Assembly (NCBI GenBank): GCA_015490755.1
Contig: WFXF01000016.1
Coordinates: 1 to 52,335 of the forward strand
Direction: 5' to 3'
Origin: Gammaproteobacteria bacterium
GTDB taxonomy: Bacteria; Pseudomonadota; Gammaproteobacteria; JAADGQ01
Length of the DNA stretch: 52,335 bases
In this document: positions 1-52,335 of the stretch, piece after piece
How positions within the stretch are numbered: position 1 is the first letter of the stretch
Layout: each line of letters opens with the position of its first letter
Translations under genes and position numbers: made by a program
Notes under the pieces: generated by a model
What the model saw: the letters and a program-made list of their open reading frames with translations, nothing else
The model's database searches: none
What the model was told of the DNA's origin: nothing

Positions 1-151
1 ACGGAATAACTTCTGCAACTATGGCGTAGAAATTTTGCTTCGGCTCAAACGATCTCAAGAGGCGCATAGCTGGCCTATGTAACGATTGAGATTGTTTGAG
101 CCGGAGTAAAAGAGCAAGTCAGAGTGCAGAAGTTATTTCGTGAACGTTCCT
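1..151 (-). repeat. MITE-like palindromic repeat, copy 1 (cut by the window edge)
   Basis: Read on the minus strand this matches the repeat at 30819-30979 with only about two visible mismatches until its far end, which the window truncates. The outer arm starts AGGAACGTTCAC at 151, and the inner arms (GGCTCAAAC... and ...GTTTGAGCC) form a long hairpin. The copy begins right at the 3' end of the Hsp70 gene and shares two bases with its stop codon (150-152). No open reading frame is contained, so it is a non-autonomous element. Its hairpin probably also acts as a barrier or 3' stabiliser for the Hsp70 transcript; that role is inference. Confidence 0.8.
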
Positions 152-1910
152 ATGTATCACTATCAGAACGAAAAAGACAGATCAGGTAAGAGAGGTCACC
201 TACTTTTCGAAAAATCTCTTCATCATCACTCCTTTTAGAAACAACCTTTTTAAGAGCTTCTAACGCTTCAACAATATTTTCCCGCAGCTCTCCATCAATA
301 TGCACTAAAACTTCATCCTCTGCCTCACTAATCACTGCTTGAGCCAGCAATAAAGGATAATTTTCCATATTTTCATCTTGCTCTGTTTCAACTTCACAAG
401 AATCATCTAAAGCATTAATTCGTGCTTTAGAGTCATTTAAAGCTTGCTCGCTTAAACCACCAGAAGCGCCATCAATCGTTACTGTTTTTTGTAAACCTGT
501 ATTCTTTTCCTGGGCCGTAACATGTAACAAACCATCAAGATCCAGTTTAAATGATACTAAAATGGGGTTTCCAACAGGCACATCTTCCAACCCTTCTACC
601 ATAAATTTACCTAACTCATGGTTTTTAAGTGCATCAGGATCTTCACCTTGGTAAACATTAATTTCGACCGAAGTCTGACCCTCTGTGGCCGTATAGAAAA
701 CTTCACTTTTTTCAATCGGTAATATGCTATTTTTTTCAATGATAGGCATAAAGCTATAAGGGAAAATTTCACCATCCGAGTTATCCAGAGTACTGATACC
801 AAAAGTATAAGGCGTAATATCAATCAAAACACCCGACACAGGCTCTCCGGAAATTGCTGCAGCCTGCATGGCTGCACCGGTTGCAACACAAAGAGACGGA
901 TCTATTTCAGCATGTGGTTGCTGATTAAAAATTGACTTGAGGCGACGTTGAACCAGTGGTGTGCGTGTAGATCCACCTACCAAAACTACCTGATCAATAT
1001 CAGCTGCATTTAATTCAGCACGACGCAGTGCAATATGTACCGACTTTAATGTTTCATCCACAAAAGGCTGAATCATCGTTTCATATTCATCCCGTGCTAA
1101 TTCCCACTCAAAAGGGAGTGGTTGACCATCCTGATCATGAGCCAGTGACTCTTTTTTTATTTGCACAAAAGGGTGATCCGTCAAAGTGATTTTTGCCGCT
1201 TCAGCTATTTGCCGTACACGCACCATAGCAGTGCGATCACTTGACAGATCGACACCACCTTCCAACATCAAATCCAGTATTTTTGATACGATTTTTGCAT
1301 CAAAATCATCACCGCCCAGATATGGATTACCATGGCTCGCCAATACTTCAATGACACCATTTTCAATCGCAACCACGGAAACATCGAACGTACCACCACC
1401 CAAATCATAAACCAATATGCGTCGGGAAGTTTTCTCATGCTCTTCGTAAGCAAGTGCAGCTGCGGTTGGTTCGTTAATCATTCGCACAACGTCAAGCCCG
1501 GCAATCATTCCAGCCTCTTTTGTTGCCAATCGCTGACTATCAGAAAAATAAGCGGGAACAGTTACAACCGCTTTATTGACTGGCATACCCAGATAATCTT
1601 CTGCCAATTTTTTAAGGTGTTTTAAAATCAGCGCAGATATTTCTTGCGGAGTATAATTTTCATCATCAATCGTCGCATGATAATGACTTCCCATGCGCCG
1701 CTTGATTGATTTAACCATGCGTTCAGGAGAGAGAATATGCTGCCTTTTTGCCGCCTCACCGACAACAGCCTGACCACTTTCAGAAATTCCAGCAATGGAT
1801 GGAACCACAAAAGAGTCACCCTCTTTAATCACCGTCACCTGACCATCAATAACGACAGCAATAGCCGAGTAAGTGGTTCCTAAATCAATACCAACAATGA
1901 CATCTTTCAT
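150..1910 (-). CDS. Hsp70 family molecular chaperone (DnaK-like)
   Basis: ATP-dependent chaperone of 586 residues, shorter than housekeeping DnaK (about 640). The nucleotide-binding domain shows phosphate-1 IDLGTTYS (about residue 8), the INEPTAAALAY segment, phosphate-2 VYDLGGGTFDVS and the adenosine motif VLVGGSTRTP. A substrate-binding beta domain follows (about 370-490), then a short, acidic helical lid. It is the last gene of a four-gene minus-strand operon, 14 bp after a J-domain gene, so it is probably a specialised second Hsp70 rather than the grpE-dnaK-dnaJ chaperone. The stop codon touches a MITE-like repeat, so the C-terminal end may have been shaped by that insertion. Family assignment is secure; the specific client is unknown. 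Confidence 0.93.
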   Translation of the reverse strand: MKDVIVGIDLGTTYSAIAVVIDGQVTVIKEGDSFVVPSIAGISESGQAVVGEAAKRQHILSPERMVKSIKRRMGSHYHATIDDENYTPQEISALILKHLKKLAEDYLGMPVNKAVVTVPAYFSDSQRLATKEAGMIAGLDVVRMINEPTAAALAYEEHEKTSRRILVYDLGGGTFDVSVVAIENGVIEVLASHGNPYLGGDDFDAKIVSKILDLMLEGGVDLSSDRTAMVRVRQIAEAAKITLTDHPFVQIKKESLAHDQDGQPLPFEWELARDEYETMIQPFVDETLKSVHIALRRAELNAADIDQVVLVGGSTRTPLVQRRLKSIFNQQPHAEIDPSLCVATGAAMQAAAISGEPVSGVLIDITPYTFGISTLDNSDGEIFPYSFMPIIEKNSILPIEKSEVFYTATEGQTSVEINVYQGEDPDALKNHELGKFMVEGLEDVPVGNPILVSFKLDLDGLLHVTAQEKNTGLQKTVTIDGASGGLSEQALNDSKARINALDDSCEVETEQDENMENYPLLLAQAVISEAEDEVLVHIDGELRENIVEALEALKKVVSKRSDDEEIFRKVGDLSYLICLFRSDSDT

Positions 1911-1924
1911 GGAATTAAATCTCT

Positions 1925-2149
1925 TTACTTCTCCTGTTGCATCACTTCAGACGCAACAGGCAGGTGAAACAAGCGATAAGCAGCCCGTGTTCGCTCTGTT
2001 TTCAAGTGATCATAAGCATCTTGAATTTCACGAAACTCATACGGTGCAGTTGAAGGTGGAAATGCCCTGACCTGCTTTAAATAGGCTTTTTTTATTGTGT
2101 GATCATCCGCATTAACTGCAACACCCAATACATCAAAGGCTGTTTTCAT
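1925..2149 (-). CDS. Small J-domain protein with a degenerate HPD motif
   Basis: About 74 residues from the ATG at 2149 (MKTAFDVLGV, the normal opening of a J domain); in-frame ATGs also exist at 2161 and 2170. The fold pattern is clear: FDVLGV, then IKKAYLKQVR, then the loop, then FREIQDAYDHL and RAAYRLF. The loop that should carry HPD, which stimulates Hsp70 ATPase, reads FPPS instead. It overlaps the end of the upstream TPR-like gene and lies 14 bp before the Hsp70 gene, so it is almost certainly that Hsp70's dedicated partner. No zinc-finger or C-terminal substrate domain is present. Whether it stimulates ATPase without HPD cannot be told from sequence. Confidence 0.8.
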   Translation of the reverse strand: MKTAFDVLGVAVNADDHTIKKAYLKQVRAFPPSTAPYEFREIQDAYDHLKTERTRAAYRLFHLPVASEVMQQEK

Positions 2150-3383
2150 TAGCAACTTCATCCACGTCATTCAAAAAAATAGCAACATCACTTAAAAACT
2201 GCCTGGGACCCTCAGTATCCAGCAGGTGAACCACCTCTTTCAACACCTCATGTTCAGAGCCATCAACTTTAGAGGGATCGCCTTTGACAAAGCTATAAAT
2301 TTCATAATAGTTAAAAACAGCATGCCCCTGAAACTGCTGACGCGCACGCATTGCAAACCAGAGCGCTTCATCAAAAGCCTCAATCTGGCACAGCACATCA
2401 CAACATTGAATATAGTCATCAACAGCCGATAATTTTTTTGCAACACACTGAATCTGATCAAAACAGGCCGCAACCGGGTATTTAATGGCTATAAAATCAG
2501 CGTCCCAATATTGCTCAATTACTGCAAACAGAGCCATCAACTCATCACGTCCAACTTCAGTGTTTTGTAACGGATGATCCTGTTTAAAAGTCGCAACAAA
2601 CTGAGTTGCAGCAAAGCCCAGCTGAAGCGCCTCAACAAGCAATACAAAAGAGAACAGTAGATCATTGCTCAATCGACGGGCTACTCCATTCAGGAGCGAC
2701 TCGGCAAGAGCCCCATTACCCGCCAGCTGCAATAACAATATTTCAACAGTTTGAACCTGAAGTAAAAGTACATCGGCTGGATTAACCGCCAATGCATCTT
2801 CGATCAGTTTTTTTGCCTGCGTATATTGCTGCTTTTTGACCTGTTGACGTACCTGATTTAAACAGGCTTCAACAAAAAGTCGCTTCGCTTGAAAATTGAT
2901 ACCATCAAGATCAAAAAGGGTTCTTGCATGATCGGCTGCTTGAATATAGTCATAGCGTGCATTAGCCGCTTCAATCGCAACCTCCAATACATCACGATCA
3001 TTGGGCAGTTGCCTGACAGCTTCACTCGCGAGACGCTGATAAGCCTGGATATCTGCCTGATCCAAAGCAAGATCAATCAGCTGCAAATAAGTTGTTTTAT
3101 CTTTTGGGTCGAAACGTAAACTCTCTTCAAGCAGAGCCTGACAATTTAACGAAGGCTGTGACAGATGTTTTTCACTCTGCTCCCGCTTTTCATTCAACAT
3201 AACAATATGGCGCAGAATCAGTGCTTTTTCTAATGATGAAATAGATTCAATTTCAGCAGACTCTGCCATTTCAAATCCGCTGAGCCATAACTTCATCGCA
3301 CGGCTCCACTGCTGTGCCATTTCCGCATTCAGCGCCTGGCCACGCAAGCGCTCAAATGAATGGCTTAAAACGTTCGATGACAC
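2133..3383 (-). CDS. Helical TPR-like protein of the Hsp70/J-domain operon
   Basis: A 416-residue soluble protein with no signal peptide or membrane segment. It is built of helical pairs rich in Ala, Leu and Gln with TPR-like spacing, for example AKKLIEDALAVNPADVLLLQ (about 190) and ALLEESLRFDPKDKTTYLQL (about 80). It probably serves as a scaffold or client adaptor. It sits 8 bp after suhB and overlaps the J-domain gene by 17 bp, so the TPR, J and Hsp70 proteins are likely made together. No catalytic motif is visible. The repeat assignment is by pattern only. Confidence 0.72.
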   Translation of the reverse strand: MSSNVLSHSFERLRGQALNAEMAQQWSRAMKLWLSGFEMAESAEIESISSLEKALILRHIVMLNEKREQSEKHLSQPSLNCQALLEESLRFDPKDKTTYLQLIDLALDQADIQAYQRLASEAVRQLPNDRDVLEVAIEAANARYDYIQAADHARTLFDLDGINFQAKRLFVEACLNQVRQQVKKQQYTQAKKLIEDALAVNPADVLLLQVQTVEILLLQLAGNGALAESLLNGVARRLSNDLLFSFVLLVEALQLGFAATQFVATFKQDHPLQNTEVGRDELMALFAVIEQYWDADFIAIKYPVAACFDQIQCVAKKLSAVDDYIQCCDVLCQIEAFDEALWFAMRARQQFQGHAVFNYYEIYSFVKGDPSKVDGSEHEVLKEVVHLLDTEGPRQFLSDVAIFLNDVDEVANENSL

Positions 3384-3391
3384 TTACAATG

Positions 3392-4174
3392 CTACTTCAT
3401 ATGGGGATGAATCGTTTGCAACATCCCTTTGATCATTTTAGAGTTTCCAGCAACAATATCACCCGTACCCATAAAATCATGTCCTCCATGTAGATCTGTA
3501 ATCAAACCACCCGCTTCTTGCACAATCAACACACCGGCTGCAATATCCCAGGGTTTCAACCCCATCTCCCAAAAACCATCCAAACGACCCGCAGCAACAT
3601 AAGCTAAATCCAACGCCGCAGAGCCTGGGCGACGAACTCCTGATGTTTGAGTAACAAATGACTTAAGCATACCTAAATAGCGATCAAGACGACTAAAGTC
3701 TTTATAAGGAAAACCTGTACCCAGTAACGAACCGGATAAACTACGATGACCACTGACTCGAATACGCCGATCATTCATTTGAGCACCGCCACCCCGAGTT
3801 GCAGTAAACAGCTCTTGACGCATAGGATCATATATCACAGCCACTTCCAGACGGCCTTTATATTGAAGTGCAATTGAAACAGCGAATTGTGGGAATCCGT
3901 GGATAAAGTTCGTTGTGCCATCCAGTGGATCAATAATCCATAAATAGTCATCACCTGAATGGTTGCCACTTTCCTCAGCTAGAATTGCATGATCTGGATA
4001 CGCTCTCTTGATCACATCAATAATCTGTAATTCGGCTTTTTTATCAATTTCAGAGACAAAGTCGTTTTGATCTTTTACAGTAATCTTCAGTCGATCAGTT
4101 CGATCAACAGCACGGGAAATGGTATCCCCAGCTTTACGAGCAGCACGGATAGCAATATTCAGAGTTGGATTCAT
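3392..4174 (-). CDS. suhB: Inositol-1-monophosphatase family protein SuhB
   Basis: A 260-residue Mg-dependent phosphatase, full length for the family. Metal-binding motifs are present in order: AEESG (about 66-70), IDPLDGTTNF (81-90) and PWDIAAG (about residue 213). SuhB proteins hydrolyse myo-inositol-1-phosphate; in enterobacteria SuhB also joins the ribosomal RNA antitermination complex. Here it leads an operon with a TPR-like protein, J-domain protein and Hsp70, which is not its usual neighbourhood. Upstream lies a 250 bp divergent intergenic region shared with the acyltransferase gene. Confidence 0.93.
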   Translation of the reverse strand: MNPTLNIAIRAARKAGDTISRAVDRTDRLKITVKDQNDFVSEIDKKAELQIIDVIKRAYPDHAILAEESGNHSGDDYLWIIDPLDGTTNFIHGFPQFAVSIALQYKGRLEVAVIYDPMRQELFTATRGGGAQMNDRRIRVSGHRSLSGSLLGTGFPYKDFSRLDRYLGMLKSFVTQTSGVRRPGSAALDLAYVAAGRLDGFWEMGLKPWDIAAGVLIVQEAGGLITDLHGGHDFMGTGDIVAGNSKMIKGMLQTIHPHMK

Positions 4175-4269
4175 TTTGATAATTCAGTCAACAAAACGTG
4201 TAATGATATCACTTTTCAATGATATAAAAAATTGGGAGGTGCTGGATCAATGCTAGCAACTTTGCAATA

Positions 4270-4292
4270 TGAATTTAACCCTGTTAAATTCA
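4270..4292. promoter_or_regulatory. Perfect inverted repeat in the suhB/acyltransferase divergent spacer
   Basis: TGAATTTAAC and its exact reverse complement GTTAAATTCA flank a 3-base CCT. The site lies between two divergent genes in an AT-rich 250 bp spacer and has no run of T after it, so an operator or mRNA hairpin is more likely than a terminator. Which gene it serves is unknown. Confidence 0.4.
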
Positions 4293-4358
4293 TTACTTTC
4301 TAAACGCTCGCCCCCTTCTTTAATTTTATTTATACAATTCTCAAAATTAATTAAAGTA

Positions 4359-4386
4359 TCGATACAAGCGATAAGCTAATTATACT
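4359..4386 (+). promoter_or_regulatory. Possible sigma-70 promoter for the acyltransferase gene
   Basis: TCGATA (4 of 6 to the -35 consensus) lies 16 bases before TATACT (5 of 6 to -10), ending 41 bases before the ATG at 4428. The -35 half lies in a TATCGATA palindrome. This is consensus matching by eye in an AT-rich region, so chance is a real alternative. Confidence 0.35.
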
Positions 4387-4427
4387 CTGAATAACTTACA
4401 TATCCATGGGAAATCACAAAGATATTC

Positions 4428-5570
4428 ATGAAATACAAACATATAGAACAACTCACATGGTTAAGGGGGATTGCTGCATTTTTAGTTATTGTGGCCCACT
4501 CAATTGATGCGACCAAAGTAAAATATTCTGATTCTGATGTTATAAGCAACTTTCCACCTATGAATTTTTTGGACTTGGGATTTTTTGGGGTTGCACTCTT
4601 TTTTGTCTTAAGCGGCTGTGCATTATGGATTAGTAACAGACGTTTTGACAGCCATAGAGGTGTTATCAAATTTTATATAAAGCGAGTATTCAGAATATGG
4701 CCCGCCTTTTTTGTATCGATATTACTCTATTTGGTTTTCATTCAGGTTTTTAAATATTTCTATCTACATGAACCGAGAGGTTTATGGATCGAATTCCTCG
4801 CAAATAGTGATTTTTCTTTTGCCAATATTCTTCAATATTTAAGCCTGACATCCAACCTTACAGGCCCTAATAACATAATAAATGTTGCATACTGGAGTCT
4901 TCCTGTTGAATTCCAGTTCTATATCATATTTCCTTTATTAATTGCTGCGATAATGTTCGCACGTACATTGGGCCTTATTTTTATCGCTATTGTTCTCTAC
5001 CTTATAGGTGCATTTCAACTCATTGAAATAGATCGATATGAAGTATTCACTTTAGCCTTTACGTTTTGTGGAGGAATTTTAATTGGGTATTTATATACTG
5101 AAAAAAAAGTCAATACACAAATGAGTATGCGATTCGGTATTGCTTTGTTAATTTTACTTTTCATATTAGCGGCATCAGTAAGAAACAACTATTTTCACCT
5201 TCCAAAACATATATTTTATAATCAGCAACTAAACTGGAATTTATACGGCTTACTAGCAATACTATGTGTTTTTGTGGTTTTATATACAAAGTTTGATATT
5301 AAAGAGTCTTTTATTACAAGGTTCTTGAAACAATATGGTGAAATCTCGTATAGCACATATTTATATCACAACATATTTGTTGGAATTTCTGTGCTTATTA
5401 TTGTTAACACTGGCCTTTATGGTGATGAGATAAAACTATTTTTTACCTTTTTTCTGACCCTGTTTTTTAGCTATTTTGCCGCTATCTACTCTTATCGATA
5501 CATAGAATTGCCAGGAATCAATCTTGGTAGGCAACTTATTAAAAAGATACAAAAGTCTCAAGCAATATAA
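4428..5570 (+). CDS. Membrane O-acyltransferase (acyltransferase 3 / OafA family)
   Basis: A 380-residue polytopic inner-membrane protein with about ten hydrophobic helices. It opens with the family signature LTWLRGIAAFLVIVAHS, whose Arg and His are the conserved catalytic-region residues. Family members move acetyl or other acyl groups onto sugars of O-antigen, exopolysaccharide or peptidoglycan. There is no fused C-terminal SGNH domain, but the next two genes encode separate CE3-like SGNH lipoproteins. The gene 29 bp downstream is co-directional, so an acylation/deacylation unit is plausible. Base composition is more AT-rich than in the flanking housekeeping genes. Confidence 0.9.
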   Translation: MKYKHIEQLTWLRGIAAFLVIVAHSIDATKVKYSDSDVISNFPPMNFLDLGFFGVALFFVLSGCALWISNRRFDSHRGVIKFYIKRVFRIWPAFFVSILLYLVFIQVFKYFYLHEPRGLWIEFLANSDFSFANILQYLSLTSNLTGPNNIINVAYWSLPVEFQFYIIFPLLIAAIMFARTLGLIFIAIVLYLIGAFQLIEIDRYEVFTLAFTFCGGILIGYLYTEKKVNTQMSMRFGIALLILLFILAASVRNNYFHLPKHIFYNQQLNWNLYGLLAILCVFVVLYTKFDIKESFITRFLKQYGEISYSTYLYHNIFVGISVLIIVNTGLYGDEIKLFFTFFLTLFFSYFAAIYSYRYIELPGINLGRQLIKKIQKSQAI

Positions 5571-5599
5571 ATCAGTCATTTTATGCGAGGTCTATACCT

Positions 5600-8500
5600 G
5601 TGTTTTATAAATTATCCGCCCCAGCTTTACTAACTACACTGCTTATTACTGGTTGTGATGGAAGCCCTGTCCCTATTGTGGATGACCAGGGTGTGGCGCC
5701 TGTCGCCTTTGATGATACGCTGCATCTGATAGAAGATACTTCAAAACGAGAGACTGCAAGGGCAACAGACCGTGACGGTGATACACTAACATTTTCAATT
5801 AAATCCCCCGCCACCAAAGGAAATGCTGATTTTCTTGATACAGCAACGGGAGAGTTTGAATATATTCCCTACCCAAACGAAGAGGGTGATGACTCTTTTA
5901 TCTTTGAAGTGACTGATGGTAAGAATACAGCCTCTGCAACAATATCTATCAGTATCCTTGGGATTCCAGATCCAGCCACAGCAGGTAATGATCAATTTAC
6001 AGTGCTTGAAGGGGCGTTGCTCTCTATCAATTCTAAAAATGGAGTGCTTGCCAATGACAGTGCCGTCGATAAAAAAGACTCCCTGAATGCAGCCACCCTT
6101 ATTCAAGATGCACAGCATGGCAATCTGACTCTTAACCCTGATGGTTCGTTCGAATATCAACATAATGGCTCCGAAAACAGCAGCGATGAATTTATCTATA
6201 AGGTATCCAACAGTACAGGAGCGGCAACAGCCACTGTCACACTCACGATCACTCCAGTCAATGACGCTCCTGTAGCGCTCAACGATAGCGGCTCCGGCTA
6301 CCTGATTGGAAAAGGCGGCACTCTAAATAATTCATCATTGAATGTTTTAAACAATGATTCAGACGCAGAAGGCGATCAACTGGAAGCGATACTCACAAGT
6401 CAAGCAGGCAAGGGGTCAGTCTCTTTAGCACCGGATGGAACATTTAGCTATACCCATAACGGCACAAACAGCACTTCGGACTCTTTTACCTATCAGGCAA
6501 AAGACAGTAATGGCGCACTATCAACTCCTGCAACGGTCACTATTGTCATTAATGAGCCTCCTGTTGCCGTTAATGATGCATACACGCTACAAGGATCGGG
6601 ATGGGTAATAACCGGCAACCTTCTCACAAATGATAGTGACCCTGAAAGCAACCCACTTTCAATTCTAACAGCTGATGTAACAGATCCAGCGCATGGTAGC
6701 GTTACTGTAAATTCGAATGGCAGTTTTAGTTATACCTATAACAAAAGCGGCGCCACTCAAGACAGCTTCACCTACCGCGCTTATGATGGCTTTGGAAAAA
6801 GTAACGAAGCAACTGTAACACTTGATATTCACACCCTTCCAACCGCCGTAGCTGATAACTATTCAGTGATCATAGGTAAATCGATTTCTGTTGAAGCTAA
6901 CGCAGGCGTTAGAAACAATGACTCTGATGCTGAAACAGCAACAGACAATCTGCTTGTTTCACTCATAAGTACACCCGCGTGTACAGCAACAGGTGGATTT
7001 ACACTCAATAGTGACGGAAGTTTTAACTACACCCATAACGGTAATGAAAGCTGCGCTTCTGACAACTTTACATACAAGGTAACAGATGCTGCCGGAGGAA
7101 GCGCGACAGCGACCGTTACAATCACTGTTCTTGATAATGTACCTGTCGCCGCAAATGATACCTTTCAAGTAGCTGAAGCGGGAAGTGTATCGCCAGATTT
7201 CGCTAGCGGCGTGCTCGCCAACGACGACGACAATGAAACTGCAAAAGCTGATCTGGTCGTTACACTCCTTCCGAATACTGGGCCACAATGTGCCACTGTA
7301 GCACCCTTTATACTTGATACTGACGGAAGCTTCAGCTATACCCATAACGGCGATGATAACTGCAACACTGACAGCTTTAAATATCGAGTCACCAATGAAA
7401 ATGGTGGAAGTTCCACTGCGACTGTAACACTCAATATTGATATTCAAAATGATGCGCCTTACTTTTTACCTGGCCACAATGGAAATTCAACCAATGGCTC
7501 AAATGAATATGAAGTGCTGGAGTTTGATCTTGCAGGTTCCAAAGCAAAGAACACCGGCTTGTTACGTACAGTTGAAGATGATGAGAATGACCCGCTTGAA
7601 TTAAGGGTTATAACAGGCCCGCAACATGGAACACTCAAACTCAAACTGGGTAATAGCTACATCACATACCAAAATGGCGACACAAGGCTTTTTAGTGAAG
7701 ACTTCAGTTATAATTATGATGGGGAAGGCCCTTACAATTATGGCAATACACTTGATTTAGCTAAATGTGCTAACGGAAACCCTTCCGAAGTCTTCGCTGG
7801 CCTCACAAGTGACCAAATTGAAGCCATTTCCAGCAATGAGTCTCAAGTACCTTTCTGCTGGCAAAACAAAGACACGATCGAAGTAGTAGCCGTTGACTCC
7901 TATGGTAATGAGAGCCAGGCAAGCACCATCAATCTCTTCTTAAACGTCCAGCCTGTAGCTATGGATGATGATGGCGTAACAACGGCGATAGATACCCCTG
8001 TTGTAATTGATGCATTTGCCAATGATTACGATAGAGATGGCGCAATCGTTCCCTCCAGAGTATTTGGCTTGAGTTGCTCCGATGGAACGATAGAATATGA
8101 AAATGAAAAATTAAAATACACTCCCACAGCAAGTTTTTCTGGTATAGCAACATGCAAATACAAAGTAAGAGACAACAAAAGAGTGTCGTGGAATACAGAT
8201 TATATTGGCGCACCCTCTAATGAAGCGACCATCACTATTAACGTGGGTGGCTCTGAAAATACAACTAATCATGATGTAACAAGCAATTGTGAGACCCAAA
8301 AAATCATGCCGCTGGGAGATTCTATCACCGAAGGAATTACATTCGGTGAAGGCTCATCCGAAACCAGCTTGCCAATAATGTCAGAGCGATCTGGCTACCG
8401 AAAACCACTATATGACCTACTGTCTTCCTACAACATTGACTTTGTGGGCAGCCGATCTAGCGGCAATGGTGGCGACAATGATCACGAAGGTTATCCAGGT

Positions 8501-8956
8501 AAGCCGGCTGACTGGATTCGTGATAATGTGACTACTTTTCTGAACAATAATCCTGCTGATATTATTCTGTTACACATCGGTACCAACGATCTCAACTACT
8601 ATAATGCAACACCCCAGGTACCAGATGGTGTTCGTGCAGAAATAGATGGCATACTTACAAAAATAAATGAGTGGGCAGCATCTAAAGAGGCAGACGTTAA
8701 CGTACTTCTTGCACAGATTATTGACTTCAATAACCCAAGCAACCCCAACGTAAGCACTCTCAATAACATGATTGGCAGCATGGGATCCAGCACATGGAGC
8801 AATATTGATGTAACAATTGTTAATCAATATAATGCTCTGGTAGATAGAAGTGAAGGCGGAGACTGGGCCGATGAACACCACCCTTCAACCAATGGCTATG
8901 CAAAGATGGCAGGGCGCTGGAAAGATGCTCTACTACCTTTGCTAAACCAGTGCTGA
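5600..8956 (+). CDS. Cadherin/VCBS-repeat lipoprotein with C-terminal CE3-like SGNH esterase
   Basis: An 1118-residue envelope protein starting at GTG 5600, with GAGG nine bases upstream. The signal peptide ends in lipobox LITGC, so the mature protein should be lipid anchored. About six tandem bacterial cadherin/VCBS-type beta domains follow (roughly residues 30-610, each with a GSFSYTHNG-like strand and DSFTY), then further beta-rich spacer domains. The C-terminus is a GDSL/SGNH hydrolase: IMPLGDSITEG with nucleophile S908, HEGYPG, LLHIGTNDL, and D1091/H1094 in DEHHPS. This motif set matches carbohydrate esterase family 3 (acetyl xylan esterases). It probably displays a polysaccharide deacetylase away from the membrane. 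It converges with a paralogue six bases away. Confidence 0.88.
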   Translation: MFYKLSAPALLTTLLITGCDGSPVPIVDDQGVAPVAFDDTLHLIEDTSKRETARATDRDGDTLTFSIKSPATKGNADFLDTATGEFEYIPYPNEEGDDSFIFEVTDGKNTASATISISILGIPDPATAGNDQFTVLEGALLSINSKNGVLANDSAVDKKDSLNAATLIQDAQHGNLTLNPDGSFEYQHNGSENSSDEFIYKVSNSTGAATATVTLTITPVNDAPVALNDSGSGYLIGKGGTLNNSSLNVLNNDSDAEGDQLEAILTSQAGKGSVSLAPDGTFSYTHNGTNSTSDSFTYQAKDSNGALSTPATVTIVINEPPVAVNDAYTLQGSGWVITGNLLTNDSDPESNPLSILTADVTDPAHGSVTVNSNGSFSYTYNKSGATQDSFTYRAYDGFGKSNEATVTLDIHTLPTAVADNYSVIIGKSISVEANAGVRNNDSDAETATDNLLVSLISTPACTATGGFTLNSDGSFNYTHNGNESCASDNFTYKVTDAAGGSATATVTITVLDNVPVAANDTFQVAEAGSVSPDFASGVLANDDDNETAKADLVVTLLPNTGPQCATVAPFILDTDGSFSYTHNGDDNCNTDSFKYRVTNENGGSSTATVTLNIDIQNDAPYFLPGHNGNSTNGSNEYEVLEFDLAGSKAKNTGLLRTVEDDENDPLELRVITGPQHGTLKLKLGNSYITYQNGDTRLFSEDFSYNYDGEGPYNYGNTLDLAKCANGNPSEVFAGLTSDQIEAISSNESQVPFCWQNKDTIEVVAVDSYGNESQASTINLFLNVQPVAMDDDGVTTAIDTPVVIDAFANDYDRDGAIVPSRVFGLSCSDGTIEYENEKLKYTPTASFSGIATCKYKVRDNKRVSWNTDYIGAPSNEATITINVGGSENTTNHDVTSNCETQKIMPLGDSITEGITFGEGSSETSLPIMSERSGYRKPLYDLLSSYNIDFVGSRSSGNGGDNDHEGYPGKPADWIRDNVTTFLNNNPADIILLHIGTNDLNYYNATPQVPDGVRAEIDGILTKINEWAASKEADVNVLLAQIIDFNNPSNPNVSTLNNMIGSMGSSTWSNIDVTIVNQYNALVDRSEGGDWADEHHPSTNGYAKMAGRWKDALLPLLNQC

Positions 8957-8962
8957 TTAGAA

Positions 8963-11185
8963 CTATTGATTACACATCCCTTCTAAAACCGGCGTTAACG
9001 CACTCATCCAACGACTGGCCATTTTATTGTAACCCTGCGCTGATGGGTGAAGTTCATCGCCCCAATCTCCACCAGAACCACGGTTATTCAAAGCTCCGTA
9101 TTGATCCACCATACTCACTGTCAAATTAGACCAATTTCCAGAATTCACCATAGCAGTCACAAGATTATTTAATTCTGCTACTTTAGAATTACTTGGATTA
9201 AAATCAATAATTTTTGCTACCAATACTGTGATATTTTTACCTGAAGCCCAGCTATTAATATTACTTAATATACCCTGCACTTCATTTTTAATACCGTTAG
9301 GATCTTGGGAGATTGGGACATTGAGATCATTTGTTCCTATATGCAATAAAATGATATCGGCTGATGCACTATTCAGAAAACCACCCACATTGTCACGAAT
9401 CTGCTCAGCAGGCCAACCAGGGTTTCCTTCATGATTATTATCAACACCATTACCACTGGTTTTACTGCCTACAAAATCTATTTTATAGTTGGAGCCGGAA
9501 AGCAAACTGTAAAGTGATTTTCGATAACCATTTCTCTCTTCTATCGCAGGATTGCTATTCTCGGATGTACATTCTTGAAATGCACAGTAATTAATCCCAT
9601 CAGTAATCGAATCTCCTAATGGCATAATTCTTGGTTCGATCACCAGGGATTGTGTTGCACTGTCAGGCATTTCATTCAAAACACTGACCTGAAAATTAAA
9701 TTCGTCTCTTTTACCCAGCCCTGAATTATCAGTCAAATCAAATTCAAATGCACCGGTTGTTTCATTAGTAATACGCACTCTGCCATAATTCGTACTCAAC
9801 CACTGACCCGTATTAATCTCACCATTAGCTCCCAACTTAAAAGTCATTGCATTGGTATCAACAGAGTCACCATCACTTGCTTTTAACATACCCACTTGTT
9901 GAGTCTGCTTTGCGGCAAATGAGCAATTTGCCTCGGCTACAGGATTAGTATGATCTACAAAAACAGTCACCCTTGCGGTATTAGATACCGCTCCCGAATT
10001 ATCTTCAACGGTATAATCAAAAGAATCCTGCCCTAAAAAGGAAGCATGAGGTGTATACCTCACCTTGCCATTTACAACAGTCGCAACCCCTCCACTTGGC
10101 TGATTCACGATGCTAATTGTTGAGGCATTAATCGTACCATCTGGGTCAACATCGCCATCAAGCACGTCAATATCAACAACAATACCTTTATTCGTACTGG
10201 CTGCATCATCATCCGCCACTGGAATATCATTCACCTGATTGATTGTTAATGTCACTGTCGCCTGAGCTGTTCGACCGGTTGTATCAGTGACTTCATACTT
10301 GAAACTATCGCTTGTTGTTTCACTGCCATCATGTTTGTATGTAAAGCTTCCATCTGATTGAAGATCTATAAAACTACCATTCGACGGTTGCTGAATCAGA
10401 GTGAGATTTAAGCTGATTGAATCACCAACATCAGGATCACTATCATTATCTAATAAGTTTGCACTAATTTCGGCACCTTCATTAACGGCATAATTGTCAT
10501 TGACGGCACTGGGGGGTTCATCCATTACAGGATTGATTGTTAGTGACACAGTCGCCTGTGCAGTGAGCCCACCACTATCAGTGATTTTATAAACAAAGCT
10601 GTCACTTGTCGTTTCACTGCCGTTGTGTGTGTATGTAAAACGACCATCGGGTTGAAGATTCAACGCCCCATTCGAAGGGCCCTGGAGTGGTGTAGTACTC
10701 AATGTAAGTGAATCATTTACATCAGGGTCACTGTCATTATCTAATAAGTTTGCACCTTTGCTGCCACCTTCATCAAGGGTATAACTGTCATTAACAGCTT
10801 GTGGCGCATCATTCACCGAGATAACCTGTATGGTTATTGTCGCATTAGCTTCGCTCTCGCCATCGCTGACACGAAAAGTAAACTGATCTTCACCAGAGAA
10901 ATTATCATTTGGCTTATATTCAAACTGGCCTGTCACTTCATTAAGGATGGTCAATTCACCTTCATTCGGCCGGTTTCTAATTGAAAATCTCAGCGTATCT
11001 CCATCTTTATCCTCCGCCAGCATCATTGCTGTTTTAGGCTCGTCTTCCGTAACTTCTATTTGAGAATTGATTGCAACAGGTTCTGCATTTTTTGGATCAT
11101 TCGTACATCCTGTTACCAAAAAAATGGAGCATAATGAAAGTTGAATCAGACGAAGACGATGGGATAAAAATATTTTTTTGCTCAT
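8963..11185 (-). CDS. Paralogous cadherin/VCBS-repeat lipoprotein with CE3-like SGNH esterase
   Basis: A 740-residue paralogue of the preceding gene in opposite orientation, with only six bases between the two stop codons. It has a signal peptide with lipobox FLVTGC, about three to four cadherin/VCBS-like domains (residues 30-400; repeats such as GSFTYKHDGSETTSDSF), a beta linker domain, then SGNH hydrolase from about 518. Catalytic residues are visible: IMPLGDSITDG (S526), HEGNPG, LLHIGTNDLN and D710/H713 in DELHPS. Same likely role as its partner: carbohydrate O-deacylation at the envelope. Fewer stalk domains make a shorter reach. Whether substrates differ is unknown. Confidence 0.88.
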   Translation of the reverse strand: MSKKIFLSHRLRLIQLSLCSIFLVTGCTNDPKNAEPVAINSQIEVTEDEPKTAMMLAEDKDGDTLRFSIRNRPNEGELTILNEVTGQFEYKPNDNFSGEDQFTFRVSDGESEANATITIQVISVNDAPQAVNDSYTLDEGGSKGANLLDNDSDPDVNDSLTLSTTPLQGPSNGALNLQPDGRFTYTHNGSETTSDSFVYKITDSGGLTAQATVSLTINPVMDEPPSAVNDNYAVNEGAEISANLLDNDSDPDVGDSISLNLTLIQQPSNGSFIDLQSDGSFTYKHDGSETTSDSFKYEVTDTTGRTAQATVTLTINQVNDIPVADDDAASTNKGIVVDIDVLDGDVDPDGTINASTISIVNQPSGGVATVVNGKVRYTPHASFLGQDSFDYTVEDNSGAVSNTARVTVFVDHTNPVAEANCSFAAKQTQQVGMLKASDGDSVDTNAMTFKLGANGEINTGQWLSTNYGRVRITNETTGAFEFDLTDNSGLGKRDEFNFQVSVLNEMPDSATQSLVIEPRIMPLGDSITDGINYCAFQECTSENSNPAIEERNGYRKSLYSLLSGSNYKIDFVGSKTSGNGVDNNHEGNPGWPAEQIRDNVGGFLNSASADIILLHIGTNDLNVPISQDPNGIKNEVQGILSNINSWASGKNITVLVAKIIDFNPSNSKVAELNNLVTAMVNSGNWSNLTVSMVDQYGALNNRGSGGDWGDELHPSAQGYNKMASRWMSALTPVLEGMCNQ

Positions 11186-11247
11186 AAACCACTCAATGAG
11201 TCGATAAGAAAAGAATGAAAAAATAGATAGGTAAAATTGAGAAAAGG

Positions 11248-11280
11248 AAAATGCAGGTGTCTTGACAACACCTGCATTTT
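11248..11280 (-). terminator. Strong Rho-independent terminator after the coiled-coil/SUMF-like gene
   Basis: A perfect 13 bp stem (AAAATGCAGGTGT / ACACCTGCATTTT) encloses a 7-base loop, starting 25 bases after the stop codon at 11305. The A/T ends of the stem supply a short U tract on either strand, so it may work in both directions. Confidence 0.85.
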
Positions 11281-11304
11281 TAAGACATGGTTAGAGTAAC
11301 ATAA

Positions 11305-12309
11305 TTACTTGGCGCAACGGAAGCCTATTACATTATTAGGGCCTTGGCCATTACCATTATCAACAAATGTCCATGGAATATAAACTTCACTACCGGTGCC
11401 TAAACCGAAGCCACCGCCAGCGGTTCTATCACCACGAAGCAACCCTTGTCCATCCCCCGTCCAATCAGCAACCCACTCATAAACACCATCATCCATATTC
11501 ACAATTCCCAAGTCCTCGCCCTTCTCTGCAGCAGCAACCATGGCCATTACAGCCATACTCCACTCTGCGTTAGTTGGCAAATACTTTCCCTCTAACAAAC
11601 ACAACTTTTGCGCATCCTTTTGAGACACATTCACTTTGGCTACCCCATTTTCCTGGTACTCAGTTTTATCAAAACATATTGAACCTACTACTGCCATATC
11701 ATTAGGACAAGAACCACCCGCCTTCAAATCAGCGACATCTTTGACCAAACCAGAATTTGAATCGCCTACAACTGTCTTCAAATCATTAACACCTGTTTGT
11801 AAACTCCCAATATCTGAAGCATTTTCATCAATTGAATTACCTGAACCAGAAGCAGCTGCCTTACCGTCAATAGCTGTCGCATTCGCAGCTATTGCTGCTT
11901 TATTATCCGCAACACCTTTAACCAGGCCTGAACTTGCATCACCTATCGCTGTTGCATTAGTCGCAACGTCTTTAACCAAACCTGAATTTGCATCGCCGAT
12001 CGCCGTTTTATTAGCCGCAACGTCTTTAACCAAACCCGAATTTTCATCGCCAATCGCTGCTTTATTATCCGCAACGCCTTTAACCAAACCTGAATTTGCA
12101 TCGCCGATCGCTGATTTATTAGCTGTAATTCTTGTATCATTATCATTTACCGCTGTTTTTACAGCCGCAAAGTTTTCATTAACTTCTGATGCCTTAGCTG
12201 TAGTATTAGATGCAAAATCTGTCAAACCTGATATTTGGCCTGCCATAACAGAAGAGCCACCCATCATAAAAGCTGCTGCGATTCCTATTGAAAGTGCTGT
12301 TTTTTTCAT
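11305..12309 (-). CDS. Secreted coiled-coil repeat protein with SUMF1/lectin-like C-terminus
   Basis: A 334-residue exported protein. The signal peptide ends near VMAGQ (about residue 23). Next comes a segment typical of trimeric stalk proteins (TAKASEVNENFAAVKTAV). Four 18-residue repeats (68-139) follow, pattern IGDxNSGLVKxVAxNKxA, then a diverged copy near 180. The C-terminal 130 residues resemble the formylglycine-generating-enzyme/C-type-lectin fold: AQKLCLLEGKYLPTNAEW, YEWVADW, LLRGDR, and terminal IGFRCAK. The two active-site cysteines of real formylglycine-generating enzymes are not apparent, so a binding module is more likely than an enzyme. A 48-residue lipoprotein gene lies 69 bp upstream in the same direction. 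No reverse transcriptase is in the window. Confidence 0.75.
   Translation of the reverse strand: MKKTALSIGIAAAFMMGGSSVMAGQISGLTDFASNTTAKASEVNENFAAVKTAVNDNDTRITANKSAIGDANSGLVKGVADNKAAIGDENSGLVKDVAANKTAIGDANSGLVKDVATNATAIGDASSGLVKGVADNKAAIAANATAIDGKAAASGSGNSIDENASDIGSLQTGVNDLKTVVGDSNSGLVKDVADLKAGGSCPNDMAVVGSICFDKTEYQENGVAKVNVSQKDAQKLCLLEGKYLPTNAEWSMAVMAMVAAAEKGEDLGIVNMDDGVYEWVADWTGDGQGLLRGDRTAGGGFGLGTGSEVYIPWTFVDNGNGQGPNNVIGFRCAK
11893..12108 (-). repeat. Four tandem 54-bp coding repeats
   Basis: Four consecutive 54-bp units encode 18-residue repeats, residues 68-139 of the coiled-coil protein, for example IGDANSGLVKGVADNKAA. DNA identity between units is high enough to see directly (recurring tttaaccaaacc and gcatcgccgat), so copy number may change by slippage. 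Confidence 0.85.
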
Positions 12310-12378
12310 AGTCCATGAATCCTTATAAATAAATATCTTTCACTGTAAATTTTATTAAAAATCAAATCAAAGTTTCTT

Positions 12379-12525
12379 CTAACCCCACTTACCCTGATCC
12401 CATTTCATTTCATCCCAATTGCTGCCTGACTCACTACTCTCACCACCGCCGCCATCACTACAACCAGCTAAAGCTATCAGCAGAACAAGGAGTGAAACGA
12501 TTTTGATGCCAAACGCTAATTTCAT
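12379..12525 (-). CDS. 48-residue lipoprotein with a Trp/Asp-rich tail
   Basis: Translation from ATG 12525 to TAG 12379 gives a short Lys-containing N-terminus, a hydrophobic helix and lipobox ALAGC (Cys 22). A Gly/Ser linker (SDGGGGESSESGS) and the tail NWDEMKWDQGKWG follow. A textbook AGGAGG (12535-12540) lies nine bases upstream, which strongly supports translation. It precedes the coiled-coil/SUMF-like gene by 69 bp in the same direction. The tail repeats a W-D-x-M/x-x-W-D-x-G-x-W pattern and could be a binding or anchoring peptide. The +2 residue of the mature protein is Ser, which under the enterobacterial rule favours outer-membrane sorting. Function unknown. Confidence 0.78.
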   Translation of the reverse strand: MKLAFGIKIVSLLVLLIALAGCSDGGGGESSESGSNWDEMKWDQGKWG

Positions 12526-12534
12526 TGGCTTTTG

Positions 12535-12540
12535 CCTCCT
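12535..12540 (-). promoter_or_regulatory. Consensus ribosome binding site of the 48-residue lipoprotein
   Basis: AGGAGG on the minus strand, nine bases before the ATG at 12525. It decides that this very short reading frame is a real gene. The rest of 12541-12728 is AT-rich, and I see no gene or convincing terminator in it. Confidence 0.75.
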
Positions 12541-12728
12541 GTTTCCATTTTATTTAACAAACGAACAAAAAATTACAGTACATCTGCACTGCTACCTTTA
12601 CAACAACCTATAGAAATAGTGCTGAATATTCCATTACAAACAATCATCCTACTACACCCGCTTAAATAACACTTATCGGCATACTGTTTTTTTAATTAAA
12701 TTGATAACTCAATCACAAAATTATAAAT

Positions 12729-14063
12729 TCAAGAAGCTCTAAATTCAGTATTCCACTCCAGCATTGGGCGCACAGCTCCAACATAATTTCCAGTCCAGTC
12801 GCCTCGGGTAGAATCACCATCCAGACTGTCTATTACCTGGAATGCCAGCGCATCCCTGACATGAAACTGTAACTCCTGACGTGGTTCCAATGCCCACATT
12901 GCAACATCAATAACGGTTGGACCTTCTGCAAAAAAGTTAGCCGGAACTGTTACCCGACTCACGTAATGGCCCACAGGCCTGGGACGTTTACGCCACTCTG
13001 GATCTAAATCAACCGAAGCAAACAGCACAGTCCCCTCTTCGTTCATAAATGAAACATGAGGCTGCAACACATGCCCGGGCTGCGATACTTCAAATTCAAT
13101 TTCAACATAAATGGGTTGGCGAATATCAATCGCATCAGAAAGTGTTCCATCTTCAATGCAAAGACGAATCTCTCTGACTTTAACGATATCTGTCCCCGGT
13201 GCATCGGCCACATTATCCCACGAGACACTTGAGTTATTGCCATGACCTTTTTCGAGATAAGCACTTACGATATCATAAGCGGAACCATCCATCTCAACCA
13301 CACCTTGATTCAATAGTATGACTCGCTGGCACATTCGGGTAATCGCCGACATATTATGTGAAACAAACAGTACGGTACGCCCTTCACTACCGACATCCTC
13401 CATTTTATCCATACATTTTTTCTGAAATGCAGCATCGCCTACGGCCAGCACTTCATCGACGATCAGAATTTCAGGCTCCAGGTGTGCTGCCACTGCAAAT
13501 GCCAAACGAATTCGCATACCACTTGAGTAGCGTTTTACCGGTGTATCAAGAAATTTTTCAACACCTGAAAATTCAACGATCTCATCAAATTTACGATCAA
13601 CCTCTTTTTTGCGCATTCCAAGCACTGTGCCATTCAGGTAAACATTCTCACGACCGGTTAACTCTTGATGAAAACCTGTACCCACTTCAAGCAGGCTGGA
13701 AATTCGTCCACGAAGCTCTACTGAGCCTCGCGTAGGTGTAGTAATTTTGGAGAGCACTTTAAGCAAAGTCGATTTACCTGCACCATTACGGCCGATAATA
13801 CCAACAACTTCTCCTTGCTTGACCTCAAAAGTTACACCCTTTAATGCCCATAAGCAGCTGTCAGTATCTTCTATTGTATCAACATCATCAAATTCATAAA
13901 GAGAACGATACTTTCTAAAATTATCAAGCGGGCTCTTAATAAAATTTATTGCTGAACGCGCCAAACTATCACTTTTATCAGCTTTTGTTCCAATGCGGTA
14001 CAGTTTAGCGACATCCTGCACTCTGATTGCGATATTTTTATCACTCATATTGTTCTTACTCAA
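12729..14063 (-). CDS. wzt: Polysaccharide ABC exporter ATPase with C-terminal carbohydrate-binding domain (Wzt type)
   Basis: A 444-residue ATP-binding subunit that drives export of a lipid-linked polysaccharide. Walker A GRNGAGKST (91-99), signature YSSGMRIRLAFA (about 179) and Walker B ILIVDEVLAVGD (199-210) are intact. The extra C-terminal domain (about 260-444) is beta-rich and fits the Wzt C-terminal domain, which in O9a-type systems recognises the modified non-reducing end of the glycan. It is the last gene of the polysaccharide operon, 27 bp after its permease. The extension suggests the exported chain carries a terminal modification, perhaps methyl, given the methyltransferase in the operon. 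Confidence 0.92.
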   Translation of the reverse strand: MSKNNMSDKNIAIRVQDVAKLYRIGTKADKSDSLARSAINFIKSPLDNFRKYRSLYEFDDVDTIEDTDSCLWALKGVTFEVKQGEVVGIIGRNGAGKSTLLKVLSKITTPTRGSVELRGRISSLLEVGTGFHQELTGRENVYLNGTVLGMRKKEVDRKFDEIVEFSGVEKFLDTPVKRYSSGMRIRLAFAVAAHLEPEILIVDEVLAVGDAAFQKKCMDKMEDVGSEGRTVLFVSHNMSAITRMCQRVILLNQGVVEMDGSAYDIVSAYLEKGHGNNSSVSWDNVADAPGTDIVKVREIRLCIEDGTLSDAIDIRQPIYVEIEFEVSQPGHVLQPHVSFMNEEGTVLFASVDLDPEWRKRPRPVGHYVSRVTVPANFFAEGPTVIDVAMWALEPRQELQFHVRDALAFQVIDSLDGDSTRGDWTGNYVGAVRPMLEWNTEFRAS

Positions 14064-14090
14064 CCATTTTAATTTTTTGCTGGCATAGCG

Positions 14091-14930
14091 TTATATAACA
14101 TCAACAAAAAGCTTTTCTGTTTTTGTGAAATACCTTGCACCTGTGATGACAAGCAAAATTCCTGTGATTGCGCCAGGAAGAATATATTCCCAAGGTATGG
14201 CTCCTCCCAGAAAACAGGCACGGAATCCTTCAACGACACCTACAATAGGGTTTAATGAATATAACAATCGATACTCTGTAGGAATTGATGAGGCTGAATA
14301 AAGAATAGGCGCCGTATAAATCAGCAGACTCATCACATACGCCATTGCAAACTTTACATCTCTAAAACGAATAGCAAGCGATGACAGCCACATCCCCAAA
14401 CCTGCTGGCACACACATCATCATTACAATCAGAAAAGGGAACAACAATAAATTCCACGTAGGAGTTACATCATAAAACAGTAAAACAGCGACCATCAACA
14501 ACATGGCTATAAAGAAGTCAACCAACTTGGCCAATATTGCAGTCAAAGGAAATATCAGGCGTGGAAAGTATATTTTACCAAGCATATTCTGCCCACCCAC
14601 CAAGCTCTGACTTGATGCTAACATCGCAGTTGACATATAAGTCCATGGAATAATAGCAACGGTAGAAAAAAGTACGTAGGGAACGCCACCCGTATCCAGA
14701 TTGGCCACTTTTCCAAAAATAATACTAAAAATTACAATTTGTGCAAAAGGATTTAAAATCGCCCAGGAGAATCCCAGAATCGTTTGAGCATAAAGAACCT
14801 TAATATCACGCCAGACAAGAAAGAAAAAAAGATCTCTGTATTGTTTCAGCTCTTGAAAGTCGATGGTACGCTTTTCATCGCCACCTTTTATAATAGTGAC
14901 AGGCAGTTCGTCTTGCGCTGTTTTACTCAT
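14091..14930 (-). CDS. wzm: Polysaccharide ABC exporter permease (ABC-2 type, Wzm)
   Basis: A 279-residue inner-membrane permease with about six helices. It has the cytoplasmic segment FQELKQYRDLFFFLVWRDIK, typical of ABC-2 polysaccharide permeases, and the pattern QTILGFSWAILNPFAQI. It forms the transmembrane channel with the downstream ATPase. It starts 9 bp after the peptidase-like gene, so it belongs to the same operon. Confidence 0.93.
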   Translation of the reverse strand: MSKTAQDELPVTIIKGGDEKRTIDFQELKQYRDLFFFLVWRDIKVLYAQTILGFSWAILNPFAQIVIFSIIFGKVANLDTGGVPYVLFSTVAIIPWTYMSTAMLASSQSLVGGQNMLGKIYFPRLIFPLTAILAKLVDFFIAMLLMVAVLLFYDVTPTWNLLLFPFLIVMMMCVPAGLGMWLSSLAIRFRDVKFAMAYVMSLLIYTAPILYSASSIPTEYRLLYSLNPIVGVVEGFRACFLGGAIPWEYILPGAITGILLVITGARYFTKTEKLFVDVI

Positions 14931-14939
14931 ATATTTACC

Positions 14940-16250
14940 TTAAATTTTTAGAAGTTCATGCGCTTCCAGCAATGAAGCAACTTCCTGAATTAATGCAAAG
15001 GGCTGTTTGGATCGGATGGCAATATCTAATAGAGAGTTCGAGCCATCAGCCTGATTCAGTATCCATAACATAGCCATTTGGCGCTCTACCCGGTCATTCT
15101 CTCCACCCATTGCACTGTATAGTCCACGTTTCCCCAGTTGTGGCTCACACTTTGGATTGGTATTGATATAGAACTCGTCTTTTTCAATAATATTAATCAC
15201 CTGACAAATCATCTGATAAGAGTCTTCCAAGTGCTGCGGTTTAATAAAATCCAGGTTATCTGCAGAAGTATGATATTCAGGAAATACCCCATGTTTACCG
15301 CGTTCAAACAAGCCAACGGCCAAATTAAATCCTGGTGAACAATATTGGCGCTCATCATATCCATACGGTGAAAAATCCTCAACGATAGCTGTGGACTTTC
15401 CACAATGATCCAGCACATGCTCAATCGCTTTATCTATAAATGCATCGCCTTGACGACTGCGTTTATAAACAGGCCCGCCGCCATCACCGACACAGGAAAG
15501 AGCTATTCCATGCTTTATATTTTTAACTTTTTCTTCATTTCTGGCAAGCCATGTGATCGAACCAATGGTGCCTGGTGCAAAGATAAAGCGGTAAGTGAGT
15601 TTTTGGCGCGTTTTTGACAAATGCTTTGCCAGGAAAGTTAATAACGCAATACCTGACAGGTTGTCATTTGCCAATGATGGATGACAAGTATGAGCTGATA
15701 GTAAAACTTCATCATCAGTTTCACCTTTCAAAAGATACTCGCCATAACTCAGCGAACCGTTTTCCAGCGATGAATCGATAAAAACCTCATAGATTTCATC
15801 ATCAAGTTGCTCAAATTGATGATGGCTTAAACAGAAGCCCCAGGTCTCTTTATAGTAAGAGGTACGATAAGGAATTAAATCGGGTTGATCCGGTAGTGTG
15901 ATCAAATGTTTTTTAAGCTCATCCAGCGAAAGCTTTTTGTGTACGGGTATGCTGTAATTTAACAGATGAAGGTTAGACTTTTTAAAGTCAACAATTCGCT
16001 CGCCTTTTGCATTTTTTATATAGGCATCCCTGATATTCCACTCTTTTGGTATCGTCCAGTCAAATACGTCTGTGCCACTAGGTACTTCATGAATATCGAG
16101 TGGAATATGGCTCTGTATTGCTTTCAGCGTCTGCCTCACGCCATCACCACTGATGCTGCGACAAAGTGGAAATAGCCTTGAAGCAAAACCATACATCCAC
16201 TCTCCGGCAGATCGTTCCGTGTTCATTGCTTGCAGAGAGAAATCAGTCAT
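14940..16250 (-). CDS. DUF4910 aminopeptidase-like protein of the polysaccharide locus
   Basis: A 436-residue cytoplasmic protein with a zinc-exopeptidase-like core. LLSAHTCHPSLANDNLSG (about 190) supplies the His and Asp of an M28-like metal site; YDERQYCSPGFNL and YHTSADNLDFI carry further conserved positions. The N-terminal part (RLFPLCRSISGDGVRQTL, WTIPKEWNIRDAYI) and the C-terminal helix-turn-helix-like end fit the DUF2172/DUF4910 architecture. Such proteins recur in polysaccharide clusters; their reaction is, to my knowledge, not established. The start overlaps the methyltransferase stop by 8 bp. It might remove an amide group from an aminosugar, but this is speculation. Confidence 0.8.
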   Translation of the reverse strand: MTDFSLQAMNTERSAGEWMYGFASRLFPLCRSISGDGVRQTLKAIQSHIPLDIHEVPSGTDVFDWTIPKEWNIRDAYIKNAKGERIVDFKKSNLHLLNYSIPVHKKLSLDELKKHLITLPDQPDLIPYRTSYYKETWGFCLSHHQFEQLDDEIYEVFIDSSLENGSLSYGEYLLKGETDDEVLLSAHTCHPSLANDNLSGIALLTFLAKHLSKTRQKLTYRFIFAPGTIGSITWLARNEEKVKNIKHGIALSCVGDGGGPVYKRSRQGDAFIDKAIEHVLDHCGKSTAIVEDFSPYGYDERQYCSPGFNLAVGLFERGKHGVFPEYHTSADNLDFIKPQHLEDSYQMICQVINIIEKDEFYINTNPKCEPQLGKRGLYSAMGGENDRVERQMAMLWILNQADGSNSLLDIAIRSKQPFALIQEVASLLEAHELLKI

Positions 16251-17484
16251 GAATTTCTACGACAGGAATCGGCGTTACAAATTTCCCACCCCAGGAGCGT
16301 ACCTCTTTCATCTGTTCGATGATTTCATTTTTCAAATTCCAGGGCAAGATCAGAACATAGTCGGGTTTAGTTTCCATAATTTTTTCGGGTGCATAGATTG
16401 GGATATGAACACCGGGCAGATACAACCCCTGCTTGTGAGGACTGAGGTCAGTGGTATAGTCAATAAAATCAGTGCGTATGCCACAATAGTTCAGCAAAGT
16501 ATTACCTTTGGCAGGCGCTCCATAACCCACCACTGCTTTTCCCTGCTCTTTGGCTTCGATCAAAAAAGTTAACAGGTTACGCTTTGTTTTTTCAACCTGA
16601 GCCTGATATGACTGATAGTACTCAAGTGAGTTATAACCTGCTTTATCTTCACGGTTGAGCATTTCTATCGCTCGATCAGTTACCGGTTTGCTTTGATCCT
16701 CTGTGTGGCGAGCAAAAATGCGTAACGAGCCGCCATGTGTGCCCAACTCTTCAACATCAAACAGTGTTAAACCGTGATGCGAGAATATACGCTCAACCGC
16801 GCTGAATGAAAGATAAGAGTAGTGTTCATGATATATAGTATCAAACTGATTCAAATCCATAAGTTTCATCAAATGAGGAAACTCCATGGTAATCACTCCA
16901 TCTGATTTTAGTAGCAGCTTCATGCCACCTACAAAATCATTAATGTCTGGAACATGTGCAAGTACATTATTGCCTAACAATAGATCAGCACTTTTACCGT
17001 CTGCTAATAACTCTTTAGCTGTTTGCACACCAAAAAATTTAACTACTGATGGTACTCCCTTCTCTTTTTCTGCGGCGGCTGCCACATTAGCACAAGGCTC
17101 CACACCCAAAACAGGAACACCTTTCGCCTTGAAGTGTTGTAATAGATAACCATCATTACTTGCCAGTTCAACCACCTGGCTATCATTACTGTAACCAAAC
17201 CGTTCGCACATCATATCGACATAATCTGAAGCGTGCTGAACCCAGCTTTTTGAAAATGAAGAAAAGTAGACATAATCATCACGAAACAGAGAATCAGCGC
17301 TTTGGTATGCAGGCAATTGCACCAGGAAACACTTTTCACACACATACACAGATAATGGGTACATGGGTTCCATTTTTGAAAGTGCATCTTTTGTCAAAAA
17401 ATCATTAGAAACAGGTGATACACCTAAATCAACAAAGACGTGTTCAAGAGGGTTATTACAAAACCGGCATTTTTGTCCGCTCAT
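16243..17484 (-). CDS. SAM-dependent sugar C-methyltransferase
   Basis: A 413-residue enzyme of the NDP-sugar C-methyltransferase type (TylC3/NovU-like). It has three parts: an N-terminal zinc module with paired cysteines (CRFCNNP and VCEKCFLVQ), a central SAM-binding domain (VVELASNDGYLLQHF), and a C-terminal domain with VVGYGAPAKGNTLL. The family methylates C-3 of 4-keto-6-deoxy sugar nucleotides. Its presence beside a cytidylyltransferase and two epimerases suggests a branched deoxysugar. It lies 27 bp after the RmlC-like gene. Confidence 0.87.
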   Translation of the reverse strand: MSGQKCRFCNNPLEHVFVDLGVSPVSNDFLTKDALSKMEPMYPLSVYVCEKCFLVQLPAYQSADSLFRDDYVYFSSFSKSWVQHASDYVDMMCERFGYSNDSQVVELASNDGYLLQHFKAKGVPVLGVEPCANVAAAAEKEKGVPSVVKFFGVQTAKELLADGKSADLLLGNNVLAHVPDINDFVGGMKLLLKSDGVITMEFPHLMKLMDLNQFDTIYHEHYSYLSFSAVERIFSHHGLTLFDVEELGTHGGSLRIFARHTEDQSKPVTDRAIEMLNREDKAGYNSLEYYQSYQAQVEKTKRNLLTFLIEAKEQGKAVVGYGAPAKGNTLLNYCGIRTDFIDYTTDLSPHKQGLYLPGVHIPIYAPEKIMETKPDYVLILPWNLKNEIIEQMKEVRSWGGKFVTPIPVVEIHD

Positions 17485-17511
17485 AATTTCTATTCCGTAT
17501 TATAAAATCTA

Positions 17512-18045
17512 TTAATTTTTCAACAACGGCCAAGCCTGATCTTTATCAGACAAGGTACATATTGTCATTTCAGGCCATTTAATAGCCAAAGCAGGATCAT
17601 TCCACCTCAACCCACAACCCGCTGCAGGTGCGAAAAACTCAGAATGCTGATAAAACACTTCTGTATTATCGTTCAGTGTCAAAAACCCATGAGCAAACCC
17701 TTTGGGAATGTAGAGCATTTTGTGGTTAGACTCTGTCAACTCCAAGGCAAACCATTGCAAATATGTTTTTGAGTCTTTACGAAGATCGACAATTACGTCA
17801 AAGATACCACCACGAATACAACGCACTAATTTAATTTCTGCATGAGGTTCTGCCTGATAGTGCATCCCCCGAAGTGTTCCTGCTTGTTTATTAAACGAGA
17901 TATTGGATTGTACCCAACGTGTATTTAATTTATGTGATTGAAATTCATTTTCACAATACGCACGAGCAAAAAAACCACGCTCATCTTCGATTTTTTCAGG
18001 CTCAATAATAAACGCGCCTTGCAGATCTGTTTCAATAAATCTCAT
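17512..18045 (-). CDS. RmlC-like dTDP-4-dehydrorhamnose 3,5-epimerase family protein
   Basis: A 177-residue cupin sugar epimerase. Family landmarks: EDERGFFARAYCENEF, GTLRGMHYQ with the base H62, KLVRCIRGGIFDVIVDLR, and LRWNDPALAIKWP. At the usual (T/S)xYY or EFY position before the proline it reads SEFFAP, so the tyrosine normally used as catalytic acid seems to be Phe. This may mean altered stereochemistry, single epimerisation or loss of activity. Position in the operon (15 bp after the SDR gene, before the C-methyltransferase) suggests it acts on a 4-keto-deoxysugar nucleotide. The nucleotide could be CDP rather than dTDP, since the nearby cytidylyltransferase makes CDP-glucose. Confidence 0.85.
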   Translation of the reverse strand: MRFIETDLQGAFIIEPEKIEDERGFFARAYCENEFQSHKLNTRWVQSNISFNKQAGTLRGMHYQAEPHAEIKLVRCIRGGIFDVIVDLRKDSKTYLQWFALELTESNHKMLYIPKGFAHGFLTLNDNTEVFYQHSEFFAPAAGCGLRWNDPALAIKWPEMTICTLSDKDQAWPLLKN

Positions 18046-18060
18046 CGCAACAATTTCAAA

Positions 18061-19107
18061 TCAACGCTGCCATTCAAGCTGCTCATTAAGTAAACCTTTT
18101 TCACGCAATCCAGCCAAGACTTTCAGCCTCATAAATGATGAATTTCTAAAATTTGCATCTTCAAAACGCATCTTTTCAAGCCCTGATTTTAATCCGGCAA
18201 TTGCTTGCTCCAGTGATACTTGTGGCTGATGGTTCGGAGCCAGTGACTTAAAGAGTGAAAAATCAACTTGATAGGAGCGCTTATCCGGTTGTGCGTCTTT
18301 ATTGATAGAAACCTCTGTTCCTGGCACTTGCTTCGCCACAGCCTCAGCCAGCTCTTTTACCTGATAATTCCAGCCATCACTTCCAGCATTCACGGCAAGA
18401 AATGCACCGCCATTCGCAGCATCACGACTCACCCCCCACTCCATTGCGCGAGCCATATCGTGAATATGAATTAATGGTCTCCATGGTGTGCCGTCACTTA
18501 AAATAGTAATTTCTTTGGTGGCAACCGCCCCTGCAACAAAATCATTCACTACGAGATCCAGCCGCAAACGTTCACTCATACCACAGGCTGTTGCAAAACG
18601 AAGACAAGTGACAACAAAGTCATCACTGGCAAGCTCTTCAATACCTTTTTCGGTATTGATTTTGGATCGAGCATAAGCGGTTAGTGGATTAAGATCATCA
18701 CCCTCTTTGCGGGGCGCTCCTTCAGCACAGCCGTACACACTGCAACTGGAAGCAAAAACAAAATGATTCACCCCCGCTTCTTTTGCTAATTGAGCCAACC
18801 TCACACTGGATTGATAGTTGATATCCGTTGTCACTGCTTCATAGGCATTCCCCATCGGATCATTTGAAATCGCGGAGAGGTGGATGACTGCATCAATCCC
18901 CTTCAACATATCCGCTTCAACTTTACGAATATCTAAAAAATACTGGATATCAATACGACTTTCGGGCAAACAGCCCGCGCCTGTCAAGCAATGTGCAAAA
19001 TACCCCATATCCAATCCGATCAAAGTCGAGTCCGGGTATGTTCCACGTAGCTGGTCGATGACACACGGGCCGATATAACCCATGTTGCCTGTTATTAAAA
19101 TTTTCAT
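18061..19107 (-). CDS. NAD-dependent sugar epimerase/dehydratase (extended SDR)
   Basis: A 348-residue extended short-chain dehydrogenase/reductase. The Rossmann motif GNMGYIG (about 7-13), the SSCSVYG segment and the YARSK catalytic Tyr-Lys pair are intact. It lacks the Thr-Asp-Glu triad of 4,6-dehydratases at the SSCSVYG position, so it is better read as an epimerase or 4-ketoreductase. Its start overlaps the L-2-hydroxyglutarate oxidase-like gene by an ATGA. Substrate unknown, presumably a CDP- or dTDP-sugar of this locus. Confidence 0.86.
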   Translation of the reverse strand: MKILITGNMGYIGPCVIDQLRGTYPDSTLIGLDMGYFAHCLTGAGCLPESRIDIQYFLDIRKVEADMLKGIDAVIHLSAISNDPMGNAYEAVTTDINYQSSVRLAQLAKEAGVNHFVFASSCSVYGCAEGAPRKEGDDLNPLTAYARSKINTEKGIEELASDDFVVTCLRFATACGMSERLRLDLVVNDFVAGAVATKEITILSDGTPWRPLIHIHDMARAMEWGVSRDAANGGAFLAVNAGSDGWNYQVKELAEAVAKQVPGTEVSINKDAQPDKRSYQVDFSLFKSLAPNHQPQVSLEQAIAGLKSGLEKMRFEDANFRNSSFMRLKVLAGLREKGLLNEQLEWQR

Positions 19108-20321
19108 TGATTACCTCTTGCAGTACGCAAATTATCACTGATCATGTCACAAACATATTTGGCAAAAGGAAATGAACAGGTAAATGCTGGAGAAACAGCA
19201 TTCAAAATATGAAATGATCTATCGTCACCCTCTACTACAAAGTCCATTTCCAGTTTTTTTTCTTTAATATTCAACAGTTGGGCTCGAATTCCTGGCCGCG
19301 CCCAATGCTTATAGTTGTTTTTATCAATGCCTTTAACGAGTTTTGATGCCAGCGACACCATTTTGCTACGAGAGTATTTCCTGATCTCTTCAATCGCAAG
19401 CCGCTTAAAATCAAAATCAGACGAAACAAACAGCCCCATCTCTCGTTTAATGACATCAACAAACTCTGAAAAGTCAAAATTATCCAGGCCATTATACTGT
19501 TCTCGCCAAAATGCAGGAATTGCAGTCGGGCCAATTTTTATACGCTGATCCACCGTTAACGTAAAGTGAACACCTAAAAAAGGATTTCTAAGATCAGGTA
19601 CAGGATAAATATTTGTTCGCATTGACCCTGCCGGCTCTTCTGAGTAAAGGTAGAGTCCCTTAAAGGGTAAAACTCTATATTTTTCAGAAAAACCAAAATC
19701 ACATGCGACTCTATCCGCATAAAGACCAGCTGAATTAACAATATAGCCCGCCTGAATATCGCCTATTGATGTCACAACCTTATCATTTTCATATTTCAGA
19801 TAAGTTGCACCATAGCGAATATCAACTCCTTCGGTTTTAGCATCAGCAACCATTGCATTAACCACATCAAGCGGATTCACTGATGATGTTGCGGGAGAAA
19901 AAATAGCTCGCTCACAGGTACGAACCCGTGGCTCTATCTCCTCTGCTTCTTTTGCAGTAATTGACTCGAGCTCAACACCATTACGCTCACCACGAATTAA
20001 CAATTCATCCAGAGATGCATGCTCAGCTTCTGATTCGGCAACAACTAACTTTCCACATCGATTAATCGGGATATTTTTGTCATCACAATACTCACTAAGA
20101 TGACGATTGCCTTCTACTGTAAAACGTGCTTTCAGGCTATCTGCTGTATAATAAAAACCAGCATGCAACACTCCGCTATTTCGTCCGCTTGCATGCTCTC
20201 CACAAACAGGCTCTTTTTCAATCAGAAAAACGGAACTGTCATTAAACCGGCGCTTCAATTCTCGCGCCACACTAAGCCCTATAACCCCTCCACCAATGAC
20301 CAGAAAGTCAGCTGTAATCAT
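19104..20321 (-). CDS. lhgO: L-2-hydroxyglutarate oxidase-like FAD oxidoreductase
   Basis: A 405-residue DAO-family flavoprotein. The N-terminal dinucleotide fold VIGGGVIGLSVARELKRRF, the SGRNSGVLHAGFYY signature typical of LhgO, and GLYADRVACDFG are present. LhgO oxidises L-2-hydroxyglutarate to 2-oxoglutarate. Here it lies between a cytidylyltransferase (12 bp gap) and an epimerase (4 bp overlap), so it may oxidise a hydroxy-acid or sugar-derived substrate for glycan synthesis. The family call is firm; the physiological substrate in this context is not. Confidence 0.82.
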   Translation of the reverse strand: MITADFLVIGGGVIGLSVARELKRRFNDSSVFLIEKEPVCGEHASGRNSGVLHAGFYYTADSLKARFTVEGNRHLSEYCDDKNIPINRCGKLVVAESEAEHASLDELLIRGERNGVELESITAKEAEEIEPRVRTCERAIFSPATSSVNPLDVVNAMVADAKTEGVDIRYGATYLKYENDKVVTSIGDIQAGYIVNSAGLYADRVACDFGFSEKYRVLPFKGLYLYSEEPAGSMRTNIYPVPDLRNPFLGVHFTLTVDQRIKIGPTAIPAFWREQYNGLDNFDFSEFVDVIKREMGLFVSSDFDFKRLAIEEIRKYSRSKMVSLASKLVKGIDKNNYKHWARPGIRAQLLNIKEKKLEMDFVVEGDDRSFHILNAVSPAFTCSFPFAKYVCDMISDNLRTARGNQ

Positions 20322-20333
20322 TTAATTACCTGT

Positions 20334-21107
20334 TTACCATATTTTCCATGGAGGAGTATTGCTCTGCCACAACTCTTCAAGCACATGTTTATCACGCAAT
20401 GAGTCCATGGGCTGCCAAAAACCATGATGCCTATAGGCATTTAACTGCCCATCTTGAGCCAAATTTTCCATTGGCTCCCGCTCCCATACTGTCTTGTCTT
20501 CCTCAATATAATCAATAACTTTAGGCTCCAGCACAAAAAAACCACAATTGACCCATGCACCATCGCCCTCTGGTTTTTCTTTAAATGTTTTTACATGGCT
20601 GTCATTTTGATCCAGACTAAAAGCGCCAAAGCGTCCTGGCGGCTGCGCTGCCGTTAGAGTTGCTAGTGACCTGTTTTTTTTATGGAATTTAATTGAGTCA
20701 TGGATATTGACATCACTCACACCATCGCCATAAGTCATACAGAATGTTTCATCATCGAGATAATCCTTGACTCGCTTCAAACGACCACCAGTCATTGACT
20801 TTTCACCGGTATCAACTAACGTCACGCGCCATGGTTCTGCATTATTATTATGAACTACCATATCATTATTACGCATATCAAAAGTGACATCTGATGCATG
20901 CAGATAATAGTTGGAAAAGTATTCTTTTATGGCATACCCTTTATAACCGCAGCAGATAATAAAATCATTAATGCCATGAGAAGAGTAAATTTTCATGATG
21001 TGCCATAAAATGGGTCGTCCACCAATTTCAACCATAGGCTTGGGGCGAACACTGCTCTCTTCACTAATTCGCGTTCCATAACCCCCTGCAAGAATAACTG
21101 CCTTCAT
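20334..21107 (-). CDS. rfbF: Glucose-1-phosphate cytidylyltransferase
   Basis: A 257-residue nucleotidyltransferase. The start [17 protein letters not shown], then [18 protein letters not shown], and [13 protein letters not shown] are diagnostic of RfbF, which makes CDP-glucose from CTP and glucose-1-phosphate. The expected partner, CDP-glucose 4,6-dehydratase (RfbG), is not in the window, so the pathway is open unless that gene lies elsewhere. It leads the sugar-nucleotide section of the operon, 30 bp after the ExeA-like ATPase. Confidence 0.93.
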
Positions 21108-21137
21108 AAATTCACCTTGAACCCCTGATCTTAAAAT

Positions 21138-22052
21138 CTACTTGTTATCTGACCAATTTGCTTGATCCTGTTTTTTTTTTGCTGCATGAATATCTGTAAC
21201 TACACTATCACCCTGATCACTCGCTTCCCATGCAGGCACGATTCCACCCACCGTTTTATCCCTTACAACATCGTGTATTAAATCAGCATCAATTGCTTTA
21301 CGTTGCTCGGCAAAACCACACACCAACGCCGTATCACACAACACATTTATAAGTCTCGGTGTTCCTTTGGTATAGTAATGAACTGCCACACATGCAGGTG
21401 CTTCAAACAATTCATGATCACCACCCACAACTGAAATACGATGCCGGATATATTCACAGGTTTCCTGCAATTCTAATGTTTGCAAATGAAAATCTATCGC
21501 GATTCTCTGTGCAAACTGCTCAAGCTCAGGCGTACGTAACATATCTCTAAGACCGGGCTGACCAACCAGCACCAGCTGCAATACCTGATCTTTATCTGCA
21601 TTAATGTTTGCCAGCATACGCAACTCTTCAAGTGCTTCCAGACTTAGATTTTGAGCCTCATCAATAATAAGTACAGTACGTTTACCACTTTCATACTCTC
21701 GAGTTAAAAACTCTGCAAATGTCTGGTAAAGTTCAACTTTTTCCTTACCACGATACTCCAGTTTAAAAGCATAAAGCACCCATTGCATCAATTCACCAAA
21801 TGAACGATGAGTGTTTGATACCAAGCCAACGGTCACTTCCAGGTTTTTAGCAATTTGCCCCAAAAGCTGCCGGACCAGAGTCGTTTTACCCGCACCAATT
21901 TCACCAGTAATAACAGTGAATCCGGCCTGGTTCATCAAACCATATTCCAACATCGCCAAAGCTTGACGGTGTTTTTTACTCATAAAAAGGAAGCCTGGAT
22001 CCGGAAGCAGGGAAAAAGGTTTTTCATCAAATCCGAAAAATGACTCATACAT
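21138..22052 (-). CDS. ExeA-like AAA ATPase of the exopolysaccharide locus
   Basis: A 304-residue AAA ATPase of the ExeA/GspA type. The family opening YESFFGFDEKPFSLLPDP is followed by Walker A GEIGAGKTT (50-58) and Walker B VLIIDEAQNL. It is cytoplasmic and lacks the periplasmic peptidoglycan-binding extension of ExeA. Proteins of this length accompany XrtA/PEP-CTERM-type exopolysaccharide loci next to a BY-kinase and chain-length protein, exactly the arrangement here. No exosortase is in the window. Its role is probably export assembly, but it is not experimentally clear. Confidence 0.87.
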   Translation of the reverse strand: MYESFFGFDEKPFSLLPDPGFLFMSKKHRQALAMLEYGLMNQAGFTVITGEIGAGKTTLVRQLLGQIAKNLEVTVGLVSNTHRSFGELMQWVLYAFKLEYRGKEKVELYQTFAEFLTREYESGKRTVLIIDEAQNLSLEALEELRMLANINADKDQVLQLVLVGQPGLRDMLRTPELEQFAQRIAIDFHLQTLELQETCEYIRHRISVVGGDHELFEAPACVAVHYYTKGTPRLINVLCDTALVCGFAEQRKAIDADLIHDVVRDKTVGGIVPAWEASDQGDSVVTDIHAAKKKQDQANWSDNK

Positions 22053-22126
22053 AGATTAATGCTCTCTGTTATTGTTCGTTTATTGTTAAAAAACTCATAT
22101 AACGAATATACAAACACAAATCCTTG

Positions 22127-22927
22127 TTAAAAATTTCCATATTGCCGAACTTTAACTTCAGCTTTATTCAGTACCGTACCGATTAAATTATTACGACCTA
22201 ACGCATCAAGTGCACGTGATGCGTCTTTTGCAAGCGTTTTACCCTCTTCTATTACCAATAAGGTCGAGTCGATATAAGGTGATAACACCAATACATCATC
22301 AGTCAGTAGAATAGGTGGCATATCAAATATAATAATATTCGATGGAAACCTTGCCTTTATTTCATCAATCAGGCGTGCTGTTCGAGGCGATGAAAGAATT
22401 TCCGAGGAATTTGGAAGTGCAATACTACCTGGCACAACACAAAAACGCCCAATCCCAGGGTCTACCATAATGTCATCCAAAGATGTTCCTGTCACCAGGT
22501 AATCACTGACACCAAACTCTGGATCGAGTCCAAAATAACGATGCACACTTGGATTACGCATATCCATATCTATCAATATGATCGTCTGCTCAACCTCCAT
22601 AAGTGCCAGGTTAATAGCCAAATTTATAGCAGTTAATGATTTTCCTTCACCAGGATTCGAGCTTGTTACCGCCAACGTATTCCAGCCATGAGTACGCATT
22701 TTATGCCACACATGAGTTCTGAGTGTTTTATAAACCTGTGAGTATTCTGCATTTATCTTGTTGGTGATGATACGATTTTCCTTTAGAAGATCCTCTGACA
22801 CAGAGATTTTTCTAATAGGTGAGCCGCCATAACTCTTTCCATTACCAAGCCGTCGACCCGATGATGCTTTGCCCCCGCTTTGATTATCTTTACGAGCGCG
22901 TTCAACCGCTTTAGTAATACGATCCAT
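22127..22927 (-). CDS. CpsD/CapB-type tyrosine autokinase (BY-kinase)
   Basis: A 266-residue P-loop ATPase. Walker A SSNPGEGKS (89-97), Walker A-prime IILIDMDMR (116-124) and IIIFDMPPILLTDD match bacterial tyrosine kinases, and the Arg/Gly-rich N-terminus (1-45) is flexible. BY-kinases pair with Wzz/GNVR membrane proteins to control polymer length and export; here that partner is the gene just upstream. The C-terminal tyrosine cluster usual in CapB/Wzc is reduced to one Tyr (263), so phospho-cycling may be minimal. Confidence 0.88.
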   Translation of the reverse strand: MDRITKAVERARKDNQSGGKASSGRRLGNGKSYGGSPIRKISVSEDLLKENRIITNKINAEYSQVYKTLRTHVWHKMRTHGWNTLAVTSSNPGEGKSLTAINLAINLALMEVEQTIILIDMDMRNPSVHRYFGLDPEFGVSDYLVTGTSLDDIMVDPGIGRFCVVPGSIALPNSSEILSSPRTARLIDEIKARFPSNIIIFDMPPILLTDDVLVLSPYIDSTLLVIEEGKTLAKDASRALDALGRNNLIGTVLNKAEVKVRQYGNF

Positions 22928-22968
22928 TTAAAGCTCTCCTGGAATTATATTTAAAGCCATTATTAATA

Positions 22969-24651
22969 TCATGCAAACATGGGTAACAAGTAAAAATACC
23001 CACCTACTAATGCAATCAAAATAAGAACGTAAGTTGTAAATCTAAAAATAGCCTGACCTCTTTTTCGTTTTATATCGTGACTATTTTTGATATATGGGAT
23101 TACAGCTAAAGGAGGGGTTTTTGCAATATGATTGACTCCATTGGCACCTCGAACACTACGATCCATAAATTCAGCAATGGCTGCATAACCAACACCAAAC
23201 GCAATAGCGATAATTGACCCCAGCAACAGTATGCCCAAGCGATTAGGCCTAACAGGTGTAACAGGTAAATTGGCGGGCTCTAACAGAGAAAAACGCTCTC
23301 CTTTACTTTCACGCTCCAACTGTTCTGAAATTTGCGCTTGCAACTGTTTTTCTTTAATCTCCTGATATTTTTTAACAGCATTATCGTAATCACGCTTAAT
23401 CAAAAGCCCTTCTTGTTCGATTCTAGGTGTTTGAAGCAGCCTCTCTTCATAATCAGCTAATTTTATCCGCACTCTTTCACGTCGCTGTTTTTGTGATTTA
23501 ATGTTAATAAGAACCGTATCGAGTTGTGATTTTGCCGCAATATATGCAGGGTTATCAGGTGGTAATTGAGAGACCTGATCACCAGATGATTGTACACTTT
23601 TCAATGCATTTGTCAGTGACAATAAAGAGCGTTTGAGCTTGGCAACATCAGGGTGATCATCAGAATACTTTTCTCTGACCAACTTTAATTGCGCTTTCGT
23701 TTTCCTGATTTGAACAGCTATTTCATTGGCATCATCCCCAACGCCTGTCTGTTGTTTTAGTGCATCAACTTCCCGTTTCAGTCTGACAACATCAGGATGA
23801 TCCGATGAATACCTTGTTTTTGCATCCATATACTTTGACTGCAACTCTCTTAATCGACCCGCAGGGCTATTGCCCAAATAAGGGTCAATATAAGTCAACT
23901 GACTCTCAATACTCATTCTGCGCTCTTGCAACAACGCCAATTGCGCTTCAACATCCTCCAACTCTTTTTGATAGTTTTCCATACGGTTCATATTTAACTG
24001 CATTAATTCCGGAAGGCGACCCACATTCCTTTCTTTAAACGCAGCCAGCCGTGCCTCCAGCTGTTTAATATTACTACCCAGGCGTTTAGCTTCATCCCCC
24101 AAAAATTCTGAAGTCATTTCCGCTTTTTGTGTACGTATTTTAATATTTTCAGCCAGAAACAATCGAACCAGTTCCTTGGTGACGCTTTGCGCCGCTTCTG
24201 CATCCTTATATTCAAATGAAAGTTCAAAAGCTATTGTGGCTTTAGATGCTCGCCCACCACGAAAAACATTGGCACTGACCATATCTACAAGGATTGCTTT
24301 GCGCATCGTTGAAATCAGCGTGTTAGTCTCTCCCAGCGCAATATCTTCCGAATAAAGGTCAAATTTTTCGATAATTTTCCAAAGATTAGCGCTCGTCATT
24401 ACTCGCTTGCTGATCAGTTGAATACGCTCATCAGCGTAGCTCGTTACAGTGGATTTAACCAAGTCTTGAGGAATTTCCTGTTGCTCAATTAAAATGGTTG
24501 CAGTTGACTGATAGACAGCAGGTAAACCAAACGCAAGGACAGCGGCAATTGATAAGACCAGCAAAAAAGGCGTGATAATTTGCGCTTTGCGTCGTCTAGC
24601 AACTTCAATAAAATCGCTGAATTCACTCATTGTATCTTGTTCTGTTGCCAT
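22969..24651 (-). CDS. GNVR-type polysaccharide chain-length / export co-polymerase
   Basis: A 560-residue inner-membrane protein of the Wzz/Wzc family without a fused kinase. N-terminal helix about 31-50 (ITPFLLVLSIAAVLAFGL), a long periplasmic coiled coil (about 175-440), the Pro-rich PVTPVRPNRLG before a second helix, then a basic cytoplasmic segment and a third terminal helix. The coiled coil carries two similar blocks, YSSDHPDVVRLKR and YSDDHPDVAKLKR, an internal duplication. It works with the neighbouring BY-kinase-like ATPase. A short hairpin lies in the 69 bp gap upstream. Confidence 0.88.
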   Translation of the reverse strand: MATEQDTMSEFSDFIEVARRRKAQIITPFLLVLSIAAVLAFGLPAVYQSTATILIEQQEIPQDLVKSTVTSYADERIQLISKRVMTSANLWKIIEKFDLYSEDIALGETNTLISTMRKAILVDMVSANVFRGGRASKATIAFELSFEYKDAEAAQSVTKELVRLFLAENIKIRTQKAEMTSEFLGDEAKRLGSNIKQLEARLAAFKERNVGRLPELMQLNMNRMENYQKELEDVEAQLALLQERRMSIESQLTYIDPYLGNSPAGRLRELQSKYMDAKTRYSSDHPDVVRLKREVDALKQQTGVGDDANEIAVQIRKTKAQLKLVREKYSDDHPDVAKLKRSLLSLTNALKSVQSSGDQVSQLPPDNPAYIAAKSQLDTVLINIKSQKQRRERVRIKLADYEERLLQTPRIEQEGLLIKRDYDNAVKKYQEIKEKQLQAQISEQLERESKGERFSLLEPANLPVTPVRPNRLGILLLGSIIAIAFGVGYAAIAEFMDRSVRGANGVNHIAKTPPLAVIPYIKNSHDIKRKRGQAIFRFTTYVLILIALVGGYFYLLPMFA

Positions 24652-24678
24652 AACTCAGGCGTTACTCCTTACCGATCA

Positions 24679-24700
24679 TTTATAACTGGTTTGTTATAAA
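24679..24700. other. Intercistronic hairpin upstream of the chain-length gene
   Basis: TTTATAAC and its exact complement GTTATAAA flank six bases. There is no T tract, so it is more likely an mRNA stability or partial attenuation element than a terminator. It is AT-only at its ends and could be chance. Confidence 0.3.
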
Positions 24701-24720
24701 ATTAGACTTATATGATATTA

Positions 24721-25908
24721 CTACCTAGAGACAGAAACTTTAGGCCACGCATAACTAACACCCACTGCCACGGAATTACTTTTAGCGAGCGAGCTTTCAT
24801 CATCTTTTAATTGGCGAAACTCATAACTGAAATCTACAGCCCATTCAAACGACAACTGCCAGAAAATACGGGGCTGTATACCAAAATATACCTGACTTGA
24901 TGAATCATCAGCTAATGCTTTATTTCGGTATGTATTAAGATAAAGAGAAAAATCGACAGTTGGCCTTAGCTTCTTTTTCCACCATACTTTTAGTTCATCC
25001 GCTAAAGTAGTCGTATCCTTAGCGCTGGACCTAACATTACGACGAGCCAAAATATTTAACGACCCAACCTCAGTTTTTTTGTTACCTGTTATTTGATAAA
25101 TAATGCCCGACGAATCTACTGATTCATCAGTTGTACTACTCCTGAAACCAATTTCAGCTTTGCCCGTAAATCTGTCAGAAAACTTATAATTGACACCTAA
25201 ATTTACCTGGCGATTGTCCACACTGCTTTTATTATCCAGATTATTAAACTGCGAGCCACTCAGATTTAATAGAGCATCCAGTTTTTGCGTTAACCGGTGA
25301 GACAGGTTTGCCGACAATGTATGTGTGCGCTGATCTGAGAACAAATCAGTCGAGTAACCAGTATCTAAAAGTCGATATTGCAATCTTAGTGTATCCAGCT
25401 CACTCAGCCTCCATGACCAGTAAGGTTTTATATCGAAAACGGTTCGTTTAGAGTACTCTCGCAACACTGAAATATCTGCGCCCTCTAAATCTGACCCATC
25501 AATATCATCAGGATCCACCTCTGCTGTGATATTTCGGAGCACACCTTCCCGTTTTAAAATCCCTTTCACCCCTAATCTATGGCGCTCTCCCATATAGATA
25601 TACCTTAAATACATACGTTGCGACTGATCAGACAGCTCATCGTCACGACTATATTTAAAATCAAGAAAAGTATGCAGAGACAGCTCTGTATTACGGTCCT
25701 GGCGAACCATATTGAGCGAAGGTATAGCAATCAATCGCCAATAATTATCTTTCACACCGGGTATTAAAGCTGCATTATCACCATATTCGCCTGCCACACC
25801 AACTGCAGGAGAGAGCGACCATTCCGCAGCATTCAAAGAGAGCGGCATTAAAGACACGCAAAAGGCAAAAGCACTTCCAAAAACAAACCTGGCTGTTATC
25901 TGTCGCAT
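24721..25908 (-). CDS. Outer-membrane beta-barrel protein of the exopolysaccharide locus
   Basis: About 395 residues from the ATG at 25908, which opens a clean signal peptide (MRQITARFVFGSAFAF... cleaved near LNAAEW). An in-frame TTG at 25944 and an ATG at 25929 would add 12 or 7 residues and overlap the upstream gene. The mature protein is a run of alternating hydrophobic strands rich in Ser, Tyr, Arg and Asp, consistent with a 14-18 strand barrel. It ends with VSYAWPKVSVSR, lacking the usual terminal Phe. It resembles barrels adjacent to XrtA-type EPS export genes. Predicted polymer passage or secretion role is inferred from position. Confidence 0.82.
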   Translation of the reverse strand: MRQITARFVFGSAFAFCVSLMPLSLNAAEWSLSPAVGVAGEYGDNAALIPGVKDNYWRLIAIPSLNMVRQDRNTELSLHTFLDFKYSRDDELSDQSQRMYLRYIYMGERHRLGVKGILKREGVLRNITAEVDPDDIDGSDLEGADISVLREYSKRTVFDIKPYWSWRLSELDTLRLQYRLLDTGYSTDLFSDQRTHTLSANLSHRLTQKLDALLNLSGSQFNNLDNKSSVDNRQVNLGVNYKFSDRFTGKAEIGFRSSTTDESVDSSGIIYQITGNKKTEVGSLNILARRNVRSSAKDTTTLADELKVWWKKKLRPTVDFSLYLNTYRNKALADDSSSQVYFGIQPRIFWQLSFEWAVDFSYEFRQLKDDESSLAKSNSVAVGVSYAWPKVSVSR

Positions 25909-25930
25909 AAACCCAATTAAATTCAACATA

Positions 25931-26551
25931 TCAAGGAACAACAATCAGGTCATCACTTTTCAGGATGATATTTTGCTCTAATCCCCGACCTTTTTTGATA
26001 TCCTCATATTTAAACGGGATAATCTTTTGCTTACCATTTTCTCTGCGAAAAATTTTAATTTTATTTTCTGCAGCATAAGGAGTTAAACCACCTGCAAGCG
26101 CTAATGCCTGAACTACATCGAGGTAACGCCCCACAGCATACTGCCCTGATTGTTTCACTTGGCCAATAATATATATTTTATACCCCCCAATCTTAGTCAC
26201 CACTACGGTTACAACAGGATCAGGAATAAATTTTTTCAGGCGTGCAGATAATTTTGACTGTATTTCACCAGGTGTACTTCCTGCCACTTGCAAGTCACCT
26301 ACAAGCGGAAAAGATATGCGACCATCAGGCCGAACTAACACCTCCCTTTGCAGGGACTCTTCACGCCACACTGAAATTTCAAGTATATCCTCCGGACCAA
26401 CAAGATAGCCCTGCAAGCCATTTTGTGCAGATACCCATGAGCTAAACAGCCCCCCGACCAGTACACCTGCAACAATTATGTAAGATCTCACCTGAAGCAA
26501 TTTTCTATATATTATTTCCACACCGGCACCCTTACTAAAATTACAAGGCAA
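25931..26551 (-). CDS. Wza-like polysaccharide export protein
   Basis: A 206-residue periplasmic/outer-membrane protein with an N-terminal hydrophobic segment (about 24-42). The polysaccharide-export domain follows (YLVGPEDILEISVWREESLQ ... VRPDGRISFPLVGDLQVAG), then an SLBB domain (KIYIIGQVKQSGQYAV ... VVQALALAGG). It is shorter than Wza (about 380) and has no obvious lipobox, matching the EpsE/XrtA-type exporters. It is the first gene of the 13-gene operon and lies 116 bp after the MerR-type gene. Confidence 0.9.
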   Translation of the reverse strand: MPCNFSKGAGVEIIYRKLLQVRSYIIVAGVLVGGLFSSWVSAQNGLQGYLVGPEDILEISVWREESLQREVLVRPDGRISFPLVGDLQVAGSTPGEIQSKLSARLKKFIPDPVVTVVVTKIGGYKIYIIGQVKQSGQYAVGRYLDVVQALALAGGLTPYAAENKIKIFRRENGKQKIIPFKYEDIKKGRGLEQNIILKSDDLIVVP

Positions 26552-26667
26552 TTTGAATTAACAAGAACAACACAATAAACAGCTAAAAGGAGATAGTATC
26601 ATTCAAAAATAGATACAAAAACCCAACAAACTTAACAAAACTGAAAAAATATATCTATTTTAAAAGG

Positions 26668-27021
26668 TTATGCATCCAGAATACGTAAACACTCTTCAAG
26701 TTCTTTGCGAACCTGGCGTACAATTTGATGACTCCGTTCACTGTCACCTTTAACTTCATCTCCTTCCAGGCGCTGACGTGCACCATCAATAGTAAATCCG
26801 TTCTCATATAACAAGCTGCGTATCTGACGAACCAGCATCACATCATGACGCTGGTAGTAACGTCGGTTCCCTCGGCGCTTCATTGGCTTCAATTGAAAAA
26901 ACTCCTGCTCCCAATAACGTAACACATGTGGTTTTACGTTACATAAGTTACTGACTTCACCGATTGTAAAATAACGCTTACCGGGTATAACTGGTAATTT
27001 TTCACCAGAAGAGTCAATCAT
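26668..27021 (-). CDS. MerR-family transcriptional regulator
   Basis: About 117 residues from the ATG at 27021, which overlaps the ihfA end by 8 bp; an upstream in-frame start at 27042 would lie inside ihfA. The winged helix-turn-helix is clear ([25 protein letters not shown], then [20 protein letters not shown]), followed by a dimerisation helix. No metal-binding cysteines are seen at the C-terminus. This regulator downstream of ihfA is conserved in gammaproteobacteria; targets are unclear. Its proximity to the polysaccharide operon is probably incidental. Confidence 0.9.
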
Positions 27022-27310
27022 CGCCAGTATAACGCTCCACACGCGCTTTTAATTTCTGCCCAGCATGGAATGTCACAACCCGTCGAGCAGAAATTGGAAT
27101 CTCTTCCCCTGTTTTAGGATTACGGCCTGGACGCTGCTTTTTATCCCGCAGATTAAAATTACCAAAACCGGATAACTTTACAACTTCACCACGCCCCAAT
27201 GCTGTCCTTACCTCACCAAAAAAAGCTTCGACCAGCTCTTTTGATTCACGCTTATTCAGACCCACATCATCAAAGAGTCTATCAGCCATATCAGCTTTAG
27301 TTAGAGTCAT
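27014..27310 (-). CDS. ihfA: Integration host factor alpha subunit
   Basis: A 98-residue DNA-bending protein, full length. The start [22 protein letters not shown] and the beta-arm region [20 protein letters not shown], with the intercalating proline, are those of IHF alpha rather than HU. It lies two bases after pheT, as in the standard pheST-ihfA operon. Confidence 0.97.
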
Positions 27311-27312
27311 AT

Positions 27313-29694
27313 TTAGCCCCTCAATGTTGCACCAACCTCATTTTCAAGATTAATTAAAAGTTTATCCATTTGCATACTTACTTCCTGATCATTCAATGTA
27401 CGCAAAGTATCTTGTAAAACCAACCCCAATGCCAAGCTCTTTTGTCCGTCTGCAATACCAACACCACGATAAACATCAAACAACTGCATACTTTGCAGCA
27501 GTTCACCTACGGAATTTTCAATAATGCCTCGAATAGTCTGCATAGGTACGCTTTCATCTACGACCAAAGCAATATCCCTTCTTATATAAGGGAATTTAGA
27601 CCATTCGCGAAAACAAGGCAAATTTACTTGATTAAATTCGTCTAGCTGCAGCTCAAACAGACAGACCGATGTTGAGACATCCAGTTCTACCGCCAATGCT
27701 GGATGAATAACCCCGCACCAACCAACAACCTGACCTTCTACATTCTCAATAACTGCTGATTGCCCAGGATGTAAAGCAGAGTGCTGCCCTTCACGGAAAT
27801 AAAAACGATCCGCTTTACCCGTCAAATCCAGCAGTGCTTCAACATCATTTTTAACATCAAAAAAATCAAGCTTTCTTGGTGTTTCATCCCACTGCTCTGG
27901 GTAAACATCACCTTGCAAAACACCCGCAATGACCTTCTTATCCTTTATTTCATCACCTGAGAGATGAAACTTTAGGCCACACTCAAAAAAGCGGATACGG
28001 TTTTGCTGTCTATTTTGATTGTAAAGCAGTGTTTGTAGTAACCCGGACCATAAACTGGTACGCATTTCTGACATATCAGATGCGATTGGATTAAGTAATT
28101 TTACAGCCGTTATTTCCGGTTCGATCAATTTTTGCACGGCAGGATCAACAAAGCTAAACGTAATGACCTCCTGATAACCCCGATTCACTAACAGCTGACT
28201 TGCTTTTTTAATCACTGACAAATCATTTTTTTCATTTTCTATCTTCAACCGCCCGATCACTGACGTTCCAACCAGTTGATTATAGCCATACATCCGTGCC
28301 ACTTCTTCGATTAAATCAGCTTCAATCGTGATATCAAAACGGTATGATGGCGGTGTCACTTGCCATGAATCAGATTTGAAATGAACAGCCATACCTAAAA
28401 AAGACAGACTTTCAGATATTTTTTCAGATGGAATTTCAACCCCTAGCAAACGCTTGATATTTGATTGTCGCAATTCGACAGGCGCTCTGTCAGGCAGATC
28501 TTCCTCATTAAGCACTTCAATCACTGGCCCGGCACAGCCGCCGACAACATCCAGCAACAGCTGTGTAGCACGCTCCATCGCCTGATTCGCCAACGAAAAA
28601 TCGACACCTCGCTCAAAACGGTGAGATGAATCTGTATGTAAGCCATACTGCCGTGCCTGACCTGCAATAGCATCCGGCGAGAAAAAAGCACTTTCAAGAA
28701 ATAACTCTGTTGTACGAGTCGTCACCGAGGAAGCCTCCCCCCCCATCACGCCAGCAATCGCTTGAGCACCACTTTGATCAGCAATCACCAATGTCTCTTT
28801 TTTCAGCGTAACCTCTTTACCATCAAGCAGAGTTAATTCTTCATCTGCATTGGCATGGCGAACCTGAATATGACCTTCAATTTTTTCCAGATCAAAAGCA
28901 TGCATAGGCTGCCCTAGCTCAAGCATCACGTAGTTTGTAATATCGACAACAGGGCTAATACTGCGCAAACCGCAGCGCCGTAGACGCTCCTGCATCCATA
29001 GCGGTGTTTGCACAGAAACATCAACACCCTTAATAACCCTTCCAATATAACGTGGACACGCGGTCGGCGCACAAACTTCAATAGTAAGCGCATCCGCAAT
29101 GGTAGAAAGAACAGGTACTATTGATGGCGGAGTGATTTCACCTTGATTAATCGCTGCAACTTCCCGCGCAATCCCCGCAATGCTCAAACAATCACCACGA
29201 TTTGGCGTTAATCCAACCTCAATACTGCAATCATCCAGTTTTAAATAGTCGGATATCAGTTCGCCAACAGGCGCATCTTCAGGAAGCTCCATCAAACCAT
29301 CAGCACTTTCAGCCAGACCAATCTCATCAACGGAACACAGCATTCCAAACGACTCAACACCGCGCAGTTTGGCACGCTTTATTTTCATCTCACCCACAAG
29401 TACCGCACCGACCTTGGCCGTTGGAACACGCATTCCAACGGCTACATTAGCCGCACCACAAACGATAGTGAGTGGCTCTGGCTCTCCGATATTGACACTG
29501 CAAACTTGTAATCGCTCTGCATCAGGGTGGGCACTGATCGCCACAACTTCACCCACCATAACATGCTCTAAAGCGGGTGCAACAGGTTCAATTGCATCAA
29601 CCTCCAGACCTGCCATCGTCAGCTGCTCAGCAAGCTCTGGTGTAGATATTGATGGATTAACCCACTCACGAAGCCATTGTTCACTAAATTTCAT
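27313..29694 (-). CDS. pheT: Phenylalanyl-tRNA synthetase beta subunit
   Basis: 793 residues, standard bacterial length. Domains in order: tRNA-binding OB fold (about 40-150), B3/B4 editing domain, B5 domain ([16 protein letters not shown] region), a catalytic-like core, and the C-terminal anticodon-binding FDX-ACB domain ([18 protein letters not shown]). It forms the alpha2-beta2 enzyme with PheS, encoded 56 bp upstream. Confidence 0.97.
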
Positions 29695-29750
29695 ACTGAT
29701 TATTCTATACTATTGTTATGCGTTAGAAGTTTTTTATAAAGCGGGTTCAG

Positions 29751-30794
<1,044 letters not shown>

Positions 30795-30818
30795 TTAAAA
30801 TCTATAAAAATATGGATA

Positions 30819-30979
30819 AGGAACGTTCACGAAATAACTTCTGCACTCTGACTTGCTCTTTTACTTCGGCTCAAACGATCTCAATCGTTACATAGGCCAG
30901 CTATGCGCCTCTTGAGATCGTTTGAGCCGAAGCAAAATTTCTACGCCATAGTTGCAGAAGTGATGAAGTGCACGTTCCT
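30819..30979 (+). repeat. MITE-like palindromic repeat, copy 2
   Basis: A complete 161-bp element bounded by AGGAACGTTCAC at the left and GTGCACGTTCCT at the right. Imperfect terminal inverted repeats of about 27 bp extend to ACTTCTGCA / TGCAGAAGT. Inside, perfect 21-bp arms (30864-30884 and 30912-30932) enclose a 27-base loop with its own CATAG/CTATG arms. TAA flanks both GGAACG ends, a possible target duplication. It has no coding capacity. Copy 1 is at 1-151 in the opposite orientation. Confidence 0.85.
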
Positions 30980-30983
30980 AACC

Positions 30984-31013
30984 AAAAAGGGGAAGCTGAA
31001 CAGCCTCCCCTTT
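30984..31013 (-). terminator. Rho-independent terminator after rplT
   Basis: On the minus strand a stem of about 12-13 bp (AAAGGGGA... / ...TCCCCTTT, with GGCTG/CAGCT inside) ends in five T. It begins 28 bases after the rplT stop, so thrS-infC-rpmI-rplT is terminated before pheS rather than reading through by default. Confidence 0.85.
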
Positions 31014-31041
31014 CATTAAACTCGAACTGCTTAATATTAAA

Positions 31042-31398
31042 TCAAGCCAAACTCGCTTTAGCCTTTTCTGCAATCGCTGCAAAAGCAGGTTTGTCGTGAA
31101 TTGCAATATCAGACAAAACCTTACGGTCAATCTCGATCTCAGCTTTTTTCAAGCCATTAATCAAGAGACTGTAAGAAATTCCACACTCACGAGCAGCCGC
31201 ATTAATTCGGGCAATCCAGAGCGCTCGAAACTGGCGCTTTCTCTGACGACGGTCACGGTAGGCATATTGGCCCGCCTTGGTAACAGCTTGCGTAGCAACG
31301 CGATATACATTTTTACGGCGACCGCGATAACCTTTCGCTTGAGCAATAACTTTTTTGTGCTTGGCTCGTGCGGTAACGCCTCTTTTTACTCTTGGCAT
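31042..31398 (-). CDS. rplT: 50S ribosomal protein L20
   Basis: 118 residues, full length, with the hallmark [18 protein letters not shown] and [11 protein letters not shown]. It follows rpmI by 19 bp. L20 binds 23S rRNA early in assembly and in enterobacteria represses its own operon. The gene is followed by a strong terminator. Confidence 0.98.
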
Positions 31399-31417
31399 TT
31401 TATTCTCCCCTCAACAA

Positions 31418-31615
31418 TTATCTGATATTCAGCATTTGACGTACCGCTGGCACATCACATGCAGCGATCTGTTCACCCTTACGCAACTGACGCTTACGCT
31501 TGGTGCTTTTTTTAGTCAGAATATGTCTGAGATGAGACTGTTTACATTTGAAACCGCCAGACGCTGTGCGCTTGAAGCGTTTAGCTGCCCCGCTGTTCGA
31601 TTTTATCTTTGGCAT
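31418..31615 (-). CDS. rpmI: 50S ribosomal protein L35
   Basis: 65 residues, the normal size, starting [20 protein letters not shown]. It sits between infC and rplT, as in other gammaproteobacteria. The 65 bp spacer to infC has a small hairpin (CTTGAA/TTCAAG, 31659-31673) that could contribute to leader folding. Confidence 0.98.
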
Positions 31616-31680
31616 TGTTAACTCCGCATTCGTTAACGTTAAAATTAAAAATAATCACCTTGAAAAATTCAAGATAAACT

Positions 31681-32202
31681 TCACGACTTCTTCTTAGGTG
31701 CCATCAACATCACCATCTGCCGTCCTTCCATACGCGGAAATTGTTCAACAGTGGCAATATCGGCCAAATCACCTTCGATCCGCTTAAGCAGATCACGGCC
31801 TAGTTGTTGATGGAGCATTTCACGACCACGAAACCGCAAGGTTATCTTGACGCGGTCTCCACCATCCAAAAAGCGGGTCAGGTTGCGAAGTTTTACCTGG
31901 TAGTCCGCTGATTCCGTCCCTGGACGAAATTTTACTTCCTTGACTTGAACTTGTTTCTGTTTTTTTCTCGCTGCGTGCTTCTTCTTGTTCTCTTCAAACA
32001 AGAATTTTCCGTAATCCATAATCCGACACACAGGTGGATCAGCCTGGGGAGAGATTTCCACCAGATCCATCCTGGCATCTTCGGCAGCTTGTTTTGCCTC
32101 ATCAATACTTACAACACCGGCCTGATTACCTTCTCCATCAATGAGACGAACCGATGGGACCCTTATATCATTATTCAGGCGAAGCCTTTTTTCAGCAGCG
32201 AT
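31681..32202 (-). CDS. infC: Translation initiation factor IF-3 with a rare ATC start
   Basis: The frame continues upstream of the first ATG (32070) to a TAG at 32217-32215. The added residues are clearly IF-3 N-terminal domain ([28 protein letters not shown]). The only plausible initiator is ATC at 32202, with AGAGG about nine bases upstream, giving 173 residues. There is no in-frame ATG, GTG, TTG or ATT in the N-terminal extension. infC in enterobacteria also uses a non-standard codon (AUU), through which IF-3 represses itself. The C-terminal domain ([35 protein letters not shown]) is complete. The gene starts 4 bases after the thrS stop. Confidence 0.93.
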
Positions 32203-32206
32203 TCTA

Positions 32207-34132
32207 TTATTCCTCTAAAGCAATTCGACTATAATTCGCGACATCCGCACTCAGGTGTTCACCCAATTGCACCAGAGACATACTACCCAAATCCACGCCT
32301 CGGCGCGTACGCACAGCCACAGTTCTATTTTCCATCTCCTGATCACCCACAACCAGAAGATAGGGCACTCTTTTCATCGTGTGCTCGCGGATTTTAAATC
32401 CGATCTTCTCATTTCTCAAGTCTGATTTTGCCCTGAACCCCTGATTTTGCAAAAAATCTTCAATTTCAGAGGCATATTCTGCATGTCTATCAGCAATATT
32501 TATCACTACGGCCTGTGCCGGTGAGAGCCACGTAGGTAATGACCCTGCTGACTCTTCAATCAGAATACCGATAAAGCGCTCTAACGAACCCAATATCGCC
32601 CGATGCAACATCACAGGCACATGTTTACTGCCATCTTCAGCAACATAAGTTGCATCTAAACGACCCGGCATCGAAAAATCGACCTGAATCGTACCACACT
32701 GCCAAACACGACCGAGACAATCTTTTAAAGAGAATTCAATTTTTGGCCCATAAAATGCGCCCTCACCCGGCTGCAAATCCCAAGACAGCTGTTTGCTTTC
32801 CAGCGCTTGCTCTAATGCTTTTTCAGCTTTATCCCAAACTTCATCGGAGCCCACTCGCTCTTCAGGGCGCGTAGAGAGCTTGATAATAATATCGTTAAAA
32901 CCAAAATCGGCGTACACATCAAACAGCAACTCTATAAATGCCGAAACTTCGTCTTGAATCTGGCTTTCTGTACAAAAAATATGCGCATCATCCTGCACAA
33001 AGTTACGCACACGCATCAAACCATGCAGAGTACCAGAAGGCTCGTTACGGTGACACGAACCAAACTCAGCCATACGCAACGGCAAATCACGATAGCTCTT
33101 TAACCCCTGATTAAAAATTTGTACATGACATGGACAGTTCATGGGTTTAACCGCATAATCACGATTTTCAGAGTGTGTCGTGAAAATCATGTCGCCAAAT
33201 TTATCCCAGTGCCCGGATTTTTCCCACAAAGTACGATCAACAAGCTGCGGTGTACGCACCTCCTGATAGCCATTGTTACTCAGGGTGCGGCGGATATATT
33301 GCTCAACTTCCTGGTAAATAGCCCATCCATTTGGATGCCAAAAGACCATTCCGGGCGCTTCTTCTTGCGTATGAAACAGGTCTTGCTGCTTCGCCAGACG
33401 ACGATGATCACGTTTCCCGGCCTCTTCCAGGCGATGTAAATAGGCTTTAAGCTCTTTTTTACTGGCCCAGGCTGTACCATAAATACGCTGGAGCATCTCA
33501 TTATTCGAGTCGCCCCGCCAATAGGAGCCTGCTAACTTCATTAATTTAAAGTATTTCAGATGACTGGTGCTTGGCACATGAGGCCCGCGGCAAAGATCGA
33601 TAAAGTCACCTTGACGGTACAGAGAAAGCTCTTCACTTTCAGGAATTTCCTCAATAATTTGCGCTTTATACTCTTCACCCTGCGCTCGAAAAAACTCAAC
33701 CGCAGCATTGCGAGATAACACAGAACGAATCACTTCGTCGCCACGCCTGGCCAGTTCAGCCATTCTCTTTTCGATAACAGCCAGATCATCTAACGTCCAG
33801 CGCTGCTCACAAGAAAAGTCATAAAAGAAACCATCTTCAATAACCGGACCAATGGTGGCCTGCGCATCGGGATACAGCTCTTTTACCGCCTGCGCCAGTA
33901 AATGTGCAGTCGAATGACGAATAATCTCCAGACCGTCATCATCTCTTGCTGTAACAAGGCTTAAACTAACGTCAGTGTCAATTACATAAGAGAGATCGAC
34001 AAGCTGACCATCAACGCGCCCGGCAACGGCTGCTTTTGCCAGACCTGCTCCAATATCAGCGGCCACTTCATACACTGAAACTGGTGCTTGAAAAGAACGT
34101 TGACTACCATCGGGAAGTGTTATAACAGGCAT
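32207..34132 (-). CDS. thrS: Threonyl-tRNA synthetase
   Basis: 641 residues from the ATG at 34132; a GTG two codons upstream is possible. Domains: TGS (1-60), editing domain with [12 protein letters not shown], class II core ([10 protein letters not shown], the zinc cysteine motif; [20 protein letters not shown]), and C-terminal anticodon-binding domain. The start is only 25 bases downstream of tRNA-Val, leaving no room for the long tRNA-mimic leader used in E. coli thrS autoregulation. Confidence 0.97.
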
Positions 34133-34157
34133 GAGCACTCTGAAAACATAGTTATAC

Positions 34158-34232
34158 TGGTAGGCGCGAGTGGGATCGAACCACCGACCACTACCATGTC
34201 AAGGTAGTGCTCTACCACTGAGCTACGCGCCT
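34158..34232 (-). tRNA. tRNA-Val (anticodon GAC)
   Basis: Cloverleaf folded by hand: acceptor AGGCGCG/CGCGCCT with encoded ACCA, D arm GCTC..GAGC, anticodon stem CTACC/GGTAG with loop TTGACAT (GAC), T loop TTCGATC. The 75-nt gene includes the CCA end and is transcribed toward thrS. Confidence 0.96.
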
Positions 34233-34245
34233 TCAAAGTGCGCAT

Positions 34246-34274
34246 AAGATACTGAAGGCGTGCGCCGAAAGCAA
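34246..34274 (-). promoter_or_regulatory. Possible promoter of tRNA-Val and thrS
   Basis: On the minus strand TTGCTT and TATCTT are separated by exactly 17 bases, followed by a GC-rich discriminator and the tRNA 5' end about 13 bases later. The hexamers match consensus only 3 and 4 of 6, but position and discriminator fit a stable-RNA promoter. Confidence 0.45.
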
Positions 34275-34392
34275 GCACTCATGCTAAACTTTCAAAAATT
34301 TAATCAATACCAAGCATCACTCGTGACCGCTTTCACAAAACAGATGAACTCACAAGTGTAGGATCAACAGCAGATCAACAAGGAAACGCGGT

Positions 34393-37011
34393 ATGTTTTT
34401 TAATTACAAACATAATCCATACATTGTATTACTCAGCCTTTTATTTACACTGCCTGCACTCACAGGCTGTATTGGCTATGATGAACAATCCCCTGACCCC
34501 GTCGTCAAAGACTTTGGCATTGCTTACATTAAACGAGCAATACCCAAGGATGAAGATGGTCTGTTTATTGCCGATGATGAACGTGAAATCCTGACTTTCC
34601 GTGAAGGCAGTGATCTTTATATGCGAAACCGTGCCTCACCCAGTGCCACCGAAAAAAATATCACTGCACGTATAACGAACGGAAAAGGGGATGTAAAAGA
34701 TATTTCAGCCTCTTATGATGGAAGCAAACTAATATTCTCCATGCGCCTTTCAGACCAGGATAGCGATACATGGAATCTCTGGGAATACGACATCCAAGGC
34801 GACCAATTGAGCCGCCTCATCAGCTCCGACAATACCGCCGAACTAGGTCACGATACAGCACCGCACTACCTGCCTGACGGCCGCATTGTATTTACTTCAA
34901 CTCGCCAGCGCCAAACGGGAGCCATGTTGCTTGATGAAGGAAAGCCAAAATTTTCAGGGCTTGATGAAAACCGCAATGAACCTGCCTCTGTACTGCACAC
35001 CATCAATGCAGATAGCAGCAATATTCGCCAAATTTCGTTTAACCAAAGCCATGATTTAAACCCGTCAGTACTTAATAGTGGAGAAATTATTTTTAGTCGC
35101 TGGGATCATATGGGCAACAAAAATGAAATTAATCTTTACAAAATCGATCCAGATGGTACAAACCTGCAACTACTCTATGGCGCCAACAGCCACAACACAG
35201 GCACCAACGAAACAGTCATCCAGTTCCTGCGACCCAAACCCATGCCCGATGGGAAATTACTCACAACCATCAAACCATTTAATGACCCCGTAGGAGATAT
35301 CGTTCTTATTGATATTGATAACTTCTCAGATTATAACCAGCCATTACCAACTGCAACTTCCAGCGCCACACAAACAGCTGCCACCTCACAACAGGTTTTA
35401 ATGGATGGTACTATTTCAATTGGAGGTCAATTCCATTCAGCATTTCCACTCTGGGATGGCACTGAACGCATATTAGTCAGCTGGTCACAGTGCCGTTTAT
35501 TACAAGAAGATGATCGACCTGTTCCCTGCACCGAAAAAAATATCAATAATGAAGATGTTACACCTGCGTTTCCACTATATGGCATCTATATTTACGACAA
35601 AAATAAAAATATTATGTTGCCTGTTATTCCCCCTGAAGAGGGAATCATCACCAGTAATGCGATCGCCCTGCAACCCAGAGAAATACCAGAGGCCATCCCT
35701 GACAAAATCAGTGGACTTGATCTAAACGCTGATTTTATCGAACAAAACGTCGGGGTATTGCATATCCGTAGCGTTTATGACTTTGATGGCACTTATAATA
35801 ATCTGGGTGGAAATGCAGAAAATATCACCGAATTAGCCGACCCACTTCAAACCCGTGCAAACGAACGCCCAGCCCGTTTTTTACGCATCATTAAAGCTGC
35901 ACCGACACCTGACGGAGTTTCGGGATCAACTTTCGGCCGCAGTAATCGTCAAAAAATGCGGGAGATACTGGGCTATAGCATGATCGAACCTGATGGCTCT
36001 GTCATGGTAAAAGTGCCGGCCAATATTGCTTTCACCATCAGCGTACTGGATAAAAATGGACAACGCATCGGTGATCGGCACGAAAACTGGATGCAGGTTC
36101 GTCCAGGTGAAACACTGGAGTGCCATGGTTGTCATGACGCAGACAGCACACGACCTCACGGCCGCCCTGAAGCAACAACCGCCCTCAATAACGGAGCAAC
36201 AACGGACAACATCCCGTTTCCAAATACTCGACCAGAATTAATCGCAATCACGGGCGAAACCATGGCACAAACCCGTGCCCGAATCAGCTGTGAAACAGAC
36301 TGTAATTCGCTAAACCCCAGCATGGATATTATTTTTAATGATACCTGGACAGACCCCAATATCAGACCCATAGATCCGCCATTCAGTTATCGTTACGCTG
36401 ATTTATCGACTCCCACGCCAACAACACCCCAATGCCTGGATGACTGGGATAGTCTATGCCGCACGATTATTAATTACATTCAGCATATTCACCCAATATG
36501 GAGCGCACCACGCACCATAGGCACAACGGATAACACATGCAGTCAAAGCCAGTGCCATGCTCCCACGGATAACAACGCCAATTCACGTGTACCTGCGGCA
36601 CAGCTCGACCTGTTAACAGCAGATCCTTCGGATCAAAATGCAGCCCATATCACCACCTACCGAGAACTATTTTTTAATGATAATGCTCAGGAAGTTATAG
36701 ACGGCGTACTGCAAGATAAACTTATTCAAGAGACCGATGAAAATGGCCAACGCCTTTTTGAGACAGACGAAAATGGTGATTTTATCCGAGATGCCAACGG
36801 CGACGCAATTCCGATCACCACTACTGTTCGCGCACCCAGACCAGTAATGTCTGTCAATGGTTCACGCTCTTTTTTCGAACGCTTCGATGCAGCCAGCAGC
36901 ACTAATCACTCTAATTTGCTCACCCCTGCTGAGCGACGTTTGATTTCCGAATGGCTTGATATCGGCGGACAATATTACAACAACCCTTTTGATCTACCGC
37001 CTGAAGATTAG
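34393..37011 (+). CDS. HzsA-related haem lipoprotein (hydrazine synthase alpha-like)
   Basis: An 872-residue exported lipoprotein (lipobox ALTGC, Cys 26; AAGGAA seven bases before the ATG). Residues about 100-330 are beta-propeller repeats of the PD40/TolB kind (HYLPDGRIVFTSTRQ, LNSGEIIFSRWD). A middle domain carries one canonical haem c motif CHGCH (577-581). The C-terminal domain has CSQSQCH (716-722), a CX4CH variant, and ends LISEWLDIGGQYYN, typical of haem domains of this superfamily. Propeller, haem middle domain and second haem domain are the layout of hydrazine synthase alpha; related proteins occur in bacteria that are not anammox. Activity is unknown. It begins a seven-gene plus-strand cluster with barrels and TlpA. 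Confidence 0.8.
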   Translation: MFFNYKHNPYIVLLSLLFTLPALTGCIGYDEQSPDPVVKDFGIAYIKRAIPKDEDGLFIADDEREILTFREGSDLYMRNRASPSATEKNITARITNGKGDVKDISASYDGSKLIFSMRLSDQDSDTWNLWEYDIQGDQLSRLISSDNTAELGHDTAPHYLPDGRIVFTSTRQRQTGAMLLDEGKPKFSGLDENRNEPASVLHTINADSSNIRQISFNQSHDLNPSVLNSGEIIFSRWDHMGNKNEINLYKIDPDGTNLQLLYGANSHNTGTNETVIQFLRPKPMPDGKLLTTIKPFNDPVGDIVLIDIDNFSDYNQPLPTATSSATQTAATSQQVLMDGTISIGGQFHSAFPLWDGTERILVSWSQCRLLQEDDRPVPCTEKNINNEDVTPAFPLYGIYIYDKNKNIMLPVIPPEEGIITSNAIALQPREIPEAIPDKISGLDLNADFIEQNVGVLHIRSVYDFDGTYNNLGGNAENITELADPLQTRANERPARFLRIIKAAPTPDGVSGSTFGRSNRQKMREILGYSMIEPDGSVMVKVPANIAFTISVLDKNGQRIGDRHENWMQVRPGETLECHGCHDADSTRPHGRPEATTALNNGATTDNIPFPNTRPELIAITGETMAQTRARISCETDCNSLNPSMDIIFNDTWTDPNIRPIDPPFSYRYADLSTPTPTTPQCLDDWDSLCRTIINYIQHIHPIWSAPRTIGTTDNTCSQSQCHAPTDNNANSRVPAAQLDLLTADPSDQNAAHITTYRELFFNDNAQEVIDGVLQDKLIQETDENGQRLFETDENGDFIRDANGDAIPITTTVRAPRPVMSVNGSRSFFERFDAASSTNHSNLLTPAERRLISEWLDIGGQYYNNPFDLPPED

Positions 37012-37055
37012 TTGTTATACTATTTATCAAACAATTAACTGAGAAAACAATCACA

Positions 37056-37871
37056 TTGCCCATACTGCTTACACAAAACAGGCTGAAGCTATTCACTCTG
37101 CTCTGCTGTTTTTTCACAAATGCAACATACAGTAGCGAACCTTCGTATCCAAAAATAGAGGTCGCCGAACCTTACCTGGAAATGCATACAGGCCCCGGAT
37201 GGGGTTACCCTGTTTTTCATGTTGCCAAACAAAATGAGCACATTGAAATTATAAAACGTAGAACAGACTGGTTCAAAATACGCACTCGCAAAGGAAAAAC
37301 AGGCTGGGTTTCACAAGAGAAAATGGAAGATCAAACCGATTTTTACTACTGGTCAGGCAACCGCTGGCTGCCACAGCCTAAAATGGCTAAACAACTTCCA
37401 GAGAAACAGCAAAAAAAATTCCAATGGATCAATCAACGTGACTTTTTAGCACGTCGCTGGGAGACCGGTTTACTGGGCGGCAGCTTTGATGGTGCATCAG
37501 TCATGAATATTTATGGGAATTATTCATTCACGCCGAACATATCAAGCGAACTTGCGTTATCACAAATACTCGGCACATTTTCCAGCAGCGTGATGCTGAA
37601 CGCCAACTTGCTCAACCAGCCCTTTCCTGACTGGCGGTTCTCACCTTTTTTTACATTAGGTGTGGGTGGAATTCAAACCAATCCACGCACAACACTGATA
37701 CAATCAGAAAATCGTAATAGTGCGCTTGCGCATTATGGCATAGGCATACGCAGCTATATCACCCGCCGCTTTATTTTTCGTGCGGAGTACAAAAATTACG
37801 TTATTTTTTCCAGCGATACAGACAACGAGGATATCGACGAATGGAAAGCCGGTTTCGCATTCTTTTTCTAA
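37056..37871 (+). CDS. SH3b-domain protein with C-terminal outer-membrane barrel
   Basis: A 271-residue exported protein, probably starting at TTG 37056, since no ATG precedes the signal peptide (LFTLLCCFFTNATYSSE). Residues about 33-90 form a bacterial SH3 domain (VAEPYLEMHTGPGWGYPVF, GWVSQEKM), a fold often contacting peptidoglycan. The remainder (about 130-271) is amphipathic beta strands ending FAFFF, consistent with an OmpA-size 8-strand barrel. It starts 44 bp after the HzsA-related gene and overlaps the next gene by 31 bp. It likely ties the outer membrane to the cell wall near the haem protein; inference. Confidence 0.75.
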   Translation: MPILLTQNRLKLFTLLCCFFTNATYSSEPSYPKIEVAEPYLEMHTGPGWGYPVFHVAKQNEHIEIIKRRTDWFKIRTRKGKTGWVSQEKMEDQTDFYYWSGNRWLPQPKMAKQLPEKQQKKFQWINQRDFLARRWETGLLGGSFDGASVMNIYGNYSFTPNISSELALSQILGTFSSSVMLNANLLNQPFPDWRFSPFFTLGVGGIQTNPRTTLIQSENRNSALAHYGIGIRSYITRRFIFRAEYKNYVIFSSDTDNEDIDEWKAGFAFFF

Positions 37872-38467
37872 CATTTTTTGCCCTGCTGTGTCACACGACA
37901 GCCTTCGCAACACCCCAGGTCGTCAATCCCGAGGTTGAACGCCGAGAGATCGATATTGCCGCAATTGATACCGAAGAGTTTGAAATCGGCTTATATGGTG
38001 GCCTGCTCAGTGTAGAAGATTTTGGCGTCAATTCAGTGTTGGGGTTACGATTTGCGTATCACATTTCACCCGCCATATTTGTGGAAGCCGCTTACGCTCG
38101 CAGTACCACTACAAAAACAAGTTACGAGCGTCTGAGTGGAGCGGCTGCACTCCTCACTGATCGTGAGAGAGAGCTTGATTATTACAATGTTTCATTTGGT
38201 TACAATCTGCTGCCCGGTGAAGCCTTCATCGGTAGACACCGTGCTTATAATACAGCCCTGTACCTTATCTCAGGCATAGGAAATACCCGTTTTGCAGGCA
38301 ACGACCATCGCACGATTAATCTGGGTGTGGGTTACAGATTTCTTTTGACAGATTCGATCGCACTTCACCTGGACGCACGCGATTATATGTTTGAAACAGA
38401 CCTGCTCGGTGAAAATAAAAGGACACATAACCTTGAAACTTCAGGAAGTGTCACAGTTTATTTTTAA
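37841..38467 (+). CDS. Small outer-membrane beta-barrel protein
   Basis: 208 residues with a signal peptide (cleavage near AFATPQ) and an 8-strand-like barrel (IGLYGGLLSVEDFGVNSVLG, LGLRFAYHISPAIFVEAAYA, terminal VTVYF with the C-terminal Phe expected for BAM recognition). It overlaps the SH3-barrel gene, suggesting translational coupling and perhaps a heteromeric barrel pair. It resembles the outer membrane beta-barrel domain family seen in myxobacteria and gammaproteobacteria. No enzymatic motif. Confidence 0.78.
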   Translation: MESRFRILFLTFFALLCHTTAFATPQVVNPEVERREIDIAAIDTEEFEIGLYGGLLSVEDFGVNSVLGLRFAYHISPAIFVEAAYARSTTTKTSYERLSGAAALLTDRERELDYYNVSFGYNLLPGEAFIGRHRAYNTALYLISGIGNTRFAGNDHRTINLGVGYRFLLTDSIALHLDARDYMFETDLLGENKRTHNLETSGSVTVYF

Positions 38468-38511
38468 TTGGTCTGATATAAGTAAGAGATTAAACAAAAA
38501 AAGGGATTGCC

Positions 38512-39024
38512 ATGAAAAATCACTTCCATACTTTTTCACGATTGTTTGTCCTTTTGAGTGCAATATTTATATTTCACAGTGGAACAGTTTCTGCAAAAGA
38601 GGTATCTGGCCCTGCACCCGACTTTACTCTGCCTGATGATCAGGGAAATGCAGTCAGTCTCAAAGATTTTCATGGAGAAGTGATCATGATTAATTTTTGG
38701 GCTTCATGGTGTATTCCATGCCGCCATGAAATGCCTTTTTTGGAAAAACTCTATCAACGCTATAAAGATCTTGGGTTTACCATTATTGGCGTTAATGTGG
38801 AAGAAGACCCCCAGATGGCACACACCATGCTGAAAAAAATCCCGGTCAGCTTTCCGATTGTATTTGACCAACAAAACAATGTTAGCAAGCTCTATCAGGT
38901 TTCAGGGATGCCGACCACAATATTAATAGATAAAAGTGGCAACAAACGCTTTGAACACAAAGGCTATCTCCCTGGTATCGAAGAAACATACAAAAAACAG
39001 GTGAAGGCACTGATTCGGGAATGA
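38512..39024 (+). CDS. TlpA/ResA-like periplasmic thioredoxin
   Basis: A 170-residue exported thiol-disulfide oxidoreductase. Signal peptide to about residue 26, then the TlpA fold (PAPDFTLPDDQGNAVSLKDF) with active site WCIPC (C67, C70) and cis-proline loop SGMPTT. Proteins of this type reduce cysteines for cytochrome c haem attachment or for metal sites. The upstream haem protein and the downstream Cys-tailed lipoprotein (ATGA overlap) are the obvious candidate clients. Confidence 0.9.
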   Translation: MKNHFHTFSRLFVLLSAIFIFHSGTVSAKEVSGPAPDFTLPDDQGNAVSLKDFHGEVIMINFWASWCIPCRHEMPFLEKLYQRYKDLGFTIIGVNVEEDPQMAHTMLKKIPVSFPIVFDQQNNVSKLYQVSGMPTTILIDKSGNKRFEHKGYLPGIEETYKKQVKALIRE

Positions 39025-39242
39025 AATTAACCAGTCTGTTTTTTTTAGCCGCTCTATTTCTCACTGCTTGCAGCAGTGTTGAACCCTGGGTAAAGCCCTA
39101 TGAACGTGCCCATTTAGCCGACCCTATTATGAGTTTTGAGCGAAACCCTGTATCGAGCAGCTATCGAAACCATGTCTACCAAGCACGTGAAGGCGCCCGT
39201 GGTGCCGAAGGGGGCAAAGGCGGTGGCTGTGGCTGTAACTAA
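39021..39242 (+). CDS. DUF4266 lipoprotein with a Gly-Cys tail
   Basis: A 73-residue lipoprotein (lipobox FLTAC) with the DUF4266 core VKPYERAHLADPIMSFE and a C-terminal tail GGKGGGCGCN. The two tail cysteines, spaced C-G-C, look like a metal- or thiol-active end. The ATG overlaps the TlpA stop (ATGA), and its own tail codons contain the start of the DUF3570 gene. TlpA, DUF4266 and DUF3570 commonly travel together; no function has been established to my knowledge. Confidence 0.88.
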   Translation: MKLTSLFFLAALFLTACSSVEPWVKPYERAHLADPIMSFERNPVSSSYRNHVYQAREGARGAEGGKGGGCGCN

Positions 39243-40407
39243 TTTACGACAGATTTTCATGATTGTCTGCCTGGCAGGCATGGCATCATTCGTCCAGGCA
39301 GCCATCCTTCCTGAAGACCGTGCCGATGCACTTTTTCACGTCTACGATGGCGGCGGTGTAACAGTCAGTGGCCCCTCTATTTTAGTCAGAAAAGAGTTTG
39401 CCCAAAAATTTTCTGTTTCCGGTAACTATTATGTTGATTCGATCAGCAGCGCATCCATTGATGTAATTACCAGAGCAAGCGAATACTCCGAAGAACGCAC
39501 AGAAAATAGTGTAGGTATTGACTACCTTCACAACAAAACAATCATGGGGCTTGCATACACTAAAAGTGATGAAAATGACTTTAATGCCCAGTCAACACAC
39601 TTTACAATCAGCCAGGATCTATTTGGTGATTTAAGTACATTATCACTGGGGTATTCTCGTGGCTGGGATAAAGTAAGCCGACGTGGCGACCCCACTTTTT
39701 CCAGGGATGCAGACCGTCACCACTATCGCTTGGGTCTATCACAAATACTTACAAAAGATTTGTTATTCAACCTGAATTATGAAGCTATTACGGATGAAGG
39801 TTTTTTAAATAACCCTTACCGGAAAGTAAGATACCTTGCCAATAGCAATTCACAAGCCGATTCCAGCCAAGAGTGCCCCTCTGGACGCAATTACTGTTAT
39901 GAAGATGAACTTTATCCAAATACTCGTACCAGTAATTCAGTCGCATTGCGTTCAATCTATTACTTGGCTCACCGTGCAGCACTCAAAGGAGAATACCGCT
40001 ACTTCACCGACACTTGGGGAATCGGCGCACAAACCTATGAAATAGGCTACACCTACCCTGCCGACAACCACTGGATTTATGACTTCAGATACCGCTACTA
40101 CCGACAAAATCAAGCTGATTTTTACAATGACCTGTTCGCATATAAAGAAGCTCAAAACTACCGGGCTCGAGATAAAGAGCTCAGCACATACAACAACCAC
40201 ACCTTCGGTATAGGTGCAAGCTACGAATTTTTGCGCAAAAACTGGAAATTCATTGATAGAGGTACGATTAACTTCGCATGGGATCATATACGCTTTCAGT
40301 ACGATAACTTTCGGGATTTACGCTCACAAACAGATGCCGCAGGAGATGAGCCACTGTATAAATTTTCAGCCAATGTTTTTCAAACTTACATCTCCATTTG
40401 GTATTAA
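39223..40407 (+). CDS. DUF3570 outer-membrane protein
   Basis: About 394 residues from GTG 39223, 8 bases after a GGGGG-rich ribosome site and inside the 3' end of the DUF4266 gene; GTG 39229 is also possible. Signal peptide (IFMIVCLAGMASFVQA), then a DUF3570 barrel (DALFHVYDGGGVTVSGPSIL, VSGNYYVDSISSASIDV, terminal YISIWY with aromatic end). It probably forms a 14-16 strand outer-membrane barrel partnered with the DUF4266 lipoprotein. Transported or bound substrate unknown. Confidence 0.85.
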   Translation: MAVAVTNLRQIFMIVCLAGMASFVQAAILPEDRADALFHVYDGGGVTVSGPSILVRKEFAQKFSVSGNYYVDSISSASIDVITRASEYSEERTENSVGIDYLHNKTIMGLAYTKSDENDFNAQSTHFTISQDLFGDLSTLSLGYSRGWDKVSRRGDPTFSRDADRHHYRLGLSQILTKDLLFNLNYEAITDEGFLNNPYRKVRYLANSNSQADSSQECPSGRNYCYEDELYPNTRTSNSVALRSIYYLAHRAALKGEYRYFTDTWGIGAQTYEIGYTYPADNHWIYDFRYRYYRQNQADFYNDLFAYKEAQNYRARDKELSTYNNHTFGIGASYEFLRKNWKFIDRGTINFAWDHIRFQYDNFRDLRSQTDAAGDEPLYKFSANVFQTYISIWY

Positions 40408-40522
40408 TACCAAGAAAACAACTAAAGCTTCCCCCGATTGAATCCGAAGTATTGCAGATAAAGAACAATAATAAATAAACCGGACAACAATAGGCTCCAA
40501 AAAATCTGGAGCGGAGAAAAGG

Positions 40523-42760
40523 ATGTCAGAGCAACCCCCATTAATTCCTATATCCCCCCCTACCACTCCCTTAAAACAGAGCTTAAGTTTTCAGCTTCCA
40601 CTTTTATTCATTATTCTTGCTCTCATTATTATTTTAGCCACACTTTTTTCAACCAACTGGATCATTCGACCCACGCTTGAAGATAATGCCAATGACTTGG
40701 CGCATGAAGTCGGAAATACAATTTCTGCAGAACTTTCCAAACGTTTGAGAGTGGCAGAAACATTAGCATCAGCAATCGCCAATACAGCCGAACATCTTCC
40801 TAAGGATCCAGAAATTCACAAAGAAATTATTAAAAACATTATTGATTACGAAAGCACAGAAAATTGTATTGCAGGCGGAGGGATATGGCCAGAACCTTAC
40901 CAGTTCGACCAAAAAACAGAACGCAGAAGCTTTTTTTGGGGACGAGACAAACAAGGAACACTGCAATATTTTGATGATTACAATGACACCAATGAAAATG
41001 ATTATCATCACGAACAATGGTATACCCCCGCCAAATATATTCCAGAAGGCCAATCTTTTTGGTCAGAACCATATATTGATCCATACTCACTGGAAGCGAT
41101 GGCAACCACAACTGTTCCAATGTATCGTGACAATAAATTTTATGGCGTCGCTACAATTGATATAAGACTGGATGGTTTGAAGAGCTTTCTTGCAGAAAAG
41201 GCCGAACATTTCAATGGCTACATTTTTGCGGTGGATCGTAATGGTAAACTCCTTTCCTATCCCGATACAAAAATCAGTAAACAAGCACCTAAAGTCAGAA
41301 AGCAACCTAAAAACAGCGATATTACTGAGTATCAAACAATTACTGAACTGGCGAAGTCTCAACCTTATTTTTCATCCATCGCGAACAAACTGACACAGAT
41401 CAACAAAGATCTAATTAAAAGTGCAAAAAAAAATGGGATGCTTGATGAGAAACTAGCCCTGGAACTGTATAGAAATAGCGACCAGATAAACCAAAATGAA
41501 GCAGAACTTCTGTCTGTTATTCTAAAAAACAACATGCAAATTGCGAAAAAAGATAACGACCACTTTTTAGCCCATTTTGAAGAAAAAAACGATCCGTTAT
41601 TACAAGAAGCTGTATCAATCAATATATTCCACATACCAGAATCTCACTGGAAAATCGTCACTGTAATCCCTAAAAGCGTCATGCTTTCATCAACAAAACA
41701 TATTACCCAATCAGTACTTTTCATTCAGATTCTGTTAATCACACTTGCCATTCTTTGTATTTTTTATATTCTTCAACGTATTTTGATCGTACCGTTAAAA
41801 ATGATCATAAACCAGCTGCATCAAGCAATGGATGATGGTTCTTCAAAAACTAAAATTATTAAAACAAATTCAAATAATGAGATAAAAATCCTGGTTTACT
41901 GGATGAACAGACGCACATATTTTTTGATAAAAGCGGAATCAACCATACGAAAATATAATGAACAACTGGAAGAGACTGTAAAAAAACGAACTCACGAGCT
42001 TGAATTTGCCAAAGAGTTAGCAGAGTCCGCTAATTTATCCAAAACCGAATTCCTTGCCAACATGTCGCATGAGCTTCGCACCCCCATGCATGGGATTTTA
42101 AGTTATTCAAATTTTGGTATAAAAAAACTGGAAACAGTACCGCTTGAAAAGCTTGGAAAGTATTTCAAAAACATCAACACCAGCGGTAAACGGCTTTTAA
42201 ACCTGCTTAACGACCTGCTAGACCTTTCAAAACTCGAAGCTGGTCAGATGGATTTTTCCATGTCGGAAAATGATATGGCCAGTGTTATTGAATCTTGCAT
42301 TAATGAACAAGAGGTTCGTATCGAAGAGTGTGGGCTTGTTTTAAATAATATCCCAGCTGAATGCAAAACAGTATTTTCTTTTGATGCAACGCGTATTGGT
42401 CAGGTAATCACCAACTTACTCTCTAATGCAATCAAATTCACACCGGCAGGAAAAACCATCACAATCACAGTCACTGAAGATATGCTGATGAAAGATACCG
42501 GTATTTTTCCTGCACTGCGCGTGACAGTAAAAGACCAGGGGATCGGTATTCCTGAGGATGAACTGGAAAGTATTTTTGACAAGTTTGTACAGAGCAGTAA
42601 AACCAAGACAGGTGCAGGCGGTACGGGTCTTGGTCTGTCAATTTGCAGAGAGATTATTCAACGACACAATGGCAGCATTGATGCAACAAGCACACCAGGG
42701 GATGGGGCATCCTTTAGCTTTATTATTCCAACCAGTGACACAGAGGTGGATATGGACTAA
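40523..42760 (+). CDS. Membrane sensor histidine kinase with periplasmic Cache domain
   Basis: 745 residues. Transmembrane helix about 25-45, a large periplasmic double-Cache-like sensor (about 50-390; WPEPYQFDQKTERRSFFWG, YDDYNDTNEN, TTVPMYRDNKFYGVATIDI), a second helix about 395-418, a degenerate HAMP-like linker, then HisKA with phospho-acceptor H516 in MSHELRTPMHG. The HATPase domain has N box, GIGIPEDEL and GTGLGLSICREI. No receiver domain or adjacent response regulator. It lies 115 bp after DUF3570 with a good GGAGAAAAGG ribosome site, so it could sense a ligand for the preceding cluster; inference from proximity. Confidence 0.92.
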   Translation: MSEQPPLIPISPPTTPLKQSLSFQLPLLFIILALIIILATLFSTNWIIRPTLEDNANDLAHEVGNTISAELSKRLRVAETLASAIANTAEHLPKDPEIHKEIIKNIIDYESTENCIAGGGIWPEPYQFDQKTERRSFFWGRDKQGTLQYFDDYNDTNENDYHHEQWYTPAKYIPEGQSFWSEPYIDPYSLEAMATTTVPMYRDNKFYGVATIDIRLDGLKSFLAEKAEHFNGYIFAVDRNGKLLSYPDTKISKQAPKVRKQPKNSDITEYQTITELAKSQPYFSSIANKLTQINKDLIKSAKKNGMLDEKLALELYRNSDQINQNEAELLSVILKNNMQIAKKDNDHFLAHFEEKNDPLLQEAVSINIFHIPESHWKIVTVIPKSVMLSSTKHITQSVLFIQILLITLAILCIFYILQRILIVPLKMIINQLHQAMDDGSSKTKIIKTNSNNEIKILVYWMNRRTYFLIKAESTIRKYNEQLEETVKKRTHELEFAKELAESANLSKTEFLANMSHELRTPMHGILSYSNFGIKKLETVPLEKLGKYFKNINTSGKRLLNLLNDLLDLSKLEAGQMDFSMSENDMASVIESCINEQEVRIEECGLVLNNIPAECKTVFSFDATRIGQVITNLLSNAIKFTPAGKTITITVTEDMLMKDTGIFPALRVTVKDQGIGIPEDELESIFDKFVQSSKTKTGAGGTGLGLSICREIIQRHNGSIDATSTPGDGASFSFIIPTSDTEVDMD

Positions 42761-42771
42761 TTGAGCATAGC

Positions 42772-43968
42772 TCAAAAAAACCAGCTCAACTCTGCTTGTA
42801 AATAATCATCCTGCCTTTGTGTATACAGCACATCATCAGGGTCAATATTATTGAAGCCCTGATACTCAAGACTGAGCTTCCAGCGATCACCCAAACGGCG
42901 ATTCGCTTCGAGTCGAAGGCTATACCCTCCATAATCAAGGTCAACAAAAGCACCCGCTAGAAGCTCGCTGCTCTCTGCATCATTCAGAGCAACCCTCACC
43001 GCCGTAAACAGGTCATTTTGGAAAGGGGTTGTCGCATCGAGAGAGCGGTCATCATAATGATACTCAACCAACCAACCCACATCAGCATCCGTTTCAAATG
43101 CACCAACAAACGTATATTCAAAACCACCGACAAGCGCTGCATAATTTTTATTGCCATTATTTTGTTGATCAATACGATAAATAGACTCCAGCTTTAAAAT
43201 CCATTCATCCAGCGTCGCCTGTAAATCAAGGCCTGTCTGATTAATCAAATTATAGTGGGGAATCAGTTTATAGCCTCGCTGCCTTAACTCCGGGGTACGT
43301 GATGTACCATAAAAATTTGACAAACCCACATCCCAGACACCCAGGGTATGGCTCCAGCGAACCGCATAATCAACGTGTCGATCTTTGCTCTTTGACTCAT
43401 ATACAGGATTATCCGTATCAACAACAAGCGGGGCTCTCAAACGCCCCCTTTCACCTGCATAAGTGCGTTCACGAAAACCAGGCAGTATAAACAGATCCAG
43501 CACACCCCAGTTCTGACTCCAGCTCGCCTGAATCATCGGTTGACCCAACTTATCCTCACCGTCAATATTTTCAACAGAATCCGTTTGATTGATTACATCG
43601 ACTAGATGTTGTGATTCAGTCACCCCCCAAAAAACTCGCCCCAAACCCAATCGCCACTCCCAGTCCCCCTGAACCAACAACATATTCAATTCACGAATAT
43701 CACGATGAGTACGCTCTGAATCACTCTCATCCCAACGTAAAAAAGGGGAGAAAATAATGGATCGCTCACCCTCATTCCATTCATGATAGATCTCGGGTGC
43801 AAATGAGAGTGACAGTGAACTGCCACGGTCAAACCTCGATGCTCCAAAAAAAACAGGTTCTTCTGGAAAATAACGTAATTCAGAGGCAATATTTCCGGAT
43901 ATTTCGATGGCTTGACCAACGGCACTGAAAAACAGGAAACATGAAAAAGCGGTAATACGGAGTTTCAT
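42772..43968 (-). CDS. Outer-membrane beta-barrel protein of the MMPL operon
   Basis: 398 residues; signal peptide cleaved near VGQAIE, then barrel strands throughout (GSSLSLSFAPEIYHEW, WEWRLGLGRVFWGV) ending in LSWFF, the terminal Phe expected of outer-membrane proteins. It overlaps the LolA-like gene by one base. With the MMPL transporter and the LolA-like protein it could provide a route from inner to outer membrane, probably for a lipid. It resembles DUF1302-type barrels loosely. Confidence 0.8.
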   Translation of the reverse strand: MKLRITAFSCFLFFSAVGQAIEISGNIASELRYFPEEPVFFGASRFDRGSSLSLSFAPEIYHEWNEGERSIIFSPFLRWDESDSERTHRDIRELNMLLVQGDWEWRLGLGRVFWGVTESQHLVDVINQTDSVENIDGEDKLGQPMIQASWSQNWGVLDLFILPGFRERTYAGERGRLRAPLVVDTDNPVYESKSKDRHVDYAVRWSHTLGVWDVGLSNFYGTSRTPELRQRGYKLIPHYNLINQTGLDLQATLDEWILKLESIYRIDQQNNGNKNYAALVGGFEYTFVGAFETDADVGWLVEYHYDDRSLDATTPFQNDLFTAVRVALNDAESSELLAGAFVDLDYGGYSLRLEANRRLGDRWKLSLEYQGFNNIDPDDVLYTQRQDDYLQAELSWFF

Positions 43969-44759
43969 TATCGAATTCGTTTTAACGCATTTTTATTGAA
44001 ATCCTTGTCTGTCAGCCCTGTTTTAAACCGATAATTTTTCCACTCCAACCGTGTACTTTTACCTGTTTGATGGTTCTCCATATACATTTCATCGGGTCGC
44101 CAGTACTTATCCAGATATTGATTGTAACCACTCAACTTCAAGGTTTTTAATTTTGAGTTTTTTCGATCAAAATATTCAACTTTAATCGCACGATATTCTG
44201 TTTGATCAATCCATGAAACCATTCGTGTATAACCTGAATATTTATAAGCAGGCACACGCTCAATCACATAACACTGTAATTCACCACAGGGCTCGTCCCT
44301 CAGCCATTTATAGGTATATTTTTCAATCTCTTGTGAACTCAAATCTTCATAAGCAAACTCACTCCCCATAAATGACCCTGATTTATTTTTTGAGCTGATC
44401 CGTTTCACTCGCTTTAAGCCAGGAAGGTATAACCATTGATCATCCGCTTTCAAACCATGCGAAAATGTCAACATAGCTGTTCCTTTGATATCACGGGGAC
44501 GATCAAAAATGGAGATACTTTTATCACCATCCCCTTCAACTTCCAGAGTACGAATCCGGATATAACGCACACTTTCATCGCCTTTACGATTACGCAGAGT
44601 CATCACCATATCAGCAGTCATATCATGAAAGCCGGTATCACGCTGATCCATCTCAACAGCAATCGCCAGCCCTTTTTCTTCGGCGCTCATCGCCTGCACC
44701 CCAGCCGAGATAGCCATAAACAATAATCCAGCAACGACTTTTACAGAGGTCATCTTCAT
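43968..44759 (-). CDS. LolA-like outer-membrane lipoprotein-sorting family protein
   Basis: 263 residues with a signal peptide (LLFMAISAGVQAM). The mature fold is LolA-like (PF17131 type): FHDMTADMVMTLRNRKGDES, RYIRIRTLEVEGDGDKS, FDRPRDIKGTAMLTF, WLYLPGLKRVKRI, and DLSSQEIEKYTYKWL. These periplasmic proteins accompany MMPL/RND exporters and are thought to carry a hydrophobic cargo across the periplasm. It overlaps the transporter gene by an ATGA. Confidence 0.88.
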   Translation of the reverse strand: MKMTSVKVVAGLLFMAISAGVQAMSAEEKGLAIAVEMDQRDTGFHDMTADMVMTLRNRKGDESVRYIRIRTLEVEGDGDKSISIFDRPRDIKGTAMLTFSHGLKADDQWLYLPGLKRVKRISSKNKSGSFMGSEFAYEDLSSQEIEKYTYKWLRDEPCGELQCYVIERVPAYKYSGYTRMVSWIDQTEYRAIKVEYFDRKNSKLKTLKLSGYNQYLDKYWRPDEMYMENHQTGKSTRLEWKNYRFKTGLTDKDFNKNALKRIR

Positions 44760-47038
44760 GCTTTTTTTCCTTCCAGTTTCATCAATAATGTGGGTAAAAA
44801 TAGAAAATCAACTGCCAAAGCAACCCCGATCGTAACTGCAGTCATCAAACCCATGCCTGAATTCAGCTCAAATGCGGATAACGTCAGCACTAAAAAGCCA
44901 GCAATCAACAGTAATGAAGTCACCCATAAAGCGACCCCGACATTGGCAAAGGCATAACGCACCGCATCTTCCGAACTCAAGTTATTTTCACGTTGAGCCC
45001 GCAGATATTTGCTAATAAAGTGCACCGTGTCATCAACAACAATCCCCAGCGTCATTGTCACCACTACAGAAAGCGCCAAACCCACTTCACCCACAAACAA
45101 TCCCCATACACCAAAAGCAATTGCAGCAGGTATCAGGTTGGGAACCAGACTGATCAGACCCAATTTTACAGAACGCAATGCTACAATCAAAATCATTGAA
45201 ATCAATATCAATGCAACCACCGTTCCGCCCAGCATACTACGAATATTGCGTTCACCGATATGGGCAAACATCACGGATGGACTCGCCCCGGTTGTCAGCA
45301 TTTCTGGTGCATTTTCTTTAAACCATGCTTCAGCTCTTGACTCTAAATCAAGAATATTTTTAGTCGAAATCGTATCCAGTGTAATTGAGATACGCACCGC
45401 CGATTTATCAACATTAATCTGATTATTCAGATCCAGCCCGTAAGGCAGAGACATCTCATAAAGCAATAAATATTGTGCGGCAAGATCACGCTCTTCAGGC
45501 AATACATAATAAGCAGGATCATCGCCATGCATATTTTTATTCAGCCGTTTAAACGTATCTGTGATTGTATTGACATGCTTGGTTTCCGGCTGCTGCCTGT
45601 ACCAGTCAGCAAACTGATCCACTTTTTTCAAAAAATCGGGATTACTGATTCCGCCGCTTTCACCGCTCTCAAGTGAATAATCAATAAAATAGATTCCTGT
45701 TAAATTGTCAGCAACAAGGTCAGTATGTGCGCGAAATTCAATCGTTTCATCAAAGTAATTGACAAAAATATCATTCAGTTCGTTTTTCGGAATAAAGGCA
45801 ACTGATAGCAGAATAATCCCTGCCATTCCCCAAAAAATACTTTGCCGACGACGAATCACAAATTCTGAAAATTGTTCCATCAAGCGAGATGAAAGTGCTT
45901 TTGACGGTTTAACTTTAACAGGCAAAATAGCCATAATTGCAGGCAACAACATCACACTCAGGAAAAATGCATACATCACACCCATCGCTGTGATATTACC
46001 TAAATCACGAAAGGGTGGTGCATCACTAAAATTCATACTAAGAAAACCGACTGTTGTCGTTGCTGAAGTTAGAAATATAGGCTGAAAGTTAATACGCAAA
46101 CTCTCAACAATCGCATCATTTTTACTGCTGCCTTTACGCATTTCGTGCAGCATCGTCACCAAAAAATGGATACTGTCTGCCACCGCCAGTGTCAAAATCA
46201 TCGTCGGTGCAGACATTGCCGGAGGAGTCAGCTGAATTCCGAGCCAGCCCGCACTGCCCATTGCCATCACAGTTGAAAAAACAATGACACATACAGTGCC
46301 AATAGTACCCGCAATACTGCGTAAAAAGAGAAAAGCACCAATAATGATAACCAGGTAGGAGAGTGGCACCAGCGTCTGCATATCTTCCTGACTGGCCTCA
46401 GGAAATGCATTATTCATCAAAACAACACCGGTCATATAGAGATCTATTTGAGGAAACTCGGCCTCAATGCGCGTTTTAATTTCACGCGCAGCCGCTGAAA
46501 CTTCAAACACTTCATTCGGATCATTGCCAGGCAGCTCAACCACAACATTAACACCTGTTGCATGTGCAGACGGGGAAATAACCCGGTTAACAAGCAGCGG
46601 TTCATTCAGCGCAATATTTTTAATTGATTGTAGCTGGTCAGTGGTCAGAGTTCTTGGCTCTTCAATTAAATCAACAACACTCAGATCATCGCCTGATGCG
46701 TAAGTGTGCTGGTAGTTGCTGATTGAATCGACCCGAATTGAGTATGGTATTTGCCAGGAGTCTTCGGTCAATTCGACCACAGCCTCCAGCACGTCAGGTG
46801 TAAAAACCTCGCCCTCTTTCGGCATCAGCATAAAAAGGATATTGTCATTTTTAGTGTAGGTATCTTGCAGGTTTTCAAATGCAGTGAGCTGTGGATTATC
46901 TTCACTAAAAAACACGCGATAGTCATTACTAAATGATAAAAGCTGGCCACCACTGGCCAATAATCCAACAACACCAAGCGTCAAAAAGACAATAAGCCAA
47001 CGCAAACGAATGACCCAACGAGCGTACTGTTCTACCAC
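44756..47038 (-). CDS. MMPL/RND-family hydrophobic-compound transporter
   Basis: About 760 residues from GTG 47038, chosen because AAGGGGAAAG precedes it directly and the protein then begins VVEQYARWVIRLRWLIV, the usual start of the family; an in-frame TTG at 47101 is less likely. Twelve membrane helices in two halves (duplicated SSD-like blocks: TMILTLAVADSIHFLVTMLH and VVTMTLGIVVDDTVHFISKY, carrying the Asp pair for proton coupling) and two periplasmic porter domains. Works with the LolA-like and barrel proteins. Substrate unknown; MMPL proteins export lipids, hopanoids or fatty-acid derivatives. Confidence 0.9.
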   Translation of the reverse strand: MVEQYARWVIRLRWLIVFLTLGVVGLLASGGQLLSFSNDYRVFFSEDNPQLTAFENLQDTYTKNDNILFMLMPKEGEVFTPDVLEAVVELTEDSWQIPYSIRVDSISNYQHTYASGDDLSVVDLIEEPRTLTTDQLQSIKNIALNEPLLVNRVISPSAHATGVNVVVELPGNDPNEVFEVSAAAREIKTRIEAEFPQIDLYMTGVVLMNNAFPEASQEDMQTLVPLSYLVIIIGAFLFLRSIAGTIGTVCVIVFSTVMAMGSAGWLGIQLTPPAMSAPTMILTLAVADSIHFLVTMLHEMRKGSSKNDAIVESLRINFQPIFLTSATTTVGFLSMNFSDAPPFRDLGNITAMGVMYAFFLSVMLLPAIMAILPVKVKPSKALSSRLMEQFSEFVIRRRQSIFWGMAGIILLSVAFIPKNELNDIFVNYFDETIEFRAHTDLVADNLTGIYFIDYSLESGESGGISNPDFLKKVDQFADWYRQQPETKHVNTITDTFKRLNKNMHGDDPAYYVLPEERDLAAQYLLLYEMSLPYGLDLNNQINVDKSAVRISITLDTISTKNILDLESRAEAWFKENAPEMLTTGASPSVMFAHIGERNIRSMLGGTVVALILISMILIVALRSVKLGLISLVPNLIPAAIAFGVWGLFVGEVGLALSVVVTMTLGIVVDDTVHFISKYLRAQRENNLSSEDAVRYAFANVGVALWVTSLLLIAGFLVLTLSAFELNSGMGLMTAVTIGVALAVDFLFLPTLLMKLEGKKA

Positions 47039-47123
47039 ACACTTTCCCCTTTCTTCATATTTTAATACCGAGATAATGCTGCCATGAAAGTCTACCAGCA
47101 AACAATCGTTCCACTAAAGGGGG

Positions 47124-47158
47124 GCATAGTAACAAAGTGTAACAATATGTTACTATGC
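47124..47158. promoter_or_regulatory. Operator-like inverted repeat between the MMPL operon and a lipoprotein gene
   Basis: GCATAGTAAC and its exact complement GTTACTATGC lie 15 bases apart. The spacer holds a further GTAAC, so the region has three GTAAC half-sites, two direct and one inverted. It sits between divergent genes, 86 and 88 bases from the two starts, a typical position for a regulator binding site. A hairpin in the leader RNA is an alternative. Confidence 0.55.
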
Positions 47159-47246
47159 GTGCTCTCTTTCGCCATCACATCAACATCATTTCCAACATTT
47201 TCTCTTATACCTTGCCAGAGACTTTGGAGTATAAAAAGGTTGCAGT

Positions 47247-48398
47247 ATGATAAAAGCATTACAAAAAAAAAACATCACCTACATATCTTTCACAATAATT
47301 TGTCTGGCATTACTCAGCGGCTGTGATGAGCAAAGCAGTAGCGATGATGTTAACTTATCTATAGCACTTCAGGATAAAGGAATCACCTGGCTTTCAAGTG
47401 AAACCTATGGATCAGGTGAATGGATTCAAACGACTTTAAAATATGATGATCTGATTTTTGACGGCACAAAAACAACCCACAACAAATACTCAAGAAGTAC
47501 AACTGGCGACTTTCAACCTGAACCACAAAGTACGAAAAATTTCGTACTCACAAGCAGCGGCTGGTTACAAAGCAACAATCAGCTCATCGTCAGTAAAATT
47601 AATGGCGGCGCATCTATAGCTCTTACCGACTCAGCAGAGCCCCTCATTACTTACACACTCCTGGCCTTTGGTCTGCCGGAAGATCTAACCAATAAAAAGA
47701 TTCACGAACACCTCAACTCCAGCAACAAAGGTACTGGCTGGGCTAATGAAATCATTGAAAACACACTGTTCAATATGGGTAGTAACGCCTATCAAGTTTC
47801 ACTTCAAACCAAAACAGATCGTTACACGATGTGGGATTTGAACTGCGAAGAAGAATTTGGCTGCAACCAAATATGGATGCAACCTGCCAACGGTGGCTTT
47901 TTTGGAGAAGAAGTAAGTCGTTTAAGCGATATTTCAACAGAAACAGCGACTAATGCAACTGGCTTGGGTAATCTTAAAGCTGCTTTTTTAACATGGGAAG
48001 AAGATCAAACCAAACCATTGCTAGCCGTGGAGCTTGTTGTTGATGGCACTGCCAATTTTTACATCACTCAGTTGAAAGCTATAAATGATGATGAAGTCAC
48101 CTTCCCTGCCTCAGCCACTAAAAATGTCAGCAACACCTGGCAAGAAAAAGAAGTATTTGGAAAAACACTCTATTTGATTGAAGTTCCCGAGCCACTTGCC
48201 ACCGATTTTGGTTTTAATGAAGATTCACGTCATATTGTTTTATTCGAACATGACGGTAAAGTACGACGAGGAAAATACGAACTCGCGGGACACACTGAAT
48301 CATTCTGGGTTTATAACAATTCAGCTAAAAGTGACATCCTTGCCAATCTTAAACCAATTTATAATCGTGGTGGCGATAATGGCAATTGGCCGAAATAA
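47247..48398 (+). CDS. Uncharacterised lipoprotein
   Basis: 383 residues with a lipobox signal peptide (CLALLSGC, about residue 26). I do not recognise the domain. The mature part is acidic and mixed alpha/beta, with few cysteines (one close pair: NCEEEFGCNQIW), and ends with a Gly/Asn-rich NRGGDNGNWPK. It is divergent from the MMPL operon across an operator-like repeat and converges with aroE, 4 bases apart. Shared regulation with the MMPL operon is possible but not shown. Confidence 0.75.
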   Translation: MIKALQKKNITYISFTIICLALLSGCDEQSSSDDVNLSIALQDKGITWLSSETYGSGEWIQTTLKYDDLIFDGTKTTHNKYSRSTTGDFQPEPQSTKNFVLTSSGWLQSNNQLIVSKINGGASIALTDSAEPLITYTLLAFGLPEDLTNKKIHEHLNSSNKGTGWANEIIENTLFNMGSNAYQVSLQTKTDRYTMWDLNCEEEFGCNQIWMQPANGGFFGEEVSRLSDISTETATNATGLGNLKAAFLTWEEDQTKPLLAVELVVDGTANFYITQLKAINDDEVTFPASATKNVSNTWQEKEVFGKTLYLIEVPEPLATDFGFNEDSRHIVLFEHDGKVRRGKYELAGHTESFWVYNNSAKSDILANLKPIYNRGGDNGNWPK

Positions 48399-48402
48399 AT
48401 AA

Positions 48403-49227
48403 CTATACATCACGTAACGCAGCCAGTACCGGCTGTGTTTCTGGTCTCACGTCCCGCCACAAATAAAATGACTCGGCAGCTTGCTCTACCAGCATACCTA
48501 AACCATCAACCGCACATTTAGCGCCCTGCTCACGCGCCCATAATACAAAAGCCGTATCTTCTTTTTTGCCATACATCATGTCATAACAAAAGCTTTTTTG
48601 TGTCACCACCCCGCTTGGTAGTGGCGGCACTTCACCCTGAAGACTTGCCGCTGTCCCATTAATCACAAGATCAAACGATTCCCCCTCAAGATCAGAGAAA
48701 CCACAGCCAATCACTTTACCCAAATCACTAAATGTATCTGCTAATTCAGTAGCTCGTTTTACTGTACGATTAGCAATCACCAATTGTGCTGGATTTTCTG
48801 CAAGAATAGGAGCTAATACACCCCGCACCGCTCCTCCCGCGCCTAAAATCAGCACTCGTTTTTGATAGATTGTTCCTGCATGGTTGTGCAGTATGTCCCG
48901 CACTAACCCGATACCATCAGTATTATCAGACAGACTGCTACCATCATCATTAAATAAAATTGTGTTTACAGCCCCAGCTCTTTCCGCACGTTCACTGCGA
49001 TGATCAGACCACGCCCATGCATATTGTTTAAAGGGAACAGTGACATTCAGCCCTTTTCCACCTCTCTTGCGAAATGCTTCAACCGCCTCTGAAAACTGAT
49101 CAACATCAGCAAGCAATTTTTCATAAACAAGATTTTGCTCGGTCTCTACTGCAAAAGCAGTATGAATTTGTGGTGACATACTATGAGCGATCGGATTGCC
49201 TATCACCGCGTATAGATCGGGTTGCAT
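48403..49227 (-). CDS. aroE: Shikimate 5-dehydrogenase
   Basis: 274 residues, normal length. N-terminal substrate domain with AVIGNPIAHSMSPQIH and NVTVPFK (catalytic Lys), NTDG Asp, then NADP fold GAGGAVRG and ANRTVKRA. It converts 3-dehydroshikimate to shikimate. Unusually, it is coupled by a one-base overlap (TAATG) to the end of the large LVIVD-repeat gene upstream. Confidence 0.96.
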   Translation of the reverse strand: MQPDLYAVIGNPIAHSMSPQIHTAFAVETEQNLVYEKLLADVDQFSEAVEAFRKRGGKGLNVTVPFKQYAWAWSDHRSERAERAGAVNTILFNDDGSSLSDNTDGIGLVRDILHNHAGTIYQKRVLILGAGGAVRGVLAPILAENPAQLVIANRTVKRATELADTFSDLGKVIGCGFSDLEGESFDLVINGTAASLQGEVPPLPSGVVTQKSFCYDMMYGKKEDTAFVLWAREQGAKCAVDGLGMLVEQAAESFYLWRDVRPETQPVLAALRDV

Positions 49228-52200
49228 TATTGTAAATTCCTGTTCTTTTGAAGCTGCTGTTGTAAAAGATCTTTATATTTTTCTGCTGAAATTTTTGGTT
49301 TTGAAAAAAGAGGAACTTTAATATCAAATACATTATGAAAACGCTGTTGCTGCCCCTTCGCATCAATCAACACAACATCATAAGCTCCTTCTGGCATGTT
49401 ATCTGGAATAGTGGCTTTGAATATATGGCCGTTTTCCAAAGAAACATCAAGTTCAGGCAGTGGTTTCATCGCTGTAATCTTTTTTCCACCCGAAAAATAG
49501 AGCACACCTTGATGCCCTGTGATATCAGAAACAGGATTATTTAAAGTATATTTTGTATCCAGAGTTAGTGACTCTTCTTTGTTGCTGTAACTAAAAACCA
49601 GTAACTCTTGTGTCGCAAGCGTCACATACAACCTGTTTTTTTGTAGCAACATATCCACCACAGGCCGAGCAATATCATACTCTGCAATCAATGCCTCACT
49701 TTCCAGGTCAAACATAGAAATTTTTCCAGCCATATCCGAAGCAAACAAACTCGAACCATTTGACTCCACTCTGGATATATCGTGGTTAGCCATATAATGC
49801 CCTGTCACTTCCAGGGTTTGTTGATCAAGTTTCAGAACTCCTTTTAAAGGTACAGCAATATAAATAGAGGAGTCATCCAGACAAAAATCGTTAAGCCCGG
49901 TTCTATATTGAGTCTGGTACTCTGCTCTTTTTGGATCTAGGACGGTCAATCCAAAATCATAATTGGCCGTATAAATTTTACCTTGGCTATTTTTGATAGA
50001 GTCAATTTTATTGGATAGTTTAATGGTATCTAATAATTGGATATTAAACGGATCACTCAAATCAACGACCGTTATTTCCGTACTGTCATTCGCAACGTAA
50101 GCGACTCTCTCTATCAACGTCAGTGCCGATGCCTGATTGATAGAGTCAAGCGTTGTCATCCATGTTGGGTGGAGTGGGTTTTTAATATCAAAAACCTGCA
50201 AACTCCCTTCACCACTGACAGCAATCAAATATTGATCAAGTGTTACTGTTTGTTGAATGATACCGCGTTGATTATATTCCTCGACCAGCGTGGGCACTTC
50301 ACGATGACTCACATCAAGCACTACCAGACCACCCCACCAATCCAGCACATAAGCATAATTGTTTTTAACTTTTACACCCCATGATGCGCCCCTTGTATCA
50401 TAGCTGCCCGTGATTCTGGGTTGTTTAACATCGGATACATCAATAATATGCATACCCGCACGCCAATCCGCCAGATAGAGATTATTACCTTCTAACGCCA
50501 ACCCCCGCGCATTACCCGGGGTCACCAGATGAGATAAAACTTCAGGTTGTGCCGGATTACTAATATCTAACAGATACAATCCGTCATCAAAAAAAGCAAC
50601 GTATGCAATATCACCCCGAATCAGAATATCTTCCGCATTTTTACCTGGACTAAAAGATGCGATCTGTTTGATTTCATCAATATTCGATGCATCAAATATC
50701 AATAAACCTGATGTTGTATCCGATACATAAACGATCTCATCTTTCACAGCAAGTGACCATGCCTTGCCGGGAGTATCATATTCGGCAATCACTTTCGGAG
50801 CTTTTACATCACTGATATCTATAATATGAAACCCACCACGATGGCTGGCAAGAAAAAGGCGATCACCGGCCAATACGGGCGTATAAGCCAGGCCACTCGT
50901 AATCAGCTCTGAAACATGCAGTGGGTTACGCGGGTTAGATATATCAATAATTTGCAAACCATAGTCATCATCCGCCACATAAGCGTAATCACCTTTTACA
51001 ACGATACCTTTGGGAGAGCCAGGCGTATGGAAGCTGGATAATAACTGAGGATGATCAGGCTGACTGATATCGTATAGGTGAATCCCTGAAAACCAGTCCG
51101 CCACGTACATCATATTGTCACGAATCACCGCACGGCGCTGTCCACCAAAATTCACCCCTTGGCCAAAATCCATATTTTCATTTGAAATTTGTGGCGGCGT
51201 AGAGGAGAAGTCGACAAACTGTAACAAACCTGAACCCAAAACCACGCTTAATTCATCATCCAACAAAGCAGCCCGAAGCCACTTTTTACTGGAACCAGAA
51301 TAGATATTTTCTACCGTGGGTTGTGCCGGGTTTTTTACATCAATCAAATATTGAGTTCCCTGATTTGTGACTGCCAATAACTTTTTATTGTTATAACTTA
51401 GCCGCTGAATATCAACTAAATTGCCATGACTGCCCAGCCAGACCCACTGCTCTGGATTCGTCACATCCAGTAACAATAATTCACCATTTTGCAGTGCCAG
51501 ATAAGCTCTGTCCTGATAGACAACAATATCCGACACAGACGATGACGCTTGATAAGCAGTGCGATATTTCAATTGCCCAACACGATTAATAACAAAGGAA
51601 ATAACATTCTGATTGCTCACTGCGTAAAGAGTATTATGACTCACAAACAGTCGGTTAAATTTTTCCTCTAAATCCAGATAAAAATCTGTCACGATATTTG
51701 AAGGGTTCGTCGTATTTAAAACAATGATTTCGCCTGACTCTAACAACAGATAGCAAAAGGAGTCTGTTGAAAAAACAGATTTTACTGCGGCTTTGGCTTG
51801 ATACTCACCTACGAGTTCAGGCTCACGTGGATCGGTTAATAAATAGACATACAGCTGATGAGCGTCATCTACTGCAAATAATTTATTATCGCTAACGGAT
51901 AGCTGCATCAACTTTCTATCAGAAATTAGTGTGCCAATAATTTTTGGTTTTACTTCAATATCTGTAACAACCTGAAGACCACTGCGACCCGCCAGATAGA
52001 TAAAATCATTATGCAAGGCGAAATCTTCAACGACATCAACAAGAGGTAACTGCTCTTTAATATAGCTCCCGCCAGGATATATTTTCAGCTTTGCATTGTG
52101 AGGTATCTCATCAAAGACAAACGAAATATCCCCCCCCTTTCCTGCAACCAGGCGATCAGGAGCCACAGAATCGAGTTCACTGGCAAGTGATGTAGAGGCA

Positions 52201-52253
52201 ATACATATTAATAGAAAAGCAATCCCGCTTTTTTTCAACCTTGAGTAACGCAT
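49227..52253 (-). CDS. Large exported LVIVD-repeat beta-propeller protein
   Basis: 1008 residues with a signal peptide (FLLICIASTSLASE). The bulk is more than a dozen LVIVD-type blades of about 40-45 residues, each with a pattern like YVADDDYGLQIIDISNPRNP (for example YLADWRAGMHIIDVSDVKQP). This predicts two or more beta-propellers at the cell surface or in the periplasm. The N-terminal part (about 25-75) and the last 70 residues (LENGHIFKATIPDNMPEGAY) look like separate beta domains. GGAGG lies 4 bases before ATG 52253. No catalytic motif seen; probably protein or carbohydrate binding. Confidence 0.88.
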   Translation of the reverse strand: MRYSRLKKSGIAFLLICIASTSLASELDSVAPDRLVAGKGGDISFVFDEIPHNAKLKIYPGGSYIKEQLPLVDVVEDFALHNDFIYLAGRSGLQVVTDIEVKPKIIGTLISDRKLMQLSVSDNKLFAVDDAHQLYVYLLTDPREPELVGEYQAKAAVKSVFSTDSFCYLLLESGEIIVLNTTNPSNIVTDFYLDLEEKFNRLFVSHNTLYAVSNQNVISFVINRVGQLKYRTAYQASSSVSDIVVYQDRAYLALQNGELLLLDVTNPEQWVWLGSHGNLVDIQRLSYNNKKLLAVTNQGTQYLIDVKNPAQPTVENIYSGSSKKWLRAALLDDELSVVLGSGLLQFVDFSSTPPQISNENMDFGQGVNFGGQRRAVIRDNMMYVADWFSGIHLYDISQPDHPQLLSSFHTPGSPKGIVVKGDYAYVADDDYGLQIIDISNPRNPLHVSELITSGLAYTPVLAGDRLFLASHRGGFHIIDISDVKAPKVIAEYDTPGKAWSLAVKDEIVYVSDTTSGLLIFDASNIDEIKQIASFSPGKNAEDILIRGDIAYVAFFDDGLYLLDISNPAQPEVLSHLVTPGNARGLALEGNNLYLADWRAGMHIIDVSDVKQPRITGSYDTRGASWGVKVKNNYAYVLDWWGGLVVLDVSHREVPTLVEEYNQRGIIQQTVTLDQYLIAVSGEGSLQVFDIKNPLHPTWMTTLDSINQASALTLIERVAYVANDSTEITVVDLSDPFNIQLLDTIKLSNKIDSIKNSQGKIYTANYDFGLTVLDPKRAEYQTQYRTGLNDFCLDDSSIYIAVPLKGVLKLDQQTLEVTGHYMANHDISRVESNGSSLFASDMAGKISMFDLESEALIAEYDIARPVVDMLLQKNRLYVTLATQELLVFSYSNKEESLTLDTKYTLNNPVSDITGHQGVLYFSGGKKITAMKPLPELDVSLENGHIFKATIPDNMPEGAYDVVLIDAKGQQQRFHNVFDIKVPLFSKPKISAEKYKDLLQQQLQKNRNLQ

Positions 52254-52335
52254 CCATCCTCCAAATAAAAACAGCGATTTAGGTCAGGGCATCATACCTG
52301 ATTGGAAGGAGGTCTAAAAACATCAATTACAACGT

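Follow-up and report, generated by a model that had tools for sequence, protein, structure and literature searches.

Electron transfer by a flavinylated system made up of a TlpA/thioredoxin protein, DUF4266 and DUF3570, with ApbE and often DsbD, was described in 2021 (Meheust et al. 2021, PMC8238504); that work proved the canonical trio to be an ApbE substrate system. The flavinylation motif, D-x-x-[ST]-G-A-[ST], was defined in PMC12052999, where replacement of its Gly by Ala already halved flavinylation. Hydrazine synthase alpha (HzsA; 5c2v; PMC12758564) consists of a propeller, a middle haem domain and a C-terminal domain; its zinc ligand Cys303 is also missing from some anammox genera (PMC12758564). 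The gammaproteobacterial Agl/Glt core complex has been described as a complex of unknown function (Luciano et al. 2011, PMC3169522; Wartel et al. 2013, PMC3858216). Agl-Glt/Nfs machines are described as surface transporters acting on slime and Exo polymers (PMC3858216).

Gene block and its components

The window, i.e., the whole 52,335-nt stretch analysed (contig WFXF01000016.1, assembly GCA_015490755.1), contained six same-strand (+) open reading frames (ORFs) at 34393–40407, in the order HzsA-like, SH3-barrel, barrel, TlpA, DUF4266, DUF3570. An ORF check reproduced the positions, overlaps and gaps of at most 44 bp given in an earlier note: genes overlapped at 37841–37871 and 39021–39024, and 44 bp gaps were present at 37011/37056 and 38467/38512. 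The overlap previously placed at 39223–39242 holds if DUF3570 starts at GTG 39223 (within DUF4266) and not at ATG 39259. Domains of the six proteins were called with Pfam and NCBIfam. The features were:

34393–37011, +, lipoprotein of 872 aa, HzsA-like (PF18582), with a beta-propeller and two c-type haem motifs (Pfam, profile search; lipidation and haem binding predicted)
36079–36081, +, His563, family-invariant, opposite a non-His position of HzsA
36121–36135, +, haem I motif C577-H-G-C-H581 (CHGCH), invariant in 25/25 relatives
36538–36558, +, haem II motif CSQSQCH (CX4CH), species-specific; CXXCH in relatives
36907–36909, +, His839, invariant in 25/25, at the aligned position of HzsA alpha-His772 (distal haem alpha-II ligand)
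37056–37871, +, SH3 domain and small predicted outer-membrane beta-barrel, 271 aa (SH3_3 and OMP_b-brl; order conserved in relatives)
37841–38467, +, small predicted outer-membrane barrel, TIGR04565 (OMP_myx_plus), 208 aa (156 bits, cut-off 60)
38512–39024, +, TlpA/ResA-type periplasmic thioredoxin, 170 aa (Redoxin/AhpC-TSA, WCIPC)
38710–38721, +, CIPC redox motif of TlpA, from the sequence
39021–39242, +, DUF4266 small predicted lipoprotein, 73 aa (PF14086, E 1e-23), ending GCGCN
39228–39236, +, C-terminal C-G-C of DUF4266 (GCGC[ND] tail in 24/24 aligned relatives)
39223–40407, +, DUF3570 predicted outer-membrane barrel, divergent 'class II' (PF12094, E 8e-37)
39436–39456, +, DSISSAS, degenerate ApbE flavinylation motif, at the place of the canonical one in an alignment with other DUF3570s

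Upstream of the cluster were tRNA-Val (34158–34232, −) and thrS. No RNA structure was detected 5' of the operon (z 0.2), and promoter and terminator counts were similar to those of shuffled sequence. The small-barrel profile gave no match among solved structures.

HzsA-like haem protein

The HzsA-like protein matched PF18582 (HZS_alpha; E 2e-16, 60.7 bits) plus PD40 in Pfam and combined the HZS_alpha domain with a CXXCH motif, a feature of hydrazine synthase alpha. A profile of 25 relatives matched hydrazine synthase alpha (5c2v) with an E-value of 9e-20, and the homology covered the propeller, middle and C-terminal parts. Also shared were the haem I CXXCH and a haem II with the His772 position (equivalence established from chain position 745, with the offset of 27 fixed via His587), which is kept here, unlike in the clade I homologues of PMC12758564. 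In contrast to hydrazine synthase alpha, Tyr591, the axial ligand of haem alpha-I, was missing: the alignment of relatives contained no conserved Tyr after His581. Cys303 was not kept either and aligned with Asn265 (His in 14/25 relatives). The operon contained no beta-gamma subunit gene, in agreement with the earlier observation that the usual anammox partners are absent. Instead, a lipid anchor was predicted, with the lipobox Cys26 invariant in 25/25 relatives. The earlier description as a lipid-anchored haem protein thus stands as a prediction, with the correction that there are two haem motifs, CHGCH and CX4CH.

As judged from its sequence, the protein is a two-haem HzsA homologue without the hydrazine-synthase ligand Tyr591, and His563 may be an axial ligand of haem I or touch the substrate there. 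In a sample of 398 Pseudomonadota genomes, none of those from classes other than Gammaproteobacteria had the same haem protein at full length. AlphaFold models from three-row alignments were too poor for use, both for the haem protein (mean pLDDT 35.6) and for DUF3570 (48.5).

TlpA, DUF4266 and DUF3570

The thioredoxin-like, DUF4266 and DUF3570 genes lay together in the window, and their order was kept in relatives. As in the system of PMC8238504, a TlpA-type thioredoxin is combined with a CXC-tailed DUF4266 and a DUF3570, and several relatives have an ApbE gene within the cluster. The DUF3570, however, scored 116 bits compared with roughly 170–450 bits for most canonical DUF3570s, and it had one degenerate DxxSSAS site instead of two SGA[ST] motifs. 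Ser replaced the Gly of the flavinylation motif in most class-II members, and [ST]GA[ST] was present in 5/25 relatives' DUF3570s. By alignment, the DUF3570s of these clusters form a divergent class whose flavinylation site is modified to DxxSSAS.

Both apbE and dsbD were absent from the window. In the same genome, DsbD was encoded on contig C67 and a system-type ApbE on C42, the latter 48–58% identical to the ApbEs of other clusters. ApbE was found inside or adjoining the cluster in 10 relatives, and in two loci (L038, L041) apbE separated DUF3570 from the gene that came next in the cluster. Beyond the described system, the assembly included the HzsA-like diheme lipoprotein, two small barrels and an Agl/Glt-like core. 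The designation 'undescribed' in the earlier note is therefore too strong for the TlpA-DUF4266-DUF3570 trio, which was reported in 2021 (PMC8238504). For the larger assembly (HzsA-like operon, motor and module A), no report was found.

Conservation and companion modules

The haem-protein family occurred in about 29 gammaproteobacterial families. Among 50 haem-family hits, 45 had a DUF3570 no more than 10 kb away, in every case one of the divergent class, and the remaining five were on broken contigs; by genome, DUF3570 accompanied the haem protein in 48 of 49. Where the haem-protein gene was intact, 22 of 25 loci retained the six-gene order. The neighbourhood survey suggested in the earlier note thus bore out the cluster as a real, conserved and co-inherited block. 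A chance neighbourhood in this one genome, which the note had named as the finding that would count against it, is refuted because order and co-occurrence are conserved across the families, and its probability is negligible. Family f36 and G019 had the operon but not the haem protein; haem is thus no obligatory part of it.

A complete Agl/Glt-type core (module C), the usual companion of the operon, consisted of an ExbB/AglR-like protein (MotA_ExbB), two ExbD/AglQ,S-like proteins (ExbD), a GltG-like TonB-domain protein and three TPR proteins, among which the single Glt match was a GltE-like TPR lipoprotein (51 bits, below cut-off). The GltG-like protein contained the AgmX/PglI C-terminal domain (NF033768; 74.2 bits, cut-off 40; 63.5 bits in the window's own genome). 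As another identity for module C, a TonB2-like ExbBD energiser was rejected, because two ExbD genes were present and AgmX/PglI outscored TonB_C (74 versus 23 bits). The GltG-like gene was present in 47/49 haem-protein genomes versus 38/320 others; Fisher tests on such counts take genomes as independent and overstate significance, and the argument is carried by family counts and contiguity. A GltG-like gene lay within 26 kb of 24/54 class-II DUF3570 loci, and in many loci fam3, TPR4 and TPR6 followed directly after DUF3570, overlapping or with short gaps. Module A, a divergent module, accompanied the cluster very often, as did an ApbE; it comprised a DUF1501-like protein exported by Tat, a LamG lipoprotein with two haems and a PSCyt3-like cytochrome. 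In the genome studied here, the three parts were on separate contigs: C41 carried all of the Agl/Glt-like set, C22 carried module A, and the redox operon lay in the window.

The proton-driven envelope motor resembles the gliding machine of Myxococcus. Module C and the C41 set share with the Agl/Glt core complex (PMC3169522, PMC3858216) the MotA/TolQ/ExbB-like protein, two ExbD/TolR-like proteins, the GltG-like C-terminal domain and TPR proteins in one gene block. Unlike in that complex, the GltG-like protein here is short and gave no match to the FHA domain found in M. xanthus GltG (PMC3169522). The available parts of the two papers contain no mention of the redox operon.

Discussion

The earlier reading as a redox module stands insofar as the genes form a conserved envelope redox cluster unlike that of anammox bacteria; the flavin link, the proton motor of Agl/Glt type and the second cytochrome module (module A) had escaped it. 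Our leading, still tentative, explanation is that the six genes constitute an outer-membrane redox unit within a larger gammaproteobacterial envelope system. Reducing equivalents would pass from DsbD to a TlpA-DUF4266 (CGC) thiol relay and would then meet FMN attached by ApbE to the DUF3570 barrel at DxxSSAS. From the flavin, they would move on to the HzsA-like lipoprotein with its two haems and to the cytochromes of module A; at the outer membrane, these would reduce or oxidise a substrate. The proton-driven Agl/Glt-like apparatus would cross the periplasm and touch the barrels, the three barrels occupying the place of structural counterparts of the Myxococcus GltA/B/H barrels, and may power positioning, gating or turnover of the redox unit. 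We infer this coupling of motor and redox unit from co-inheritance alone. The stronger claim of a proton-motor-driven surface redox machine, in which the orphan Agl/Glt core acts on the flavin/thiol/haem unit around the HzsA homologue and inner-membrane energy gates or positions surface redox chemistry, is doubtful but deserves consideration.

Known pathways use TlpA-type proteins to reduce the cysteines of apocytochromes. The cluster could be an assembly and export station, in which TlpA and DUF4266 deal with cysteines while haem is being attached, the barrels and motor move module A lipoproteins and Tat cargo to the surface, and the redox parts mature cargo rather than form an electron pathway. 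Three more linked proteins with haem motifs or Tat signals would fit, as would the surface-transporter role given to Agl-Glt/Nfs machines (PMC3858216). We consider this rather unlikely, since it leaves the ApbE-linked flavin barrel and the invariant DUF4266 CGC tail unexplained and canonical trios occur without module A or motor. The occurrence of canonical DUF3570 systems without a motor, and of 38 genomes with a GltG-like gene but no haem protein, would instead suit a simple conduit in which DsbD, TlpA, DUF4266, flavinylated DUF3570 and surface cytochromes carry electrons out of the cell and the motor is a co-selected neighbour with its own task. This is quite unlikely, as the operon lacked the motor in just 2/49 genomes and the position of fam3, TPR4 and TPR6 directly behind DUF3570 speaks against a mere neighbour.

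The LamG lectin domain of the two-haem lipoprotein and the action of Agl-Glt/Nfs machines on slime and Exo polymers (PMC3858216) could also point to a motor that moves surface polysaccharide, with haem, LamG and flavin proteins binding or oxidising it. No polysaccharide enzymes were seen in the conserved set, however, and we regard such a function as decidedly improbable. A hydrazine-synthase-like nitrogen enzyme is disfavoured as highly improbable: PF18582, the three-part HzsA homology and the retained His772 position are outweighed by the loss of Tyr591 and Cys303 and by a cluster without a beta-gamma gene in a genome whose CCP_MauG frames are just 339–381 aa.

The linkage names likely partners of the gammaproteobacterial Agl/Glt core complex, which has been called a functional complex of unknown role since 2011 (PMC3169522). 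The long-orphaned motor may gain a role from this linkage, testable by deletion. ApbE/DUF3570 biology gains a divergent class whose acceptor motif has changed, and HzsA homologues, together with their haem II ligand position, are described for Gammaproteobacteria, outside the groups of the 2025 survey of anammox-enzyme origins (PMC12758564).

Gene content and conservation of the operon

All six ORFs that the earlier note had claimed at 34393–40407 on the + strand were recovered in an ORF check, overlaps included. Their products (Pfam and NCBIfam) and the flanking genes were as follows.

Operon, 34393–40407, + strand:
HzsA-like gene: propeller lipoprotein with an HZS_alpha middle domain
second gene: SH3 plus small barrel
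third gene: another small barrel, TIGR04565
fourth gene: TlpA/ResA-type thioredoxin, CIPC motif
fifth and sixth genes: DUF4266 and DUF3570
Upstream of the operon, opposite strand: tRNA-Val and thrS
Downstream of the operon: Cache histidine kinase (Pfam)

Elsewhere in the window (42772–47101, − strand), three adjacent genes encoded a barrel-like protein with no Pfam match, an adjoining LolA-like lipoprotein-sorting protein (PF17131, Pfam) and a 781-aa protein resembling an MMPL/RND transporter; the Pfam scan covered the first two.

A genome search detected the haem protein in 29 of 185 related genomes. The order HzsA-like, SH3-barrel, barrel, TlpA, DUF4266, DUF3570 was intact in 22 of the 25 loci with an intact haem-protein-family gene (the window and fetched loci L032–L052, L054, L058 and L059), while L039, L044 and L048 had one or two members missing in place. 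Among 369 genomes searched within the class, HZS_alpha matches of at least 52 bits numbered 50 and were spread over 49 genomes and 29 families. The proposed clustering was borne out by neighbourhood scoring: a DUF3570 gene lay at most 10 kb away for 45/50 matches, and the remaining five came from genomes with the locus divided among contigs. The computed linkage p-values assume independent genomes and are not literal. Fifteen weaker matches (<51 bits), unlinked to DUF3570, were rejected as other proteins. In a phylum-wide sample of 398 genomes, no full-length relative was found outside Gammaproteobacteria. Against the Pfam model, DUF3570s linked to the haem protein all scored 75–154 bits, whereas most unlinked ones scored roughly 170–450 bits, which separates two classes (class II and canonical, respectively).

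Relationship to hydrazine synthase

A profile of 25 relatives matched hydrazine synthase alpha (5c2v, E 9e-20), with aligned pieces in the propeller, middle domain and C terminus. Invariant in 25/25 were lipobox Cys26, His202, His220, His563, C577/C580/H581, C716/C721/H722 and His839. In a pairwise alignment, His839 fell on chain position 745 of HzsA, which is alpha-His772 with the numbering anchored on His587. The position of this distal ligand of haem alpha-II is kept; the ligand is reported to be missing in the clade I homologues of PMC12758564. The hydrazine-synthase ligand Tyr591 has no equivalent, and Cys303 aligns with Asn265 (His in 14/25 relatives). The protein is thus homologous to HzsA, with two c-haems predicted, but judged by its active site it is not a hydrazine synthase. 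The haem II motif (36538–36558) read CSQSQCH (CX4CH) in the window's species only, and CSLCH in the congener (L032); the six additional bases look like a small in-frame 6-bp duplication.

Probable flavinylation of class-II DUF3570

The TlpA–DUF4266–DUF3570 trio, part of the set that the earlier note proposed as a candidate undescribed system, had already been reported. PMC8238504 described gene clusters in which DUF3570 accompanies ApbE, DUF4266 and a thioredoxin-like protein, in many cases together with DsbD; it showed flavinylation of DUF3570 on two [ST]GA[ST] motifs and noted the CXC tail of DUF4266. Among the papers searched, no other named either family. The DUF4266 tail was GCGC[ND] in 24/24 aligned relatives. 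Class-II DUF3570s had one site, D-x-[IV]-[ST]-[SGA]-A-S, aligning with the canonical D-x-x-[ST]-G-A-[ST]; the aspartate and acceptor serine were retained and the glycine was mostly replaced by serine. Gly to Ala at the same motif position lowered flavinylation without abolishing it (PMC12052999). Ten relatives had an ApbE gene close to the operon; in L038 and L041, both with SSAS sites, it separated DUF3570 from the cluster gene that follows. The window's own genome encoded two ApbEs, 48–58% (contig 42) and about 30% identical to the cluster-linked ones. Given the aligned site, the Gly-to-Ala tolerance and the cluster-linked ApbEs, class-II DUF3570s are likely to be flavinylated.

At two other loci (L145 5153–8279; L152 5245–8877), canonical DUF3570/TlpA/ApbE clusters had as neighbours a DUF1501-like protein with a Tat signal and also a lipoprotein, which in L152 has two haem motifs, so the pairing recurs beyond the class-II system.

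Additional gene sets

Two gene sets recurred beside the operon, module A and then module C.

Module A, in divergent orientation to the haem gene at 17–18 loci; own genome, contig 22 (L137 1238–6497):
Tat-signal DUF1501-like protein (resemblance by our reading; no Pfam match)
LamG lipoprotein, two CXXCH
PSCyt3/PSD2-like cytochrome, one CXXCH
Module C, Agl/Glt-type core; own genome, contig 41:
186-aa protein (not seen on contig 41, where the set is otherwise complete), two large TPR proteins, GltE-like TPR lipoprotein, 95-aa protein
MotA/TolQ/ExbB, two ExbD
GltG-like protein (AgmX/PglI C-terminal domain, 74 bits, cut-off 40)

The three module A proteins form a conserved gammaproteobacterial trio. 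In the own genome the operon was isolated, and DsbD lay on contig 67. The GltG-like gene was present in 47/49 genomes with the haem protein versus 38/320 without it, and within 26 kb of 24/54 class-II DUF3570 loci. A core of this kind in Gammaproteobacteria, with gltD, E, G, C, aglRQS and one extra gene in a single block, has been described as a functional complex without an assigned role (PMC3169522) and as a possible basal transport machinery (PMC3858216).

Loci without an intact haem protein

The core can exist without the haem protein: G019 and three genomes of family f36 (G037, G285, G179) had DUF3570 and the TPR gene TPR4, and complete loci among them also had the barrels, TlpA and further members. 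In the f36 genomes a small lipoprotein (fam18) occupied the haem protein's place. Members of fam18 in L048, L049, L051, L052 and L054 carried a CX4CH motif; there, fam18 is an about 170-aa lipoprotein adjoining the haem protein. In G036 (L053 8435–10255) the haem gene was split into two short frames, and module A was intact. No DUF3570 or GltG-like gene was found in this complete single-contig genome, consistent with joint loss.

Possible mechanism

Gene content, order, co-inheritance and motifs were observed; structure predictions from three-row alignments gave no support for or against a mechanism. An assembly or export station is unlikely, an electron conduit working independently of the motor is distinctly improbable, and a polymer machine more improbable still. 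We tentatively favour, at a little under even probability, a flavin/thiol/haem redox unit coupled to the Agl/Glt-like complex. In this redox unit, DsbD would reduce TlpA and TlpA would reduce DUF4266, from which electrons may pass to the FMN carried by the DUF3570 barrel and to the lipoprotein haems, while the Agl/Glt-like complex would cross the periplasm and energise or position the barrels.
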